Source of the DNA: Paenibacillus sp. MBLB1832
Lineage (GTDB): Bacteria; Bacillota; Bacilli; Paenibacillales; NBRC-103111
Length of the DNA: 64,000 bases
Assembly (NCBI RefSeq): GCF_032271945.1
Contig: NZ_CP130319.1
Location: 4,979,001-5,043,000, forward strand
Direction: 5' to 3'
The position numbers were made by a program, and so were the translations under genes. Below are positions 1 to 64,000 of this stretch, piece after piece; positions within the stretch are counted from its first letter, which is position 1, and each line of letters starts with the position of its first letter. The notes beneath the pieces were generated by a model. That model searched no databases and was not told the DNA's origin. It saw nothing but the letters and a program-made list of their open reading frames with translations.

Positions 1-1171
1 TTGTAGCTGAAGCTGAACTGCTTGCGACGGAAACGTTACCAGCTGCATCCTTCGCTTTCACCGTGTAGCTGTAAGAAGTTGAAGCACTCAAACCTGAATC
101 GTTATACGAAGTTGTAGCCGATGAACCCACGAGTGAGCCTCCGCGATAAATATCGTAGCCAGTAACGCCAACGTTATCTGTGGATGCCGTCCAGCTGAGG
201 TTAATTTGACTACTCGAAACTGCATTAGCTGTAAGCCCTGTCGGAGCTGTCGGAGGTGTTGTATCACCTGAACTCGCTTGGGTTGTAGCACTTGCAGTAC
301 TGCTTGCAGCTGAGATGTTGCCTGCGGCATCCTTCGCCTTTATCGTATAGGAATAGGCTGTAGAAGCGTTCAAACCTGTATCCGAATACGATGTCGTAGC
401 CGATGATCCCACAAGCGAGCCATCGCGATAAATATCGTAGCCAGTAACGCCAACGTTATCCGTAGACGCCGTCCAACTCAAGTTAATCTGGCTGCTGGAC
501 GCCGCTGTTGCCGAAAGTCCAGTTGGTACAGTTGGAGCTTGTGTATCACTTACAGCACTGTCCGTCACGGAAACATCGTCAAATTCCGCTATCCCATTCG
601 CATATAAACCAGGAACACCGTTTGTTAAACTGCTGTCTGTCCCTTGTACCAATAAAACCCCGTCTACATAGCCTTTGACCGACGTTCCATTCACTTCCAG
701 TTGCAAATTATAAAAGGTAGATGTGTTCGCAGTGAAGGGAACCTGCTGAATTGTCGTTGTGGAACCGCTTACTTTTTTGTTCAGAAGTAAATTCCCATTA
801 TACAAAATTAGAAAATAGTAGTTATTCCCATTTGTGTATCGGGCGACAATCCCATTACGTACGCTCGTAGATCCCACTTTTACTTTGGCCGAATAGGTAT
901 AATTGGTCCAGGTGGAGGTCCCATTTGTCATGATATACGTATTGGAAGTGGACGAAGTTTGTGTGGCGACCTTACTTCCATCCGTGGCAATACTCCAAGT
1001 TCCGTTCCCTGAAGCATTCGTCCACGCCCCCGATGGGAAACTGCTGTAGGATTCGAAGTTATCACTTAGCAATGTTGCTGCGAACGCTGGTGTCGCAAGT
1101 GGAAGTAAAGGAAGTGACAGCATACAACTGAGTGCTATAGGAATCATCTTTTTCGACTTTACGATTTTCAT
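1..1171 (-). CDS. Secreted protein with fibronectin III repeats (C-terminus outside window)
   Basis: The open frame runs off the left edge, so only about 390 N-terminal residues are visible. The ATG at 1171 follows AAGGAG with 9-nt spacing. It begins with a signal peptide (MKIVKSKK, a hydrophobic stretch, then cleavage near AFA-A). Residues about 30-200 look like a concanavalin-type jelly-roll domain (Asn/Gly/Thr-rich, with YVDGVLLV and FDDVSV). Two near-identical fibronectin III modules follow, each with INLSWTASTDNVGVTGYDIY. Such modules usually link catalytic and binding domains of extracellular carbohydrate-active enzymes. The catalytic part, if any, is missing, so the activity cannot be named. 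Confidence 0.85.
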   Translation of the reverse strand, partial: MKIVKSKKMIPIALSCMLSLPLLPLATPAFAATLLSDNFESYSSFPSGAWTNASGNGTWSIATDGSKVATQTSSTSNTYIMTNGTSTWTNYTYSAKVKVGSTSVRNGIVARYTNGNNYYFLILYNGNLLLNKKVSGSTTTIQQVPFTANTSTFYNLQLEVNGTSVKGYVDGVLLVQGTDSSLTNGVPGLYANGIAEFDDVSVTDSAVSDTQAPTVPTGLSATAASSSQINLSWTASTDNVGVTGYDIYRDGSLVGSSATTSYSDTGLNASTAYSYTIKAKDAAGNISAASSTASATTQASSGDTTPPTAPTGLTANAVSSSQINLSWTASTDNVGVTGYDIYRGGSLVGSSATTSYNDSGLSASTSYSYTVKAKDAAGNVSVASSSASAT

Positions 1172-1535
1172 TTACGTTCACTCCTTAAGTTTAGTGTTCA
1201 TTTCCTGAAGTTATGAATATGAGCCTCCTCTTATGTATGCGCTTTCTAGTTGTCAAAGCAAATCATCTTGCAACTTTATGCTGTATAAATCTTCTCACTC
1301 AGCTCCTTTTTCTATCCAAGTAAATGCTAACAATTGACAATCGTGTTAACAACTTCATTATAAAATCAAATTACCTTTAATAGACAAGGGATAATTCTAG
1401 GTAGGGTTGTGTTTTATATAGGAGATGTTCACGAAAATGAAATATAATCTACTGTGGCTAATAATAGCCCGTACAAACATATTTAAACCAACTTGAATAA
1501 ACTGGCTTATGACATTTGATAAAAGTTTAATATTC
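1172..1535. other. A+T-rich intergenic region
   Basis: Leader of the secreted protein that starts at 1171 (only its Shine-Dalgarno is clear, around 1181-1186) and the space behind the DinB gene. No open frame with a plausible ribosome-binding site and no RNA gene could be seen. Confidence 0.5.
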
Positions 1536-1567
1536 AAAAAAAGAGACCCTCAGCGACGAGCTGAGGG
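1536..1567 (-). terminator. Rho-independent terminator of the DinB-like gene
   Basis: Perfect 8-bp stem CCCTCAGC/GCTGAGGG with a 5-nt loop (1547-1567). In minus-strand reading it is followed closely by a run of T (the A run at 1536-1542). Confidence 0.85.
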
Positions 1568-1574
1568 CCTAAGT

Positions 1575-2084
1575 TTATATTTTAAAGTCGGGGCGACTTT
1601 TATGATCTTTTATTTGTTGAATATGTCGTTGCTCGTGTAAATAAAGCAATTCAACCCATTGATCTAATGATAAGTCGTCAAACATGGGATGCTTAACAGC
1701 TATTTCCTCCAAAATGGACTTGTCATCCATCTTATTTAGAACACCCAATAAATCTATTCTTGAATCATTTAATAGTTGAATCAGCTGAACTACGTAAAAA
1801 GGTCCCGTACCTGGTTCTGCAATTTCTGGTGCACGAATAAACTTTGATCTATCTAATACATGTTCAATCGGCTTGCGTTCTGTTTTAGTTCGTTTGTTTT
1901 GTTTAAGCCCGAAAAGAATTGCTTTAGTAAACAAAGTTTCCGTCTTCCATAAATGATGACAAATCTGGGCGATACTCCACTTATTTGTATCACTTTTTCG
2001 ATTGAATACTTCATTTGGTAAATGCGAAATCTCACTTATCAATTGCTCTCTTGTAAAATAAAGATTTTCTTCGAAATTCTTCAT
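1575..2084 (-). CDS. DinB-superfamily protein
   Basis: 169 residues. The ATG at 2084 (MKNFEENLY) is preferred over an upstream TTG because GGGGGAGGA lies 7 nt before it. The protein is a four-helix-bundle DinB/YfiT type, with the N-terminal SIAQICHHLWKTE and C-terminal LHEQRHIQQIK segments that carry metal-binding histidines in this superfamily. Members include bacillithiol transferases and stress-induced proteins, and substrate cannot be assigned from sequence. It is a single gene with its own terminator. Two palindromes about 235-295 bp upstream may regulate it. Confidence 0.8.
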   Translation of the reverse strand: MKNFEENLYFTREQLISEISHLPNEVFNRKSDTNKWSIAQICHHLWKTETLFTKAILFGLKQNKRTKTERKPIEHVLDRSKFIRAPEIAEPGTGPFYVVQLIQLLNDSRIDLLGVLNKMDDKSILEEIAVKHPMFDDLSLDQWVELLYLHEQRHIQQIKDHKSRPDFKI

Positions 2085-2317
2085 GCTCAAGTCCTCCCCC
2101 AATTAATGGTACTTTCTCCCATTATTATATTACAAGGTATTATGACTTGGTACTAAATATTCATTCCCCAATGGAAATCCCAAATACTACCTTTCCCCTC
2201 AACTTGAACACTGAAGGCTTTTATTGGATGGAGAGAGCAAATGGGTCCGTTTCAACCTCGCCTTTGGGATTAAAATATAGTTTTCCTGTCCCATCGAGAA
2301 GCCTCGGCGGCCTGGAA

Positions 2318-2378
2318 GTTGTACTGCGTACAACATTTCTAAAAAGCAATACCCCAATCATGTTGTACTACGTACAGC
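2318..2378. promoter_or_regulatory. Pair of 17-bp palindromes, possible operators
   Basis: GTTGTAC-TGC-GTACAAC (2318-2334, perfect) and GTTGTAC-TAC-GTACAGC (2362-2378, one mismatch). Their centres are 44 bp apart, about four helical turns. They lie between the 3' end of the response regulator and the DinB-like gene, both minus strand. Neither is followed by a T run, so terminators are unlikely. Operator function is inferred. Confidence 0.4.
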
Positions 2379-2389
2379 ACCCACCCCAT

Positions 2390-3085
2390 TCAAACCATAA
2401 ACCTATACCCCGATCCCCACACCGTACCGATGTACTGCGGTTTCGACGGGAGTTCCTCGATTTTCTCCCGGATTCTGGCAATATGAACGGTTACTGTTGA
2501 GGCGTCGCTCATCGCATCCATGCCCCAGATCCGCTCAAACAGTTCTTCCTTGCCAAATACCCGATTGGGCGATTGCGCAAGGAACAGTAGCAGGTCGAAT
2601 TCCTTCTGGGCCAGCACGACCTCATTGCCGTTCACGAATACCCGTCTCGCATCCTTCTGCAGCTCAAGACCCCTAATCTGGATCGTGCTTCCCTCGGTGC
2701 CCTTACCAAAGCGCTCTTTCATCCGCTCGAACTTTTTCAAATGGGCGCCAACCCGCGCCACCAGCTCACCTGAGCTGAATGGCTTCGTAATATAATCGTC
2801 CGCACCGAGGCCTAGGCCGTTAATTTTATAAATTTCCTCTGCCCTCGCCGATACCAGAAGCACGGGAATATCATCCTGCTCACGAATGGTTCGCAACACT
2901 TCGAACCCATCCATGTCTGGCAGCATGATATCCAGGATCACCAGCTCAAACGCATCCTCTTTGAGCGCACGCAAGCCGGCGGAGCCGTTGTTCACCATTT
3001 TAACCGAGTAACCGCTGAGCTCCAGGTAATCCCTTTGCAAATTGGCAATACTTTGGTCGTCTTCGACAATCAGAATCCTTTTCAT
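2390..3085 (-). CDS. OmpR/PhoB-family response regulator
   Basis: 231 residues from the second of two adjacent ATG codons, which has GGAGG at better spacing (the first would leave only 2 nt). The receiver domain has the acidic pair EDD near residues 8-10, phospho-acceptor Asp in VILDIMLPD (about 52) and Lys in YITKPF (about 101). The C-terminal winged helix (LLLFLAQSPNRVF...TVTVHIARIREKI...GSGYRF) is OmpR type. It lies 18 bp behind the histidine kinase and is the last gene of the secreted protein/ABC/two-component operon. It probably controls that operon in response to envelope stress or an antimicrobial; this role is inferred. Confidence 0.93.
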   Translation of the reverse strand: MKRILIVEDDQSIANLQRDYLELSGYSVKMVNNGSAGLRALKEDAFELVILDIMLPDMDGFEVLRTIREQDDIPVLLVSARAEEIYKINGLGLGADDYITKPFSSGELVARVGAHLKKFERMKERFGKGTEGSTIQIRGLELQKDARRVFVNGNEVVLAQKEFDLLLFLAQSPNRVFGKEELFERIWGMDAMSDASTVTVHIARIREKIEELPSKPQYIGTVWGSGYRFMV

Positions 3086-3103
3086 CATAACCTCCAGACA
3101 TCC

Positions 3104-4528
3104 TTATAATTTTTTCAGCGATATCATAATGCCGGTTCCCTCACCTACAGTGCTCTTGGCCCATATTTTCCCGTCGTGCCCCTCGATAATTTGCTTAGCT
3201 ATCGCTAGCCCAAGTCCACTGCCGCTCATTCTTGAAGGGTCTGCCTGATAAAATCGATCAAAAATATAGGGAAGCTTGTCCTCGGGGATGCCTTTCCCAT
3301 TGTCCTTCATCTCGATAATCGCCGACGTCCGCGTTTCCCTGAGAATGATGTCGATCTGGCCATTTGGCTTGTCCGCATAGGTGATCGCATTGTTGAAAAT
3401 GTTCTGTACGACCCGCTTTAATCGTTCGCGATCTATTAATACCGTAGCAGGTTCCTTTAATTCATTGATTAATGCTATGGATACATGAGCCTTTTCACAC
3501 TCATATTTATGGTCCGCCACGCAATCCTCGAAATAACTCGCCAAGTCACTCTTTTCAAAATGGTACGGCAATTGGTTCAAATCCAGCTTTGAATATAAAA
3601 GGAGATCATCAATCATCGCGTTAACCAGAATAGCCTTGGATCTCGCGGTTTCCAGATACTCCTCCATTTTCTCAGGCGTCTTGGCGACCCCATCGATAAT
3701 GCCTTCGATATAGCCTTTAATGGACGTCACTGGCGTCTTTAAGTCATGAGAAATACTCGACACTAAAAATTTCCGGTTATCATCATATTTTTGCTGTAAA
3801 TAAACAGATTCCTTCAACTTGATCCGCATGAGCTCCAAGGTTCTGCCTAATTCCCGAATTTCGCCTTCGCCTTCCTCGGCAATCTCGTTTCCCAGATCCC
3901 CTGCCCTAATTTGCAGCGCGGCGTCCTTAAGTCTGGAGATTGGCAATATGATGCCGCGGGAGAACCTGTAGGATATCCAAGCATTCATGAGCATAAAAAC
4001 CACGGTAAAAAAACAAACCGTGAAGATGCCAAGCACCACAAAAAAGCTTGTTTTTACTTGGATTGGCGCAAGCAGTAAGAGAATGCCCGCATCGCCAGAC
4101 GGAAGTTTGTAATCTGCTCGGCTAAACATATAGGTACGACCACCAAGCTCGATCTCATCACGATCGGGCTGGCTGGACAGCATGAGGCTTTTCTCCATAT
4201 CGATTTGATTAAAATGATGCGTGGCATAGATAACCTCTCGGTTGACTACTATAATCGCACTCGCATCCAAAACGTTCACACGATCAGAGAGCTCCTGCTG
4301 ATAGTTCGGATCTAAGAGTTTCTCGAACTTCAAGGTCAGCGCTTCCCGTTTGATCTCGTTGATCGCCGCTCTGACCTCGAACTCCTTCTGAAACTCCTTC
4401 AGATCGGCTCCGCGGCCAAAAACTTTCATATACGCAGCAACAAAAATGATGACGGCCAGCATCGTCAAACCAATAGCAAACAGCATAGCCAGCGTATTCA
4501 TCGTGAAGAATCGTTTCGTTAAGTGCAT
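3104..4528 (-). CDS. Sensor histidine kinase
   Basis: 474 residues, ATG preceded by AAAGGA. Two membrane segments (about 10-34 and 161-183) flank an extracellular domain of about 125 residues. A HAMP linker follows, then HisKA with the phosphorylated His in SISHDLKTPVTS (about 261), and the ATP-binding domain with N box (NIFNNAITYAD), G1 (DNGKGI), F box (FDRFYQAD) and G2 (GSGLGLAIAK). All catalytic boxes are present. The cognate regulator is immediately downstream and the ABC transporter immediately upstream. The ligand is unknown. Confidence 0.93.
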   Translation of the reverse strand: MHLTKRFFTMNTLAMLFAIGLTMLAVIIFVAAYMKVFGRGADLKEFQKEFEVRAAINEIKREALTLKFEKLLDPNYQQELSDRVNVLDASAIIVVNREVIYATHHFNQIDMEKSLMLSSQPDRDEIELGGRTYMFSRADYKLPSGDAGILLLLAPIQVKTSFFVVLGIFTVCFFTVVFMLMNAWISYRFSRGIILPISRLKDAALQIRAGDLGNEIAEEGEGEIRELGRTLELMRIKLKESVYLQQKYDDNRKFLVSSISHDLKTPVTSIKGYIEGIIDGVAKTPEKMEEYLETARSKAILVNAMIDDLLLYSKLDLNQLPYHFEKSDLASYFEDCVADHKYECEKAHVSIALINELKEPATVLIDRERLKRVVQNIFNNAITYADKPNGQIDIILRETRTSAIIEMKDNGKGIPEDKLPYIFDRFYQADPSRMSGSGLGLAIAKQIIEGHDGKIWAKSTVGEGTGIMISLKKL

Positions 4529-4621
4529 GTCGATTCCTTTCTAGAGGCGCAATCTTAACACGCCAAGAGGAATAAAAATAACCATATTGCCAACCACATT
4601 AGCAAAAGCTAAACTCTTTAG

Positions 4622-5374
4622 CTAGATATCCTTCTTGTCAAAAAAATAATACCCCGTCGTAAATAACATGATACCACAACCGGACATGATTAGAATCTGA
4701 CGGCAAATTTTAAACACATTAATCGATTCCGAAATCCACAGGGTGTACCAATCAAACATCGACGTGATAAAAAAACTCGAATAGGACGAGAACACAATGC
4801 CCAGAAAGTTGAAACCGATATACACCAGAATGGAGAGGAAGAATACAGCTAATCCGCCCTGAATCACATTGGATAACAGCACAACGATAAGTGCAAACAC
4901 AAATACAGGAAAAAAAGTTAAGCCATAGGACACAATGACCTTCAAGATCCCAACTAGGCTTGCGGATGAAGGATTGAAAATAAAACCGGCCAGCAACGAA
5001 AGCACCATGATAAACAAAAGATTTCCAACAATAAATAGCGCTAAATTCAAAACCTTGGCACTGAACACACCGAATCGGGAGACGGGTCGAAGCAGTGTGA
5101 TTTTCATCGTATTCGATGCGGATTCTCCGTTAAACATATCGATCGCTACAAATACTGCAAACAGAGGTAAGATCGTATACGCAACAAACGTCAATACGGC
5201 GATGGGAAATTGGGCACTCCCGACAATACGTAATCCAAGGCCATGCTTGATTGTCGTTACAGCAATTTGGCCAATCATAACGGCAAGAATGGACAATATC
5301 GCGGCTGCCATGATTTTTTTCTTTTTGAGCAGCTTCACGGCTTCATTCATAAATGCGGCTTTAAACCCTGCCAT
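4622..5374 (-). CDS. ABC-2 type transporter permease
   Basis: 250 residues with about six hydrophobic segments, the usual ABC-2 permease topology. The ATG at 5374 is chosen over the in-frame GTG at 5389 because GAGGTGG sits 6 nt upstream. Its start overlaps the end of the ATPase gene by 14 bp, so the two are translationally coupled. It forms the membrane half of an exporter of the bacitracin/lantibiotic-immunity (BcrAB-like) class. The substrate is not evident. Confidence 0.85.
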   Translation of the reverse strand: MAGFKAAFMNEAVKLLKKKKIMAAAILSILAVMIGQIAVTTIKHGLGLRIVGSAQFPIAVLTFVAYTILPLFAVFVAIDMFNGESASNTMKITLLRPVSRFGVFSAKVLNLALFIVGNLLFIMVLSLLAGFIFNPSSASLVGILKVIVSYGLTFFPVFVFALIVVLLSNVIQGGLAVFFLSILVYIGFNFLGIVFSSYSSFFITSMFDWYTLWISESINVFKICRQILIMSGCGIMLFTTGYYFFDKKDI

Positions 5375-6086
5375 TCCTGTCCACCTCACTAACGAAATAA
5401 TTCTCCAGCGACGAATAATACGAAAGGATATTTTGGGTATATTCGACGTTAACTAGCTTGCCTCCGTAAATGATCCCGATTCGTGTGCACGTTAATTCCA
5501 CATCGTGAATCAAGTGGCTGGAAATAAAAAAAGTCGTGCCTTCCTGGGAAAGCTGCTTAATCAACTTCCTCATCTCCAGCATCCCCTCGACATCCAATCC
5601 GTTTAAAGGCTCGTCCAAAATTAAAAGCCTTGGCTTCGACAGAATTGCCGCGGCGATCCCTAGTCTTTGTTTCATCCCGAGTGAAAACTTTTGTGATTTC
5701 TCATTTTTATATTTCAGCATCCCCGTGATCGCAAGACATTCATCGATTCTTCGCTGATCCACCTCTGGATAGAACCTCGAAAATAGTTTCAGGTTGTCAT
5801 TCGCCGTCAAATAAGGGTACGATTCCGCTGTCTCAATCAAACAGCCTACATGTTTCATCGCATTCACATAGTCTTCCGATATGCTCGCCCCGAAAATGTT
5901 CACATCGCCGTGATCCGGCTTCATCAGTCCTGTGATCATCTTCATAGCTGTTGTTTTCCCAGCGCCGTTGGGTCCTAGGAAACCGAAAATATCCCCTTGA
6001 TCCACGTCTAAATTCAAATCGCTGATTCCGCGGCCGTTCTTAAAGGACTTCGTTAAGTTGGTGACTTCAATCGCCTTGACTGTCAA
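5361..6086 (-). CDS. ABC transporter ATP-binding protein (BcrA-like)
   Basis: 241 residues. Walker A GPNGAGKTT (about 39-47), signature FSLGMKQRL, Walker B LLILDEPLNGLD and the switch His in ISSHL are all present. The start appears to be TTG at 6086, with AGGGAG 8 nt upstream; nearby ATG codons are out of frame. It follows the secreted-protein gene across a hairpin and is coupled to the permease. The family is typical of peptide-antibiotic resistance exporters that neighbour a two-component system. Confidence 0.92.
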   Translation of the reverse strand: MTVKAIEVTNLTKSFKNGRGISDLNLDVDQGDIFGFLGPNGAGKTTAMKMITGLMKPDHGDVNIFGASISEDYVNAMKHVGCLIETAESYPYLTANDNLKLFSRFYPEVDQRRIDECLAITGMLKYKNEKSQKFSLGMKQRLGIAAAILSKPRLLILDEPLNGLDVEGMLEMRKLIKQLSQEGTTFFISSHLIHDVELTCTRIGIIYGGKLVNVEYTQNILSYYSSLENYFVSEVDRNGRV

Positions 6087-6106
6087 TTCATCATCTCCCT
6101 AAACAT

Positions 6107-6139
6107 ACTCAGGAAGCTGCTATCTGCAGCCCCCTGAGT
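6107..6139 (-). other. Intra-operon hairpin
   Basis: ACTCAGG-AA-GCTGC-TATCT-GCAGC-CC-CCTGAGT: two stacked perfect stems separated by an A-A/C-C internal loop. It lies between the stop of the secreted protein (6150) and the ATPase start. There is no T run after it in the direction of transcription, so it looks like an mRNA-stabilising or processing element rather than a full terminator. Confidence 0.6.
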
Positions 6140-6149
6140 GAGAATCTTT

Positions 6150-7403
6150 TTATTCAAATACGCGGCTAAATTCACCGTCAAAGAAAGGTTTTATGCTGCT
6201 GCTAGATTTGAACACACTTCTCTCTGACACTGACACCTGTACGTTCATATCAAAATAAATTTTGCCCGCAGCTCCAGGATGAATCATGCCATACTTCTGC
6301 TCACCCTTCGCATCGGTGTAAGTAAATGTAGGTGATTCCGCCAGGTTGTATGCGAAGCTAAAGGCGTCCTTGTTCGGATAATCGCTCTCAAAACCAGGAT
6401 TAACGGTTTCTGTATAGGTTCCTGTCACTTTACTGCCCTCAATGCTTGCGATTACAACTTTTCGTTCGCCAATCTTCACGAACTTACCGTCTTTGTCCAT
6501 CACGATATCATTCTCATAGGTTCCCACATATTTACTGCTGAAACCGCCGAATTGATTGACCTTCTCTACCTTAGCGTTCGTTAGATCCGGCTTAATGATC
6601 TTCGTACTGCCAATAGCCGTCAGCTTGACGATCACATTAAGGTTCAAGTCGTGCTGAACACCGTTTTTATCTTTTCCTGAAAGCGTGACCTCTCCTGTCA
6701 CATTCTCTAGGTAGCCAGCTTTATTTTCAATAGCTTGGCCTACAACCTTTTTCACAAAAATATCGCTCTCGATGTCTGGTAAATCTCTTTCCCTACCCAG
6801 CATCCGCTTGATACCAAAGGAGGTGACCGCATTCACTAGCGCAGGTACTTGCGCTTCAGACAAGCTTCCCGTAAACACTTTGCCGCCGTCCGTTCCTTCC
6901 TCGACTTGTACACTATCTTTCAATGAGCCAACTACAGCGTCAACAATCTTCTCAACCTCGGCTGCTCCCTTTTCTTTAAACGGGTTGCTGAATTCAGACG
7001 GACCTTTACGGTTCACATCAGCTGGACGTTCCATGACGTAATAGGTATTATCTGAACTGTTTCTAGTAATCGTTTGCTTCGTGTCGTAATACGAATAACC
7101 GGTGTTCGTTTCGCCCTTGGCGTTTGTCGTCACTTCGGTCTCTTCTGTTACATGGTTATCTGTATCCGTTTTGTTGATGCTGGACGATTGAAGCAAGGTT
7201 TGATCATTATCCTTCAATGTATACAGCATCTCGGCCGTGAAGCTATGTAAATCCTTTTCCATGAGAGCTGCCGTATTTTTGGCTGAACTCTTCAAACCGT
7301 CATACCCTGATCCCAGCAGCGCATCGGCGAAAGCCGTAGATACGAAAAGACAAGCACCTACCGTAAATGAAAGTACAGTCAATGATTTTTTGCTAAGTTT
7401 CAT
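6150..7403 (-). CDS. Secreted protein of unknown family, first gene of ABC/two-component operon
   Basis: 417 residues. ATG with AAGGAG upstream, and a signal peptide (MKLSKKSLTVLSF...STAFA-D). The mature part is hydrophilic with many Thr/Ser/Asp/Lys residues, no cysteine and no recognised catalytic motif. The middle (about 90-130, Tyr/Thr rich) and the C-terminal third look beta-rich. It is the promoter-proximal gene of an operon with an ABC exporter and two-component system, so it may be a secreted sensor or binding component or the exporter's cargo. Function is not recognised. Confidence 0.85.
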   Translation of the reverse strand: MKLSKKSLTVLSFTVGACLFVSTAFADALLGSGYDGLKSSAKNTAALMEKDLHSFTAEMLYTLKDNDQTLLQSSSINKTDTDNHVTEETEVTTNAKGETNTGYSYYDTKQTITRNSSDNTYYVMERPADVNRKGPSEFSNPFKEKGAAEVEKIVDAVVGSLKDSVQVEEGTDGGKVFTGSLSEAQVPALVNAVTSFGIKRMLGRERDLPDIESDIFVKKVVGQAIENKAGYLENVTGEVTLSGKDKNGVQHDLNLNVIVKLTAIGSTKIIKPDLTNAKVEKVNQFGGFSSKYVGTYENDIVMDKDGKFVKIGERKVVIASIEGSKVTGTYTETVNPGFESDYPNKDAFSFAYNLAESPTFTYTDAKGEQKYGMIHPGAAGKIYFDMNVQVSVSERSVFKSSSSIKPFFDGEFSRVFE

Positions 7404-7430
7404 CTCAATTCTCCTTAACCACCTTATTCG

Positions 7431-7442
7431 GGAAACGTTTCC
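7431..7442. promoter_or_regulatory. Palindrome in operon leader
   Basis: Perfect 12-bp palindrome GGAAACGTTTCC about 28 bp upstream of the ATG at 7403, just downstream of a TAATAT -10-like element on the minus strand. The centre resembles a CcpA/LacI-type site but lacks consensus outer bases. Operator role is inferred. Confidence 0.3.
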
Positions 7443-7549
7443 TTACTACTCATATTACTATATGGCTATTGAATCCATCTAAATGGTTTATTAACAAAGT
7501 ATTAACTCGTACCAAACGTCATGTGATCTCACTTTTTCTTATGTATCCA

Positions 7550-9187
7550 CTAACGTTGTTCCGTCCAAGTTACTCCGCCATCCTTGGTGTATAGGTTGAT
7601 TAAGCGGGAATAAGCCCTTCCTTCCTCTGGACTTGTAAAAATGATCCCTTGAACATTTTGAAAAGATGGAGATGAACTAATAAACTGCCATTTCTCACCG
7701 CCATCGGTAGAACGATACAATTCACCTGACTCAATCAGAAGGAGCCATAGGGTATTAAGATCATAGGCGAACATTGAAAAAGTTCCACTTTTCTGCCCCA
7801 CTGAAGGCTGCTTGCCTAGTATACTTTCAATAGTCGATACTTGACTTGTCCAGCTAATCCCGCCATCCGTGGTTTTATACCATATGATCCCTTCCAAGTC
7901 ATTGTCTTTGCTGAATGAAAAGGTCATAAGTCCATTGCTATGATGAGGTCCCCAGAACATGGGTCTTGTCAACGGATAGGTGGTTGTGTCTACTGCCTGC
8001 AAGGGTATCTCCAATCTAACTCGTTCCCAAGAACGACCATTGGTCATGGATTTAAATACCGTAGGTTTTCCGTTACCCGTGTTGGTGTAAGTAATCCAAG
8101 GTTCTTTGAGATCTCGGAGCACCATACCGTTAGGCATAGCAAACCCGATATCCTCTTGATTCGTTATATCTGTGCTGACTTCAGTCCAATGTCGTCCGCT
8201 ATCTGAGGTCATCATAAATAAACTTTTACGTTCCTTTACCATACCCGGTTCGGCATATGCATAGAGGTAGCCAACATTCTTATCTACAAATTGTGTATCG
8301 TATAAAGTAATCGCGGGGTGATAGCCCCAATGACCTTTTAGTGGATGCTCTACTTGCTCCCAGGTATCCCCACCGTCTGAAGTGAGATAAACGGGTTGTT
8401 GACTCAGCTCCGATTCAGCATTAGCATTTGAGATCTCCATGCCAAGCTCTTTCGGTTGAAAGAGGGTCCACAACGTGTTTTGATCCACAACACCAAAAAT
8501 ATTGAAGGATCCCCCTTCCTTAGGAGGTGTATGATCGACCCATGTTAAGCCTCCATCCATTGTGTTCCATACTTTTCTCCCAGCTGCCCAACCGCTTCTG
8601 GTATCAGTCATATAGCTATAGCCAAAAATATCTTTATTAAAAGATTCTGGTGGCTCTTTTGGAGCCAGTGCCCATGCTGACACTTGAAACTCCCCTGTTA
8701 CTTCTTCAAATTTGCGTTCATGATCAGCCCCGCGATAAGCTAACCAGTAATTTTCAGCCTTACCGTCTACCCAACGGATTAAGAATTGAGCGTATAGGCT
8801 GCCCTCTTGTATACCTGTTTCATCAGCCCAGTCCTGATCATCCCGTGTTGCAGTCGGAGTGAACCCTTCTTTTACCCCAATATCATATCGCCATAAGGTC
8901 ACTGATTTCATTTCAGATTGAGTTTGAACCTCTTTATACGTATTCCCAAGAAGTTGCACGACATCCTCTGGAAGCATACTTGGCCTCATCACTGAACGAA
9001 TATAGCGAACAGCAAATGGAGGAGCCATCGTCTCAAACTCTGTTTTCACATTTGAAGGTATCGATGTTGAAGGTAATGACGCTGTCATCTTCGCTTCGTC
9101 AGAAATACAATTTGGCATACTGAGGATCAACAGGCTGCTGATCAGGATAGAAGTCACTTTCTGTGTTACAGATAACAATGGGTTCAC
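7550..9187 (-). CDS. Exported Asp-box (BNR/YCF48-like) beta-propeller protein
   Basis: About 545 residues. The start is uncertain: GTG at 9187 (12 nt after AAAGG) or TTG at 9199 (no spacing). A hydrophobic N-terminus ends near SMPNC, which is not a canonical lipobox. From about residue 200 there are six Asp-box motifs of the S/T-x-D-x-G-x-x-W kind (NTMDGGLTW, TSDGGDTW, TSDSGRHW, TTDGGISW, STDGGEKW, TKDGGVTW), indicating a beta-propeller like sialidase or YCF48 proteins. No sialidase Arg triad or FRIP motif was found, so a binding rather than hydrolytic role is likely. It is transcribed alone. Confidence 0.75.
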   Translation of the reverse strand: MNPLLSVTQKVTSILISSLLILSMPNCISDEAKMTASLPSTSIPSNVKTEFETMAPPFAVRYIRSVMRPSMLPEDVVQLLGNTYKEVQTQSEMKSVTLWRYDIGVKEGFTPTATRDDQDWADETGIQEGSLYAQFLIRWVDGKAENYWLAYRGADHERKFEEVTGEFQVSAWALAPKEPPESFNKDIFGYSYMTDTRSGWAAGRKVWNTMDGGLTWVDHTPPKEGGSFNIFGVVDQNTLWTLFQPKELGMEISNANAESELSQQPVYLTSDGGDTWEQVEHPLKGHWGYHPAITLYDTQFVDKNVGYLYAYAEPGMVKERKSLFMMTSDSGRHWTEVSTDITNQEDIGFAMPNGMVLRDLKEPWITYTNTGNGKPTVFKSMTNGRSWERVRLEIPLQAVDTTTYPLTRPMFWGPHHSNGLMTFSFSKDNDLEGIIWYKTTDGGISWTSQVSTIESILGKQPSVGQKSGTFSMFAYDLNTLWLLLIESGELYRSTDGGEKWQFISSSPSFQNVQGIIFTSPEEGRAYSRLINLYTKDGGVTWTEQR

Positions 9188-9282
9188 AACGAAAACCAAC
9201 CTTTCAATAAACAGCGTCCATTTCTTTCCCGTAAATGATTAGACACCTCGACAGCATAAAAAGTTCCTTTTAATGGAAAAAT

Positions 9283-9303
9283 AAAAAAGTCACCACGCGT
9301 GAC
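9283..9303 (-). terminator. Second terminator behind the NTF2-like gene
   Basis: GTCAC-CACGC-GTGAC (9289-9303) followed in minus reading by six T. It lies just beyond the stronger hairpin at 9316-9345. Confidence 0.55.
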
Positions 9304-9310
9304 CGCAGTC

Positions 9311-9345
9311 AAAAAGGTCACCAATCGTACTCCCGATTGGTGACC
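9311..9345 (-). terminator. Terminator of the NTF2-like gene
   Basis: Perfect 12-bp stem GGTCACCAATCG/CGATTGGTGACC with a 6-nt loop (9316-9345), followed on the minus strand by five T. Confidence 0.9.
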
Positions 9346-9370
9346 TTCTATGTTTAGTCCTTAACCTCAA

Positions 9371-9793
9371 CTACATAACCTTATTACGCTCCAATTGAAT
9401 ACGGATTCCTTCACGATCAATTTGTATCCAATATTCTACGATTTTCTCATTTTCAACACGATAGACGGCGCTTGCAATCTCTACAACTGGTTTATTCGTT
9501 GGCGAATACCCGTCTACTTCTCCGATATGGACGCCAGATTGTTTCCAACGCACATACACTCGATCTCCTTGTACCAACAACTCCTGTATAGTTAAACTGA
9601 AAGCTCCGTATGCTTCTAGCATTTCATGAACGTGATCCACGTAATTGGCAGGAGATCGCTCGACGGTCACTTCATTTTCCGATGTAATCTGATGCGCTAG
9701 AACACGCTCCGCCATCAAACTGAATGCGGCATCCGGTTCTTGACCTGATCGAACCTTCTCAAAAAATAGCCGTACTACCTCTTCTACTGACAT
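9371..9793 (-). CDS. NTF2-like/SnoaL-type protein
   Basis: 140 residues, ATG with AAGGAG at good spacing. The fold pattern is SnoaL/ester-cyclase-like: N-terminal helix (VEEVVRLFFEKV), a central strand-rich part (VYVRWKQSGVHIGE) and the closing IVEYWIQIDREGI, which resembles the W-x-x-x-D end of this family. Members act as cyclases, dehydratases or small-molecule binders. Substrate is unknown. It lies 20 bp downstream of the phosphoesterase gene, probably co-transcribed. Confidence 0.75.
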   Translation of the reverse strand: MSVEEVVRLFFEKVRSGQEPDAAFSLMAERVLAHQITSENEVTVERSPANYVDHVHEMLEAYGAFSLTIQELLVQGDRVYVRWKQSGVHIGEVDGYSPTNKPVVEIASAVYRVENEKIVEYWIQIDREGIRIQLERNKVM

Positions 9794-9813
9794 CGTAACT
9801 TCTCCTTATTTCA

Positions 9814-10866
9814 TCAGATTAACGCTACATTGTACTTAGCCGATTCAATCCAGGTCTGATTGGAGAACTCTCGGCCACGAACCACCACTTCGTTGTTGTA
9901 GATCTGAACATACATGCCTTGTGCTACATTGGGATTGTCAGCGCTTCGGGTTTTGCCGACAGAGGCATTATTGAACCAGTGAAATGAGTTCTGCGTATTA
10001 TAGTGATTCTCCGTCGCAAAGTTACGATGCGTATGCCCGGACAGTACAAATACATTTTTATACGGCGCTAAAATGGCCCGAAACTCCTTGGCCCTGAGCA
10101 ACTGCGGCGGTTTTCCGTCCATATCCGGCGCTGGCAGCGGCTGGTGGATGAAGACGAAAGCAGGCTTTCCATCCTCATGTGATTTCATCAGACTCTCAAG
10201 CCAAGCAAGCTGCTCATCCGAATACCACGCCCCCTCCCCTACCTCTGGTTTCTCCTGCACATAGGCCTCTTGGGACATCATAATTAGATGAACACCATTG
10301 ATCCAGACATCCATGTAGGGCTTATCCTTATAACCGAAAAACTTCATGAACCGTTCGCGGGACATCGCATCGGTTTTGCCGTTGGGCATCGTTTCATCGG
10401 ACCATTCTCCCTTACTGTTGATCCAAATGTCGTAAAAGTCGTGATTGCCCATATTTGCGTACATAGGCGGCAGTTTATATTTATCCAATACTTTTCGAAA
10501 AAGTTTGTAATCGACTTCGCGACCAACATCGGTGATGTCTCCACCGAAAACAATCGTATCTACCGGGGATTCGAAACGACTAATATCTTTCAACGCCGAA
10601 TGAAGCTTATCAGTAATCGTAGTAGTACCATTGTCTGAAATATGCACATCGCTGAGCAGGAAAAAGGATAGCACTAGTCTTTTGCCGCCAGAAGCGACCG
10701 TTTCGGGTTGAACGGATGCTTGGGGGATCTCTTTCTGTCCCGCGGCCTCGACTACAGTTTCATTCGACTCTCTTTTCTTCAAAATTTGCATGATCAGGGC
10801 TCCGCCACCCGTTAATGCAAACGCGGCCGCAAGTAATCTTTGGACAAACTGTCTTCTAGAGATCAT
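9814..10866 (-). CDS. Tat-exported calcineurin-like metallophosphoesterase
   Basis: 350 residues from the ATG at 10866, which has GGGGGAAAGG 5 nt upstream (a GTG at 10899 lacks one). The N-terminus MISRRQFVQRLLAAAFALTG is a twin-arginine-type signal. The metal-binding motifs occur in order: SDVHIS (DxH), FGGDITD (GD), MGNHDF (GNHD), FIHQP (H) and LSGHTHRN (GHTH), so the dinuclear centre is complete. It acts outside the cytoplasm, probably on a phosphodiester or phosphomonoester; substrate cannot be inferred. Confidence 0.9.
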   Translation of the reverse strand: MISRRQFVQRLLAAAFALTGGGALIMQILKKRESNETVVEAAGQKEIPQASVQPETVASGGKRLVLSFFLLSDVHISDNGTTTITDKLHSALKDISRFESPVDTIVFGGDITDVGREVDYKLFRKVLDKYKLPPMYANMGNHDFYDIWINSKGEWSDETMPNGKTDAMSRERFMKFFGYKDKPYMDVWINGVHLIMMSQEAYVQEKPEVGEGAWYSDEQLAWLESLMKSHEDGKPAFVFIHQPLPAPDMDGKPPQLLRAKEFRAILAPYKNVFVLSGHTHRNFATENHYNTQNSFHWFNNASVGKTRSADNPNVAQGMYVQIYNNEVVVRGREFSNQTWIESAKYNVALI

Positions 10867-10956
10867 ATGGACCTTTCCCCCCACTTTCTGTATCGTCACT
10901 ATTTAGTTCTAATAGTACCAGAGGATTGAGCATACTTGCAGCATAAATTGAATCAA

Positions 10957-10989
10957 TAAACAAAAGCAGGCCGCCGAAGCGCCTGCTTT
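10957..10989 (-). terminator. Terminator of the UxaA-family operon
   Basis: Stem AAAGCAGGC/GCCTGCTTT (10963-10971 and 10981-10989) around a 9-nt loop, followed in minus reading by TTTTGTTTATT. Confidence 0.8.
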
Positions 10990-11020
10990 GTTGATCTGTC
11001 TTATAGAATAGAAATTTTAC

Positions 11021-13723
11021 TCACAACGAAACACCCAAGAAGCCACGTGTTAATTGGAAATCATCATTGCCTTTCTGGTAGAGACGAGGTGTATAGGTAT
11101 GCTCAATGATTTGCTTGACGCGCTCGAGAATTGTGTTCGTCCACGCATCTGGATCACCGTTAAGCAGCAAATCCAAATCATTTTCATAGTTGCGCAGCAT
11201 GCCCGAATCCGATGCTATTTGCATCATAGGAACGAACGGATGCGTCTGCATCGGACGATTCCCGACTAGCGCGATGATTAACTCTACGCCCGTGGCAGCA
11301 AGGCCCGTAACTGTTTCCACCCAATGCTCGGTTGGAGTCTCCATAATGTGGAAACCATTGCGACGGACATGCTCTCCATAGGCAATGGATGGCAGGACAT
11401 TCGATGAAGTAAATAAATTTTGGCTATAAGAAGCCGTAGAAAGTAGACCGCTGTTCGCAGGAACAACCACTAAGCCGCCTGCTTTAACTATCATTTTGGT
11501 CAACTTCGCGAGCTGCTCTCCTTCATCGTCGGAGATGGAACCATCGCTTACGATGCCAATACGCAGTCCTGCCAGACCGACTGTCACCTTCTCACCTGCT
11601 CCAGCCGCTGCCAATTGTTCAGCAAACCATGCTTCTACCTTCTGCGTCACCTTCGTAATTCCGCCGTCAAGCTGAATGCTGGCAAAACCAAGACGACTCG
11701 CGTCCACACCGCTCTCTTCCATCTGATGGCGCATAAAATCGTTGTGGGTTTTCTCGCAGCCGTGCTCCAACAGCAAACAATGTTTCACCATCGGATGAGT
11801 GATATAGCCGATCATCGTTCGGGCAAGCATCTGCTCGGCTTGTCCCCCCGAATTCCCGCAGCCTTCCGTGTGAGCCAATGCCACAAATCGCGAGACCTCG
11901 GGTTGTCCGGCACCCTGGTTATTTAACTGCTTCGTCATCATATTGGCCACCTGTCCAGCGCAAAGACTGGTCGGCAGGATCAAGCCAATGCTGTCACTAG
12001 CCATGCGGTTCTGATGACGAGTAAGACTGAATTGAATAGAGCTTACCGTCGCTTCAGCGTCCTCTTGGATGTCAATTGGCTCTCCCGTCGGCACAGGGGG
12101 ATGAAGTAATGTCTCCAGCTGGCTCGCATCATTTTGCTGCCAGTTCCGCCAAATCTGAACCTGAGCATGACCGGCCTTCTCCCCCACACTCCGCTGACCG
12201 GAGGCAATTTGGATCGTAAGATCGAAGACCTCTTTGCCGAGCTCATCCATTGACTTGCCTTCCAGATACTGCCCCGCGTTAACATCCATATCATTGGACA
12301 ATAATTGGAAGCGACGAGTCGTCGTAACAACCTTAACAGTCGGCAGGTAAGGGAAATTAGTAATCGAGCCGTTGCCTGTCGTAAAGAAAATCATATTGCA
12401 GCCTGCAGCCACCTGACCAGCGATGCTCTCGAGGTCATTGCCTGGGCTGTCCATGAAATAAAATCCGCCGTCTTTCATGAGCTCCCCATACTCTGTGGCG
12501 TAATCGAGGCGAGTGATCGGATCTTTCTTCTGGGCAGCACCAATGGATTTGAGATAAATGTTATAAAGGCCGCGATAGATGTTGCCGCCAGATGGATTTC
12601 CTTCCGCACTGGCACCATGCCAGGACGTGCGTTCCCTGAAACGTTGCACAAGCTCCAAAAACTTACGGGCGGTTTCCACGTTACGTACTTTCGAGAGGAC
12701 AAAGGCTTCCGCGCCAATCAATTCATCGGTCTCCGCCAGACTGGCAGCCCCGCCGTAGCGTACTAATTCTTCTGAGATCCAGCCAAGCAGCGGGTTCGCT
12801 GAAATACCGGAAAAAGCGTCCGAACCACCGCACTGCAGTCCGATCTTTAGGTGGCTGATGGATTCTGGCGTACGTTGCATCGCATTGACCGTAGGCAGCC
12901 ATTCTCGTACAATCGCTTCGCATTGAACCAGATTTTCTTCAAAGCTGCCTTGGAGGGACACAAACTTATGCAGCACTTCATCGATCGGGTAGTCATGTTC
13001 GCGCAAATAAGCTTCAACCATCTTGTTGGTTACTGGTTCATTGCCATAATCGACAGCCAGAACCGCACCGACGTTGGGGTTTACCATAAATCCGGCGAGC
13101 GTCCGCAACAATAATTCCAAGTTATTCGGATTTTCCGTGCTGCCCTCCGTGTGCGCTGCTGGAACAATCCCTTCCACATTAGGGTAATTGTTCAGCTCGC
13201 CTTGCAAACGGGCTGCAAGCTGCTTCACATAGCTGCCTGTTCGGGAGGTGGTTCCTAGCAGAACGATGTGGTTGCGGGTGCCTACCCCGCGGGCTTCATG
13301 GCGGCGATACCCCATAAAAGTACGAGTTTCCGAGTATGCCGGCGATGCTGGGGCAGGCTGAAAATTTTCCTCATCAAGTACGTAAGGATGAACTTGATCC
13401 GCAAAATTAGGCGCCTCTGGCAGAGCAAACTTCAGCTGACGCACGCGAAGTGCGTCCAATACCGCCTCATTTATCACGTATTGACCAGGCTGAATCTCTT
13501 GCAGGGCCACGCCAAACGGCATTTCCCAAGAAAGCAGTTCTACACCGGGATCAATTGTCTTCACAGCAAAACGATGACCTTCCATAACCGTATAATCTAC
13601 TATCAAGGTTTGGCCTTCATATTGAATGACGGTGCCGGCGTCCAAATTACGCGTCGCTACGGCGCAGTTATCCCCAGGTAAAGGGAGTCTAGCAATTTCA
13701 TCAAATTGGTAAATGTCGCCCAT
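11021..13723 (-). CDS. UxaA/GarD-family sugar-acid dehydratase with duplicated N-terminal half
   Basis: 900 residues, far longer than usual altronate dehydratases (about 500). ATG with AAGGGAGA 9 nt upstream, starting only 6 bp after the aldo/keto reductase stop. Order: an N-terminal SAF-like part (1-115); a first UxaA N-half (about 145-280) in which the usual cysteine motifs read TTSRTG, HTEGST and DYGNEP; the UxaA C-half with LQCGGSDAFSG (about 296-306) and GHAQVQIWRNW (518-528); then a second N-half (about 575-700) that keeps LPTSLCAG, AHTEGCG (617-623) and EHGCEKTH; then about 190 further residues. The second unit probably supplies the metal ligands. Its neighbours suggest an L-fuconate- or altronate-like substrate, which is inferred. 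Confidence 0.85.
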   Translation of the reverse strand: MGDIYQFDEIARLPLPGDNCAVATRNLDAGTVIQYEGQTLIVDYTVMEGHRFAVKTIDPGVELLSWEMPFGVALQEIQPGQYVINEAVLDALRVRQLKFALPEAPNFADQVHPYVLDEENFQPAPASPAYSETRTFMGYRRHEARGVGTRNHIVLLGTTSRTGSYVKQLAARLQGELNNYPNVEGIVPAAHTEGSTENPNNLELLLRTLAGFMVNPNVGAVLAVDYGNEPVTNKMVEAYLREHDYPIDEVLHKFVSLQGSFEENLVQCEAIVREWLPTVNAMQRTPESISHLKIGLQCGGSDAFSGISANPLLGWISEELVRYGGAASLAETDELIGAEAFVLSKVRNVETARKFLELVQRFRERTSWHGASAEGNPSGGNIYRGLYNIYLKSIGAAQKKDPITRLDYATEYGELMKDGGFYFMDSPGNDLESIAGQVAAGCNMIFFTTGNGSITNFPYLPTVKVVTTTRRFQLLSNDMDVNAGQYLEGKSMDELGKEVFDLTIQIASGQRSVGEKAGHAQVQIWRNWQQNDASQLETLLHPPVPTGEPIDIQEDAEATVSSIQFSLTRHQNRMASDSIGLILPTSLCAGQVANMMTKQLNNQGAGQPEVSRFVALAHTEGCGNSGGQAEQMLARTMIGYITHPMVKHCLLLEHGCEKTHNDFMRHQMEESGVDASRLGFASIQLDGGITKVTQKVEAWFAEQLAAAGAGEKVTVGLAGLRIGIVSDGSISDDEGEQLAKLTKMIVKAGGLVVVPANSGLLSTASYSQNLFTSSNVLPSIAYGEHVRRNGFHIMETPTEHWVETVTGLAATGVELIIALVGNRPMQTHPFVPMMQIASDSGMLRNYENDLDLLLNGDPDAWTNTILERVKQIIEHTYTPRLYQKGNDDFQLTRGFLGVSL

Positions 13724-13729
13724 CGCTAT

Positions 13730-14704
13730 CTATCTCCCTTCGAATCTTTCTGCTTCGGGATCATCTGTAGAATATTCAATGTCTTCCAGCTCAGTCCAAA
13801 GCTCTGGAGGAATTGGATAATTGGCAAGCTCCAACGTCTGTGCTACTCGTTCCGGCTTGCTCATTCCAACAACAGTGCTCGTGACGCGTGGGTCACGCAT
13901 GGAGAATTGGAGTGCAGCAGCGGCTAAGGGCACATTATATGCCTGGCAGACGTTCATTAAGGAGCGTGCACGTTCAAGCAGCAAAGGAGGTGCGTCACTA
14001 TACGCATATCGTGCGTAAGCATCTGGACCTTTTGCCAATATGCCGCTGCCATAAGGCGCTGCGTTAATGACAGCAACCCCCAATTGATTGGCGATATCAA
14101 GCAAAGGCTCAGCTGATCGATTGAGCAGTGTATAGCGGTTATGGGTCTCAACTGCGCTAAATTCCCCTGTCTCTACATAACGAATTAGCAAGTCGATGGG
14201 CCCGCCAGATATTCCGATGTGGTCAATGACGCCCTGATCCTTGAAATTTTTCAGCACCTCAAGCGGCCCGCCTGCTCCCATGACATTCTCAAAAGTTGAA
14301 TGTTCTGGGTCATGGATATAGACATATTGCAGACGATCTAGCCCTAACCGGATTAGACTTCCTTCAATCGATCGTTTGATTTGCTCCCCGCTGAAGTCGC
14401 CTGTACGTAAACACCGGTCTGCCTTGGTGGCGAGCACAAAACCCGATGGGAGTCCGCCGTTCTCTTTAATTACCTTGCCTATGCGGCGCTCACTCTCGCC
14501 TTCGCCATAGGCTGCAGCCGTATCGAGGAAGTTAATCGGGCTTGCGAACGCAGTGCGAATTGTATCCAGCGCGGTTTCTTCTGGTACACCAAAATTAAAA
14601 ACTTCCGGCATATCACCGAATGGAGCTCCACCAACACAAAGCGGAGATACAAGCAGACCTGTTTGACCAATTGGCCGATTCGAGTAAAGGGATGTAGTTG
14701 ACAT
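13730..14704 (-). CDS. Aldo/keto reductase, D-threo-aldose/L-fucose 1-dehydrogenase type
   Basis: 324 residues. ATG with GAGGA 5 nt upstream. The AKR catalytic tetrad is visible: Asp61 and Tyr66 in FLDTAAAYGEGESE, Lys94 in ATKAD and His131 in YIHDPE. The sequence resembles the bacterial branch that oxidises L-fucose and related D-threo-aldoses to lactones with NAD(P). It lies between the FucU-like mutarotase and the UxaA-family protein, fitting step two of an oxidative deoxy-sugar pathway. No lactonase or aldolase gene is present nearby. Confidence 0.85.
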   Translation of the reverse strand: MSTTSLYSNRPIGQTGLLVSPLCVGGAPFGDMPEVFNFGVPEETALDTIRTAFASPINFLDTAAAYGEGESERRIGKVIKENGGLPSGFVLATKADRCLRTGDFSGEQIKRSIEGSLIRLGLDRLQYVYIHDPEHSTFENVMGAGGPLEVLKNFKDQGVIDHIGISGGPIDLLIRYVETGEFSAVETHNRYTLLNRSAEPLLDIANQLGVAVINAAPYGSGILAKGPDAYARYAYSDAPPLLLERARSLMNVCQAYNVPLAAAALQFSMRDPRVTSTVVGMSKPERVAQTLELANYPIPPELWTELEDIEYSTDDPEAERFEGR

Positions 14705-14753
14705 AAGTGTCCTCGCTTCTCATTGATTGAGTTTTACATGCTTATTAATTGGA

Positions 14754-14765
14754 GTTATCGATAAA
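14754..14765. promoter_or_regulatory. Operator-like palindrome between fucU-like and AKR genes
   Basis: GTTATCGATAAA, containing perfect TTATCGATAA with a central CG as in LacI-family operators. It closely matches the site at 15233-15244, suggesting that the divergent LacI regulator binds both. Its position upstream of the AKR gene could allow internal control or looping. Confidence 0.45.
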
Positions 14766-14775
14766 TTAATTTCTA

Positions 14776-15198
14776 TTAAATTACGCCTTTTTTTAAAATA
14801 ATATTGGCATAAAGCGCCTTTTCACTCGTTGCTACAATTGCATATGCCTTTTTCGCCCGCTCATAGAAAGCGAACCGTTCCACGTACTCAATGGCTGGTG
14901 TTGCGTATTCACTAATGATCCCCTCATACTCCCCCCAAATGGGCGTTGCAACCGGGTCACCAGGAACGACAGCCATGAGTGAAACAGGCTGCTCGCTATA
15001 AGTATCCAGTGGAAATAAAGATAAAATCGCTTTCAATAATTCAGGAACACCATGACCATCACAACGCAGCAACTGGTTCGCGTGACTCGCCGCAGGGAAA
15101 TTGCCATCTGCTAAGACGATTTCATCGCCATGCCCCATCTCCATCAATATTTTAAGAAGCTCAGGGGAAAGGATCGAAGGTATCCCTCTTAACATCAT
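14776..15198 (-). CDS. RbsD/FucU-family sugar mutarotase
   Basis: 140 residues. Of several Met codons, the ATG at 15198 has AGGAG at 6-nt spacing. The motif MGHGDEIVLADGNFPA near residues 20-35 carries the His/Asp residues of FucU/RbsD, enzymes that interconvert alpha and beta anomers of fucose, ribose or related sugars. The C-terminal half (ATSEKALYANIILKKGV) is typical of the family. It is the first gene of the sugar operon divergent from the LacI regulator. FucU is favoured over RbsD because of the D-threo-aldose dehydrogenase neighbour. Confidence 0.85.
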   Translation of the reverse strand: MMLRGIPSILSPELLKILMEMGHGDEIVLADGNFPAASHANQLLRCDGHGVPELLKAILSLFPLDTYSEQPVSLMAVVPGDPVATPIWGEYEGIISEYATPAIEYVERFAFYERAKKAYAIVATSEKALYANIILKKGVI

Positions 15199-15232
15199 TA
15201 ACATCTCCTATATCATTTTATATTTATTATAC

Positions 15233-15244
15233 GTTACCGATAAC
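15233..15244. promoter_or_regulatory. Operator-like palindrome in divergent promoter region
   Basis: GTTACCGATAAC (GTTA and TAAC outer arms, central CG) lies between the mutarotase start (15198) and the LacI gene start (15352). Together with GTTATCGATAAA at 14754 it defines a common core TTAYCGATAA. Likely autoregulatory LacI-type operator; no binding data. Confidence 0.5.
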
Positions 15245-15351
15245 TCAAAATAAACAATTTTTTATCTTGCTGTCAACCATTTAATTCTATACAATACAAA
15301 ATAAACGACTACACGTTGAACACCGAACTAGCACATAAAGGAGAATACCAC

Positions 15352-16371
15352 GTGATAACCATCTATGACATCGCCGAAAAGGCTGGTGTTTCCGCTATGA
15401 CGGTTTCCAGAGTGATCAATAATACAGGCCGGATCAGTGAAGAGACGCGTAAGCGAGTGCGGAAAGTCATGGAAGAGCTCCATTACATCCCAAATGCATT
15501 GGCACGCAGCTTAGTTTCACAGAAGACGAACCTATTGTCCCTGCTTATTACGGATATCACGAATCCGTTCTATACAACTTTAGCCCGAGGCGCCGAAGAT
15601 GCTGCCAAAAAGGCGGGCTATCGCTTGCTTTTTGCTAATAGTGATGAAGATTATGCGAAAGAAAAAGATTACGTCGAAATGATTCTCTCCACACGGGTGG
15701 ACGGCGTTTTATTTGCACCTGCAGGTGATCATTCCCTCGAAAATTTGCAGCAGCTGCAAAAGCATAACATTCCATTCGTTGTCTTGGATCGTGAAATTCC
15801 AGGCATTGATGCGGATGTCGTGCTGGGTGACAGTAAGGAAGGTGCGCGCAATCTCGTTGAACACTTGTTTTCGTTAGGACATCAACGCATAGCATTAGTG
15901 AACGGTTCGCAAGACGTCTCGACAGCACGCCTACGGTACAAAGGCTATTGCGAGGCACTTCTGCTGAATAGCCTACCTGTGGACGATTCGCTCGTTATTC
16001 ATCTAGGTTATCGCGATTTTCATGATGACGCTGCCTTAGATGATCTGCTCTCGCTTGAAGATCCGCCTACGGCTATTTTCGCAGCTAACAACATGTTGGC
16101 CTTCGGAGTCATTCAATCCCTACGCCGGCGCGGCTTACAAGTACCAGGTGATATTAGTGTCGTATGCTTCGACGACTTCGGACCTGCTGGTGCGATTAAC
16201 CCGTTCCTCACGGTTGCTGCACAACCTGCCTATCAGTTTGGCCAGCTTGGGATGCAGCTTCTGATAGAACGCATAGAAGGAAACGTTAGCAACGAGTCTC
16301 GCAGAATTATGCTGCCATCGGAACTCATTGTTCGTTCTTCCACACAGTCCATCTCGCCTCCCATTTCCTAA
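15352..16371 (+). CDS. LacI-family transcriptional regulator
   Basis: 339 residues from GTG at 15352, chosen because AAAGGAG lies 8 nt upstream; an upstream in-frame TTG has none. The N-terminal helix-turn-helix TIYDIAEKAGVSAMTVSRVI and hinge helix LARSLVSQKT are canonical. The periplasmic-binding-like core (NLLSLLITDITNPFY, VDGVLFAP, GHQRIALV, AIFAANNMLAFGV, FDDFGPA) is complete. It is divergent from the mutarotase/AKR/UxaA operon and presumably represses it until a sugar or sugar acid binds. Confidence 0.93.
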   Translation: MITIYDIAEKAGVSAMTVSRVINNTGRISEETRKRVRKVMEELHYIPNALARSLVSQKTNLLSLLITDITNPFYTTLARGAEDAAKKAGYRLLFANSDEDYAKEKDYVEMILSTRVDGVLFAPAGDHSLENLQQLQKHNIPFVVLDREIPGIDADVVLGDSKEGARNLVEHLFSLGHQRIALVNGSQDVSTARLRYKGYCEALLLNSLPVDDSLVIHLGYRDFHDDAALDDLLSLEDPPTAIFAANNMLAFGVIQSLRRRGLQVPGDISVVCFDDFGPAGAINPFLTVAAQPAYQFGQLGMQLLIERIEGNVSNESRRIMLPSELIVRSSTQSISPPIS

Positions 16372-16378
16372 AGATCAG

Positions 16379-16415
16379 GTGGCTATTGTTCTTCCAGTTT
16401 GTAGACAATAGCCAC
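16379..16415 (+). terminator. Terminator of the LacI-family gene
   Basis: 11-bp stem GTGGCTATTGT/ACAATAGCCAC (16379-16389 and 16405-16415) eight bases after the stop, followed by a weak T-rich tract. Could also act for minus-strand transcripts. Confidence 0.6.
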
Positions 16416-16459
16416 AATGATTTCTTCCTTTACATCTGGCGAGTAACGATTCTCAAGGT

Positions 16460-16915
16460 TTACTTTTTAACCTCAAAACTAGCTTTTATCTGTTCGACAT
16501 CCCTCGCTAACAAGGTGTATTGCTCTTTATCCTTCTGATTATTGGGATCGTATTGCACGTCCGTTGGGGTGTCATATGCATAAACATTATCGCCAAGTTC
16601 ACCAATTTTAGAAATGTGAATAATTTGGGCTAATTCCGTCCCTTTGGTTTCCCATTGATCTTTAGGCCAAACCTCAACTCTAAACAATTCGCCTTTTCCA
16701 ACCTTTGTAATAAATCTGAACGCCATGATCTCTTCATGCTTGAGCTCAATGACATCATAATTGTCTCGCCAATTAGATGGTAACGTAAGGCTGAATTTAT
16801 ACTTCTTATTTTCATACATCATACTTTCTGTGGTTGATGAGGCATCCTTTGAACAAGCGGTTGAAATATGAAGCATTATGACCAGTAACAGCACTCCCCG
16901 AAGTACCTTTAGCAT
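16460..16915 (-). CDS. Putative lipoprotein
   Basis: 151 residues. ATG with AAGGAGG 8 nt upstream. The signal sequence ends at ISTAC, an acceptable though not ideal lipobox. The mature part contains KYKFSLTLPSNWRDNYDV and LARDVEQIKASFEV, the pattern of small PsbP/DUF-type Gram-positive lipoproteins of unknown role. It is 19 bp downstream of the methyltransferase gene and may be co-transcribed with it. Confidence 0.75.
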   Translation of the reverse strand: MLKVLRGVLLLVIMLHISTACSKDASSTTESMMYENKKYKFSLTLPSNWRDNYDVIELKHEEIMAFRFITKVGKGELFRVEVWPKDQWETKGTELAQIIHISKIGELGDNVYAYDTPTDVQYDPNNQKDKEQYTLLARDVEQIKASFEVKK

Positions 16916-16934
16916 GGTTTACTCCTCCTTTCCA

Positions 16935-17564
16935 TTACAACTGAATTGCCTGCTCAACCCTCGGTTTATCCCAAATCATGACATAACGGAAATAGAAACG
17001 GCGTCGGACTTTGGCCCCTGGAAGCACCTCACTTGCCGCTTGGCGAATCTCTGATAAAGACTCCTTCGGCTCTGCGATCCGAACAGCTGGATCTTGCATG
17101 CCGCCATGAAGTAGGTCCATCAAACGAATGGGGAGAACCAGTAGGCCCGAAATGACTTTATCCATCATCGATTTGTCCGCTGCTAAACCAACGACGAGGA
17201 GCCGACCGCCTGGCGCGAGAAAATGGTCCATGTTGGAAAGTGCGCTTCGCAATTCCATATGGTGCAAAGTCGCTACACAGATAATTGTAGAATAACGATC
17301 CTCTTGCGAAGGGACTGGCATGGCGAGGAAGTCATCGCTAACGGGCGACACATTCGATACTCCAGCAAGTCGCGTTTGCGCGCGCTTAATAGCTTCCGAA
17401 TCGGGATCAATACCGACAACTCTTTGAGCAAAAGGCGCGATGCGCTGAAGTAGCAGTCCGTCACCACACCCAATGTCGAGTACTCGCCCGCCGCGCATCT
17501 TCACGCTTTCCACTAACTCGTTGTGAAATGCTGTATTGTGATTCCAATAGGTCTCCATTACCAT
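16935..17564 (-). CDS. Class I SAM-dependent methyltransferase
   Basis: About 209 residues. The ATG at 17564 has GGGAG 5 nt upstream; an in-frame ATG six bases later (17558) and an upstream start at 17615 are possible. Motif I VLDIGCGDGLLL, the acidic end of strand 2 (VVGIDPDSE), ICVATLHHM and LAPGGRLLVVG are the standard Rossmann methyltransferase elements. A hydrophobic stretch (VISGLLVLPIRLMDLLHGG) interrupts the C-terminal half. The acceptor is unknown. Confidence 0.88.
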   Translation of the reverse strand: MVMETYWNHNTAFHNELVESVKMRGGRVLDIGCGDGLLLQRIAPFAQRVVGIDPDSEAIKRAQTRLAGVSNVSPVSDDFLAMPVPSQEDRYSTIICVATLHHMELRSALSNMDHFLAPGGRLLVVGLAADKSMMDKVISGLLVLPIRLMDLLHGGMQDPAVRIAEPKESLSEIRQAASEVLPGAKVRRRFYFRYVMIWDKPRVEQAIQL

Positions 17565-17662
17565 GGTCACTCCCATGCACTGATTTGTAGAATAGGTCTT
17601 ACAAATTAGACACATAGATTGGAAATAAAGTTTTATTTATGGTGGATTTACTTCATAAAAAG

Positions 17663-17692
17663 CGTAAGAAAGGGGTGCCACGCGCACCCCTT
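17663..17692 (-). terminator. Terminator behind the ADP-ribosylglycohydrolase fragment
   Basis: 9-bp stem AAGGGGTGC/GCACCCCTT (17670-17678 and 17684-17692), loop CACGC, followed in minus reading by TTCTTACG. Moderate T content. Confidence 0.7.
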
Positions 17693-17719
17693 CAGTGATA
17701 CAACTATAAACTCGTTAGT

Positions 17720-17995
17720 TTAAATGCCACCTGCCAACCCGGCAGCAATGGCACCGATCGTGTCGGAGTCTCCGCCCAAATTGGCTGCCCTTTGGACAAC
17801 TTCACTAAAATCGGATGACGTTAACAAAATAGGCATAACCCAACTAAACGTATGCACGACGAATCCGCTAGGTTGGCAAGTCGGTTCGGAAGTGAGCATA
17901 TCCTCATATGCACTTCCTACCAATTCAGCCTGAATGGCACTTATCAGCGCTAAAACTAGAGTCAAGACAATACTTTGACGCCTAAAAAACTTCAA
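17720..17995 (-). pseudogene. C-terminal fragment of an ADP-ribosylglycohydrolase (DraG-like)
   Basis: 91 residues, TTG start overlapping the stop of the upstream lipoprotein gene. The segment GFVVHTFSWVMPIL, FSEVVQRAANLGGDSDT and IGAIAAGLAGGI is the C-terminal part of DraG-family proteins, with the GGDSDT metal-ligand motif intact. The rest (about 200 N-terminal residues with the first metal ligands) is missing and the frame begins with a short hydrophobic segment. It is probably a remnant; a tiny membrane-anchored product is possible but could not hydrolyse ADP-ribose. Confidence 0.65.
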
Positions 17996-18489
17996 TTTTT
18001 CTTGATAAATGGTTCGATTTCGCGACCCTCTTTATCTACATATAATTTATTTTTTCCGTCATAATAGCTCCAAACAAGATTTTCATTAATCTCAAATAGG
18101 TGGAGATTTTTAAAATTTCCGTCTGGAAGATAAACTTTATACCCTACTTTGCTTTTAATTAGATTTATAATTTCTATGTATGTTACGGGTAGTTGTTGAC
18201 GATCAATTTCTCCAGATTCACGAAATATCACAGCAAACTGGGTTCCATTGCTATCTTGAGCTACAGAAATAAAGGGGCTTCTAAAATACGGCATGGCAAC
18301 TACTTCCTTTAATTGTAGAGACGCTAATTTATTTTGATATCCTTCGGGTACATACAACGTATCTCCAGCGACAACATCTTCACTAGTATTACTCTGGCCT
18401 TCTTGATTACTGCAACCATTCAGGGTTAAGTTGATTAAAATTAAGACTACCAGTAGCATGAGGATCCCGCCTTTAAAAGGTTTTTTCAT
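17992..18489 (-). CDS. Putative lipoprotein
   Basis: 165 residues. ATG with AAGGAGG upstream. The signal sequence MKKPFKGGILMLLVVLILIN is followed by lipobox LNGC. The mature domain has no recognised motif; it is mixed alpha/beta by appearance, ending in YVDKEGREIEPFIKKN. Its stop overlaps the start of the ADP-ribosylglycohydrolase fragment by 4 bp. An insertion sequence begins about 135 bp upstream and may have displaced or modified its promoter. Confidence 0.8.
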   Translation of the reverse strand: MKKPFKGGILMLLVVLILINLTLNGCSNQEGQSNTSEDVVAGDTLYVPEGYQNKLASLQLKEVVAMPYFRSPFISVAQDSNGTQFAVIFRESGEIDRQQLPVTYIEIINLIKSKVGYKVYLPDGNFKNLHLFEINENLVWSYYDGKNKLYVDKEGREIEPFIKKN

Positions 18490-18630
18490 CGTCAGTCCCT
18501 CCTTTTTTACTTAGACGGAAAATTTCTTTTTTTGTTTCGATTCCAAAGGAATATCGGCTGAAGAAGTTGGGGGGGGCGTTTGATGCCTTTCCGTGTCCTG
18601 TTGGCGAAATAGTCGATTTTATCGACTGCT

Positions 18631-18642
18631 ATGAACGTGACA
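18631..18642. repeat. Right subterminal inverted repeat of the insertion sequence
   Basis: ATGAACGTGACA; the reverse complement recurs, with a 2-nt insertion, at 20227-20240. Confidence 0.7.
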
Positions 18643-19020
18643 AGTCAAGCCCTCGTCATTTCTCGCATTCGAAGGTAGTTGTAGAGCGCTCTGCACGGAA
18701 GCAAAATGTCAACGACGGTTGGCACACTGCTATACGTGGGTTGGATACCACAGGGTAAGCCTTTCGTCAGAAGGATGTCCGCGAACTAACTGCGCACGTT
18801 TGGGAGTCATCCCTAGTGCATATCGATTCCGTGGGTTCACCTTCATACCTATCCTTTGCCTCCGGGCACAAAGCTCTAGCGTAAGCTTGTCAAGCAGTTT
18901 CCTTGACAAGCGACTGGTAGGTAACACACTCAATACTCCCTCCAGCTTGCTGGGGGGGCGCCAAACGGCGAGTGTCGGGGTGCAGGGGGCAAGTCCCCTG
19001 CGTATCCCCTTTGGGGACGG
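18643..19020 (-). ncRNA. 3' non-coding region with candidate bridge RNA
   Basis: The G/C-rich region behind the transposase has strong hairpins near its start (for example CAGGGGACTTGCCCCCTG around 18980-19000) and no convincing gene. Read on the transposase strand, it contains AGTTAGTT (18791-18784), identical to the left flank of the element (20251-20244), and downstream ATAGCAGT (18733-18726), identical to the right end (18632-18625). The order (target guide first, donor guide second) and sense fit left-target and left-donor guides of IS110-family bridge RNAs. Right-hand guides were not identified. RNA limits are not known. Confidence 0.5.
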
Positions 19021-19026
19021 AAGGGG

Positions 19027-20142
19027 TTAAGTTGTAGCAGGTCGCTCTGAAACCATTGCAGCGGCCCATAAGAATCCGACTAACTCACGGGCTACAGCAC
19101 CGATCGCAACAGTGGCAGGCTTTCCTTTATGCACCATTCGCATATATTTGCGATGCAATCGCTCTTGAGCCCTCCAAGATATTACCTGGATTTCTGCAGG
19201 CATGCCTTCCAGTCGCTTTGCTAAATCACCTTTAATGGCAGGCTTGTGACGGTAACTCCACGCGGATTCAATGATGGATTTCCGCATTAGCTTATTTCCA
19301 GCTTTCGTCATTTTGCCACGTTTGACGGATTGACCGCTTGAATACTCACGGGGAACCAGTCCAAGATAAGCCATAAGCGGGGTAGGTGATGGAAACCGCG
19401 CAAAACTTCCGATTTCTGCGACAAGCGTAATCGCTGTAATGCGAGCTATCCCGCGCAGCGTCTGTACGAATTTGACAAGCTCTGCTTTGGTCCCGGTAGT
19501 GGCTTGTTCTAACATAGCGGTTTCTAAGCGTTGCTGCCGTTGTTCCACTTCATAAATGGCATGCAGATACTCGTTAAATGTGGTTTGCTCCGTCTTCCGC
19601 TCGAAGGTAAGTGTTCCTAACCACTTCCGATACATCTTTGTCCAACGCTTCTTCATATGGGACGGATGATGAATGTGATGTCGGAGTAAAAATTTGCCTA
19701 GTCGTTGCCTTGCGCGATGGAGGTCTTCGCGGGCATCCTCCCGTGCGCGTACCAAATCTCGAAGGGCTTCATCATCACGATCGGGGACATAAATCGATGT
19801 TAGTTCACCAGATCGATACAACTGAGCTAGTTGAAGGGCATCACGACGATCCGTCTTCACCTGATCTCCAGGACGTTTTGGTAAAAGAGACGGAGCGATA
19901 ACTTCACATTGAGCACCCATTGAAACAATCCAGCGGTAAAGTTCGTAACCAGTGGGTCCAGCTTCATAGCAAAAAGCCAGGTCTTTGGGGTCGCCAAGCT
20001 GCTTAATTAATTTGCGAATTGCACCAGGATCATGAGAGATCGCTCCGACATACCGTGGTGCATCGCGCCCTTCGTCGGCAACTGCAACTGCAATTTTTTC
20101 TTTAGACACATCTAAACCAATGTATTTTTGGCCAAACTTCAT
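19027..20142 (-). CDS. IS110-family DEDD transposase/recombinase
   Basis: 371 residues, ATG at 20142. The N-terminal RuvC-like DEDD domain shows Asp in YIGLDVSK (about 10), Glu in CYEAGP (about 60) and Asp pair in KTDRRDA (about 98/101). A coiled middle region (about 120-230) is followed by the Transposase_20 domain with LRGIARITAITLVAEIG, FPSPTPLMAYLGLVP and the AGNKLMRKSIIESAW segment containing the conserved catalytic Ser region. It appears full length with no frameshift, so the element may be active. Its partner would be the RNA encoded downstream. Confidence 0.93.
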   Translation of the reverse strand: MKFGQKYIGLDVSKEKIAVAVADEGRDAPRYVGAISHDPGAIRKLIKQLGDPKDLAFCYEAGPTGYELYRWIVSMGAQCEVIAPSLLPKRPGDQVKTDRRDALQLAQLYRSGELTSIYVPDRDDEALRDLVRAREDAREDLHRARQRLGKFLLRHHIHHPSHMKKRWTKMYRKWLGTLTFERKTEQTTFNEYLHAIYEVEQRQQRLETAMLEQATTGTKAELVKFVQTLRGIARITAITLVAEIGSFARFPSPTPLMAYLGLVPREYSSGQSVKRGKMTKAGNKLMRKSIIESAWSYRHKPAIKGDLAKRLEGMPAEIQVISWRAQERLHRKYMRMVHKGKPATVAIGAVARELVGFLWAAAMVSERPATT

Positions 20143-20226
20143 ACTAACAGCTCCTTTTTGTTTTGTAGCTCTGAAATGGTTGTCCTACTTCCATTTTCAA
20201 CCTACGAATGAAACAAAATACGGAGC

Positions 20227-20240
20227 TGTCACACGTTCAT
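20227..20240. repeat. Left subterminal inverted repeat of the insertion sequence
   Basis: TGTCACACGTTCAT; reverse complement of the right repeat at 18631-18642 with two extra bases. Confidence 0.7.
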
Positions 20241-20310
20241 CATAACTAACTCCAGAATAAATGAGGGTAAGCTTCATTTACCCAACCCCTAAACTTATAA
20301 ATTCTTATAT

Positions 20311-20355
20311 GTAATTAAAAAACTGCCCCAAGTCATTATGACCTTGGAGGCAGTT
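20311..20355 (-). terminator. Terminator behind the SLH remnant
   Basis: Stem built from AAACTGCC...CAAG and CTTG...GGCAGTTT, followed on the minus strand by TTTTTTAATT. It survives although the gene before it is degenerate. Confidence 0.8.
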
Positions 20356-20360
20356 TATTA

Positions 20361-20591
20361 CTACGATTGACTAAACAATTTGTAAATAATCGTGGCCGCT
20401 TGCGCACGCGTTGCGTTGCCCTGCGGAGCGAAGCTTCCATCCGACATGCCATCGATGATGCCCAGTTTCTGAGCGCTTGCAGACGTATTGCTGGATGTCC
20501 AAGTCAGCACATCCGTGCTCGCGGTTGCACATTTTACCCGTACATTCAAAAAATAGGTCGGCATGCTGCCTTCGCAATATAAGAAGCGCAT
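20361..20591 (-). pseudogene. Remnant of an S-layer-homology (SLH) protein C-terminus
   Basis: 76 codons. The second half (KLGIIDGMSDGSFAPQGNAT followed by RAQAATIIYKLF) is one SLH repeat, which anchors surface proteins to pyruvylated wall polymers. The first half (MRFLYCEGSMPTYF...) matches nothing, lacks a signal peptide and has no ribosome-binding site. Real SLH proteins carry three such repeats. This is the end of a lost gene, close to the insertion sequence. Confidence 0.7.
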
Positions 20592-20615
20592 GGTTCAAGC
20601 TGCCTTTCAGTAGCG

Positions 20616-21071
20616 TTATTCCTCTATTTGAAAAATCGAATCAATGATGATCGGCAGCTGCTCTCGGACCGAGACGGCGCCAAAGACAGACCTCGCGTGA
20701 ATGCCCTTCTCACCAAACACGTCTAGCATCAGATCAGAGCAGCCATTCAGCACTTTGTGATGCTCTTCGAATTCAGGGACAGCATTCACGAAGCCTTGCA
20801 GCTTCACCACGCGTTTGACACGGTCGAGAGAGCCTAATGCTTCTGCCAGTACGGCGAGAATTTCGATGCCTGCCAATCTTGCAAATTCGTAGCCTTCCGC
20901 GGTCGAATACGTTTGCCCTATTTTTCCCTTCGGCTTACCCGAGGGTCCTTTGCCAGATACAAAGAGCAGCCCATTCACCTCTACGCAATTGGCGTATCGG
21001 GCTGCGGGTTCGCTGGCTTGGGGGAGCTGGATCCCCAACTCTTTTAATCGATTAGCAATGGTCTGTTCCAT
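20616..21071 (-). CDS. RidA (YjgF/YER057c/UK114) family protein
   Basis: 151 residues. ATG with AAGGAGG 9 nt upstream, overlapping the end of the synthetase gene by 28 bp. It has VNGLLFVSGKGPS, GSLDRVKRVVKLQGFVN and GIHARSVFGAVSVREQLPIII, the Rid-fold pattern with the conserved Arg near residue 127. Canonical RidA hydrolyses reactive enamine/imine intermediates; this variant belongs to the longer YjgF-like subgroup. Tight coupling to the synthetase paralogue suggests that it processes an unstable intermediate or product of that pathway (inferred). Confidence 0.88.
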   Translation of the reverse strand: MEQTIANRLKELGIQLPQASEPAARYANCVEVNGLLFVSGKGPSGKPKGKIGQTYSTAEGYEFARLAGIEILAVLAEALGSLDRVKRVVKLQGFVNAVPEFEEHHKVLNGCSDLMLDVFGEKGIHARSVFGAVSVREQLPIIIDSIFQIEE

Positions 21072-22366
21072 CCTCGTATGCCTCCTTCTTGCATATCAAT
21101 CGTCTGATCCCGATGAGGACCGACCGAAATCCAGCGAATGTCCACGCCGATTAATTGTTCAATGCGTCGTACGTATGCTTGTGCTTGTTGCGGAAGTTCC
21201 GCGAAGGAGCGCGCCTGCGAAATATCGCAGCCCCAGCCTTGCCATTTTTCATACAGAGGGATTGCACGTACTAATTGGGACGGATTCGGGAAACTCGTCG
21301 TCTCGACGCCGTCGATCTCATAAGCATAACAGACCTCGATTTCCGTCAAATACCCCAACACATCGAGATTCGTTAAAGCCACCTCTGTTGCTCCTTGCAC
21401 CTTACAGCCATAGCGCGTTGCGACCGCATCGAACCACCCAACTCTGCGCGGTCTGCCTGTCGTGACACCGTACTCACCCGCATCGCCTCCACGTTTGCGC
21501 AGCTCCTCCGCCTCTTCCTCGAACAGCTCCGTCACAAAAGCGCCTTCCCCAGCACAACTCGAGTAGGCTTTCGTTACCGCTACAACAGTCTGGATACAGT
21601 GTGGCGTTAACCCTGCGCCAACTGCCGCAAATCCAGCAAGTGTCGATGATGAGGTCGTGTACGGGTAGATCCCGTGATCGGGGTCGCGCAACGCGCCTAA
21701 TTGACCTTCTACTAGAATAGATTCTTTTTTTGCAAGTGCCTCATGAAGTAGATCTGTCGTGTCACACACATACGGCCGAATGAAATCGGCTTGGCCTCTC
21801 AATAACGCAACAATCTCTTCCACATCGATAGCAGGCTTTTGGTACAGATGATGAAGAAGCACATTCTTCGGGGTTGTTGAAGCCGTCAGTTTCTCTCGGA
21901 GCTGCGCCTCGTCCCATAGGTCTGCTACTTGAATGCCCAACTTTGCATATTTATCCGCGTAAAATGGCGCAATCCCTTGCTTCGTCGACCCGAACTTTCG
22001 CGCGCCAAGCCGTTCCTCTTCTAGCTCATCCAATAAGATGTGGTAAGGCAGCAGAACCTGAGCACGATCCGAAATCCGCAGCTTCGGTGCTGGCATGCCG
22101 CGTTCGGTGAATTGCGCCAATTCTTGTTGCAGCGCACGGATGTTCAGTGCGACACCTGGACCGATCACATTCGTCACACCCGCATGGCAGACACCCGATG
22201 GCAGCAGATGCAGCGCAAATTTACCGTATTGATTAATAATCGTATGCCCCGCATTGCTGCCTCCTTGATACCTGACCACATAGCCCGACTTCGCGGCCAA
22301 TAGATCGGTAAACTTCCCTTTCCCTTCATCGCCCCAATTGGCTCCAACAATCGCTGTTACTGTCAT
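21044..22366 (-). CDS. Adenylosuccinate synthetase paralogue (PurA-like)
   Basis: 440 residues from the ATG at 22366 (GGAAGGG upstream); a longer open frame to 22747 has no initiation signal. The P-loop VGANWGDEGKGK with Asp13, and His41 in NAGHTI, match PurA, as do VCDTTDLLHEAL and TTGRPRRVGWFDAV. However, several substrate loops differ: AYSSCAGEG where PurA has AYTTRVGDG, EGQLGALRDPDHG where PurA has EGAQG, and a changed stretch after KQGIAPFY. It probably performs GTP-dependent C-N bond formation with a related rather than identical substrate. Divergent LysR regulator and coupled RidA gene suggest a dedicated accessory pathway. Confidence 0.85.
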   Translation of the reverse strand: MTVTAIVGANWGDEGKGKFTDLLAAKSGYVVRYQGGSNAGHTIINQYGKFALHLLPSGVCHAGVTNVIGPGVALNIRALQQELAQFTERGMPAPKLRISDRAQVLLPYHILLDELEEERLGARKFGSTKQGIAPFYADKYAKLGIQVADLWDEAQLREKLTASTTPKNVLLHHLYQKPAIDVEEIVALLRGQADFIRPYVCDTTDLLHEALAKKESILVEGQLGALRDPDHGIYPYTTSSSTLAGFAAVGAGLTPHCIQTVVAVTKAYSSCAGEGAFVTELFEEEAEELRKRGGDAGEYGVTTGRPRRVGWFDAVATRYGCKVQGATEVALTNLDVLGYLTEIEVCYAYEIDGVETTSFPNPSQLVRAIPLYEKWQGWGCDISQARSFAELPQQAQAYVRRIEQLIGVDIRWISVGPHRDQTIDMQEGGIRGWNRPLLID

Positions 22367-22407
22367 GTCTACACCCTTCCGCGCTTGGCTTCTGTTCCTA
22401 AAACCAA

Positions 22408-22422
22408 GTATACGAGGTATAC
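22408..22422. promoter_or_regulatory. LysR-type binding site
   Basis: GTATACGAGGTATAC contains TATAC-GAG-GTATA, a T-N11-A dyad of the LysR class, midway between the divergent synthetase (22366) and LysR gene (22484) starts. Function inferred from position and symmetry. Confidence 0.6.
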
Positions 22423-22483
22423 TGAAATAAAAATAATGAATATTACTAATGCACGATATAAGCACAGCTAATGGAGGTTTGCG

Positions 22484-23371
22484 ATGATACATAGCATGGA
22501 TCTGTATCAGGTGTTTTATTTTACGGCCAAATCGGGCAGTCTGTCCAAAGCCGCTGAAGAGCTTTACATCACACAGCCAGCTGTTACGCATGCGATCAAG
22601 CAGTTGGAAGCGAAGCTTGGCGGGCCGCTGTTTTTTCGTACGTCCAGAGGGGTCACTCTGACAACCGAAGGGGAAACGCTGTACACCTACATCGAGCAGG
22701 CTTATCATTTTATACAAAATGGCGAACGAAAAATCGGCGAAATGCACCAGCTGACCGATGGCGAGGTACGCATTGGCGCGGGCGATACCTTATGCAAACA
22801 CGTGCTGCTGCCGCACCTAAAAACGTACCATGCCTCTTTCCCGAAAATTAAGGTTCAGGTTTTCAACCGCACGACCGCAGATACGATCGCGCTCCTTAAA
22901 GAAGGCAAAATCGACATCGGAATCGTCAATTTGCCGATCTCCGATAGCCATGTCGACGTCTCCGCGATCGGTTCGCTGCAAGACTGCTTTGTCGCTGGCG
23001 AAAGGTATAAGCATCTCACGGAGGAGCAACTTAGCTTCGAGCATTTGCTGGCGTTGCCTATCATGCTGCTGGAGAAAGGCAGTAGCTCACGCGCCTACAT
23101 CGATCGATTCACGAAAGAGCATGGGCACGTGATTAAGCCCGAAATTGAGCTGGGGAGCGTTGATCTGCTCTTGGAGTTCACCCGTGGCGGCTTCGGCATC
23201 ACCTGCGTGGCCAGGGAATTCATTGCGGCCGAGCTCGCCGCCGCGCAGTTGTTCGAGATCCAGCTCGAACAGCCGATCCCCGCTCGGAACGTCGGGATGA
23301 TCAAGCTGAGGAGCACGCCGTTGTCGGCGGCGGCGATGCATTTGTACCGGATGATGCAGCAGGAGGTATAG
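22484..23371 (+). CDS. LysR-family transcriptional regulator
   Basis: 295 residues. ATG with GGAGG 6 nt upstream. The N-terminal winged HTH (LYQVFYFTAKSGSLSKAAEE then LYITQPAVTHAIKQLE) and the LFFRTSRGVTLTTEGE wing are canonical; the co-inducer domain begins near residue 90 (VRIGAGDTLCKHVLLPHL). It is divergent from the synthetase/RidA pair with a T-N11-A dyad between them, so it probably activates them in response to a pathway metabolite and represses itself. Confidence 0.93.
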   Translation: MIHSMDLYQVFYFTAKSGSLSKAAEELYITQPAVTHAIKQLEAKLGGPLFFRTSRGVTLTTEGETLYTYIEQAYHFIQNGERKIGEMHQLTDGEVRIGAGDTLCKHVLLPHLKTYHASFPKIKVQVFNRTTADTIALLKEGKIDIGIVNLPISDSHVDVSAIGSLQDCFVAGERYKHLTEEQLSFEHLLALPIMLLEKGSSSRAYIDRFTKEHGHVIKPEIELGSVDLLLEFTRGGFGITCVAREFIAAELAAAQLFEIQLEQPIPARNVGMIKLRSTPLSAAAMHLYRMMQQEV

Positions 23372-23505
23372 CAACAGCTGTTTATGATTATAAAGACAGC
23401 GTACGGTCTTCGAATCGTCAGTCGTAGAAAAAAACGAGCCAAATGCCTAGACGTCACGACAAGGTTTGTCGCTATCAACGTCCGAGCACTCAGCCCTTTT
23501 GATGC

Positions 23506-25557
23506 TTACGGTGTAATCGTTAATTGTGGCCGATCTGCGCTGGTGATACTCTCGCTTGATGCAAAAGAAACATTCCCATTTGAATTCACTGGTGACGTAC
23601 TGTATACGCGGATGGAGAGCTTTTTCCCAGTGGACATGGCTGCTTGTACTTGAGAAGTTACAGGAATTGTAATCGGCGTGCCTGCAACGATCGTATATGT
23701 ACCGAGCACGGTACTGGAGGAAGGCTTCGTATCCCATGTGATGGCGCCTTCCGTCCAAGAGTTGTCGGTAACAAGTGCGACCTCATTTTGAATACCACTC
23801 ATGGCAGCTACGATTGGCTTAAGGGTAATCGTTGCCGCAGTCACGGACCCGCTATAACTAGTGAAATCAAATTTAAAATAGCCATCGCGTTTATAACTGG
23901 TTAAATCGTTCTTCGTATCCACAGTAACAGCCGTTGTTCCAGCTTGATTCGTTGTGGCGTATGTGCCGTCTCTCACATTTGCGTCATCTACAGCTACCCA
24001 GGTATTCGGGCTCGATACCACGATACCCACTCCATTATAAGCACCACGATTCGGAGCTGTTGAGGATGAGACTGTGTTACCCCAGTAATCTTTACCCCCG
24101 TTGCTGCTGATGACAACCCCTGAAGATAGGGCAGGTGAACCTGTTGCAAGCTTGTAGCCGTTAACCGTACTTAATCCAGTGCCCCCACTTCCTGCCCCCA
24201 CGAGAAGGGGATCCGATGTTAATTTATGCGTATCACTTGGCTCACTGGCTGGGTGGTTACCATAGAAAACGTTGTAATCATACACATCATTCGCTTTCAC
24301 GGAATAGCCTCCGCTACCTGCGTTATATACGATGTTATTTTTGAAATAAATCGGATTACTACCAGCTAACCCTGTTGTAATGCTTGTGCTCAAACCGGAG
24401 CCGATGTAGAACGTATTATTATAAATTTGGCTATTCAACGGCGTGTAGCCGCTATTGAATTGGAAAATACGCGCGCGGTCATTCTGCGAAATATTATAGC
24501 GAACGATCATATTGTCATTACGAATCGTCCCATTCCCCATAACAAGCAGGAATCCGCCCTCATTGTCATGACTATAATTGTACTGAACCGTACAGCCCGT
24601 CAAGTTAAAGTCACAGTCAAAACCCTGTCCATCATTCGTTGTTTTCGTATTATAGGCTTCATTATATTGCATGACAGGATTCGTGCTATTGATCGCCCAG
24701 ATTGCCACATTATAATGGGTATCCCTTGCATGAGCTGTGTTCACAACGTTATATTGAACCAAACCATTAATGGAAGCTCGCATAACAATCCCGTCTCCGC
24801 CGATATCATTCAACGTGTTGTTACTGATGACGAGATTCGTGTAAGGCTCGAAGTTTCCTGCCCCGTCATTGTTCCCCCATGAGCTACCATTGCTAATTCC
24901 CGTGCGGTCCGTACGCTCAATGGTATTACCATCAATAAGAACATCATTCCATTTGGTTCTTACAGCGGTTCCAGATACAAGGACATAAATTCCTCCGGTA
25001 ACTTTCAAAGCATCGCTATTCGTTCCAGTAACATCGTGGATATACATATTGCGAATATAGAAATGGTTGTAGGTTCCCACATCATGCGCTTCAACCTTTA
25101 CCCCGTAACGGTCACCTGCCGATGCGGAAGTGTTCGTTATTTCCAGATTATTAAGTTCCCAATACTGTTGATTGTAAAAATACACCGTACCTCCGGTTAA
25201 TCCATTCCCATTAATAATCGGTTTATTGCCTGTGCCGTATTTATCGATGATGATGGGGAATCCCGAAGCTCCAGACCCTAGCGGGTGCAACTGTCCCGTC
25301 CAGACAGAGCCAGATTTGAAAAGGATTTTATCCCCAGGTAAAAAGGTCGTGCTATTGACTTTGGTTAACGTTTGCCATGGTGAACCAGTGCTCAAACCGT
25401 TGTTACTATCACTGCCTCCGGCCGAATCGACATAGTAGGTTGTATTGTTCGCATAAGTTGTGGTCGTTAATGCAGGCAGGGATACTACGACCGTCAATAG
25501 GAGGGTGAAAACTAAGCTAACCGATAGGCATAACCGAAATGCCTTTGAACTTCTCAT
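23506..25557 (-). CDS. Secreted right-handed beta-helix protein with DNRLRE domain, probable polysaccharide lyase
   Basis: 683 residues from the ATG at 25557 with AGGAGA 7 nt upstream. Signal peptide ends near TTYAN. Residues about 40-490 are Asn/Gly-rich parallel beta-helix repeats (YYVDSAGGSDSNNGLS start, IYNNTFYIG, VQYNYSHDNEGG), as in PL9-like lyases and related glycan-degrading proteins. Residues about 525-683 form a DNRLRE/CBM96-like module (VDDANVRDGTYATTN...FKFDFTSYSG...ADRPQLTITP). It is the most downstream gene of the heparinase/ABC cluster. No catalytic residues can be fixed by eye. Confidence 0.82.
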   Translation of the reverse strand: MRSSKAFRLCLSVSLVFTLLLTVVVSLPALTTTTYANNTTYYVDSAGGSDSNNGLSTGSPWQTLTKVNSTTFLPGDKILFKSGSVWTGQLHPLGSGASGFPIIIDKYGTGNKPIINGNGLTGGTVYFYNQQYWELNNLEITNTSASAGDRYGVKVEAHDVGTYNHFYIRNMYIHDVTGTNSDALKVTGGIYVLVSGTAVRTKWNDVLIDGNTIERTDRTGISNGSSWGNNDGAGNFEPYTNLVISNNTLNDIGGDGIVMRASINGLVQYNVVNTAHARDTHYNVAIWAINSTNPVMQYNEAYNTKTTNDGQGFDCDFNLTGCTVQYNYSHDNEGGFLLVMGNGTIRNDNMIVRYNISQNDRARIFQFNSGYTPLNSQIYNNTFYIGSGLSTSITTGLAGSNPIYFKNNIVYNAGSGGYSVKANDVYDYNVFYGNHPASEPSDTHKLTSDPLLVGAGSGGTGLSTVNGYKLATGSPALSSGVVISSNGGKDYWGNTVSSSTAPNRGAYNGVGIVVSSPNTWVAVDDANVRDGTYATTNQAGTTAVTVDTKNDLTSYKRDGYFKFDFTSYSGSVTAATITLKPIVAAMSGIQNEVALVTDNSWTEGAITWDTKPSSSTVLGTYTIVAGTPITIPVTSQVQAAMSTGKKLSIRVYSTSPVNSNGNVSFASSESITSADRPQLTITP

Positions 25558-25617
25558 CAATCATTCTCCTCTACATTGGAATATAAGTGCTTACCTGTGT
25601 GCCAAAAAGTAGACGGC

Positions 25618-26295
25618 TTATTGCAGCATCATTTCTTGGTAAATGTGGTCCACAAGCTTCACTTGTGCAGCTGCAACCATTTGCTTCACTTTCTCTGCGT
25701 AACTGGCGTCTAGCTCGCGTTGCTTTTGATCATCCGTTAACCCACTAAGGTCTGTTTCACCTCCCTTCAGTGCTGTTTGTTCTTTAAAAGCTGCTTTCAC
25801 TTTCAAAACTAAATTAGAAAATTGATAGGTGTAATAGCCGTGTTCGTCATACTGCTTAGGACCATAGATGACTTGGTTATTCTTAATTGCCTTCTCCCTG
25901 CGCTGATTTTCCTTTGACCAATTCACGAGAAAGGTTGAATAGCTAAGATCATCAACATCAATAAGGCCGTATTGCTGGGCTAAAAGCTGTTGAACCTTGA
26001 TTTCTTTCAATCGGTCTAGCGCCAATTTCTTCGCTTTCTCGATCGGTACCTCTCCCTGAAAGCTCGTTGTCCAGAAGGAGGGGGAGTCATCCACATGATA
26101 AGTTTTCTTAAAGTAACCAGCAGTCTGAGCCTTCACGTCATGTAAAAAAAGTTGAAACTCACGCTCATCAATTGCGGAATCATTAATATAAGCAACAGTT
26201 GCGTATTCGGGACTTGCTGATACATCATTTTGCCACTTAGAGCAACCTGTGCACACAAAGATAGACAGAAATAATAGGATCGCGAATTGCTTCAT
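25618..26295 (-). CDS. SurA-N-like lipoprotein
   Basis: 225 residues. ATG preceded by GGAGGGG. The signal sequence ends in lipobox CTGC. The mature N-terminus AYINDSAIDEREFQLFL is the SurA/PrsA N-terminal chaperone pattern (VNGxxIxxxEF), and the rest is helical and charged. There is no parvulin isomerase domain, so it is chaperone-like only. It lies between the lyase and heparinase genes and may help these secreted enzymes fold. Confidence 0.75.
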   Translation of the reverse strand: MKQFAILLFLSIFVCTGCSKWQNDVSASPEYATVAYINDSAIDEREFQLFLHDVKAQTAGYFKKTYHVDDSPSFWTTSFQGEVPIEKAKKLALDRLKEIKVQQLLAQQYGLIDVDDLSYSTFLVNWSKENQRREKAIKNNQVIYGPKQYDEHGYYTYQFSNLVLKVKAAFKEQTALKGGETDLSGLTDDQKQRELDASYAEKVKQMVAAAQVKLVDHIYQEMMLQ

Positions 26296-26339
26296 ACTTC
26301 CCCTCCTCCATGAACACTTTTGGTTATTTAACCATCCAT

Positions 26340-28223
26340 CTATTGCTCAGCAAATCGGAAGACCCATTCTCCTTGTTGAACGGTATGTAGTAGCTTAAAT
26401 TGGATACGATACAGATTGTCCCCCCACACACGTGTCAAGCTTTCGTCAGTTAGCGAGATTTGTTCAAAAGCTGCTTCCCATTGCTCATTGTCATAATGAA
26501 GCAGCAGCTGATTCTTATCGCTATCCTGCAAATGGATGCTGCCCTGAACTTGCATCTGGGGTAATTGGTTCGACATGAGGTGAAGCAGTACTTGATCGGT
26601 AGGACTGTTGAGCAGACACGATTCCCTCAGCTCAATAGCAGGGTGCTGTCCTCTATGCAGGGTTAAGCTGCGATGCCAACTCCTCACTCCCGCTTCAGTG
26701 GGATAAGCACTCGCCAGTTCTACACCAAAACGAACAATTCCCTTGTTTTTCTCATAGGTTACGTCCTTCGCGCGGAAGGTACGGCCTTCCTTTTGCTCAA
26801 AACCATTGATAACCGGAACACTATGATAGCCAGACTGCATCGTCCATATCTCATATCGCTGAGGACTAAATGTCTTTTGGGTATACGTCTCCACCCCGAT
26901 GTCAATTAAGAACGGTTTTCCATGCACATAAACCACAAAATGACCGATGTCATTATGATTATGGCTTTCGTCATTGTGACCGCCCTTGATTGCCACAAAT
27001 AGGCCTTGTGACGAGCCTTCCGATTCTCTAGCCGCCATTACTTGCAGATTTGGAAGCCACACGTCTTGAACCAGAGGAGGCGCTAACGCAGCCTCTGCCT
27101 GAATACTTGCGAAGCTATGCAAGCTGATCATTTCTTGGAAGAAGGAAATACCCTTCCCTCTGGATGCAGGAACTTGATAGGTGCGGAAGCCAATCTGCCC
27201 CAATGCGCGTAGTTGATCATCCTGAATACGCGAGCCATACAAGTGGATCATGCTGTAATCCTGTGAAGCGATCGCGGAGCCATCTGCAAAGTTTACAAAG
27301 TAATGACCGTCAATGTTCATCTTGTAGACGAATTGCCCTAGCTTTCTAATCAAGGGTTGATCGTAGACCTGCAGATCACCGTCCGATGCTCGGTACAATA
27401 GCTCTAGATTGACCAACAGCATCCCGGCCGCTCTAGCCCAGTAGGTCGAGCCTTCGTCACAGCCGCCATCCTCAAGTTGCACTTCTAAGTACCGATCCAA
27501 GCTGCGCAGCACCTTGTCGAAGATCATAAGTTTCCGTTCTGGCTCCATCTCCTGCAGCAGCAAGACGGTCAACATATTCGCATTGCACCATGGATTCCAG
27601 TTGTTAACTTCTCTCTCGCCAAAGCCCATCCACCAGAAATCATTCCGCTTCAAATAAGGAGCTATTATTCGCCGCTCCAACTCTACCTGAATGCGTGCTC
27701 TAATGAGGGGAGAAACCTGATCTAGCGGCGACTTCAGCATGTGAGATGTCCAAGCGAGCAACGCTGCGGTTTCACCTGCAGTCAGGTCAAATAAATGTTC
27801 CTCTGAGTTAGAAAGAACATCTACGGGTCGAAGAGATAAATAATGATGAGCTGGAGCGCACCACGTCGTCTGCTCGCAGAAAAGCCAAATGACATTGGTG
27901 ATCTCCCGAAGGAAGCGGCCCTTGGCTTCCATGCACTCTGCGATCAGAAGTGTGCAAAGTGCATTTCGTCTTTCTGTTTCAACCGAATCGTACGGCTTAC
28001 GACTTCCCTCTTCAAAATAGGCCATGAATGCGGTAGCACGCAAAACAGGCCATTCGTAGTTGAGATACGACTCGGCTTGCGTAACCCATGCTTGCTGTAA
28101 GGCCTCGGGTACTCTCGCCCAAGCTTCGCGATCATCTCGTGCAGGGAAAATGCGCCCCTCCATGCTTTTGCCTATAATATGATTTTCCACATCGGAAATG
28201 GTGATGAAATCTGTCAGCTTCAT
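26340..28223 (-). CDS. Heparinase II/III family protein
   Basis: 627 residues. ATG with AAGGAGG 11 nt upstream. No signal peptide is visible, so it is likely cytoplasmic and acts on imported oligosaccharides. The N-terminal half is an alpha/alpha toroid with NNWNPWCNANM (207-217) and EGSTYWARAAG (257-267). The C-terminal beta-sandwich starts with the hallmark GGHNDESHNHNDIGHF (414-429) that supplies metal and catalytic His/Asn residues. The family cleaves uronate-containing glycans (heparin, alginate, ulvan) by beta-elimination. It sits directly downstream of the sugar ABC importer. Confidence 0.9.
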   Translation of the reverse strand: MKLTDFITISDVENHIIGKSMEGRIFPARDDREAWARVPEALQQAWVTQAESYLNYEWPVLRATAFMAYFEEGSRKPYDSVETERRNALCTLLIAECMEAKGRFLREITNVIWLFCEQTTWCAPAHHYLSLRPVDVLSNSEEHLFDLTAGETAALLAWTSHMLKSPLDQVSPLIRARIQVELERRIIAPYLKRNDFWWMGFGEREVNNWNPWCNANMLTVLLLQEMEPERKLMIFDKVLRSLDRYLEVQLEDGGCDEGSTYWARAAGMLLVNLELLYRASDGDLQVYDQPLIRKLGQFVYKMNIDGHYFVNFADGSAIASQDYSMIHLYGSRIQDDQLRALGQIGFRTYQVPASRGKGISFFQEMISLHSFASIQAEAALAPPLVQDVWLPNLQVMAARESEGSSQGLFVAIKGGHNDESHNHNDIGHFVVYVHGKPFLIDIGVETYTQKTFSPQRYEIWTMQSGYHSVPVINGFEQKEGRTFRAKDVTYEKNKGIVRFGVELASAYPTEAGVRSWHRSLTLHRGQHPAIELRESCLLNSPTDQVLLHLMSNQLPQMQVQGSIHLQDSDKNQLLLHYDNEQWEAAFEQISLTDESLTRVWGDNLYRIQFKLLHTVQQGEWVFRFAEQ

Positions 28224-28244
28224 GTCGCAAAGTTCCTCCTTGTG

Positions 28245-28294
28245 TAAAGAAAAGACTGCCTCATTTGCAGTTTGGCTACGAATGCGACAGTCTT
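28245..28294 (-). terminator. Hairpin behind the solute-binding protein gene
   Basis: AAGACTG (28252-28258) pairs with CAGTCTT (28288-28294) around a long A/T-rich interior, then CTTTTCTTT in minus reading. Probably a partial terminator that lets expression of the binding protein exceed that of the heparinase gene. Confidence 0.5.
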
Positions 28295-28313
28295 GGATTC
28301 CATGCTTACTTCA

Positions 28314-29948
28314 TTACTTAATAACTTCGGTATACTGCTTCTCAATCTCATTTGCACCGGCTGCTCTAGCCTTTTTGACATACTCATCAAAGGAATCAAT
28401 GGATTGCTCGCCTGTAATGATCTTGATATAATTTTCCGTGGTCAGCTTCTGCAAATCAGCCGTGAACTTACCTGAAGCCTCAACACTTGGCAAGTAAGAT
28501 GGAGGCGTTCCTGTCCCTTTTACTTTATCTGCAACGGCATATTTCGCTTTAAATATCTGTTTTACCACATCTGGATTGTTCGTGTACATGCCAAATGTAC
28601 TTACACCGCGCTGTGCTGTTTCCGTTGGATTTTTGAGTTTGGAAGCGACAGAGCCATCTGCGTTAATGACGTAATCCTTGTCTTTCACACCATAGTTAGC
28701 CAACATGTAATAGTCTTTGTCGGTGACCAGTGTATCCAGCATTTTCAAAATGGTATCCAACTTCCTTGGATCTTTCGCTGCATTCTTTGTAATCACCAAT
28801 GTTTCGTTATTATAGCCCCAAATGTTTGCGCCATAGGCTTTGCCGTCTGGACCTTTAATCGCTTTACCGAGTGACCAGGTTTCATCGTATTTGGCATCTG
28901 GTTTCACTTTGATGAACTCTTGATAAACCGCTCCACCCTTATCTCCCTCCGTAAGCGGCGGTGTCCAGTGGTAGTACATCACGTTACCCGTTACACCAAT
29001 GCGATTGTTAATGAATGCATGGGAAGTCGCCCAATAACCGCCCTTATTCTCACCAGTTACGAATTCCGGATCGATGACGCCGTCTTTGTACCATTTAGCT
29101 AGCAGCTTCAGGCCCTCTTTCATTTCTGGTTGAATCGCATCCATCGTCACTTTGTTATCCTTCACGGTATACCAAAGGTTGGAGTAAGGCGTCGTGCCTT
29201 TAATGACATCCGTCGGAATCGGTCCGAAGGCGCCAAGCACCGTTTGCATAGCTGTACTAGAGAGGCCGTAGGTGTCTTTTTTGCCATTTTTATCAGGATC
29301 ATTGTTAGTAAATTTGTAAATGGCATCCTCAAACTCAGCCAGCGTCTCAGGTATCTTGGTGATGCCGACATTCTTCAGCCAATCCGTGCGCCATACGAGG
29401 CTAGTCGGATAAGTGCCGTCCAATTGGAAGGCGGACAACCCATAGTTTTTACCTTTGTACATGCTCGAGCGGAAGGCAGACCCTGAGGTGTCATTGTCCA
29501 TAATTAGTTTGTAGTAATTAGGTGCTTTCTGCTTAATCGTCTCCACAGGAATTTCTGCTGCGACCCCGCTGTCCACGAGTTTGGATAATTCAAACCCTTT
29601 CAGCCTCAAAATATCCGGAATTTCTCCCGATGCCATGCGTACGTTGAACACTTCGCTGTATTTCTGTGAATCCGCCGTCCAAACATTGAATTTCGCATTA
29701 AAGCGTTTGGACACTTCCTGAATGATCTCTGAGTTTGCATCAGGAGCTACATCATTAATGTTATAGCCTGCCCACTCGATGGTGACCGGAGTGTCATTTT
29801 TGGCGGCGGCTGTTGCCTTTGTACCCGTAGTTCCTGGTGCTGAGGTACTTGTCTTACCGCTCTCTGTACTGCTGCATGCAGCCAAACTGCCTACTAGCAA
29901 AGCTGCGCTCACCAAGCTGCCAACATGACGAAATGTTTTTCGTTTCAT
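28314..29948 (-). CDS. Extracellular sugar-binding lipoprotein of an ABC importer
   Basis: 544 residues. ATG with AGGAGGG upstream and lipobox LAAC at the end of the signal sequence. It has the large Paenibacillus-type family-1 binding-protein architecture (EIIQEVSKRFNAKFNVW, GEIPDILRL, YPTSLVWRTDWLKNVG) and an EF-hand-like calcium loop NNDPDKNGKKDTYG near residue 205. It captures oligosaccharides for the two permeases encoded upstream. The ATPase is not encoded here, as usual for systems that share MsmX-type ATPases. Confidence 0.93.
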   Translation of the reverse strand: MKRKTFRHVGSLVSAALLVGSLAACSSTESGKTSTSAPGTTGTKATAAAKNDTPVTIEWAGYNINDVAPDANSEIIQEVSKRFNAKFNVWTADSQKYSEVFNVRMASGEIPDILRLKGFELSKLVDSGVAAEIPVETIKQKAPNYYKLIMDNDTSGSAFRSSMYKGKNYGLSAFQLDGTYPTSLVWRTDWLKNVGITKIPETLAEFEDAIYKFTNNDPDKNGKKDTYGLSSTAMQTVLGAFGPIPTDVIKGTTPYSNLWYTVKDNKVTMDAIQPEMKEGLKLLAKWYKDGVIDPEFVTGENKGGYWATSHAFINNRIGVTGNVMYYHWTPPLTEGDKGGAVYQEFIKVKPDAKYDETWSLGKAIKGPDGKAYGANIWGYNNETLVITKNAAKDPRKLDTILKMLDTLVTDKDYYMLANYGVKDKDYVINADGSVASKLKNPTETAQRGVSTFGMYTNNPDVVKQIFKAKYAVADKVKGTGTPPSYLPSVEASGKFTADLQKLTTENYIKIITGEQSIDSFDEYVKKARAAGANEIEKQYTEVIK

Positions 29949-30004
29949 TTTTTTGACCCTCCTAAAATGTATGTTAATGAACCATCCCCGGGATGGGGCT
30001 GGGG

Positions 30005-30892
30005 CTAACCTTTTAATGAGCCAATCATGACGCCTTTGACAAAGTATTTTTGCAGGAAAGGGTAAACAACGAGCAGTGGAATTAGGGATACCATGAGCGC
30101 TGCCATTTTCATCGTGTCAGTGTTGGCGTAGATCGTATTCGCTGCTTCGACAGCTTGTGGTTCGGAGCCTTCGAACATAATTTTGCGCAGCACAAGCTGC
30201 AGAACCGCTTTCTTCGAATCCTTGAGATAAATCATGGCATTGAACCATTCATTCCAATGGTAGACCATCGTCCATAGACCTACAGTGGCGAGGATCGGGA
30301 TGGAAATCGGTAATATGATACGCGTTAAAATGATAAACTCATTTGCGCCATCGATGCGGGCGGACTCTTGAATCTCCTCGGGCAGGGACATGAAGTAATT
30401 ACGGATGATCAGCATCGTAAAGGTATTGATTGCGACAGGCAGCACAAGTGCCCATACGCTGTTATAGAGACCGACGCCTTTGACAATAAGGTACGTGGGA
30501 ATCAAGCCGCCGCTGAAAAACATCGTGAATACCATGAAAATCGTCCAAAACTTGCGATGCACCAAATTCTTTTTGGACAAGGGATAGGCTGCTAGAATCA
30601 TGAAAGTCATTGAGACGAGGATGCCCAGAATGACTCGGATGATCGTATTCTGATAACCGATCCAGATTTGCTGATACGCCAGAATCTTACGATAACCATC
30701 CCAATCGAACTTGAGTGGAATGAGATGAAAGCCGTAGCTGCTAACAACTTCTGTCGGACTCATCGACACCGTGACAACCTGCATGAAGGGAATAATCGTC
30801 AGTACACTAAGCAGGATGAGCGTCGTATAGACTATCGTGTCTACGAAGATATCTTCAAAGGTTCGTTTCTTTTTCTTACGTTGATCTGTCAT
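30005..30892 (-). CDS. Carbohydrate ABC transporter permease (inner component 2)
   Basis: 295 residues. The ATG at 30892 with AGGTGA 8 nt upstream is preferred over an in-frame GTG at 30904. Six membrane segments and the EAA loop (EEIQESARIDGANEFIILTR) that contacts the ATPase are present. It resembles the YtcP/LplC branch. Its Shine-Dalgarno overlaps the stop codon of the preceding permease gene, so the two are coupled. Confidence 0.92.
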   Translation of the reverse strand: MTDQRKKKKRTFEDIFVDTIVYTTLILLSVLTIIPFMQVVTVSMSPTEVVSSYGFHLIPLKFDWDGYRKILAYQQIWIGYQNTIIRVILGILVSMTFMILAAYPLSKKNLVHRKFWTIFMVFTMFFSGGLIPTYLIVKGVGLYNSVWALVLPVAINTFTMLIIRNYFMSLPEEIQESARIDGANEFIILTRIILPISIPILATVGLWTMVYHWNEWFNAMIYLKDSKKAVLQLVLRKIMFEGSEPQAVEAANTIYANTDTMKMAALMVSLIPLLVVYPFLQKYFVKGVMIGSLKG

Positions 30893-30904
30893 TTCGGCGA
30901 TCAC

Positions 30905-31873
30905 CTACCATAAGGAATAGTCGTTGGTTTTCTTGGCCACATAATTAGTGAGAAGAATAAGAATAAAGGCAATGATATTTTTGAACAAACCGACCGTTGT
31001 TGCGAAGCTGTAATCGCCTTTCACAAGTCCAATCTGGTACGTATAAGTGGAAATAACATCACCAACCGAGAGAACAGAGGCATTAAGCAAGTTGTAAATT
31101 TGATCAAAATCGTCATTAATGATGCCGCCTACCGCGAAAATAAACATGATCGTCACAACCGGCATGATCGAGGGCATCGTGATGCTCCATATTTTACGAA
31201 GCCTCCCCGCCCCGTCCATATCCGCTGCATCGTACAGTTCGGGATCCACACTTGTGATAGCTGCAAGGTAGATGATTGTCGACCAACCGACTTCCTTCCA
31301 AATGGAAGAGAGGACGAGGATGGACCGGAAGTACGCCTCATCCGTCACGAAGAGAATCGGTTTATGACCAAATTCCATGATGATGGCATTGATCAAGCCT
31401 CGTGTCGGTGACAGAAATTCGATCACAATACCGCCGAGAATTACCCAAGAAATGAAATGCGGTAAATAGGTGATCGTCTGCACCGCCTTTTTAAAGAATA
31501 CTAGACGAACCTCATTTAGGATGAGGCAGAGTATAATCGGCGCTGGAAATCCAAAAATCAATTTATACGTAGAGATGATAAGGGTATTCTTCAATACAGG
31601 TAAAAAATAAAGCCCCGTGAATAGCTCCTTAAAGTGCTCCAGCCCTACCCATTCACTGCCTGATACCCCCTTCAGCGGATAGTAATTCTGAAAGGCAATC
31701 ACAATCCCATATAAGGGAGCGTAGTGGAAGATGAGGTAGTAGGCGATGACGGGAATTAACATAAAGAAAAAGTATTTCTGTTTCCAATATAGTTTGATTG
31801 CACGTTCTTTATTGACTTGCGGCTGCACGTGCTCTTTCATTTCCCGTGCTGCGATAAGTGCGTTACTTTCCAT
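30905..31873 (-). CDS. Carbohydrate ABC transporter permease (inner component 1)
   Basis: 322 residues. ATG with AGGAGG 6 nt upstream. Six membrane segments with FHYAPLYGIVIAFQNY near residue 50 and the EAA-type loop (DPELYDAADMDGAGRLRKIW) typical of LplB-like permeases. It is the first gene of the importer operon and partner of the downstream permease. Regulation is probably by the AraC-type sensor encoded just upstream on the same strand. Confidence 0.92.
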   Translation of the reverse strand: MESNALIAAREMKEHVQPQVNKERAIKLYWKQKYFFFMLIPVIAYYLIFHYAPLYGIVIAFQNYYPLKGVSGSEWVGLEHFKELFTGLYFLPVLKNTLIISTYKLIFGFPAPIILCLILNEVRLVFFKKAVQTITYLPHFISWVILGGIVIEFLSPTRGLINAIIMEFGHKPILFVTDEAYFRSILVLSSIWKEVGWSTIIYLAAITSVDPELYDAADMDGAGRLRKIWSITMPSIMPVVTIMFIFAVGGIINDDFDQIYNLLNASVLSVGDVISTYTYQIGLVKGDYSFATTVGLFKNIIAFILILLTNYVAKKTNDYSLW

Positions 31874-32069
31874 TCCATGCCTCCTGTTCGAAATCTTGTG
31901 AGCGATTTGTTGCCCTTATCGTAAGGCCTATGCAGGGATACAGACAACGCCCAATAACTTTACTGGCGTGCTGATTTTTTTACGTCATGTTGTGAATCCT
32001 GGCTCCATGGCTTGTTTGTGCTGTGTGATGACAGATTTTTTTACTAGTGCTGTTTTTTTGATTTGCGGG

Positions 32070-32108
32070 TATGAAAAAGCTGCCATGCATAAGTGCATCG
32101 CAGCTTTT
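32070..32108 (-). terminator. Terminator of the AraC sensor-regulator gene
   Basis: AAAAGCTGC-c-ATGCA-taag-TGCAT-c-GCAGCTTTT (32075-32108), two stacked stems with symmetric C mismatches, followed in minus reading by TTTTTCAT. The 200 bp between this hairpin and the importer start hold three T7 tracts (A-tracts on the transcribed strand) at 31975, 32036 and 32053 that may bend promoter DNA. Confidence 0.85.
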
Positions 32109-32118
32109 GTGGTGAAGA

Positions 32119-34404
32119 CTAGCTATCGAGACTGTCTCGATAGCTCTTAGGGGTACATCCGAAGTTCTCTTTAAACACATTCGCAAAATAACGAGGGCTC
32201 GTATAGCCAAGCTTCGCTGCGATCTCTTTTATCGATAAATCCGTCTCTCGAAGGAGACTTTCGGCGTGTTTCATTTTGATCCCAGCCAAATGCTCGGAGA
32301 AATTCGAGCCCATGACCGATTTGTAGATCCGACTCACATAGCTGGAGTTCATATGAATGCCCTCGCTTAAGGAGGATAGAGAGATTTCGTTGTATATATT
32401 CTGCTCAATGTAGGCGAGAATCTGACGTTCCAGTGCCGTACCTGGGTCATCGTCGGTCACATTGGTGGTGTGGAACTCCATAATTTGCACAGCTACACCA
32501 GTGAGCCAGTCCGTTAAATCAGCAACATTGTCCATTTTCCGGCCATACTCCCGAATGTCATAACCAAGGAATCGTTCTAGATCGATATCCATGGAAATGG
32601 CGGTTGTTCGGATGATAGAAATCGCATCGAACACCGTATTACGGCAATAATCAATGTGATACCTGCCTGAAACAAGCGCTTTGCGCAATATATCCAGAAT
32701 CGAGAACACCATCTCCTGATTCCGATTGCGTACGGCGACAGACAACTGCTCCATTATTTGCAAACCGCTTCCATAATCTTTGCGTTGCGCGATAGCGAGG
32801 TCCTCATAAGAAATACATGATTCCGTTGGCATGATGAAAGCGTAATTCAAGCACTCGCAAGCTTCTGTATAGGATAGTGCGATGTTGGTGTAGGAGTGAT
32901 CATATTCATTTCCGAAGCCGATCACAAATTTCCCTTTCATCTGCTGGCTGATGCTGCTGTGAATTTTCTCCTTATCCAAAGCGTGGGAATAATTGAGCAA
33001 GACAATAATATGGCCTGCATTATCCATCGTCGAACAGAGCGAGTAATCCCCAAGCTCCTCAACATGTTGCAGCATACTGTATTGGATCATCATCTCGTTC
33101 TTCAGGCCAATCCCCTCTGTGCCAAAAACCTTGAGCGCCATACAGGCCGTCTTTTCTCGGTCAAAATGCAGCTGCAGCATCTTCTCCATATTCGTTACTT
33201 GAGGATCGGTCTGATCGAGGTCGCCTTGCAGTAACCGCATGATGAACTTATCGCGAATGATCGGTTTATTCGTCTCCATTTGATGATTCAAATCAATGAT
33301 CGTATTCGACACTCGATCGATAACTTGATGGAGCATCGCATATTCATTCTTTGCCTGCTTCTCTTGGCCGTCTGAGCTTCCCAGATTACGAATCGTTTGA
33401 ATGATGCTGCGCAGCGGTTTATTCGCCCAATGGGTCATATAAATCGAGAAGAGCAAGCTCACTGTGAGCAGAACGATCGTCGTAATCAGCAAATAATGCT
33501 TGAGCTGCTTCGATTTATGATACAGGGTATCGATTGAAATGACAGACACGTATTTCCAGTTGTTATAATTGGACTTGCCGTACGAAACGACACTTTGAAC
33601 ACCGTCAACGGAGGCTTCGAACGTTCCGGACTCTGAATGTTGCAGGAGCGCTGTAATGTAATCCTTCTGGCTGAAGTCTTGTCCAACCCATTGGCTGTCG
33701 CTATGGACAAGCACTTTTCCTGTTTCATCTACAATAAACAACACTTCTCCATCTATTGGAGAGGATTGAATGAGATTATGTATTGCGCTTTCTTTAATAT
33801 TGATGGCGACGACAGCCTGCCGATTCGCGAGGCTATCGATCAGCGGAATATTCGAAAGATACGTGATCACCGACGTATTCGATGGTGTGGTTACACGAGG
33901 GGGGAGCCACTGATTCGGGGTCGCCATGGTACGCAGGACATTAATCCATGCTTCATCCAAGCTTTTAAGGGAGCCTGCCGAATCCAAATACGAACTATAT
34001 TTATCATTAATGTATACGTTTCCCGCTGTATACCAAACTTCAACGGATTGTAGGAAGTTCAGCTTGTAAGGGATATCCGTCAAAAAGTTGCTAACTTCAG
34101 CGATCTTGTAGCCGTTGCCGCTAATATCGTGCGTGAGCGGATACGCGAGCACTTCATTGCTTGGAATATCCGAGAAATAAATATTCACCAAACGAATGAC
34201 GCGATCTAGGATTGTTTCATCTACCGCATATTTCAGTTTGTTGACATCTTGCGTACTTTGTCTATTGATTTCTTGATTATAGGCGGTAGTGAAATAATGG
34301 ATATAGATGAGCTGCGGTGCTAATGAAAGAATGATCACGAGCAAGATGTTAAACAGGAGGATTCGTGAATAGATGGTGCTCATCCTGGCTCGGATATTGA
34401 ACAT
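32119..34404 (-). CDS. Membrane-bound AraC-family sensor-regulator (YesN/LplR-like)
   Basis: 761 residues. ATG with AAGGAG 7-8 nt upstream. One membrane segment near 12-36 and another near 300-322 bracket an extracellular dCache-like sensor (about 40-295). A cytoplasmic linker follows, and a C-terminal AraC double HTH (about 660-761) with EISLSSLSEGIHMNSSYVSR and SIKEIAAKLGYTSPRYFANV. Such one-component transmembrane regulators typically control a neighbouring sugar ABC importer, here the operon just downstream. A cre-like site lies upstream. Confidence 0.92.
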   Translation of the reverse strand: MFNIRARMSTIYSRILLFNILLVIILSLAPQLIYIHYFTTAYNQEINRQSTQDVNKLKYAVDETILDRVIRLVNIYFSDIPSNEVLAYPLTHDISGNGYKIAEVSNFLTDIPYKLNFLQSVEVWYTAGNVYINDKYSSYLDSAGSLKSLDEAWINVLRTMATPNQWLPPRVTTPSNTSVITYLSNIPLIDSLANRQAVVAINIKESAIHNLIQSSPIDGEVLFIVDETGKVLVHSDSQWVGQDFSQKDYITALLQHSESGTFEASVDGVQSVVSYGKSNYNNWKYVSVISIDTLYHKSKQLKHYLLITTIVLLTVSLLFSIYMTHWANKPLRSIIQTIRNLGSSDGQEKQAKNEYAMLHQVIDRVSNTIIDLNHQMETNKPIIRDKFIMRLLQGDLDQTDPQVTNMEKMLQLHFDREKTACMALKVFGTEGIGLKNEMMIQYSMLQHVEELGDYSLCSTMDNAGHIIVLLNYSHALDKEKIHSSISQQMKGKFVIGFGNEYDHSYTNIALSYTEACECLNYAFIMPTESCISYEDLAIAQRKDYGSGLQIMEQLSVAVRNRNQEMVFSILDILRKALVSGRYHIDYCRNTVFDAISIIRTTAISMDIDLERFLGYDIREYGRKMDNVADLTDWLTGVAVQIMEFHTTNVTDDDPGTALERQILAYIEQNIYNEISLSSLSEGIHMNSSYVSRIYKSVMGSNFSEHLAGIKMKHAESLLRETDLSIKEIAAKLGYTSPRYFANVFKENFGCTPKSYRDSLDS

Positions 34405-34468
34405 AGCACATCTCCTTGCAAGATGGGATGATTGAAAGCTGAATGTAATGAGCGTATAGATAGAAATA

Positions 34469-34482
34469 ATTAAGCGTTTTCA
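34469..34482 (-). promoter_or_regulatory. Candidate cre (CcpA) site
   Basis: On the minus strand TGAAAACGCTTAAT matches the catabolite-response consensus TGWAANCGNTNWCA except for its last two bases. It is about 65 bp upstream of the sensor-regulator ATG. Carbon catabolite repression of the locus is inferred. Confidence 0.4.
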
Positions 34483-34624
34483 CAAATACTTCTTCTACTA
34501 TATCATAAAATTACAGCTTGTCATGGGGGATTAGACTCGGTTGCGTTTCGACAGAGCTGTCGCCTGCTCGTTGAACTTGGCGATGCTAATTTGCGTCATA
34601 CGATTTCTCTCGAAAAATGGACGC

Positions 34625-35395
34625 CTAACTGTACAAAGACAGTTGCTGCGTCAAATTCGTAAATCGATATAGCTGCGCGGCTCGCTGCGAGTAGCGATTG
34701 GATACCTTCGGCTGACCGCCCCGATCCGTGACTTCCTCGATCAACCCTTTACGGCTTTGCGTCGAAGTGATTTTGCGGATAAAATTACGCTCCTCGAAAT
34801 CGGGGACAACCGTTTGAATCACTTGATACAGCTCACTAATCGTGAACTCTTCGGGTAGAAACTCTTTGGCGATGACCGTCGTCAGCATCTGCTCACGGAT
34901 CTTCTGCAGGGCATCTCTCAGGATGACCCCATGGTCAAAAGCAAGCGCCATCTGCAGCGCCTCCTCGACCGGGAATAGGCGCACATCCTCGGCATCCGTA
35001 TCGGCGCGCCGCTCAGCCAGCCACTTCTCCTGCACCAGAGCAAAAAACGCATGCGAGATCATCCATCCTCTTGGGTCACGACCTGGCTGACTGTACACGT
35101 TAAAGTACGCCATATGCACATTCGTCACGCCTGTCTCTTCTTGCAATTCGCGCTTGGCGCAAGCGTACATATCTTCCGTCTCTTTGCAAAATCCGCCTGG
35201 AAGCGCCCATTGCCCCTCGAACGGCCAGCTCTTTCTTTGAATGAGCAGCACCTGGAGCTCTCGGAGCGGTAGGGCTTTTTTCGCTGTCTTTTTCTCCGTG
35301 GACGTAATCGTGAAAATCACAATATCACTCGGCGCCCCGTCCGGTGTCCGGTATCGGCCTGGGGTATAGTTGGAGCCCTGATCATTCGTCGTCAT
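34625..35395 (-). CDS. NUDIX protein with winged-helix tail (NrtR-like)
   Basis: 256 residues. ATG with AGGTGA 6 nt upstream. NUDIX box GGFCKETEDMYACAKRELQE followed by ETG (about 67-89) has all catalytic acidic residues. The C-terminal part (FLPEEFTISELYQVIQTVV and NFIRKI) resembles the winged helix of NrtR-type regulators of NAD metabolism. NrtR proteins often lose hydrolase residues; here they are kept, so it could be an ADP-ribose or related pyrophosphatase, a regulator, or both. It is a single gene. The 220 bp downstream of it (34405-34624) hold nothing convincing apart from the candidate cre site. Confidence 0.85.
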   Translation of the reverse strand: MTTNDQGSNYTPGRYRTPDGAPSDIVIFTITSTEKKTAKKALPLRELQVLLIQRKSWPFEGQWALPGGFCKETEDMYACAKRELQEETGVTNVHMAYFNVYSQPGRDPRGWMISHAFFALVQEKWLAERRADTDAEDVRLFPVEEALQMALAFDHGVILRDALQKIREQMLTTVIAKEFLPEEFTISELYQVIQTVVPDFEERNFIRKITSTQSRKGLIEEVTDRGGQPKVSNRYSQRAAQLYRFTNLTQQLSLYS

Positions 35396-35497
35396 GGGAG
35401 GTCACCTGCTTCTAAAAGGAGTTCATTTTGATACTATCATTATGACATGTTGATTACGAGTGTCAAGTGAGATGAGTCGTCAACTCGGCTTGCCCAA

Positions 35498-36352
35498 CTA
35501 TTTCTTCAGCCTTCGGAACTCAGTCGGCGACAGACCATGAAATTGCGTAAACTGTTTCGTGAAATGATGCACAGACGAATAACCGAAATCTTCGGCAATC
35601 GTGGTAATAGATCGGTTGCTTTCCCATAGAGCTGCTTCTACTTGCTTCATGATAGCCTTGGTCCAGTATGCTTTGGGTGAACTCCCCGTGGCTTGTTTGA
35701 AAAGTTCGTGAAATTGTGTTTTGCGAAGACCGCATTCATTCATCCAATCGTCATAGCTACGGCTCGCATTCGCTTCTCGATCCATTTGTTCGATGATGGG
35801 GATAATTCTGTAATCTATGAAAGTTGAAACAGACGCTGTTTGGACAAGGGTTAACAGGAATGCCTTCACAAGATGACTAACGATCAATTCTGAGTAGGGT
35901 TCACTTTTCCCAACCTGGGTCACGGCATATATGAATAATTGGCATAGGGTTGCATCATGTTGGATCGGCGTAACCACGGGGAGAGATGATAGCTCCGAGC
36001 ATGGTTCTATTACCGTAAGCAGATCGCGATTGAAATCGTTAAGATCCCAAACCAAATGTTGCGTGCTAGCTAACCTATAATTCCATAAATCACAATACAA
36101 ATTATAAGTAGCTAAGGGGTGATCTGAATTGGTATAAAAGGAGTGCGCAGCTTCAGGCGGAAAATATATCAGATCACCTTTCTTAACAGGATATGTTTTA
36201 CCTCCCACGGAAACAGACCCTTTGCCTGCCGCAACGAAATGGAAAGCGTAGCAGTAGCCAATCCTCCCAACCTCCACTTGATTTCTTGTAACGGGGAAGC
36301 GGTAATAATGGCCTACTCTTACATAGGGATTCAGCAATTCTAGAGTCGTCAT
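35498..36352 (-). CDS. AraC-family regulator with cupin domain
   Basis: About 284 residues. Three Met codons are possible; ATG at 36352 places GAGG at 6 nt. The N-terminal cupin (FHFVAAGKGSVSVGGKTYPV and GDLIYFPPEAAH) binds the effector. The C-terminal HTH pair (YDDWMNECGLRKTQFHELFK; SITTIAEDFGYSSVHHFTKQ) is AraC type. It is divergent from the PhyH-family dioxygenase gene and is its likely regulator. Confidence 0.9.
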   Translation of the reverse strand: MTTLELLNPYVRVGHYYRFPVTRNQVEVGRIGYCYAFHFVAAGKGSVSVGGKTYPVKKGDLIYFPPEAAHSFYTNSDHPLATYNLYCDLWNYRLASTQHLVWDLNDFNRDLLTVIEPCSELSSLPVVTPIQHDATLCQLFIYAVTQVGKSEPYSELIVSHLVKAFLLTLVQTASVSTFIDYRIIPIIEQMDREANASRSYDDWMNECGLRKTQFHELFKQATGSSPKAYWTKAIMKQVEAALWESNRSITTIAEDFGYSSVHHFTKQFTQFHGLSPTEFRRLKK

Positions 36353-36479
36353 CATACACCTCATGAGCCGTTTTTGTTAGCGGAAGAATTGATCAATCTG
36401 CGAACAGGCAAACAAATACAACATCCGCTTAGAATGCTATTATTTTCTATATTACATCACATTATGGAGAGTGAGTAGC

Positions 36480-37346
36480 GTGATTATACAAAATAGAAGC
36501 GGAAGTTTAACTACCGAACAAACTCAGTTTTACGAGGAGCAGGGATATCTCGTCATCCCTAACTTGCTCTCTGAGGAAGATTTAGCTTCTGCTCGCGAGG
36601 CGATGACTCAGAAGGTCTCAATGATTGCGGATGAATTGTTCGCAGATGGTTTAATTTCTAACAAGCTGGAGGAGCGCCCTTTTCAATATCGTCTTGCCGA
36701 GCTTTTCCGAGGATTATCGGAGGAGAACTTCTTGAAGTACGGCAGAAGCTGGCGAGATCGTATCCCAGGCTATTTCACGCTCATGAGCAATCCCAAAATT
36801 TTGGATGCGGTTGAATCCTTAATTGGCAGTGAATTGTTCGCAAATCCTATCTACAACGTACGTCCTAAGGTACCAAAGGTGGCGGCGGGCGCAGTTCCTT
36901 GGCATCAAGATAAATCATATTGGCCGGATGCCAACGCTAACCCCGTCATCACGGTTTGGATCCCGCTCGTTGATGCGAATGAAGTCAATGGATGTCTTCA
37001 TATTAAGCCCCGAACTCATCGAAAGCGTGTGTTAAAGTGGCATCGGGAAACATATTCGGGTACAGGCTATACAGCATTGAAAGACAGCCAACTCGGAAAA
37101 ACAGAAACCGTTGCCTTGCCTGTGACGGCAGGAAGCGCCATTCTTTTCAATGATCGCTGTCTCCATATGTCTACGCCGAACCAGTCTAATGAAGTTCGCT
37201 GGAGCGTTGATCTTCGTTATCAGCCTACTGATCAAGATCCCATGTTGAACCAGGGCGTAGGCTTCCTCGCAAGGAGCCGTAAATATCCTTCCCGTGTAGC
37301 CACGCTGGAGGATTGGCTAGCAGGTCATCCGGAGCATACGGACTAA
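36480..37346 (+). CDS. Phytanoyl-CoA dioxygenase (PhyH) family protein
   Basis: About 288 residues from GTG at 36480 (GGAGA 9 nt upstream); an in-frame GTG at 36471 directly abuts GGAGA and is less likely. Iron ligands are visible as His-x-Asp in PWHQDKSYW (about 142-144) and distal His in RCLHMSTPN (about 224), with the 2-oxoglutarate Arg in EVRWSVDLRY. The family hydroxylates diverse small molecules with Fe(II) and 2-oxoglutarate. Substrate unknown; the divergent AraC regulator suggests a catabolic role. Confidence 0.9.
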   Translation: MIIQNRSGSLTTEQTQFYEEQGYLVIPNLLSEEDLASAREAMTQKVSMIADELFADGLISNKLEERPFQYRLAELFRGLSEENFLKYGRSWRDRIPGYFTLMSNPKILDAVESLIGSELFANPIYNVRPKVPKVAAGAVPWHQDKSYWPDANANPVITVWIPLVDANEVNGCLHIKPRTHRKRVLKWHRETYSGTGYTALKDSQLGKTETVALPVTAGSAILFNDRCLHMSTPNQSNEVRWSVDLRYQPTDQDPMLNQGVGFLARSRKYPSRVATLEDWLAGHPEHTD

Positions 37347-37349
37347 GTT

Positions 37350-37397
37350 AAGACGACCTTCGTTCCCCGTTTTTTGGGGAATGGAGGTCGTCTTTTA
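37350..37397 (+). terminator. Terminator of the PhyH-family gene
   Basis: Long stem AAGACGACCT...TTCCCC/GGGGAA...AGGTCGTCTT followed by TTTTA, a few bases after the stop codon. Confidence 0.9.
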
Positions 37398-37444
37398 TAT
37401 CTAAAAACAGGCTCATGTATTCACCTCCCGTGATCCCCCTCCCC

Positions 37445-37841
37445 CTAAATCAGCTTCGAGTTTAACTCAGCTCCCCAGCACGATCTCCACCACAACCCCT
37501 TGCAACCTATCGCTGCAATCGACCGCATATAGCCCTGGTTCAAAGCAATCACCTCCCGCTTCACGCCATCAATCCGTACCTCCAACGGAACAGTCTTCGC
37601 ATAAAATGCAAATCGACCGCCTTCCCGAAGGCGAATCAACGATCTTCCCGCTCCTTCCACACTTCCCACTCTCGCCCCACATCTCCATAACCGCATCGAG
37701 TGGCGTCACCGCTCCCTTAACAGGTGCTAGTAGAAAGAGCTTGCATTGTTCGGGATGTAGAACAAATGGGAAACGTTCACCCGCTTCCAGCACGCTTCTT
37801 TTCCCGGAAAAGTTGGGCGATCGCAGAAAGGGGATTGGCAA
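37445..37841 (-). pseudogene. Degenerate coding remnant
   Basis: Two overlapping minus-strand frames look like pieces of one reading frame shifted around 37610-37650. The upstream piece has HPEQCKLFLLAPVKGAVTPL, and the downstream piece has RFAFYAKTVPLEVRIDGVKR. Neither has a ribosome-binding site or a complete domain. The text has the feel of a glycoside-hydrolase C-terminal beta-sandwich but no family can be named. It lies between the terminators of the PhyH and Fic genes, in about 480 bp without an intact gene. Confidence 0.35.
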
Positions 37842-37873
37842 GACAATGGGATTTGGTGTGGAGAGGAAGCATA

Positions 37874-37905
37874 ATAAAAAAACCTTCGCCGGGTAACGGG
37901 GAAGG
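37874..37905 (-). terminator. Terminator of the Fic-family gene
   Basis: AACCTTC...GAAGGTT hairpin (37879-37905) followed in minus reading by seven T. Confidence 0.8.
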
Positions 37906-37935
37906 TTTATCCAATTTTATAATTAAACATTCAAA

Positions 37936-38676
37936 TCACTTTACCGCGCCTATGTATTTTTGCAAACCATCCTCAACACATTTGGAAATTAATCGCACGA
38001 ATGGTATTATTTCATTTCGAATACTGGCATCTTCCAACGTCTCATAATATTTCAAACGAGCATCGTTTGCTGCTTTTACAATTGCTGGTGGAAATCCAAA
38101 TTTCATTAATATTAAATTCATTAAAAGTCGCGCTGTTCGACCATTTCCATCAGAAAATGGATGAATATAAACAAAACGAAAATGAAATTCCGCAGCTAGT
38201 TCAACGGGGTGTAATTTATTTTTGTAATCATCGTACCATTGAATCAACTGCTCCATTTTCTCAGAGAGCACTGAAAAGTGTGGAGGTGTTTGTTGTGAGC
38301 CTGATATCCTAACGTTAACCATCCGATATCTTCCTGCATTCTCATCATCAATGTTCTTAAGGACGAGATGATGAATTGATTTTATAATATACTCAGTCAA
38401 TTCCATGTTTCTATTCACAATATCCTGTACGTAACTAATCGCTTCTGAATGGTTTACAACCTCAAAATGTTCACGCAGCTTTTTACCGCCTATGGTTAAT
38501 CCTTCTTCCAAGACTAATTTCGTTTCTAAAAGTGTTAATGTATTACCTTCGATCGCATTAGAGTTGTACGTCCATTCAACCCGAAACACTTGCTCTAAAT
38601 TTCTTACCGCAGCTGGAGGCAGAGGGCGTAAAACATCTAATTCACTTTTTAATAGATCTATTTTAGAAAAGTCCAC
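37936..38676 (-). CDS. Fic-domain protein with N-terminal inhibitory motif
   Basis: 246 residues, GTG start with AGGAGG 9 nt upstream. The Fic core motif HPFSDGNGRTAR (about 168-179) has the catalytic His and the anion-binding GNGR. An inhibitory-helix motif SNAIEGN (S-x-x-x-E-G, about 39-45) precedes the core in the same protein, so this is a class II, self-inhibited Fic protein. Fic proteins transfer AMP or other nucleotides to target hydroxyls. No antitoxin gene lies beside it, consistent with the internal inhibitor. Confidence 0.9.
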   Translation of the reverse strand: MDFSKIDLLKSELDVLRPLPPAAVRNLEQVFRVEWTYNSNAIEGNTLTLLETKLVLEEGLTIGGKKLREHFEVVNHSEAISYVQDIVNRNMELTEYIIKSIHHLVLKNIDDENAGRYRMVNVRISGSQQTPPHFSVLSEKMEQLIQWYDDYKNKLHPVELAAEFHFRFVYIHPFSDGNGRTARLLMNLILMKFGFPPAIVKAANDARLKYYETLEDASIRNEIIPFVRLISKCVEDGLQKYIGAVK

Positions 38677-38774
38677 GTTAGCGCCCCTCCTTACATCATA
38701 TTACCATTATATCACAGTTGGCTATAATTAGACGTTAAAGGCATGCACTCCAACGAAGTAGAAAGAAAAGTAGC

Positions 38775-38810
38775 TAAAAAAAAGAAAAACCCTTGATTAT
38801 CAAGGGTTTT
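38775..38810 (-). terminator. Terminator of the tRNA-Glu/tRNA-Leu unit
   Basis: 11-bp stem AAAACCCTTGA/TCAAGGGTTTT with TTA loop (38786-38810), T-rich on the minus side, 10 bp after tRNA-Leu. Confidence 0.9.
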
Positions 38811-38819
38811 TCTTTGGGA

Positions 38820-38901
38820 TGCGGTCGGAGGGATTTGAACCCTCACGCCTTGTGAGCGCCACCCCCTCAAGATGGTGTGTCTGCCGTTCCACCACGACCG
38901 C
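38820..38901 (-). tRNA. tRNA-Leu(GAG)
   Basis: Class II cloverleaf with a long variable arm. Acceptor GCGGTCG/CGACCGC, anticodon stem CCATC/GGTGG around TTGAGGG (anticodon GAG), T arm GAGGGTTCAAATCCCTC. CCA is not encoded. Confidence 0.93.
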
Positions 38902-38917
38902 ATAAGAGGAATAAAAT

Positions 38918-38988
38918 GACCCGTAGGGGACTCGAACCCCTGTTACCTCCGTGAAAGGGAGGTGTCTTAACCACTTGACCAACGGGCC
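38918..38988 (-). tRNA. tRNA-Glu(TTC)
   Basis: Acceptor GGCCCGT/ACGGGTC (one G-T pair), anticodon loop CTTTCAC (anticodon TTC), T arm AGGGGTTCGAGTCCCCT, discriminator A. It precedes tRNA-Leu in the same transcript. Confidence 0.93.
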
Positions 38989-39134
38989 ACATAATCGCCA
39001 TGAAAGCTAAAAGCCCGTTAGGACGACAAGTGTTATTATATAGGATTCCCGTCCAGATGACAAGTGCAATTTGTGGAAGCCTCCCTACATCGCCAGAGTG
39101 AGACAACGTCATAGAGGCTTCCTAGCTGCCTGCA

Positions 39135-40877
39135 CTACTTGGTTTTAAAATACGACACTGACTCGTTCAGCGTATCCACAACATTGCGCAACTGCTCAGC
39201 AGCCGCCGCAATATTCTGCATCATGGCCAGCTGTTCTTCCGTAGCCGCTGCGACCGTTTGGGATCTCGTCAAAATCTGGGACGAGCTTGCTGCTGCATGA
39301 TCCATCGTCGCCGAAATCTCTTCAGAACTCGCCGACATTTGCTCAGTGATCGCGGAGGTCTCATGAATCTGTGTGACGATGTGCGTCACCGATTGCATTA
39401 TCGTCTCAAAGCTTTGATTCACTTCCTGCATCATGTGCGAGCCAGCGCTTGCTTCCTGCTTCGTCATTTGCATCGATTCGGAAACGCTGGCGATCTCGAC
39501 ACGTGTCTCATGAATAAGCTGATTAATGCCATCGGCCGATTCAATAGATTGTGCAGCCAGCTTGCGGATTTCATGCGCGACGACATTGAAGCCTTTGCCA
39601 TGCTCCCCTGCTCGGGCTGCCTCAATCGAAGCATTCAACGATAAGAGATTCGTCTGATTGGCAAAATTGGTGATACTCGAAGCAATGAGCCCGATTTCGT
39701 CGGATTTTCGCGTCAAGGATTGTACGGTCGCCGCCAACTGTTCAACAGAGTTCAACATGTTGGTAATCTGCGTCTGGAGCTTGGAGAGCAGCTCATTTCC
39801 AATCGCCGCATGTTGCGAAGTTAATGACGAGTGTTCCGCCATTACACCTGAATTTTCAGCTACCCGTTGAATCCCGATCGCCATTTCTTCCATGGCACGG
39901 CTCGTTTCCTCACTGCTCCGTGTTTGTAGTTCCACATCCTGTGTCATCTCTTGAATATTCGTAGCGACATGCTCTGCCGCGCTTGCCGATTCTTTGGCAC
40001 TGCCCGAGAGATCCACCGAGGCATCCTGCACGAATTGCGTGTTCGACGCGATCGCACCGATTAATCCCTTCATTTTCGCCACCATATCATCAACCGACTC
40101 CGAAATCCGCCCAAACTCATCCTTCGCATACGAGGTCTGCGGTTCATGCCGCAAATCCCCCGCTGCAACCTGACTCGTAATGGTCAAAATCCGCCGTACC
40201 GTCGCCATAATTCGCTTAATGACTAGGCTGCCTGCAGCCGCTAGAAAAAGAACAACTATAGCTATACCGATATAGATGCTGCGCGCATTTACGTCACTAT
40301 CCTCATGGATAACTTGAATACTTTCTTGCGCATAGCTATCCAGAGTTTCCCCGATAACGTTGAGGCCTTCGCGCCCTTTTTCGAACGCAGCCGTGAGCTT
40401 CGCATCATTCACAACGCCTTTACCAACGCTGCCCGCCTGTACGACGGCATTTGCCTCTCTAACCCATTGATCGAACGAGGTATGGAAACGGGCTGCGCTT
40501 TGTTCAATCGTCACACTCGACTGATTGTGGGCGCTTTGAAGTAAGTCTTTATCCTGTAAAATCGTAACAGCCTGCCCGACCCTCGTATTCGTTTGGTCAA
40601 TATTGTCTTTCATCACTTTCAGCTGGCTGGCTTTCTCATCCCCGCTCAATGTGCCTGACACCAACAACTGATAAGCCGTCAAAGCTTGATACATATCCCG
40701 GTCGGCATTCAAAATCAGTGAGGTACTCTTCTCTGTCGTCTCATACAAGGAAGAGGTCAACGTATCTGTAGTGGATTGATTAATCTGCAGTAAATACACG
40801 CTCGTACCTACGTATAGCAAGGAAGGAATTAATACTAATAAAATGAGCCGTACACGTATTGATAATAATTTTGCCAC
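39135..40877 (-). CDS. Methyl-accepting chemotaxis protein
   Basis: About 580 residues from GTG at 40877, which has GGGGGT 6 nt upstream; an upstream ATG at 40910 is in frame but poorly placed. Membrane segments near 9-30 and 202-224 enclose a four-helix-bundle type extracellular sensor. A HAMP domain follows, then the signalling domain with hairpin tip [20 protein letters not shown] followed by [12 protein letters not shown]. The tip is conserved; there is no C-terminal pentapeptide. The ligand is unknown. Confidence 0.93.
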
Positions 40878-40967
40878 TGTAATACCCCCATGGTGAATCA
40901 TTTTTATCAACTATAGGGGACAAACGTTTGCTGGGTATTAAAAATTTGTTAGATATGATTTAGAAAA

Positions 40968-41012
40968 AAAACAAAAAAATAAGCCCGACGACTTGATGCC
41001 GTTGAGCTTATA
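40968..41012 (-). terminator. Terminator of the tRNA-Asn/tRNA-Ser unit
   Basis: Imperfect hairpin with outer stem ATAAGC/GCTTAT and inner GACGAC/GCCGTT pairing, followed in minus reading by TTTTTTTGTTTTTTTTC. Confidence 0.75.
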
Positions 41013-41017
41013 CGTGA

Positions 41018-41106
41018 CGGAGAGAGAGGGATTCGAACCCTCGCACCGCTTACGCAGTCTAACCCCTTAGCAGAGGGTCCCCTTATAGCCACTTGGGTAT
41101 CTCTCC
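41018..41106 (-). tRNA. tRNA-Ser(GCT)
   Basis: Class II tRNA. Acceptor GGAGAGA/TCTCTCC, anticodon stem ACCCT/GGGGT around CTGCTAA (anticodon GCT), long variable arm, T arm GAGGGTTCGAATCCCTC, discriminator G. Confidence 0.93.
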
Positions 41107-41112
41107 ATATGG

Positions 41113-41185
41113 CTCCCCGAACAGGACTCGAACCTGTGACAACTCGATTAACAGTCGAGTGCTCTACCAACTGAGCTATCAGGGA
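41113..41185 (-). tRNA. tRNA-Asn(GTT)
   Basis: Acceptor TCCCTGA/TCGGGGA, D arm with AGCTCAGTTGGTAGAGC, anticodon stem CTCGA/TCGAG around CTGTTAA (anticodon GTT), T arm ACAGGTTCGAGTCCTGT. First of the Asn-Ser pair. Confidence 0.95.
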
Positions 41186-41204
41186 ATGAACAAGTTTTAT
41201 TTTA

Positions 41205-41678
41205 TTATGAAGGTGATGTTAAGTCAAGAGTAACCAATTTCAATTTTCCCCGGCAATTACCACAAGCATACTTACTAACGTCCATTTTCCGCTTACGAAG
41301 ATAGGCTGTTCGACACTTCACACATTCCAGTCGATATTTATAAGCTTGCTTGGCTCGTGGCTTGGGCAATGACTGGCAGTACCTCGAACCGCCGACTTGG
41401 GCTAGCAGCGTTTTGAAATCATGGTCACGATGCTTGTAGCCTCGCTTCATGATATGCAGGTGATAATGGCATAGCTCATGCTTAATAATTTTCTCGATTT
41501 CGTCTCGGCCAAACGTTTCCCACTGGTTCCAACTGATCTCGATATCATGTGATTTCATAAAATAACGACCGCCCGTCGACCGCAATCTGCGGTTAAAACG
41601 CGCCTGATGCACGAAGGGTCTGCCGAACGACGCCATTGAAATCTGCTCAATCCATTGCTGCAGCTCTTGATCTTCCAT
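41205..41678 (-). CDS. SprT-like zinc metalloprotease family protein
   Basis: 157 residues. ATG with AGGAG 9 nt upstream. The zincin motif IIKHELCHYHLH (HExxH, about 65-76) and a C-terminal zinc ribbon with CVKC and CGNC pairs match SprT-like proteins (B. subtilis YdcK). The family relates to DNA-protein crosslink proteases, but the bacterial role is unclear. Neighbours (cmpA, tex, tRNA-Asn/Ser) repeat the B. subtilis order. Confidence 0.9.
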   Translation of the reverse strand: MEDQELQQWIEQISMASFGRPFVHQARFNRRLRSTGGRYFMKSHDIEISWNQWETFGRDEIEKIIKHELCHYHLHIMKRGYKHRDHDFKTLLAQVGGSRYCQSLPKPRAKQAYKYRLECVKCRTAYLRKRKMDVSKYACGNCRGKLKLVTLDLTSPS

Positions 41679-41817
41679 AGTACGACACTCCTACTGATAC
41701 GTCACTACAACCATGCGCATGACAAGTTCTTACTTGAATTTGTACCGTATGTACCGCTATACTGTCAAGTAGAAAAGAAGATCGAAAGCCCTATACAGAG
41801 AGGATTTGAAAAGCTCC

Positions 41818-42171
41818 ATGCCACAGATGCGCTATGCCATTCTCAAGCTTGACCAACAACTCGAATTCGTCGAAATGCCTTCCTCCTATTCCTACCAATT
41901 AACTGCTTTGAACCAACGTTTGCACAAAGAACTAGATAAATTGACAGCTGACCATGTGCCTCAATTGCCGCGTGTTATTGCTGAATGTGATGACCTGGAG
42001 TTGATCGGCCCATCGTACACGCTTACCAATGGCTTGGATTACATCAATCGTTTGGAGAAATCGTTCGCGGGTATCCAAGAGAAATCATATCCCCTGATCT
42101 CCTTACTGACAGAAATCCGCGCACTTCAAGCTCAGCTCGAGCAGTGGTACGAAGAGGAATTTGATCTCTAA
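41818..42171 (+). CDS. Conserved-looking small protein of unknown function
   Basis: 117 residues from ATG 41818. AGAGAGG lies 14 nt upstream, and an in-frame TTG at 41806 sits only 2 nt from it, so the start is uncertain. The protein is acidic and helical (HKELDKLTADHVP; EIRALQAQLEQWYEEEFDL), with no signal peptide, cysteine or known motif. Divergent from the SprT-like gene and upstream of cmpA. Confidence 0.6.
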   Translation: MPQMRYAILKLDQQLEFVEMPSSYSYQLTALNQRLHKELDKLTADHVPQLPRVIAECDDLELIGPSYTLTNGLDYINRLEKSFAGIQEKSYPLISLLTEIRALQAQLEQWYEEEFDL

Positions 42172-42244
42172 AATGGAAGGACCTGCACCCATTATCCTTC
42201 ACCTTCATATGCTATAAGTACATGGCAAAGAAGGGGATGGGCAT

Positions 42245-42409
42245 ATGCCTCAATGGCTTTGTAATCAATTAATGCGTGCCTTCCAGAACAAAAACCGTAG
42301 ACAAATCAAATTATTGAATGAAAGCTGGTACTTTTACCGCACTCGCCGTTCACAGGAAGAATGGCCTGATGGCCAATCGACAGATGGACCGAGTAAACGT
42401 AAATTTTGA
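42245..42409 (+). CDS. cmpA: Cortex morphogenetic protein CmpA
   Basis: 54 residues. ATG with AAGGGG 8 nt upstream. The body MPQWLCNQLMRAFQNKNRRQ then IKLLNESWYFYRTR matches the B. subtilis CmpA pattern (MPxWL...QIKLLNxxWYFY). CmpA is a very small sporulation protein that, with ClpXP, removes defective spores by destabilising SpoIVA. The C-terminal extension (SQEEWPDGQSTDGPSKRKF) is longer than in Bacillus. Gene position between the SprT-like gene and tex agrees. A terminator follows immediately. Confidence 0.85.
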   Translation: MPQWLCNQLMRAFQNKNRRQIKLLNESWYFYRTRRSQEEWPDGQSTDGPSKRKF

Positions 42410-42411
42410 TC

Positions 42412-42450
42412 AAAAAGCTAGTACTTGTGTCGACAAGTGCTGGCTTTTTT
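42412..42450 (+). terminator. Terminator of cmpA
   Basis: AAAAGC-ta-GTACTTGT-gtcg-ACAAGTGC-tg-GCTTTTTTG, two stacked stems ending in six T. Confidence 0.9.
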
Positions 42451-42484
42451 GCCTCGCGTACATAGAGATAATCTTGATGAATTC

Positions 42485-42550
42485 TTTAGTAAATCTTTAG
42501 TAAACATTTGGTAAATATTAGTTGCATATTTGAAATGAGCCTACTATACT
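42485..42550 (+). promoter_or_regulatory. SigA-type promoter with three 11-bp-spaced upstream repeats
   Basis: -35 TTGCAT (42522-42527), 17-bp spacer, -10 TATACT (42545-42550). Directly upstream are TTTAGTAAA (42485), TTTAGTAAA (42496) and TTTGGTAAA (42507), spaced exactly 11 bp and ending 6 bp before the -35. Read on the other strand they give TTTACT-N5-TTTACT-like repeats reminiscent of PhoP boxes. Activator binding is inferred. Confidence 0.6.
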
Positions 42551-42615
42551 GTAAATAATTGTAACATTAAGTCGAAAGCCCGAAAAAACAAATATTTTTA
42601 CCAGCGAAGTGAAGC

Positions 42616-42660
42616 ACACTTGGTCTGGCAGTTTCTGCTGCCGATCCAGTGTGTTTTTTT
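42616..42660 (+). terminator. Leader terminator/attenuator before the winged-helix gene
   Basis: ACACTTGG...GGCAG-loop-CTGCC...CCAGTGT followed by seven T, placed between the promoter at 42522-42550 and the ribosome-binding site at about 42671-42677. There is no gene between promoter and hairpin, so transcription of the downstream gene must read through it. The upstream 50-nt leader might hold the competing structure. Confidence 0.65.
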
Positions 42661-42684
42661 GTTTTAAAAAAAGGGGGAAACAGC

Positions 42685-43311
42685 ATGCCGCAATGCAGCC
42701 GTGCATGGCTACGTAAAATGCGTGAAAAGCATCGCCGAATGAACATGAACAGCTATTATAGCGAAAAGTACTTGCAAATGATCGGCAAGAAAAGTCAAAA
42801 GCAAAGTAAAGAGCAAAACCATTCAGGAGTAAACCACTTAACCATGGTGCGGGAAGGAGCAAGTGCCTATCAATTGCAGCATGAGGTTAAAAAGAGTGAG
42901 GTGATTCAGAGGGACCGAAAGCATGAGTCTAAAAAAAGGGAGGTGAAGTCGAGGGAGTTTGCCAAAGTGGCTAAAAAGAGCGAAGTGAACTCTAGGGAGC
43001 CAATCAAGTCCAAGGGGAATGTGTTACCCTTCGCATCGTCAAAACAGCGCATGACAGCGGCTCCTTCTCCTGCTGAACGTGAGAGCGCGTTCTGGGAGCT
43101 GCGGAAGCAGTCCATCCTTCGCCTCGCCCATCGCCGCAACGGAAAAGTCAGGCTCCTAGACGTCGCGGCTGAATGCAACGTACATATCCAGATCGCTGCC
43201 GAGTGGCTCATTCGTCTCACCACAGAAGGCATCCTCTCGTTGGTCGCCAGCCATCGGCGGCACGCGAGGATTTATGTGGTGAATAACGCGGGAGGTGATG
43301 GTACTAGTTAG
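42685..43311 (+). CDS. Basic protein with C-terminal winged-helix-like domain
   Basis: 208 residues from the ATG at 42685 with AAGGGGG 7 nt upstream. The first 125 residues are very rich in Lys/Arg/Ser/Glu, with a repeated SREXXK/KKSEV pattern (KKSEVIQRD, KKREVKSREF, KKSEVNSREP), probably disordered. The C-terminus (AFWELRKQSILRLAHRRNGK then VRLLDVAAECNVHIQIAAEW) resembles a winged helix. Not recognised as a known family. Preceded by a strong promoter and attenuator-like hairpin, followed by the repeat pair at 43347. Confidence 0.7.
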   Translation: MPQCSRAWLRKMREKHRRMNMNSYYSEKYLQMIGKKSQKQSKEQNHSGVNHLTMVREGASAYQLQHEVKKSEVIQRDRKHESKKREVKSREFAKVAKKSEVNSREPIKSKGNVLPFASSKQRMTAAPSPAERESAFWELRKQSILRLAHRRNGKVRLLDVAAECNVHIQIAAEWLIRLTTEGILSLVASHRRHARIYVVNNAGGDGTS

Positions 43312-43346
43312 ACGTTTGAGCGCCGATTGGCGGGGCTCGCGATCAG

Positions 43347-43536
43347 TTAAGGGTGGTCAACCACTCTTAAACTGATGGATTAACTTGTTTCTAGTGAAAT
43401 AGCGGTGGTTGACCGCTTCTAAAGTTACCTTTGTGCCACGGTTGGTGATTAATGTGAGCAATTAAGGGTGGTCAACCACCTCTAAACTGATGGATTAGCT
43501 TGTTTCTGGTGAAATAACGGTGGTTGACCGCTTCTA
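43347..43536. repeat. Two copies of a 75-bp inverted-repeat unit
   Basis: Copies 43347-43421 and 43462-43536 (115-bp period) are nearly identical. Each starts with TTAAGGGTGGTCAACCAC, contains AAACTGATGGATTA and TTGTTTCT, and ends with GCGGTGGTTGACCGCTTCTA. GGTCAACCAC and its reverse complement occur at opposite ends of each copy, so each unit could fold into a long hairpin. This occupies the 314 bp between the winged-helix gene and the tex terminator. No gene is seen there. Confidence 0.85.
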
Positions 43537-43578
43537 TTGAATTCTTTTGGAGGAGGTGGGGCTGACTATTAGTTTGAT

Positions 43579-43615
43579 AAAAAAAAGCAGCCGAGAGCCC
43601 ACGGCTCCCAGCTGC
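43579..43615 (-). terminator. Terminator of tex
   Basis: GCAGC-tgg-GAGCC-gtg-GGCTC-tcg-GCTGC (minus reading) followed by eight T. Confidence 0.92.
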
Positions 43616-43625
43616 CTTACCTGAT

Positions 43626-45896
43626 CTATTGTTGTGGCTTTTTCATCGTTAAGCCGACGCGGCCTTTCTTCTGGTCCACGTTAAGCACCCACACTTGGAC
43701 GATATCCCCGACGGAAACGACATCCATCGGATGTTTCACGAAGCCGTTCTTGAGCTGGGAGATGTGCACCAGCCCATCGTTCTTGATGCCGATATCGACG
43801 AAGGCGCCGAAGTCGATGACGTTGCGTACCGTGCCGGTCAATTCCATGCCCGGCACAAGGTCTTCCAACTGCAGCACGTCGGTGCGGAAGATCGGCGCGG
43901 GGACTTCGTCCCGCGGATCCCGCCCAGGCCGCTGCAGGCTGTCTAGGATGTCCCGCAGCGTCGGGACACCTACGCCCAGCTTCGGAGCCAGTTCCTCTGG
44001 CTCCACCGTCCCCAGCAGCGCTAGCAGCTGCTGTGAACCCAGCTGCGCGAGCTCGACGCGCAGCTCCTTGAACAACCGATCCACCACGTCGTAAGACTCC
44101 GGATGGATCGGGGTGTTGTCGAGCGGGTTCCGGCCGCCTGGAATCCGCATGAACCCGACACACTGCTCGAAGGATTTCGCGCCGAGGCGCGGAACCTTCG
44201 ACAGCTCCTGACGGGAGCTGAACTTGCCATTCTCCTCGCGATACTTCACGATGTTTTTCGCCAGTGTCGCATTCACCCCCGACACGTACGACAGCAAGGA
44301 CGGGGACGCCGTGTTCAAGTCCACCCCGACATGGTTAACGGCCGATTCTACAACGGCCTTCAAGTTCTCGTCCAGACGTTTCTGCGAAACGTCATGCTGG
44401 TACTGTCCGACGCCGATTGCTTTCGGCTCGATTTTCACAAGCTCCGCGAGCGGGTCCTGCAGCCTCCGCGCGATCGAAATCGCGCTCCGCTCCGCCACGT
44501 CGAGCTCAGGAAACTCCGTCTGCGCCAGCTTCGACGCTGAGTATACGCTCGCGCCCGCTTCGCTGACGATCAAGTACTTGAGCTTCCGCTCCTTGATCTC
44601 ACCGATCAGCTCCGCAACGAACTGCTCCGTTTCACGGGACGCCGTTCCATTCCCGATCACGATCAGCTCCACGCTGTATTTGCTGATCAACTGCTTGAAC
44701 TTCGCCTTCGCTTCCGCCACCTTATTGTTCGGTGGCGTGGGGTAGGTGACGGCGATTTCAAGCATTTTGCCGGTGTCGTCGATGACAGCCAGCTTACAGC
44801 CTGTCCGATAGGCTGGATCGACACCAAGGACGACATGGCCCTTGACGGGCGCTTGCAGCAGCAGATTACGCAGATTTTCCGCGAAAATCTTAATCGCCTG
44901 CTCCTCGCCCATCTCCGTCATTTCGCCGCGCACCTCGCGCTCGATCGAGGGTGCGATCAATCTTTTATATGCGTCTTCCACAATCGACCGCAGCACGTCA
45001 CGCACCACGGAATCGCCTCTTACGATTTGACGCAGCATGAAGTCATGGATTTTGTCAGCTTGCACATCTAAGCCAACCTTTAGAATCTCTTCCCGCTCCC
45101 CGCGATTAATCGCGAGAATCCGATGCGGCGGCATCCGCTTCACAGGCTCTTGATACGCGTAGTACATCTCATAGACGGACTCTGCTTTGGCATCCTTCGC
45201 TTCTGTCCGTAAGATCCCGTTATCCTGCGTGTAGCGGCGCACCCAAGCCCGGATTTTCGCATCATCCGCGATATTCTCCGCTAGAATATCCATCGCGCCT
45301 TGAATTGCCTCTGCGGCGCTTCCAACCCCCTTATCCACGTTGACGTAGCGCTCAGCTTCAAGTTCCAGCGAGCCTTGACGCGGCTGCTTCCATATCCACA
45401 TCGCCAGCGGCTCTAGTCCGCGCTCCTTGGCAACACTCGCTCTGGTCTTCCGTTTCTGACGGTAAGGGCGGTACAAATCCTCGATTTCCTGCAGCTTCGC
45501 TGCTCGTTCAATCGCCGTGCGCAGCTCGTCCGTCAGCTTGCCCTGCTCATCGATCAGGCGGACAACTTCAATCTTCCGATCCTCGAGATTACGTAAGTAT
45601 TGTAATCGCTCCTCGATATCCCGCAGCTGATTCTCGTCCAGCTCCCCCGTCATTTCCTTCCGGTAACGGGCAATAAAAGGGATCGTATTGCCCTCATCCA
45701 AGAGGCCCATTGTCGTCTTCACTTTGCCTGCTGGCAGCCCAAGTTCAGCGGAGATTTGCTTTAGGATTCGCTCCTGAATCTCCGCCTTCTTCTCCTCCGA
45801 AATTTGCAGCTTCTCACGAGGCTCCTCATACTCACTTGCTTTGGGTTGTTGCCCTTCTGACCCTGCTTTCACATTGAGTTCTTCCACGTTCGCCAT
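43626..45896 (-). CDS. tex: Tex-family RNA-binding transcription accessory protein
   Basis: 756 residues. The Tex core begins near residue 45 (ISAELGLPAGKVKTTMGLLD). A YqgF-type RNase-H-like domain (VKGHVVLGVDPAYRTGCKLA, about 345-370), helix-hairpin-helix motifs (LNTASPSLLSYVSGVNATLA, about 525) and a C-terminal S1 domain (LTGTVRNVIDFGAFVDIGIK, about 684-735) occur in the usual order. The N-terminus carries about 30 extra Gln/Glu-rich residues compared with many homologues. Position beside cmpA and ndoA agrees with B. subtilis YdcI. Confidence 0.95.
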   Translation of the reverse strand: MANVEELNVKAGSEGQQPKASEYEEPREKLQISEEKKAEIQERILKQISAELGLPAGKVKTTMGLLDEGNTIPFIARYRKEMTGELDENQLRDIEERLQYLRNLEDRKIEVVRLIDEQGKLTDELRTAIERAAKLQEIEDLYRPYRQKRKTRASVAKERGLEPLAMWIWKQPRQGSLELEAERYVNVDKGVGSAAEAIQGAMDILAENIADDAKIRAWVRRYTQDNGILRTEAKDAKAESVYEMYYAYQEPVKRMPPHRILAINRGEREEILKVGLDVQADKIHDFMLRQIVRGDSVVRDVLRSIVEDAYKRLIAPSIEREVRGEMTEMGEEQAIKIFAENLRNLLLQAPVKGHVVLGVDPAYRTGCKLAVIDDTGKMLEIAVTYPTPPNNKVAEAKAKFKQLISKYSVELIVIGNGTASRETEQFVAELIGEIKERKLKYLIVSEAGASVYSASKLAQTEFPELDVAERSAISIARRLQDPLAELVKIEPKAIGVGQYQHDVSQKRLDENLKAVVESAVNHVGVDLNTASPSLLSYVSGVNATLAKNIVKYREENGKFSSRQELSKVPRLGAKSFEQCVGFMRIPGGRNPLDNTPIHPESYDVVDRLFKELRVELAQLGSQQLLALLGTVEPEELAPKLGVGVPTLRDILDSLQRPGRDPRDEVPAPIFRTDVLQLEDLVPGMELTGTVRNVIDFGAFVDIGIKNDGLVHISQLKNGFVKHPMDVVSVGDIVQVWVLNVDQKKGRVGLTMKKPQQ

Positions 45897-45987
45897 CAGT
45901 CATACCTCTCCTCTATGTATCGTATGTATATGTATGTACAAACCAAAAAACGAGGGTACCTTCGCCCTCGTCCGTTCCAGACCCTAT

Positions 45988-46338
45988 TTAAAATTCTATC
46001 AGACCCACACTTATTTGCAAAGCGTCGTCAACCTTTCGCATCGTTTCTTCATCCAAATGCGTAATTTTGTCCGTTAGCCTTTGCTTATCGATCGTTCTGA
46101 TTTGCTCAAGCAGAATGACCGAATCACGATCGAAACCGTGCGTTTCCGCATCAATTTCCACATGCGTAGGAAGCTTTGCCTTCTGGATTTGTGCTGTAAT
46201 CGCTGCAACAATCACGGTGGGGCTAAAGCGGTTGCCGATATCATTCTGGATCACTAGAACAGGACGGACTCCACCCTGCTCAGACCCTACAACCGGCGAA
46301 AGATCTGCGAAAAACACATCGCCACGTTTCACAATCAC
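45988..46338 (-). CDS. ndoA: Type II toxin EndoA (MazF/PemK family endoribonuclease)
   Basis: 116 residues, almost identical in its first 60 residues to B. subtilis NdoA ([37 protein letters not shown]). MazF catalytic features (the Arg in GGVRPVLV and Thr in AAITAQI) are present. It cleaves single-stranded RNA at specific short sites. The antitoxin gene ends 3 bp before it. Confidence 0.96.
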
Positions 46339-46341
46339 GTC

Positions 46342-46623
46342 TTACACCCCGCTTACTAAGCGATCAAGCGTTCCGTCCGCTTCTTCCTCCGCTTGAAAAG
46401 CTTCAGATGCCATGCTGAGATTTATTTTCGCCATTTCCATATACCCACGCTGCATGGATTCGCGTAGACTGCGCTTTTTGCGTTCAATTAAATACAGCTT
46501 CATTGCCTGACGAATGAATTCACTCCGGTTGGAGTTCTCCTTCTCAACAATCCCGTCCACTTCCTGCAACAGATTGTCAGGCAAGCTAATCATGATCCTT
46601 TTCGTATTATGCGCATTACTCAC
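46342..46623 (-). CDS. ndoAI: Antitoxin EndoAI (NdoAI, CopG/RHH type)
   Basis: 93 residues from GTG at 46623; an upstream TTG frame start (46656) lacks an initiation signal. The ribbon-helix-helix TKRIMISLPDNLLQEVD and the highly conserved RRGYMEMAKINL-like segment (QRGYMEMAKINLSMASEA) plus the LVSGV end match NdoAI, which binds and neutralises EndoA and probably autoregulates. Confidence 0.93.
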   Translation of the reverse strand: MSNAHNTKRIMISLPDNLLQEVDGIVEKENSNRSEFIRQAMKLYLIERKKRSLRESMQRGYMEMAKINLSMASEAFQAEEEADGTLDRLVSGV

Positions 46624-46836
46624 ACTCTCGCACCCCCAGAAACGATACAAAGACAATATTACCAGTATGGCATTTCAAAAACCAAATTATACAATAGATA
46701 TATGCCTAGGGTATATCAATTATGCTACACCAGAGGATATAAGATTGTTATTGCATACTATTCTATATCCGATTATGAAAATCCTCTCCATGAGCTGCCT
46801 AATTGGCATGGTAATTTCATGAAAATTCATTTCCCC

Positions 46837-48027
46837 CTAGTAGCGATGACGCATTAGCGGGTTTAGAGCCTCGACACGTTCCCCGTTTCGCACGTATACA
46901 CGGGCAACCCGATGTGAAATCATGCAAATGATTTCATAATTGATCGTCCCCAGCTGGTCAGCGACATCCTCCGCGGAAATCCGCTCTCCTTCCTGCTCAC
47001 CAATGAGTACAACCTCATCTAAGGCCTGCACGTCAGGTACGTCCGTTACATTGATCATACATTGATCCATACAAATGCGACCGACGATCGGCACTCTTTT
47101 GCCTCGGACCAGTACCTCTGCTTTGCCTGAAAGCATTCTCGAATACCCATCCGCATAGCCAATCGGCAGCGTTCCGATCCTCTCATCCCCTTTGGTATGA
47201 TAGATCGTTCCGTAGCTTACGCCTGAGCCTGCTGGCAGCGTTTTGAGGTGGACAATCCCTGTTTTGAGACTCAGCACAGGCTTCAGCTCGATCTTCGATT
47301 GATCGACATCCTTGGAGGGGTATAAGCCATACATGGAAATTCCCAAACGCACCATCGAATACGTTAATCCTGGCAAATCGATCGCCGCCGCGCTGTTCCC
47401 CGCATGAATATAAGGAAACGCGACACCTTGATCAGTAAAATAGCTCACGATTCGCTCAAAGCGAGCGTATTGCTCGAGTGTATACGTCTTATCCACTTCA
47501 TCGGCATTTGCATAATGGGTAAACAGGCCTTCTACTTCCACATTCGGCAGCGTCAGCGCTTCCTCAATAAAAGGGATCGCATCTGCTTCTGTATGCAAAC
47601 CGAGCCGCCCCATCCCTGTATCCAGCTTGATATGGATTTTCAACTTTTTCTGAGTTGCGTTCTCAGGCTTACGACTTTGCTCTTTGAGCGCTTCTAACAC
47701 ATCTCGGCTATATACGGCAATCGTGACATCCAGTGCTCGCGCACGATTAATCCCTTCTGGCGGCGTATAACCTAGAACCAAAATGGGTGCGGTTATCCCA
47801 GCGTTTCGAAGTTCCAGCGCTTCATCAAAGAAAGCAACACCCAAATAGTCAACGCCCGCGGCGAGAACCTCTTTGGATACCTCTACTGCCCCGTGTCCGT
47901 AAGCATCCGCTTTAACGACTGCCATCTGTTTCATCCCTGCAGGCAGTACCTTCTGAAATTGTTCAATGTTGCTTCGCAGCGCATCCAATGAAATTTCTAC
48001 CCACGTGGGCCGATAAAATGCATCCAC
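46837..48027 (-). CDS. alr: Alanine racemase
   Basis: 396 residues, GTG start with GAGGTG 7 nt upstream. The PLP lysine is in AVVKADAYGHG (about 39), the catalytic Tyr in GVSYGTIYH (about 267), with VGRICMDQ and the substrate region conserved. It converts L-alanine to D-alanine for peptidoglycan. It is followed by ndoAI/ndoA as in B. subtilis and separated from them by a 210-bp A/T-rich gap (46624-46836) in which no gene is seen. Confidence 0.96.
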   Translation of the reverse strand: MDAFYRPTWVEISLDALRSNIEQFQKVLPAGMKQMAVVKADAYGHGAVEVSKEVLAAGVDYLGVAFFDEALELRNAGITAPILVLGYTPPEGINRARALDVTIAVYSRDVLEALKEQSRKPENATQKKLKIHIKLDTGMGRLGLHTEADAIPFIEEALTLPNVEVEGLFTHYANADEVDKTYTLEQYARFERIVSYFTDQGVAFPYIHAGNSAAAIDLPGLTYSMVRLGISMYGLYPSKDVDQSKIELKPVLSLKTGIVHLKTLPAGSGVSYGTIYHTKGDERIGTLPIGYADGYSRMLSGKAEVLVRGKRVPIVGRICMDQCMINVTDVPDVQALDEVVLIGEQEGERISAEDVADQLGTINYEIICMISHRVARVYVRNGERVEALNPLMRHRY

Positions 48028-48058
48028 CAGCGTTCACCTCTTTTATCCAAATCCATAT

Positions 48059-49387
48059 TTATAAACAGCACTTTTTGTACTTTTTGCCGCTGCCGCAGGA
48101 GCACGGGTCATTACGTCCGATTTTGGCTTCTGCTGCAACCGCCACAGGGGCACTATTCAAAACGTAAGCCGCTTCATTCACAAAATACCGAAAAACGCGG
48201 TTACCTGACTCTTGAACTGCCATCAGGGCTGGCTGCCGCATAGACCCATATTTCATTTCGGATTCAGGCGGATACGTTGCTGTGATCAATCCAAAGCGCA
48301 CCAGCACCGTTGCAACCGCGTGTAAAAACACATCTACACCCGTATCCAGCAGGATGCCGGATTGTCTATGCTTCTTCCATTCCTGATCTACGATGTGTTC
48401 ACGCTTCACTGGCCAGCTTGCTAATACACTCGCAATGGCTCTTCGCCAAGCCTGAATATCTTCGGGACGACCGCCCTCATTGACTTCCTGCAGAATTCCC
48501 CAGTTCACTCGATTCCATAGCGCATCCAAGAGAATGGTCGCTTGTTGCTGCTCAGAAAGCGCCAAATAGCTATCGACCTGCTTTTCGTTCATCTCGAGCT
48601 GAATACCTTCAACCGTCATGCCTAACACGATGGCTACATAGAAAAAGAATTGAAACACAGGCTCCTGATCCTGATTTAACGTCGGTTTGCGGATCAGCTT
48701 CATGTTCAACTGCTCATCCAGCTCGTGCCAGAACTTCCGAGGCAAATGCTTGCGCGCAGCGGACAGCTTCACGTTGCTTCCCTTGCGAACAGCTTCCAGA
48801 AACGCTTTAAATTCAGATACAATTTGCGGGACTGCTGTCCGCCCATCCATCCAAAGCTGCTGCAGCTTCGTGTCAACTACAAGCGGTTTCAGCTTCCTTT
48901 TGTCAGGCGGCGTCTGTTGTTCGATGTGATATTCGATGTCGTTGGAGTTCAGCCAACGCTCCAGGGCGTAGTCATTATCTGCGTGCATGTATTCATCGAA
49001 TCGTTCGTCGAAATACGATTTATATTTGCAAACTTCAATCATTGAAGTGTATTGTTCTTTTGAAATTTTTGATGTCGTTTGAAGGAATTGAATCCACTTT
49101 TTGAAAGAAGTCAAATAGGCTCCGATATCGGATTCCTTGGTTGTCAGTACATGACTGATTAAGAATCTGCCTACGAAATCGACAATCGTTTCACCTGTTA
49201 CATCCGCATAGCTAATTTCATAACGCACGAAGTATTCTGTCATCACAAAATCCATGCGAAACACATGCTTCTTGACAGTGTCTTCCTTTAACTTCCCCTC
49301 TTCGATCAAAAACACTTCGAAAGCCTTCGTCTCATTTTCCCAAAACTGTCGTTGCTGTTCCCAAGTTATTTCTTCCATGTTTGTCAT
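48059..49387 (-). CDS. SEC-C motif protein
   Basis: 442 residues from the ATG at 49387 with GGAG 8 nt upstream. The C-terminus GRNDPCSCGSGKKYKKCCL is a zinc-binding SEC-C motif. The rest is helical with no known catalytic residues (WEQQRQFWENETKAFEVFL start). SEC-C tails often mediate binding to SecB, the ribosome or other partners. It is located between the YdcC-like lipoprotein gene and alr; function unknown. Confidence 0.85.
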   Translation of the reverse strand: MTNMEEITWEQQRQFWENETKAFEVFLIEEGKLKEDTVKKHVFRMDFVMTEYFVRYEISYADVTGETIVDFVGRFLISHVLTTKESDIGAYLTSFKKWIQFLQTTSKISKEQYTSMIEVCKYKSYFDERFDEYMHADNDYALERWLNSNDIEYHIEQQTPPDKRKLKPLVVDTKLQQLWMDGRTAVPQIVSEFKAFLEAVRKGSNVKLSAARKHLPRKFWHELDEQLNMKLIRKPTLNQDQEPVFQFFFYVAIVLGMTVEGIQLEMNEKQVDSYLALSEQQQATILLDALWNRVNWGILQEVNEGGRPEDIQAWRRAIASVLASWPVKREHIVDQEWKKHRQSGILLDTGVDVFLHAVATVLVRFGLITATYPPESEMKYGSMRQPALMAVQESGNRVFRYFVNEAAYVLNSAPVAVAAEAKIGRNDPCSCGSGKKYKKCCL

Positions 49388-49432
49388 CCTAAACACTCCA
49401 ATTATCTATTCACTCCAAAGTTGCATTATACC

Positions 49433-49456
49433 AAAAAAACTCCCTTTCGTGGGAGT
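49433..49456 (-). terminator. Terminator of the YdcC-like gene
   Basis: ACTCCC-acgaaa-GGGAGT followed by T-rich TTTTTTT in minus reading (49433-49456). Confidence 0.85.
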
Positions 49457-49545
49457 TGGTTAAAACTTCTTATGTTTTTATTTCTTAAAATGTGAAAAAA
49501 CATAGAAAGGCCCCTGCACCAAACGGTACAGAGAGCCTTATTCTA

Positions 49546-50733
49546 CTACTTACCAGACTGACCGTCTGTCGCCATGGCTACTTGAATCATTTCATTCGTC
49601 GGCATATCGCCTGAGAACATACGGTACTCGACTCCGTCATTGGTCCATGTGAGCGTTCTAGCTCCGTCCTTAGCATCTGCTCCGGTAAGAACACCGATCG
49701 TAAAACCGAGATCCACGATATCGCCTGGCTGCAACGCTACGGCCTTCGCTTGAGGTCTTACCTCGATCAGATTAAAGTTGTATTTCCCTTTGTATCTGAG
49801 TAGAACCGCAGCATCTTGACCCAGCTTCATATCACTGATGTCCTGCTTCACAACATCCTTCGGCAAGTAATACGGCTCGACGATACCAATGCTTTGCGCT
49901 TTTGCCGTTGTTTGTGCTGATTTGCTCGCGTCTGGTTTCGTTGCCCCAGCCGCCTTCGAATCGGCTTGTGTCTTGGATTGGTCAGATTGCCCGCCTGTTG
50001 CGGACAGATTTTTGTCCGTCACCGATTTGTCGCTTGGGTGATCGGCACCCGTTGCCGCTACATCGGACATTGTCGGCATTGTTTGCTGCATGTTCCAGCT
50101 CGTCATGTTGCGCTCCATTTGGAAATAATCCTTATCGAACTTCGTATCGAATTCAAAATTCGTGAACGTCACTTGCACCAACACATTTTGATTCGCATCG
50201 GAGACTTGCACCTGTGATGGTGCCAGCGTTTTCTTATTCAGCCAAATTTTCTGGCGGGACAGCTGCTCATTCTGATAGTTCGCGGCAACGTCAAATACGT
50301 AGGCATCCTTCTCCGTCGTAAATTGACGATCCTTGTCCGCGATAATGCTTTTCGCTAACGATTGGAACAGATACACTTGGCCTTGATTCTCTGGCCATTC
50401 GCTTTGGAAGCGGAAGCTCTTCTTGAGGTGCGGTGTCAACACGAACACGCCTTCCTCATTGCGCAATACAATCTGAGTGACATCTTTCGTTGCATTCGTA
50501 AGGGAAATCCGATAGAAATGCTCAGGCGAGAACGCCACCTCAACCTGATACTCCTGCGGCTGCTGCCCTGTGTTCAGAATCATACTGCCTGATGCCTGAT
50601 AGCTGCTCGACTTGCCCATCACATGATCCAAATCCTTGACGATAGATCCTGCATCCCTTTTCCCCATCCCGCATCCTGCGAGAACCAATGCTACGCACAT
50701 TACCACGGCTAACACCCATGTGACCCGGCGCAT
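49546..50733 (-). CDS. YdcC-like sporulation lipoprotein (LolA fold)
   Basis: 395 residues. ATG with AGGGG upstream and lipobox LAGC. The LolA/LolB-like beta-sheet part (about 25-210, YQVEVAFSPEHFYRIS; FQMERNMTSWNMQQ) is followed by a low-complexity Ser/Thr/Lys/Asp linker (about 225-285) and a C-terminal domain ending in WTNDGVEYRMFSGDMPTNEM, typical of DUF4367. The position upstream of alr and the domain layout fit B. subtilis YdcC, related to GerS of clostridia. Confidence 0.8.
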   Translation of the reverse strand: MRRVTWVLAVVMCVALVLAGCGMGKRDAGSIVKDLDHVMGKSSSYQASGSMILNTGQQPQEYQVEVAFSPEHFYRISLTNATKDVTQIVLRNEEGVFVLTPHLKKSFRFQSEWPENQGQVYLFQSLAKSIIADKDRQFTTEKDAYVFDVAANYQNEQLSRQKIWLNKKTLAPSQVQVSDANQNVLVQVTFTNFEFDTKFDKDYFQMERNMTSWNMQQTMPTMSDVAATGADHPSDKSVTDKNLSATGGQSDQSKTQADSKAAGATKPDASKSAQTTAKAQSIGIVEPYYLPKDVVKQDISDMKLGQDAAVLLRYKGKYNFNLIEVRPQAKAVALQPGDIVDLGFTIGVLTGADAKDGARTLTWTNDGVEYRMFSGDMPTNEMIQVAMATDGQSGK

Positions 50734-50854
50734 TCGATCATCCCCTCACTCATGATTAACTTTCCTCATGGTACATGCATATGAGGGGACTTGTTCGATT
50801 ATGCAGACGAGTCTAGGCTTGTTCGAAAAGAGTTGCAGTTGATTGCCATTTAAG

Positions 50855-50891
50855 AAAAAGAGCAAGATTAGAATTATCTAATCCTGCTCTT
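50855..50891 (-). terminator. Terminator of the coiled-coil gene
   Basis: AAGAGCA-a-GATTAGA-atta-TCTAATC-c-TGCTCTT (50858-50891) followed on the minus strand by TTTTTCTT. The stem overlaps the stop codon of the gene. Confidence 0.85.
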
Positions 50892-51174
50892 ACTTGGCTA
50901 ATTTAAGTGTTCGAATACTTGCCGCGTGCTCCATCATGGTCACCGCAATGCCAGCAATTTGCTCGCCTTGTTGAATTTGAACTTGTTTGACTTCTTGTAA
51001 CGAAGTATTTACTGCATTTAATCTGATGTCCATTGAGTCTAATCGATCTTCCACACGGCTTAATCTTCGATCCATATTTTCAACTCGATCTTTAATCGCT
51101 GTTACATCGGCACCTATTTCATTGATTCTTCCTAACATTGCACTTAAAAATTCACGGTCTGTCATCTCAGCCAC
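50890..51174 (-). CDS. Small coiled-coil protein
   Basis: 94 residues from GTG at 51174, AAGGAG 8 nt upstream. Nearly the whole sequence is a heptad pattern (VENMDRRLSRVEDRLDSMDI), with no membrane segment or catalytic motif. Similar small proteins in Bacilli are often annotated only as hypothetical or phage-like. Monocistronic with a terminator overlapping its stop. Confidence 0.65.
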   Translation of the reverse strand: MAEMTDREFLSAMLGRINEIGADVTAIKDRVENMDRRLSRVEDRLDSMDIRLNAVNTSLQEVKQVQIQQGEQIAGIAVTMMEHAASIRTLKLAK

Positions 51175-51274
51175 GACATTCACTCCTTGTCACAACAAGC
51201 ATTCTTATTTCATTATAACTCAGTGTCGTATTAAAAAGCACTACCTTTCGACTTCCATAACCCATCATATCATT

Positions 51275-51820
51275 TCAAAAATGAATCTCCGCAACCTTTA
51301 GTAACGGATGCTTTTCATCCTTTTGGGATAAAATAGGGCTGGTTGTCGGCCACGTTATGCCGATAGCCGGATCATTCCACAGAATTCCTCGTTCATGCTG
51401 TGGTGAATAATAGGCATCCACCTTGTACAACACCTGGGTCCGCGGCTCCAACGTACAGAACCCATGGGCAAAGCCCTGCGGGACTAACAATTGCCGCTTA
51501 TTCGCGGCGCTTAGCGTGACTCCAACCCACTTGCCAAAAGTCGGGGAATCTGGACGAATATCAACTGCCACATCATAGATCGCGCCTGATATCACACGAA
51601 CCAGCTTTGTTTGTGCATGCGGATGCAATTGATAATGCAAGCCGCGCAGCACACCAACTTCTTCTGAAAGTGAATGATTATCCTGTACAAATGTTGTAGT
51701 AATCCCTAACTCCGCCAGCTTCCCGGCATGGTAACTTTCCATAAAAAAGCCCCGATGATCCTCATGCACCTCAGGTTCAATAATAAGAAGGCCCGCAATC
51801 ACTGTGGACGTGAGCTTCAT
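51275..51820 (-). CDS. rfbC: dTDP-4-dehydrorhamnose 3,5-epimerase family protein
   Basis: 181 residues from the ATG at 51820, GAGGTG 9 nt upstream. The RmlC cupin signatures are present: DHRGFFMESY, FVQDNHSLS, GVLRGLHYQ (catalytic His), DVAVDIR and VPQGFAHGF. It converts dTDP-4-keto-6-deoxyglucose to the L-lyxo form for dTDP-L-rhamnose. The other rml genes are not in the window, so this may be a lone copy at the edge of the polysaccharide locus. Confidence 0.92.
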   Translation of the reverse strand: MKLTSTVIAGLLIIEPEVHEDHRGFFMESYHAGKLAELGITTTFVQDNHSLSEEVGVLRGLHYQLHPHAQTKLVRVISGAIYDVAVDIRPDSPTFGKWVGVTLSAANKRQLLVPQGFAHGFCTLEPRTQVLYKVDAYYSPQHERGILWNDPAIGITWPTTSPILSQKDEKHPLLKVAEIHF

Positions 51821-51914
51821 GATTTCATTCACCTCTTTCGACTATCCTATGCGAAAAGGGAGTCAAAAGCTTCGGACATTCGCTTGCTATAGGATTATAC
51901 CAATACCTGAATGC

Positions 51915-51948
51915 AAAAAGACTGCTGATAGCCTCACAGCCTCAGCAG
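51915..51948 (-). terminator. Terminator of the 41-residue membrane protein gene
   Basis: CTGCTGA/TCAGCAG stem (51922-51948) with a G/C-rich loop, then TTTTTG on the minus strand. Confidence 0.8.
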
Positions 51949-51985
51949 CCTCACTTGTATAGTTGTACGCGACGTTTGCATGCTT

Positions 51986-52111
51986 TTACCACATGTACAC
52001 AATCCCCGCAATAATACATGCCCAGATCAGGGACCCGAACAGCACACCGACAATCAAACCCTTGCCAACCAACACCTGATCTTCATGGTAAGCGTCTTCA
52101 TGATCGATCAT
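51986..52111 (-). CDS. Small single-pass membrane protein
   Basis: 41 residues. ATG at 52111 with GGGGAGG 8 nt upstream and its own terminator. Acidic N-terminus MIDHEDAYHEDQVLVGKG followed by one hydrophobic helix LIVGVLFGSLIWACIIAGIV and the end YMW. The strong initiation signal and terminator support a real gene. Possibly associated with the envelope locus; function unknown. Confidence 0.7.
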   Translation of the reverse strand: MIDHEDAYHEDQVLVGKGLIVGVLFGSLIWACIIAGIVYMW

Positions 52112-52209
52112 ATCCAAAACCTCCCCGCCTACTCAGTATATGCAATAGTATGGGGAAAATGTTGGCGAATCATGCAAGGGAATGTGATAATTTTTATTAC
52201 AAATTCCGA

Positions 52210-53616
52210 TCAATACGCATTTTTGTTGATAAAGCCATTAATGACAGTTCTCCAGATAATCTTAATGTCAAAAAGGAACGTCCAATTTTCAATATAGAAA
52301 ATATCGTGCTTAATGCGTTCCTCAATCGATGTGTCGCCACGCAGGCCATTACTCTGCGCCCATCCGGTAATACCTGGCCGAATATGATGCTTCACCATAT
52401 ACTTCGGCACTTCTTCCTTAAATTGTTCCACGAAGTAAGGACGCTCCGGCCTTGGCCCAACCACACTCATGTGCCCGAATAGCACATTGAAGAACTGCGG
52501 CAGCTCGTCGAGGCTCGTTTTGCGCAGGAACGTGCCCACCTTCGTCCGCCGTGGATCATTTTCAACCGTCCACTCCGTGTTCGCAACTTGGTCCCCCAAC
52601 ACCTTCATGCTGCGGAACTTGTACATCATGAAGTTTCTGCGATTCAGGCCCACACGTTCTTGTTTGAAGATGATGGGGCCTTCGGACGAGATTTTGATGG
52701 CGATGGCTGCGGCTAGCATGACGGGCAGAGTGATCAAGATCGCCATAGAGGCGAAGAAGATGTCGAAGGTGCGTTTGAACAAGCGATTTCGAAATTCATC
52801 CAAAGGAATATCACGTACATTAATCAACGGCATATCCGCGAAATTGTCGAAATACGGTCTAGATGGTAGGAAATCATAAAAGTCAGGAATGATGAGCGTT
52901 TTGACCCCTATTTTTTCGCAAACATTAATGATGCTTCCGAATTTCTGATGGGCGTCCAATGGGAGCGCGATGATGACTTCGTCTACAATTCGATCATTTA
53001 GAATCGACTCAAGCTCATCAATCTTACCGATAATCGGCTTGTAGCTTTGGTAGGGCAGCTCATGCTTTTCTTGGTAATCATCGAGGAAGCCAACTACCTC
53101 ATAGCCTAATTCGGGATGTTGTTTCAGCTTGGAATAGAACTTGCGACCAAGCGAGCCTGCACCGAGGATGAGAATGAATTGCTTGTTATAGCCCTTTTGA
53201 CGGGCGCGTTTGAGTGAAGTTTTGATAAAATATCGATAAGCGCTGATAACCAGAATATTGTTTACTAGAAAAAGTAAGAGATACGACCGGGATACATCCA
53301 CTTCTTTGAGAATAAAAAGAACACTTAACAGCATCAGTAGGCTGAATACGTGCACTTGAATGATTTTCAAAACCTCGAAGGAGAAACGTTTCCTTCTTTT
53401 TGGTGTGTAGAAATTAATTAAATAGCTTATAAAGATAGCAATAATAGCGTATGTAACGCTCCACATTACGTAGTGTTTAAAGGGCAACGAAGAGCCATAC
53501 GGTATCCAGCCGCTTTTAAATTTTAACCACCATGACAAAAGGAAGACAAGCTGAATACAGACGAAATCCGCCAATGCGTACAGCTGCGTCAGAAAGCCTT
53601 GACTTTGTCGTATCAA
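52210..53616 (-). CDS. Undecaprenyl-phosphate sugar phosphotransferase (WcaJ/WbaP-like)
   Basis: 468 residues, TTG start at 53616 with GAGGTGA 6-7 nt upstream. Four to five N-terminal membrane segments, a CoA-binding-like Rossmann part (FILILGAGSLGRKFYSKLK, about 147) and the C-terminal polyprenyl-phosphate transferase domain: KRTFDIFFA, EGPIIFKQERVG, YKFRSMK, LRKTSLDELPQ, SVVGPRPERP and KHHIRPGITGWAQ. It transfers a sugar-1-phosphate (glucose or galactose type) to undecaprenyl phosphate, starting repeat-unit or chain synthesis of the locus. Confidence 0.93.
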   Translation of the reverse strand: MIRQSQGFLTQLYALADFVCIQLVFLLSWWLKFKSGWIPYGSSLPFKHYVMWSVTYAIIAIFISYLINFYTPKRRKRFSFEVLKIIQVHVFSLLMLLSVLFILKEVDVSRSYLLLFLVNNILVISAYRYFIKTSLKRARQKGYNKQFILILGAGSLGRKFYSKLKQHPELGYEVVGFLDDYQEKHELPYQSYKPIIGKIDELESILNDRIVDEVIIALPLDAHQKFGSIINVCEKIGVKTLIIPDFYDFLPSRPYFDNFADMPLINVRDIPLDEFRNRLFKRTFDIFFASMAILITLPVMLAAAIAIKISSEGPIIFKQERVGLNRRNFMMYKFRSMKVLGDQVANTEWTVENDPRRTKVGTFLRKTSLDELPQFFNVLFGHMSVVGPRPERPYFVEQFKEEVPKYMVKHHIRPGITGWAQSNGLRGDTSIEERIKHDIFYIENWTFLFDIKIIWRTVINGFINKNAY

Positions 53617-53622
53617 ACGGAA

Positions 53623-54108
53623 TCACCTCGCTGGACGTAATTTATTTCTAACTAGAGACAATACAAACTTTAAACCCACGCCTACGTACACCAAGAAATT
53701 CGTCATCCATGAATACCTCTTGCGGTAGTGCTTATTGTGGAACAAAATCATCGCTCTGTGAAACTCAAAGATGATTTTATACGGCTTACGGCGGCTACTT
53801 GCCCCTTTGTGATGGACAATTTGAGTACGAGGATAATAATAGTTGATCCAGCCCGCTTCTTTTATTCTATAACACCAATCGATATCCTCGCCATACATAA
53901 AAAATGTCTCATCCAGCATACCGACTTGATCGATCGCTTCGCGGCGTATAAGCATAAAAGCACCTACAAGAGAATCAATAGGATAGGCTTCATCTGGGTT
54001 TAGGTAGCCCAATTGGTACTGATTGAACCGTGGTACGTTTGGGAATAGCTTCGAGAAGCCAAACGCATATAGCCAAAAGACGCTGACGAGGTGGATAACC
54101 GCTCTAGA
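53623..54108 (-). pseudogene. Truncated GT2 glycosyltransferase (C-terminal half)
   Basis: An open frame of 161 codons without a proper start; upstream it meets TAA at 54109-54111. Readable family text: FSKLFPNVPRFNQYQLGYL, then VGAFMLIRREAIDQVGMLDE, MYGEDIDWCYRIKEAGW and VHHKGASSRRK, typical of GT2 rhamnosyl-type transferases. The nucleotide-sugar-binding N-terminal half is missing. A shorter start at Met (54012) would also lack it. It sits directly upstream of the initiating transferase gene. Confidence 0.75.
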
Positions 54109-54195
54109 TTAATATTGAGATAAATGCGGCGTGATCTAATACTGCTGTTTAACTATTAAAATAATACTTAACATTATAATACGATAATTCACTTC

Positions 54196-54229
54196 AAAAA
54201 AGCCACTCTATACTAAGAGTGACTTTTTA
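54196..54229 (-). terminator. Terminator of the methyltransferase/coiled-coil gene
   Basis: CACTCT-atacta-AGAGTG stem with flanking A/T pairs (54196-54229). T-runs on both sides make it bidirectional. Confidence 0.8.
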
Positions 54230-54276
54230 TTAAACACGACTGTTTCTAGTTTTGAAAGATATTGTACGAAATGTCT

Positions 54277-55446
54277 TTATTCTGAATCTTTCCTTAATTT
54301 CCGAAAAATAGATTCCAGTCTTCTCAACGGTTTTGTAAATTTCCAAGAAGTTGAGTTTAAGATAACCTGAATTTCTACATCTTTTTGTTCAAATTGTTTC
54401 TCCAATTTTTTCATATGTGCTTCAGAATCACTAAGTTGTCGCTCCATTTGGTGTAATTTGCTACTAGTGACACTAAGTTGATAATCTTTTTGTTTGAGTT
54501 GATCTTTAATATTTTCAATTAGCTGATCTTTTTGTTCGAGCTGGCTATGTGCCATACTTAATTGTTGTTCTTTTTGAAGCAAATCAAGGTTCGCATCATG
54601 AAGTTTTTGATCAGTCTGCATAAATACTTCAAGCGTCGAATTCAATGAGCCTTGTAAATTGGTGTTTGATTTAATCAAACCTGATACATTTTTATTATTA
54701 TCAAGGTATCTGTGCCTATTATCCAATACTATTGAATTCATACTTGAAACATCAATTTCGTTTTGACTGCAAACTGCTATTATATTCTGAACATCACTAT
54801 GATCCTTTTCCGCCATTCTTAATATTTTTAAAGAATCCGCGTCAAAATCGTTTAATATTATTGCAATCTCACTTCTTTGATATAGAAATTGTACATTCTC
54901 AAAATAGTTTGATAAAAATTCTTTAAATTCATCTAAATAATATTCTTTTAAATGAAATTCATTTGAATAACCCCAAAGATCAAAAGCTAAATCAGATGCT
55001 ATGGCTTTATTCGGGCATGATACGATAAAGACTCCATCTTGTTTTAAAACTCGTTTTACTTCTGTCAGAAATTTTTCTTGGACATCTTGTCCAACGTGCT
55101 CAATTGTTTCAAAACTAACAATTGTATCAAAAAAATCTTTTTCAAATCCAAGCTTGTCAACAGAACCAACTGAAAAACACAAATTCTCTCTATTATATTT
55201 CTGTTGGGCATGTTCAATGGCTTCTTCTGAAATATCGACACCAAACACTTTATTTGCAGTTTGTGCTATATAGTTAGAACCGTATCCTTCACCTGAAGCA
55301 ATATCCAGAACTACCTTATTTTCTACAAAAGCACTTACAGATATATACCTTTGCCAGTGTTCATCAGATGTCAACATATCAAATAAGCCCGGAATAAAAC
55401 GTTCGCCTGTATTTTCTAAGTTTTTGCTGTTACCATTAGCGCTCAT
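54277..55446 (-). CDS. SAM methyltransferase with C-terminal coiled coil, possible glycan chain terminator
   Basis: 389 residues. AAGGA 11 nt before the ATG. Residues 1-200 are a class I methyltransferase (VVLDIASGEGYGSNYIA, FGVDISEEAIEHA, DTIVSFETIEHV, GVFIVSCPN). Residues about 265-365 are an unbroken heptad region rich in Gln/Leu/Lys/Asp with repeated EQKDQL/KQKDYQL blocks. The end NSTSWKFTKPLRRLE is a motif seen in many glycan-synthesis proteins. With the neighbouring ABC exporter, this resembles WbdD-type ruler/capping proteins, but no kinase domain is present. Confidence 0.8.
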   Translation of the reverse strand: MSANGNSKNLENTGERFIPGLFDMLTSDEHWQRYISVSAFVENKVVLDIASGEGYGSNYIAQTANKVFGVDISEEAIEHAQQKYNRENLCFSVGSVDKLGFEKDFFDTIVSFETIEHVGQDVQEKFLTEVKRVLKQDGVFIVSCPNKAIASDLAFDLWGYSNEFHLKEYYLDEFKEFLSNYFENVQFLYQRSEIAIILNDFDADSLKILRMAEKDHSDVQNIIAVCSQNEIDVSSMNSIVLDNRHRYLDNNKNVSGLIKSNTNLQGSLNSTLEVFMQTDQKLHDANLDLLQKEQQLSMAHSQLEQKDQLIENIKDQLKQKDYQLSVTSSKLHQMERQLSDSEAHMKKLEKQFEQKDVEIQVILNSTSWKFTKPLRRLESIFRKLRKDSE

Positions 55447-55511
55447 TCATAATACAGTCCTTTTGTTTTTTGGTTAATCAAATCACCACAACTCCGTAAA
55501 AGCATCATTTT

Positions 55512-57758
55512 TTATCCGCGCAACTTATCAATCGTTCCATTTTTATACAATTTCGAATACAAACGTGTTGAAGTGACAACTGATTTTAAATTTAAAATAG
55601 TTATAACGTTCCACGCTGCCCGAGCACACACACGTACGCCTTTTTTTAAACGTTCATTCTTTCTAATTATTTCTTGAACTGCCACTACACTTTTATTTCC
55701 TGAAACCATGAAATTGTCGTTAGGATATTTTTTTAGTTGCTGTAACAATATTTTTGTATCATCATCATATTTTTTACTTTCAATAACTTCGCTATAAATT
55801 TGAATCATTTCATTTACATATTTATCTTTCGAGTAATTCACTCTCGCATAATCTGCACATTTGTTTCCTCGATCAAGCACTTCAAATTTGCTTTCTATTA
55901 GTCTAGCCAACTCTTTTGGATAATCTTCCTCTTTTACTGAAACTCCACAGAAAGGAGCATTAATCACTTCGGGCAAAGCAGTTCCTTCACCTTCAATTGT
56001 AAGAACCATTTTTCCACAGCTCATAGCTTCGATAGCCATTAAACCGAAACTTTCTTGTCTTGATGGCATAAGGAAAATATCACAAGCTTGGTACAAACTA
56101 ACCATTGTCTCATCATTATTGATCCAATCATATTCAATAATGTTAAACATATTTGTTAAATCCCTTAATAGTCCTTTTTTCCCAACAGTAATCAAAGTAA
56201 TATTCTTTTTATTACTTAAACTGGCCAAAGCATTAATAATAATATCTAAACCCTTGAATTCTACTGTGTCACTTCTAAACATAAGGACCGTATCTTCGGT
56301 AGGTATTTTTAGCTTGTTTCTTTCTGCAATCTTATCTCCTGGCTTAAACAAACTTTGATCAATACCAAATGGTAAGTAATATACTTTTTTCCCATTCCAC
56401 ACTGGTGACTCTTCTACTTTTCTCAGCATCCACTTTGATGCTACAATTGCAACAATATCAGAGTTCTGAATTGCATCTTTTTTCAATGCAAAATTCAAAG
56501 CAGTGATATCATTAAAAAGCTTAAAATCTTTATCAAGGTATGAACAGTCAAAACAATGTGTTTTCCATTTTTTACAATCAAAATGATGCACACAATGACC
56601 GCCAAGGAAAAATGGATCATGAAGAGAAAGTATAGTCGGTTTTAGCCTTGAAATTATCGGTAAATAATTAGTGTCAATTATATTATGGATTAAATGCATA
56701 TGAACAATATCTGCATCAAGAAATATACTTTGTTGTAGCAATTCCTTACTTCCATTTGGAGCGTCAAAATTATATTGGAATGTAGTATCGTCGTCGGAAA
56801 GTTTATTTAGTACCAATTGTTTTGCATTAATACCGTTCTCTCGTAAATAATTATGCAAATCATGCCCATTAAATCTACTACCTAATAAGTCATAGGAAGA
56901 AATTTGTAAATTCGAAAACATTTTATTTCTAATATATTCTAAGGCAATACTATATTCTGCATCTTTAAAGAAATTGAGCATATCCATATAGAACTCAATG
57001 CGACTTGGCGCAAGGGACTTAAGTTCATCATCATTTAAGTTTTCGATAATTTTGATGAAAAGTTTACTGTACTCTTGATCACCACGTGACTTACTTCTTC
57101 TACCTTGTCTATTGGATGAATCACGAGCAGTTACTAATACTTTTGAAATCAATTTATGTGGAAATTCTAGAAATGCTCGGTAGAAAAACTCAAAATCTTG
57201 AGCTACTAACTCTTTTTCATCAAATAAACCAACAGTATCAAAGCAAACTTTCGGAATTAATAGCGTGCATCCATGTGTTTGATTATAAATAATAGGATGT
57301 ATCCTTGAATTCTCCCTAGGTGGATATTGTTTTATATGTTCATTGTAGTTTGTTTTATATATTTTTTTATAATTTTCATCTATACCATCTAAGTCAGACA
57401 TCATAATTGTATTTTTTTCTGACAATTTAGATAGTTCCGTTATTTGCATTTCGATTTTTTCTGGATAATAAGTATCATCGTGACTAAGCCACGAGAAATA
57501 TTCTCCTTTCATATTTTTAATACCTAAATTCAATGCGGTAGATGTGCCGCCATTTTCTTTTGAAAAATATTTAATTCTATCCCCGTAAGTTAGCGCAATC
57601 TCTTCTGTTTTTCCGTCATCATTTGAACCATCATTTACAACAATAATTTCAATATTTTCATATGTTTGTGCCAAAGCACTTTCAATTGCTTCCTTAATAT
57701 AATTGGAGCCGTTATAAACTGGAATAATAATTGTTACTAGCGGTTTAAAACAATTCAT
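55512..57758 (-). CDS. Bifunctional GT2-GT4 glycosyltransferase
   Basis: 748 residues. ATG with AAGGGG 7 nt upstream. The GT2 domain (1-240) has VTIIIPVYNGSNYIKEAIES, VNDGSNDDGKTEE and WLSHDDTYYPEK (DxD-like HDD). The GT4 domain (about 290-650) has ADIVHMHLIHNII, YYLPFGIDQSLFKPGD, FRSDTVEFKGLDI and the donor-binding PSRQESFGLMAIEAMSCGK. A basic C-terminal tail may touch the membrane. It can add two sugars sequentially. Base composition is visibly A+T-rich. Confidence 0.88.
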   Translation of the reverse strand: MNCFKPLVTIIIPVYNGSNYIKEAIESALAQTYENIEIIVVNDGSNDDGKTEEIALTYGDRIKYFSKENGGTSTALNLGIKNMKGEYFSWLSHDDTYYPEKIEMQITELSKLSEKNTIMMSDLDGIDENYKKIYKTNYNEHIKQYPPRENSRIHPIIYNQTHGCTLLIPKVCFDTVGLFDEKELVAQDFEFFYRAFLEFPHKLISKVLVTARDSSNRQGRRSKSRGDQEYSKLFIKIIENLNDDELKSLAPSRIEFYMDMLNFFKDAEYSIALEYIRNKMFSNLQISSYDLLGSRFNGHDLHNYLRENGINAKQLVLNKLSDDDTTFQYNFDAPNGSKELLQQSIFLDADIVHMHLIHNIIDTNYLPIISRLKPTILSLHDPFFLGGHCVHHFDCKKWKTHCFDCSYLDKDFKLFNDITALNFALKKDAIQNSDIVAIVASKWMLRKVEESPVWNGKKVYYLPFGIDQSLFKPGDKIAERNKLKIPTEDTVLMFRSDTVEFKGLDIIINALASLSNKKNITLITVGKKGLLRDLTNMFNIIEYDWINNDETMVSLYQACDIFLMPSRQESFGLMAIEAMSCGKMVLTIEGEGTALPEVINAPFCGVSVKEEDYPKELARLIESKFEVLDRGNKCADYARVNYSKDKYVNEMIQIYSEVIESKKYDDDTKILLQQLKKYPNDNFMVSGNKSVVAVQEIIRKNERLKKGVRVCARAAWNVITILNLKSVVTSTRLYSKLYKNGTIDKLRG

Positions 57759-58024
57759 TTAAGTTCCCCTTCTCGTTTGCAATTTTTCACGAAAGATCAA
57801 TCATTAATTAGAGTTCCTACAAAAGAGAGAGCCAAGGTACAGGATACATCACTTTTGCTATTTGGTAAATGGAATTATATTTATTGCATTCTTATTACTA
57901 GATTTTAATTTTACCAATAATTTATAACAATGCTTCGATATTTGATGCCTAATTGATTCTATTAATATTGAAAATAAATAAGGTAAGTTTCATACAACAT
58001 CCCCTAGAATCATTGTTTTTCTAT
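57759..58024. other. A+T-rich intergenic gap in the polysaccharide locus
   Basis: No open frame with an initiation signal, RNA gene or clear hairpin. It may hold a promoter for the GT2-GT4 gene. Confidence 0.5.
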
Positions 58025-59107
58025 TTATTTGTTGTTATAAATGTTGTTAATTGTATATGAAAAGTTTGCATAATTTCTTTCTATACTTTTTCTATTTTTT
58101 TCAAAAACATCACGACAAAGCTCTCTATTACGCAATAAATTTAATATATTTTCGACAAATTGCTTTTTATTAGCTGAAATAAAACAAATATATCCGCTAT
58201 CTATTAAGTCTCTGTGGCTTTCAATGTTACTAGCAACCACTGGAAGACCAATAGAAAATGCTTCTAACACTGAATAAGGAAGTCCTTCCCAATTTGATGT
58301 TTGAAGAAAAACCATCGAATCTTCAAGAAACTCAATGGTTTTTGCATTTGAAAGCCATCCTGTGAAATTAACCTCAGCATTAAGAGCATAATTTTGTTCC
58401 TCACAATCTGACTTTAGTGAACCATCTCCAATCCATATGGCATTTATTGTTGGATCAATTTTTTTGAGTTCAGCAATAATTTCGATAAATAATTTAGGAT
58501 TTTTTTGATGTTCCAATCGACCAACACCAATGATATTCTTGGAAGTCGCTATTTTTTCTTTACTTATACTAGGACCAGCTTTTATACAATTTTCTAATAA
58601 AAAAGGTTTTCGAATCGGACTTAATTTATTTGCATATCTAAATTCACTTTTAGAGCAAGCAATAATTTTTCCATTAATTTGTGATAAGATAAATTCTGCT
58701 GTCCAAAATACCGCTCTAATTACTTTCGATTTATTTGTCATTAAAAAACTATACCCGTGAGGTGTGTAGAATACTTTTACCTTTGGGAAACATACTGATA
58801 CTATTCTACCTAAAAAACCTGCGATAGAAGAATGCAAATGAATAGCATCAGGTTTTATTTTGGATATTTGTGCATGCAATAATTTAATACATTGTATACA
58901 AGCGTAGCTAGAATTAAAATTCATATTCATCTCAATCAGTGAAACTGAATCCGGAAAATGCTTGTTTAAATCTATTGGTGTATTTTCTCTCTTTGATGAA
59001 TAAAGTATTAAATGCTGCGCTCCACTATAGTGATCAGCCTCAATTACTTCCTGTAAGTATTTTAACACACCTGTAGCCATGGTTTCTGTGATATGCAGTA
59101 TTTTCAT
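58025..59107 (-). CDS. GT4-family glycosyltransferase
   Basis: 360 residues. ATG at 59107 with a weak ribosome-binding site, 15 bp after the ABC ATPase stop, so probably coupled. MKILHITETMATGVLKYLQE start, AIHLHSSIAGFLGR, FYTPHGYSFL, IIGVGRLEHQKNP and WEGLPYSVLEAFSIGLPVVA are GT4 hallmarks (GT-B fold, retaining). Acceptor and donor unknown. Confidence 0.9.
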   Translation of the reverse strand: MKILHITETMATGVLKYLQEVIEADHYSGAQHLILYSSKRENTPIDLNKHFPDSVSLIEMNMNFNSSYACIQCIKLLHAQISKIKPDAIHLHSSIAGFLGRIVSVCFPKVKVFYTPHGYSFLMTNKSKVIRAVFWTAEFILSQINGKIIACSKSEFRYANKLSPIRKPFLLENCIKAGPSISKEKIATSKNIIGVGRLEHQKNPKLFIEIIAELKKIDPTINAIWIGDGSLKSDCEEQNYALNAEVNFTGWLSNAKTIEFLEDSMVFLQTSNWEGLPYSVLEAFSIGLPVVASNIESHRDLIDSGYICFISANKKQFVENILNLLRNRELCRDVFEKNRKSIERNYANFSYTINNIYNNK

Positions 59108-59122
59108 ATGAACAATATCAAC

Positions 59123-59860
59123 TCATTCCATGCTAGCCATATATTCATTACAAACTAATTCTGCAGAACCCACATTAACTAATTGCCCCTTATTCAGCCA
59201 TGCAGCTTGAGAACAGATCTTTCTAACACTATCAATTGAATGTGATACAAGAATAACAGTTGCCCCATTATTTATAATCTCTTCCATTCTTCTCTCACAC
59301 TTCATTTGAAACTTGTGATCCCCTACCCCTAATATTTCGTCTGCAATTAAAACATCTGGTTTGCTTAATGTCGCAATTGAAAAACCCAGCCTAGCAACCA
59401 TACCAGAAGAAAAATTTTTTATCGGAACATCAACAAAATCCCACAATTCAGCAAAATCAATGATTTCTTCAAATTGTTCCTTCATTTGAGATCTGCTGTA
59501 ACCAAAAATTGCTCCGTTCAAAAAAATATTCTCTTTGGCAGTTAATTCGAAATCGAAACCAGCACCAAGTTCTATCAGGGGAGCGACGGTACCATAGACC
59601 GATATTTTTCCAGTTGTTGGTTTAAGTATACCAGCAATTATTTTGAGAAGAGTACTTTTACCACTACCATTCAAACCTAGAATGCCCATAGACTCGCCTT
59701 TTTTAATATTGAAGGAAACGTTTCTCAATGCCCAAAATTCCTCAAATGTTAATTTCCCTTGTATCAGCCGGACGAAATACTCCTTAATGTTATCGACTTT
59801 CTCACGACTAAGATTAAACAACATGGAAACATCATTAATTTCGACTATATTCTCTGACAA
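59123..59860 (-). CDS. Polysaccharide/teichoic-acid ABC exporter ATPase (Wzt-like, no C-terminal domain)
   Basis: 245 residues, TTG start with GGAGG 7 nt upstream. Walker A GLNGSGKST (about 62-70), signature FSSGM, Walker B VLIADEILGVGD, switch His in VSHS. The N-terminal VSMLFNLSREKVDNIKEY is typical of Wzt/TagH-type exporters. It ends after the nucleotide-binding domain and lacks the carbohydrate-binding domain that recognises capped chains in Wzt of E. coli O9a. Confidence 0.93.
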   Translation of the reverse strand: MSENIVEINDVSMLFNLSREKVDNIKEYFVRLIQGKLTFEEFWALRNVSFNIKKGESMGILGLNGSGKSTLLKIIAGILKPTTGKISVYGTVAPLIELGAGFDFELTAKENIFLNGAIFGYSRSQMKEQFEEIIDFAELWDFVDVPIKNFSSGMVARLGFSIATLSKPDVLIADEILGVGDHKFQMKCERRMEEIINNGATVILVSHSIDSVRKICSQAAWLNKGQLVNVGSAELVCNEYMASME

Positions 59861-59887
59861 AATGATTCCTCCAAATTGCTACATTTG

Positions 59888-60673
59888 TTATACGTGTAGA
59901 ATAAATTTATTCTGACACTTGTAGAAAGTAAATAACCCCATCGTTAATGATATTATTCCTATTGTGAAGCACAAAATATTATCACTGATCCCAGGAAAAC
60001 TTCCATTTATAATGATCTCACGAAAAAAACTAATATAATAGTACATTGGATTGTATTCATATATCCATCTATATTGATCTGAAATTATTGATACTGGATA
60101 GAAAATAGGTGTCATGTACGTCCAAAGTAAGGTAAATACTCCATATAGATGGTTTATGTCTCGAAAAAATACTGTTATCGCGGACAAAATTAAACTTAAA
60201 CCCGTGGTAAAAAGCGTCAGATAAAAAATTGGTAAAAGAAACAGAAATATTGTGCCTTTAAATGGTGCTCCATCAATAATCATTACTAATAATAATGCAA
60301 TAAACGCGAATCCTAAATTCACCATGCTTGACAACACTCTAGACAATGGAAATAAATACTTGGGAATATATACTTTTTTTATCAAGCTTGCATTTGTTAT
60401 GATTGAAGTTAGCGCTTGTGAAGTCGCTTCAGAATGAAAACTAAATAAGATGCTTCCTGTTAGATAATAAACTGGAAAATGAGGAATATTTGATTTAAAT
60501 AGTGATGAAAATACAATTGTCATTACTAACATTGTCATCAATGGGTTTAACAATGTCCAAAATAGTCCTAGTATTGATTTTCTATAGCGGACCTTTATAT
60601 CTCTAACTACTAACTCAAATAGTAAATTATTATACTTAAAAAAACCGGTTAACATGACGAATAATTTATTCAT
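59888..60673 (-). CDS. Polysaccharide ABC exporter permease (Wzm-like)
   Basis: 261 residues. Six membrane segments with the ABC-2 polysaccharide features DIKVRYRKSILGLFWTLLNP and YNPMYYYISFFREII. Its ATG overlaps the stop region of the upstream reductase gene by 8 bp, so it is translationally coupled. Exports a lipid-linked glycan across the membrane together with the ATPase. Confidence 0.92.
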   Translation of the reverse strand: MNKLFVMLTGFFKYNNLLFELVVRDIKVRYRKSILGLFWTLLNPLMTMLVMTIVFSSLFKSNIPHFPVYYLTGSILFSFHSEATSQALTSIITNASLIKKVYIPKYLFPLSRVLSSMVNLGFAFIALLLVMIIDGAPFKGTIFLFLLPIFYLTLFTTGLSLILSAITVFFRDINHLYGVFTLLWTYMTPIFYPVSIISDQYRWIYEYNPMYYYISFFREIIINGSFPGISDNILCFTIGIISLTMGLFTFYKCQNKFILHV

Positions 60674-61519
60674 AGTAATATAACCATTTATATTTATTTA
60701 CCCATGAAGCCATTTCTTTAATCATTTCTGGGTATGTTGGGATTACGTAATTAAAATCCGTACGTGTATTAATTAAAGTTTTATCAACTCCAAAGTTCTC
60801 ATAGAGCACAATTTCTAAATCTTTCTTTTTAAACTCCTTTTGAAATAAGCACAGTAAATCAAATTTATTTATTTTACCTTTTGGTGTTAAATGATAAAGT
60901 CCTGATAACTCTTGCCTGATAGCAGCGTCAATTGCCTTAGAAAGTTCAATAGTAGTTACTCCATTCCAAATGGCTTTAGAGTACCCATTCGTTACGCCAT
61001 GCTGCTTCATGAACCAGTTAAATAAACCCGTACCATTCACATCTGTGTCGGGGCCAATAATGGACATGCGGAAAGTAAGATCTTTCCCATTGACAACTCT
61101 TCACCTAATGCTTTAGAACGGTCATACATCGTCATCCCATCAGGAAATGAATCCTCCGTATAACCTCCAGTTTCTCCTGAGAACACACAATCTGTACTCA
61201 AATGAATAAATTTAGTCGTGCTCCCTTTGAACTGTTGTTCTAATTTGCGTGGAAGATATGCATTAAGTTGAATCGCTAAATCTGGACGAGCATCTGCTTC
61301 CTTCTGCAGAATACCGATGGAATTTACAACCACATCTGGTTTTATCTCATCGAGCCAACTGATTAATCTCGTGAAATCACTAGCATCAATTTGAGCATTT
61401 TTATCTGAATTTGCAATGCTTCTAGACATGCGATAAACATCATATCCCTTTTCTTCAAGAAATAAAGCAATAACATGCCCGGCCATGCCTGTAGCACCTA
61501 GTACAGCAACCTTTTTCAT
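60666..61519 (-). pseudogene. RmlD-like nucleotide-sugar reductase, frameshifted
   Basis: The ATG at 61519 (MKKVAVLGATGMAGHVIALF, AAGGAAG upstream) opens an extended-SDR reductase: cofactor loop GATGMAGH, HLSTDCVFSG, and Tyr/Lys in MTMYDRSKALGE. After GEE the frame shifts: a CT (minus strand AG) dinucleotide duplication near 61097-61100 sends it to a stop at 61037, while the continuation NGKDLTFRMSIIGPDTDVNG runs on in another frame to 60666. The combined length (about 284 residues) matches RmlD/WbvR, not the longer cupin-fused CapF/FnlB. Either a mutation or a sequencing error. Confidence 0.85.
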
Positions 61520-61538
61520 TGTAATCTTCCTTTTTTTG

Positions 61539-62660
61539 CTATTCTTTTTTCCAGACTGTACGATTAACATAATCCGTATAGCTAAGGATAATTCTTACAA
61601 CTTTTATAGAAACATTATCTGTGTCATAATCTTGGACAGTTCTCAGCGGTTGCTTCTTCTCAGAATATTGAGAAACCACAAGGTTAATAGCATCAAGAAC
61701 ATTACTTTTCTTTAACCCCGACATTATCAGTGTACCTTCGTCCATTCCCTCTGGGCGTTCGTGAGCCTGTCTGATTGTAATCGCTGGGAAATGTAAAAGT
61801 GAAGATTCCTCTGTAATTGTTCCGCTATCCGAAATTACACAATAAGCATTTTGCTGAAGCTTAATATAATCAGCAAAGCCTAATGGTTTCATTAATTCAA
61901 TTAAGTTATTAAAAATAAAATTCCCTTTTTCAATCAATTTTTGCGTTCTAGGATGTGTGGAAACAATGATTCTTTTTGAATAGGTTTCAGCAATGGCATT
62001 TAAAGATTCAACTAAATCGCTAACATTCGCTGGGGAATCAATATTTTCTTCACGATGAGTGCTAACGACAAAATATCCACTTTTATCGAGCTTCAATCTT
62101 GTCAATACATCACTAGCATTGATCTTCTCCGCTTGCCGCTCCAACACTTCTTTCATGCTTGATCCTGTTTTAATGATAGTTTCTGGTCGGATCCCTTCAT
62201 CAAGTAAATATCGGCGGGCATGCTCTGTTAAAGTCATATTTATGTCGCTTAATTGATCAACAATTTTACGGTTAATTTCCTCTGGTACCCTTTGATCAAA
62301 GCAGCGATTACCAGCTTCCATATGAAAGATAGGTATTTTGTTTCTTTTAGCAGAAATTACGGATAAACAGGAGTTCGTATCTCCGTAAAGTAGAACAGCA
62401 TCTGGTTTTAAATCCTTAAATAATTCGTCGGTTTTAATGATTACATTACCGATCGTCTCAGCTGCTGTACTCCCGACTGCTTCGAGAAAAATATCTGGTT
62501 TACGAATTCCCATACCTGTAAAAAATATCTCATTAAGTTCATAATCATAATTTTGCCCAGTGTGAACCAATGTGTGTTCAGTATATTTATCTAACTCTTC
62601 AATAACACAACTTAATTTAATAATTTCCGGACGAGTTCCGACAATAGTCATAACTTTCAT
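61539..62660 (-). CDS. UDP-N-acetylglucosamine 2-epimerase family protein (WecB/FnlC/WbvD-like)
   Basis: 373 residues. The ATG follows directly after the TAA of the dehydratase gene. It has MKVMTIVGTRPEIIKLSCVI, HTGQNYDYELNEIFF, YGDTNSCLS, HMEAGNRCFDQRVPEEINRK, VSTHREENI and SDSGTITEESS, the complete non-hydrolysing epimerase set. Within the trio dehydratase-epimerase-reductase it likely epimerises C2 of a UDP-6-deoxy-L-hexosamine rather than UDP-GlcNAc. Confidence 0.92.
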   Translation of the reverse strand: MKVMTIVGTRPEIIKLSCVIEELDKYTEHTLVHTGQNYDYELNEIFFTGMGIRKPDIFLEAVGSTAAETIGNVIIKTDELFKDLKPDAVLLYGDTNSCLSVISAKRNKIPIFHMEAGNRCFDQRVPEEINRKIVDQLSDINMTLTEHARRYLLDEGIRPETIIKTGSSMKEVLERQAEKINASDVLTRLKLDKSGYFVVSTHREENIDSPANVSDLVESLNAIAETYSKRIIVSTHPRTQKLIEKGNFIFNNLIELMKPLGFADYIKLQQNAYCVISDSGTITEESSLLHFPAITIRQAHERPEGMDEGTLIMSGLKKSNVLDAINLVVSQYSEKKQPLRTVQDYDTDNVSIKVVRIILSYTDYVNRTVWKKE

Positions 62661-63692
62661 TTAATAGCCCTCACCATATGCATTATTTTTCAGCTCACTC
62701 TGTATATAATCAAGTTTTTTTAACATTTCGACCATTTGGTCTCTATCAAGCATTTCAGTATTGTGAGAATTGTAGTCTTCCCCCTCTGTAATTATTTTTT
62801 CTCCATCCACAAAAAATTTACCGTAGTTCAGGTCACGATCATCCATAGAAACCATGAAGTATCTACCTAAATCATATGATTTTACTTTTTCTTCACGAGT
62901 TAACAAAGTCTCATATAACTTCTCACCATGACGAGTTCCAATACAAGTAATGTCAGCATTGATATCAAATACTTCACGCATAGCTTCAGCCAATACCTCA
63001 ATCGTTGCAGCTGGAGCTTTTTGAATAAATAGCTCCCCACCCTTCGCATTTTCAAATGCGAATAAAACTAGATCAATAGCATCATCTAAAGACATCATAA
63101 ATCTTGTCATGTTAGGGTCCGTTATCGTCAAAGATTGGCCCGTCTTAAGTTGTTTTATAAACAATGGAATAACGGAGCCACGAGAAGCCATTACATTACC
63201 ATAACGCGTAACAGAAATAATCGTATCATGATTTGCTCCCATTCTTGCCTTAGAAACGGCAAGCTTTTCCATCATAGCTTTAGACATTCCCATAGCGTTA
63301 ATTGGATATACCGCTTTGTCGGTGGATAAGCAAATTACTTTTTTTACTTGGTTGGCTATTGCAGCATTTAAAACATTTTCAGTCCCCAACACGTTAGTAC
63401 GGACCGCCTCTAACGGAAAAAACTCGCAGGAAGGAACTTGCTTTAAGGCAGCAGCATGAAACACGTAGTCAACGCCTCCCATAGCTGCTGCAATACTTGA
63501 ATATTCACGAACATCACCAACATAAAATTTTATCTTTGGATTTTTGTATTCATTTCGAAGATCATCCTGTTTCTTCTCATCACGAGAAAATATACGAATT
63601 TCCTTAATCTCACTGTTTAAAAACCGTCGAAGGACCGCATTGCCAAAAGAGCCTGTACCACCAGTAATAAGTAATGTTTTATCTTTGAACAT
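62661..63692 (-). CDS. UDP-N-acetylglucosamine 4,6-dehydratase/5-epimerase (FnlA/CapE-like)
   Basis: 343 residues from the ATG at 63692 with AGGAG 7 nt upstream; a longer frame exists to 63725 without a signal. Short-chain dehydrogenase text: LLITGGTGSFGNAVLRRFL, IFSRDEKKQDDLRNEY, VDYVFHAAALKQVPSCEFFP, VICLSTDKAVYPINAMGMSK (Lys-x3 pattern) and SVTRYGNVMASRGSVIPLF. It makes a UDP-4-keto-6-deoxy-HexNAc intermediate for an L-amino sugar of the polysaccharide. First of the nucleotide-sugar trio. Confidence 0.93.
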   Translation of the reverse strand: MFKDKTLLITGGTGSFGNAVLRRFLNSEIKEIRIFSRDEKKQDDLRNEYKNPKIKFYVGDVREYSSIAAAMGGVDYVFHAAALKQVPSCEFFPLEAVRTNVLGTENVLNAAIANQVKKVICLSTDKAVYPINAMGMSKAMMEKLAVSKARMGANHDTIISVTRYGNVMASRGSVIPLFIKQLKTGQSLTITDPNMTRFMMSLDDAIDLVLFAFENAKGGELFIQKAPAATIEVLAEAMREVFDINADITCIGTRHGEKLYETLLTREEKVKSYDLGRYFMVSMDDRDLNYGKFFVDGEKIITEGEDYNSHNTEMLDRDQMVEMLKKLDYIQSELKNNAYGEGY

Positions 63693-63792
63693 TTTCTCAC
63701 TCCTAAATTCTAAGATCATTTCCAACTATCTTCACCTTAAATCTATTACTCACATTATGTCCAACTTTTTTAGTGTTGGAATTGACTTAAGT

Positions 63793-64000
63793 TCAGTTAA
63801 ATTTCTTTAATATTTTTTTGGTAGTCTTTGAAAATCCATTGTTTCTTACGTAATGTGTAATTCTTAAAACTTTATATACTATTCCACCAGTTGACATTGA
63901 AATTGGAACTTTGGATCGAATTATTTCTTCTGGTATTGAACCGTTATTTCTATTCATTTCTCTTTCTGCAAGATTTCTTGAATGTTCTTCGGCTTCCCAA
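63793..64000 (-). CDS. C-terminal end of an unidentified protein (start outside window)
   Basis: Open minus-strand frame entering from beyond 64000 and ending with TGA at 63793-63795. About 69 residues visible, with EEHSRNLAEREMNRNNGSIP and VLRITHYVRNNGFSKTTKK. Basic, Asn/Lys-rich, low G+C like the rest of the polysaccharide locus; probably a glycosyltransferase or related enzyme but not recognisable. Confidence 0.6.
   Translation of the reverse strand, partial: WEAEEHSRNLAEREMNRNNGSIPEEIIRSKVPISMSTGGIVYKVLRITHYVRNNGFSKTTKKILKKFN

Follow-up and report, generated by a model that had tools for sequence, protein, structure and literature searches.

A probable RNA-guided, IS1111-type insertion sequence with four readable guides in Paenibacillus sp. 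MBLB1832

Introduction

A transposase gene of Paenibacillus sp. MBLB1832 is followed by a long non-coding region. The question that this locus raises is whether an RNA from that region guides the element to its target and, if so, which of its bases read the target and which read the element's own ends. The window is the whole stretch of 64,000 nucleotides that was analysed (contig NZ_CP130319.1, positions 4,979,001 to 5,043,000). All positions below refer to the window unless otherwise stated, and all features of the element are on the minus strand. An earlier note, made from the sequence alone, had described an IS110/IS1111-like element with two guide-like 8-mers downstream of the gene. The best explanation for the locus is an IS1111-type, RNA-guided insertion sequence with four guides in two regions, to which a probability of about 0.93 is assigned.

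Relatives and sampling

Protein searches of the genus, the family, a sample of the order and further named genomes gave at least 146 loci with the transposase. A search of genome contigs with the single protein found no relatives; an alignment used as the query recovered them. Both ends were readable in 122 of the 146 loci, equal to 109 distinct insertions. Of the 24 loci left out, 21 lack the end motif and in 3 no stop codon falls within the stretch; they include all loci of D2_2 and P. albiflavus, where the end motif is absent. Several copies per genome of close transposase relatives without the ATGAACG end motif were seen in Paenibacillus sp. D2_2 (L098-L100, L108) and in genome G049. Copies were counted as distinct flank pairs, 108 without locus L046 and 109 with it, some sites being recorded twice. 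The RNA segment is present in 121 of the 122 loci. It occurs as 66 distinct sequences, which fall into 38 clusters at 80% identity, 37 of them with usable flanks; L046 is without the donor-guide pattern. Comparison among these copies and RNAs, and with repeats in the element's own genome, is the basis on which ends, core, target repeat, guides and fold are assigned below.

Twenty loci of plasmid relatives were also fetched and 16 of them read by eye. IS4321 was treated apart, L205 was set aside for having AC, not AG, at the expected left core, and ends or guides were not read in L200 (ISEc45) and L217. The clade is present in Bacillota and, more distantly, in Proteobacteria. In L219, from a Paenibacillus cellulosilyticus plasmid, a gene annotated as sporulation sigma factor SigE (1-593) adjoins the related element.

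Element, ends and core

The stretch 18628-20247 is very probably one IS1111-type element of the IS110 family, 1620 bp long, whose guide RNA region lies downstream of the transposase gene. On the minus strand, the left flank ...TTCTGGAGTT is followed by the element start AGTTATGATGAACG (20247), and the element end ...GTTCATAGC (18628) is followed by AGTCGATAAAATCGAC. The earlier note was right that subterminal inverted repeats are present at both ends. The left repeat ATGAACGTG (20240-20232) and the right repeat CACGTTCAT (18639-18631), its reverse complement, form a perfect pair of 9 bp, within the 7-17 bp of the IS1111 group. The coordinates follow the IS1111 convention with a 7-nt left and a 3-nt right extension outside these repeats, the left AG included; a 3-nt right extension is part of that convention. 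The 7-nt left extension required in PMC11187229 is obtained by counting the left AG into the element. The element is a single copy in its own genome, where the sole other match is its left flank.

The dinucleotide common to both junctions is AG. AGT is repeated at the window copy, so that GT and AG cannot be distinguished from that copy alone. The core was set to AG, not GT, on the basis of the junctions of 109 distinct copies of the group. The left junction is AG in 109 of 109, and the right junction is AG in 78, AA in 29, GA in 1 and AT in 1. A left AG accompanies the right AA in 29 of 29 copies. GT, the core dinucleotide supposed in the earlier note, was dropped after this family comparison. 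The length given there (18625-20244, 1620 bp) stands, and its position is shifted by 3 nt. The inverted repeats, which had been placed 4 nt inside both ends, are separated from the core AG by 5 nt at the left end and by 3 nt at the right. In L085, L065, L037 and L091 the right junction misfits guide or core; these may be products of recombination, deletion or decay.

Transposase

The gene at 19027-20142 encodes a transposase of 371 aa with both domains that mark the IS110 family, the RuvC-like DEDD_Tnp_IS110 (PF01548, E 2.4e-17) and Transposase_20 (PF02371, E 1.3e-21). NCBIfam NF033542, 'IS110 family RNA-guided transposase', is matched with 239 bits against a cut-off of 140. The catalytic DEDD residues D11, E60, D98 and D101 are invariant in 12 relatives; their correspondence to D11, E60, D102 and D105 of IS621 is by domain position, not by structure. 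The motif G-x-x-P-x4-S-G (S241 in IS621) is present. At its serine position, 269, 9 of the 12 relatives have S and the other 3 have T, and all 12 have S at the neighbouring position 268. SG or TG at the place of the catalytic serine is described in PMC11187229. A sequence search of the PDB with the clade profile gave remote matches to IS621, ISCro4 and one more IS110-type entry, and to nothing else.

The protein is 43% identical to that of ISEc45 over 364 aa and 25% identical, over 301 aligned positions, to that of IS4321, a named IS1111 member, and is longer than the 330-350 aa expected. In a tree with IS4321 as outgroup, the branch of IS4321 is too long for the clade to be placed relative to IS1111. 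By anatomy, the tested IS1111 features are found: the subterminal inverted repeats, a long non-coding region with the guide RNA downstream of the gene, and a right guide that stands 5' of the left one in both loops. Domains and anatomy thus agree with the earlier description as IS110/IS1111-like, and the covarying RNA downstream of the gene fits the IS1111 subgroup, as had been proposed.

Target repeat and flanks

The target is a palindromic repeat. AGTT and the core AG (20246-20251) form its left half with the core, and AGTCGATAAAATCGAC (18612-18627), an arm of the palindrome, its right half. The evidence comes from paralogous repeat copies within the same genome, where uninterrupted GTTAGTCGATAAAATCGACTAAC-like copies of both sides exist, and these also support the ends of the element. 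A candidate target site would read AGTTAGTCGAT. At up to 3 mismatches there are 23 further matches to the target repeat in the genome and 0 for the reversed pattern. Among the 46 strand-sites of these 23 matches, 13 agree fully with the left guide (6/6) and with five right-guide bases (5/5). Some of the palindromes form tandem arrays, repeating about every 52 bp, at genome positions G000:C1:453884-454220 and 1371137-1371368 (L002, L177-L183). In front of the L002 array lies a repeat with 85% identity to the one upstream of the window site, so that this array serves as a paralogous empty site.

The left flank at 20258-20320 is a genus-wide repeat of about 58 bp (TAAATAAGGGGTAAGCTTCGC type), which stands in tandem in some genomes, e.g. 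G008 and G003. A 76-aa open reading frame at 20361-20591 (minus strand) adjoins this flank and may be the truncated end of an S-layer-homology-type domain protein.

Three genomes that hold 13 of the 29 AA copies (G371, G228 and G364) were searched for uninterrupted targets. AA is the core of these targets at 99 of the 100 listed places (out of 267) in G371, at 18 of 20 places in G228, and at every one of the 23 exact matches in G364; a few places there with one mismatch have AG. The reversed patterns gave 9, 8 and 35 matches, respectively, the 35 in G364 comparing with 110 at up to 1 mismatch. For the remaining AA copies the target core was read off the right junction and would likewise be AA. 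The relatives in these three genomes target large repeat families. In G371 there are 267 copies of TCTARCGGTTG, many of them close pairs in opposite orientation, REP-like.

Fold of the guide RNA

The guide RNA region was modelled at 18691-18870 by a covariation fold. Covariation was used because folding of the own sequence is uninformative: the window RNA 18692-18871 folded alone is not more stable than its shuffles (z -0.95), and in its fold of lowest energy some of the left donor guide is paired. Alignment A2 contains the 38 cluster representatives of the 66 distinct RNAs, with the window RNA as the first row. RNAalifold on these 38 leaves all four guides in loops, among them both 8-mers of the earlier note, as expected there for guides. 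In the named structure (RNAalifold plus two further helices and one further pair), 91.7% of cells are paired, and 26 of the 32 pairs show double-sided change (165 cells). On each of the five fold measures all 500 shuffles stayed below it, and sliding the partners by 1-3 columns lowers pairing to 33-48%. The window copy has A-C at one pair of its target stem. An Rfam scan of 18000-21000 found nothing.

Four guides

The two 8-mers from which the earlier note started, AGTTAGTT (18791-18784) and ATAGCAGT (18733-18726), are exact and match the left-flank side and the right end; each occurs once in the 387-nt region 19026-18640. Their joint occurrence is improbable by chance, as had been argued. In 20,000 first-order Markov sequences of this region the left 8-mer was found in 99, the right in 56 and both together in none; the pair in any of 13 registers per end was found in 25.

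The first region appears to read the target. The left target guide AGTTAG (18786-18791) repeats AGTT of the left flank and the core AG, with an identity signal at 18791-18788 against the left flank of z 3.7-9.0. The 8-mer AGTTAGTT is thus a left target guide as far as AGTTAG(T) is concerned; its remainder is not target sequence. The right target guide AATCGATA (18821-18828) matches at 5/6. It pairs fully with TCGAT of the right flank and has one G-U wobble at the core, 2 of 8 bases being mismatched. Its complement signal at 18828-18823 against right-flank positions +8 to +3 has z 4.0-6.8, and the guide reaches the hairpin stem within about 0-1 nt.

The second region would read the joined ends. 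The left donor guide ATAGCAG (18727-18733) equals the right end plus the core, and position 18730 follows right-end position -2 (match 1.00 against 0.62 expected). The right donor guide CTTAC (18755-18759) was placed by complement signals and the RNA alignment. It makes 3 of 5 pairs with the left end and is degenerate compared with GCATAA or GATAA of relatives; 18759 and 18756 give signals against left-end positions +5 and +2 (z 6.1 and 5.7). Right-hand guides, which had been reported as not found, are therefore present at 18828-18821 and 18759-18755.

In a position-free scan of well-filled RNA columns against end and flank positions, all four guides are among the top signals. The scan also lists non-guide signals that reach z 5.5, most of them against right-end positions -2, -11 and -12, and probably due to shared ancestry. 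A single moderate z is therefore not specific, and there are fewer informative positions behind the two donor guides than behind the target guides.

The target guides were further compared with the flanks of each copy. The left score counts the five RNA bases before AG in a fixed register. The right score uses the stretch upstream of the target hairpin against the reverse-complemented right flank, with the best of three registers taken in data and control alike. For permutation, flanks were swapped among clusters. Over the 37 clusters the left guide scored 3.47 of 5 (permuted 1.49, sd 0.17, largest 2.30) and the right guide 5.24 of 6 (permuted 2.64, sd 0.18, largest 3.35). By copy, the left score is 1-2 in 14, 3 in 41, 4 in 40 and 5 in 7 of the 102 copies scored, and the right score is 1-2 in 3 (L037, L065, L085), 4 in 7, 5 in 42 and 6 in 54 of 106. 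Related copies thus have left guides that on the whole follow their own flanks, with 14 exceptions in 102, a relation on which the earlier note had made its reading depend.

Guide extensions across the core

Both left guides continue past the core, into DNA that comes to lie beside their own site only through the exchange. AGTTAGTT is parsed as AGTT (target), AG (core) and TT (18784-18785), the last of which equals the element's own left end (20245-20244) and not the target. Across the RNAs the two bases after AG agree with the own left end at 0.94 and 0.97 (permuted 0.76 and 0.61) and differ from it in 5 of 66 (L035, L037, L156, L158, L160). The AA lineages have AG in the left guide, usually followed by the element's own first bases, with L158 as an exception. 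In the left donor guide the base after AG is T (18726), equal to the first target base right of the core (18625). This base agrees with the first right-flank base at 0.56, against 0.22 expected. Among RNAs in which it is not A, 31 of 33 have a match to the flank of at least one copy, and among those in which it is A, 6 of 33; over the 19 clusters with a non-A base the match is 0.895 (permuted 0.441).

On a tree of 49 proteins the left-end bases +1 and +2 change five times among the 48 relatives, the tree count being 6 with one change for the undefined outgroup state. The clusters are therefore not independent for the extension test. By eye, the guide changes alongside at four of the five places (Bacillota versus Proteobacteria, the TC clade, the CT clade, and L213 versus its sister L209); L211, the fifth, does not follow. 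The guide changed alone in L156, L210, L212 and L214-L216. Among the 16 plasmid relatives read by eye, base +1 agrees in 14 and base +2 in 9, and of the 12 donor extensions among them that are readable and not A, only 7 match the flank. In IS4321, also read by eye, the bases of the left target guide beyond the core do not agree with the left end, a point against any rule for IS1111 elements in general; a stretch ATAGATTC there matches the right end, the core and the first flank base.

By analogy with IS621, the 3' extensions of the left guides may act as handshake guides that pair with the DNA of the partner once strands have been exchanged. In IS621 the handshake guides lie 3' of the right guides and pair with the top strand of the partner after exchange, and the top strands are cut downstream of the core (PMC11208158). 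An extension of that type on the right guides is not among the top scan signals listed here, where the signal is on the left guides instead. Since the extension again follows the 3' guide, here the left one, the layout would be that of IS621 with the strands swapped. We tentatively propose, at somewhat less than even odds, that the RNA of this clade is a mirror image of that of IS621, with the handshake on the left guides and the bottom strands of target and donor cut and exchanged first. The bottom-strand-first reading is the simplest one for this layout, and the junctions agree with it: the left one keeps the donor core AG and the right one the target core AA in 29 of 29 copies. If the bottom strand were cut beyond the core, the left junction would end up with the donor core and the right one with the target core; the top strand of an IS621-type exchange would give the reverse arrangement. 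The 29 of 29 are to be read with the caveat that a heteroduplex follows second-strand exchange, and that repair, or selection for a copy that can be excised again, could favour one outcome. Searches by titles and the starts of abstracts, in a scope outside which preprints and most subscription journals lie, found no literature on IS1111 strand order, and in that same scope 'handshake' and 'IS1111' occur together only in PMC11208158.

Circle junction and proposed mechanism

If the ends join as a circle, as reported for relatives, the junction would read CATAGC-AG-TTATGATG, and the predicted sequence across the joined ends is CATAGCAGTTATGATGAA. A -35-like box, TTGACT (18643-18648), would then be brought to 18 nt from a -10-like box, TATGAT (20239-20244), at the left end. 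Boxes within 3 mismatches of the consensus were found across the joined ends in all 38 cluster representatives, taking the best of spacings 16-19 and without a shuffled control. A promoter scan of the integrated form (18560-20320) found nothing above shuffles. Circle-junction promoters are reported for ISEc11 (PMC11187229) and IS621 (PMC11208158).

From published relatives the following course may be proposed. The junction promoter of the circle would drive the transposase gene and the RNA downstream of it, and the two products would form a ribonucleoprotein. In each guide region the right guide is the 5' one and the left guide the 3' one. The two target guides of the first region would read the halves of the palindrome around the core AG, and the two donor guides of the second would read the joined ends of the circle. 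The DEDD/serine recombinase would then swap strands at AG.

Alternative explanations

The reading as an RNA-guided IS1111-type element is supported by the transposase domains, by the sequence relation to the solved IS621 and ISCro4, and by guide-flank matches in 37 clusters that far exceed permutation; the copies that break the rule (14 of 102 left, 3 of 106 right) count against it. The target might instead be read by the protein or by the palindrome structure, the RNA matches being by-products. The targets here and in G371, G228 and G364 are indeed dispersed repeats, and a preference for repetitive palindromes is described for ISPa11 (PMC11187229) and, in a title cited in PMC11208158, for IS621. 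Yet guide and flank vary in concert among elements whose targets are quite different, and published IS1111 elements have been reprogrammed via their RNA (PMC11187229), which makes this explanation very improbable and already close to refuted. The window copy might also be an IS1111-type relic that inherited guides and fold and is no longer mobile, a doubtful reading but one with some weight: the element is single in its genome despite 13 of 46 fully matching strand-sites, and the right target guide, the right donor guide and one stem pair are weakened. The intact transposase frame of 371 aa, the intact ends and the intact circle promoter point the other way, as does L121, which stands at 8 distinct flank pairs with target guides no better than these (right 5/6; left 2-4/5 in the copies shown).

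The last alternative concerns only the left-guide bases past the core, which could be a conserved stem or linker without DNA pairing, their matches reflecting shared ancestry. The few changes of left-end bases +1 and +2 would suit such an origin, as would guides that change without the end (L035, L037, L156 and L160; to AG in L210, L212 and L214-L216), ends that change without the guide (L158, L165, L211, L218), the low flank agreement in plasmid relatives and the behaviour of IS4321. It is nevertheless considered unlikely, since the guide changes too at four of the five left-end changes and the donor extension tracks the flank, which is not inherited with the element. In the preferred reading of an RNA-guided IS1111-type element the extensions would pair with DNA.

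Comparison with known systems

For an IS1111-type clade a four-guide RNA can thus be read from sequence comparison of independent elements. If the mirror-image handshake holds, the strand order of IS1111 recombination would be directly testable, and it would tell which guide needs the extension in recombinase tools. Donor guides of IS1111 elements as such are not new, donor-binding loops having been predicted in PMC11208160. ISEc45, an E. coli plasmid element named so in the PLSDB annotation, has a similar donor-guide motif downstream of its gene; its ends are unreadable in the copy fetched and it is absent from the tree. The IS1111 elements with seekRNA (ISEc11, ISPa11, ISKpn4; PMC11187229) are alike in the RNA 3' of the transposase gene, the subterminal inverted repeats, the 7-nt left extension, the right (top-strand) match 5' of the left (bottom-strand) match, and the circle-junction promoter; they differ in a transposase of 330-350 aa, against 371 aa here. 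The Results of PMC11187229 describe target matches only, in an order reversed compared with IS110, and left-guide extensions past the core are not described in that part. The same paper states that mechanism specifics cannot be assumed to be equal in both families. The bridge RNA of IS621 (PMC11208160, PMC11208158) is alike in its four guides in two loops, in a core read by both guides of a loop, and in guide extensions that match the non-cognate DNA across the core. It differs in having the RNA at the other end of the element, the reverse order of guides in each loop, the extensions on the right guides, which here are on the left ones, and the core CT in place of AG.
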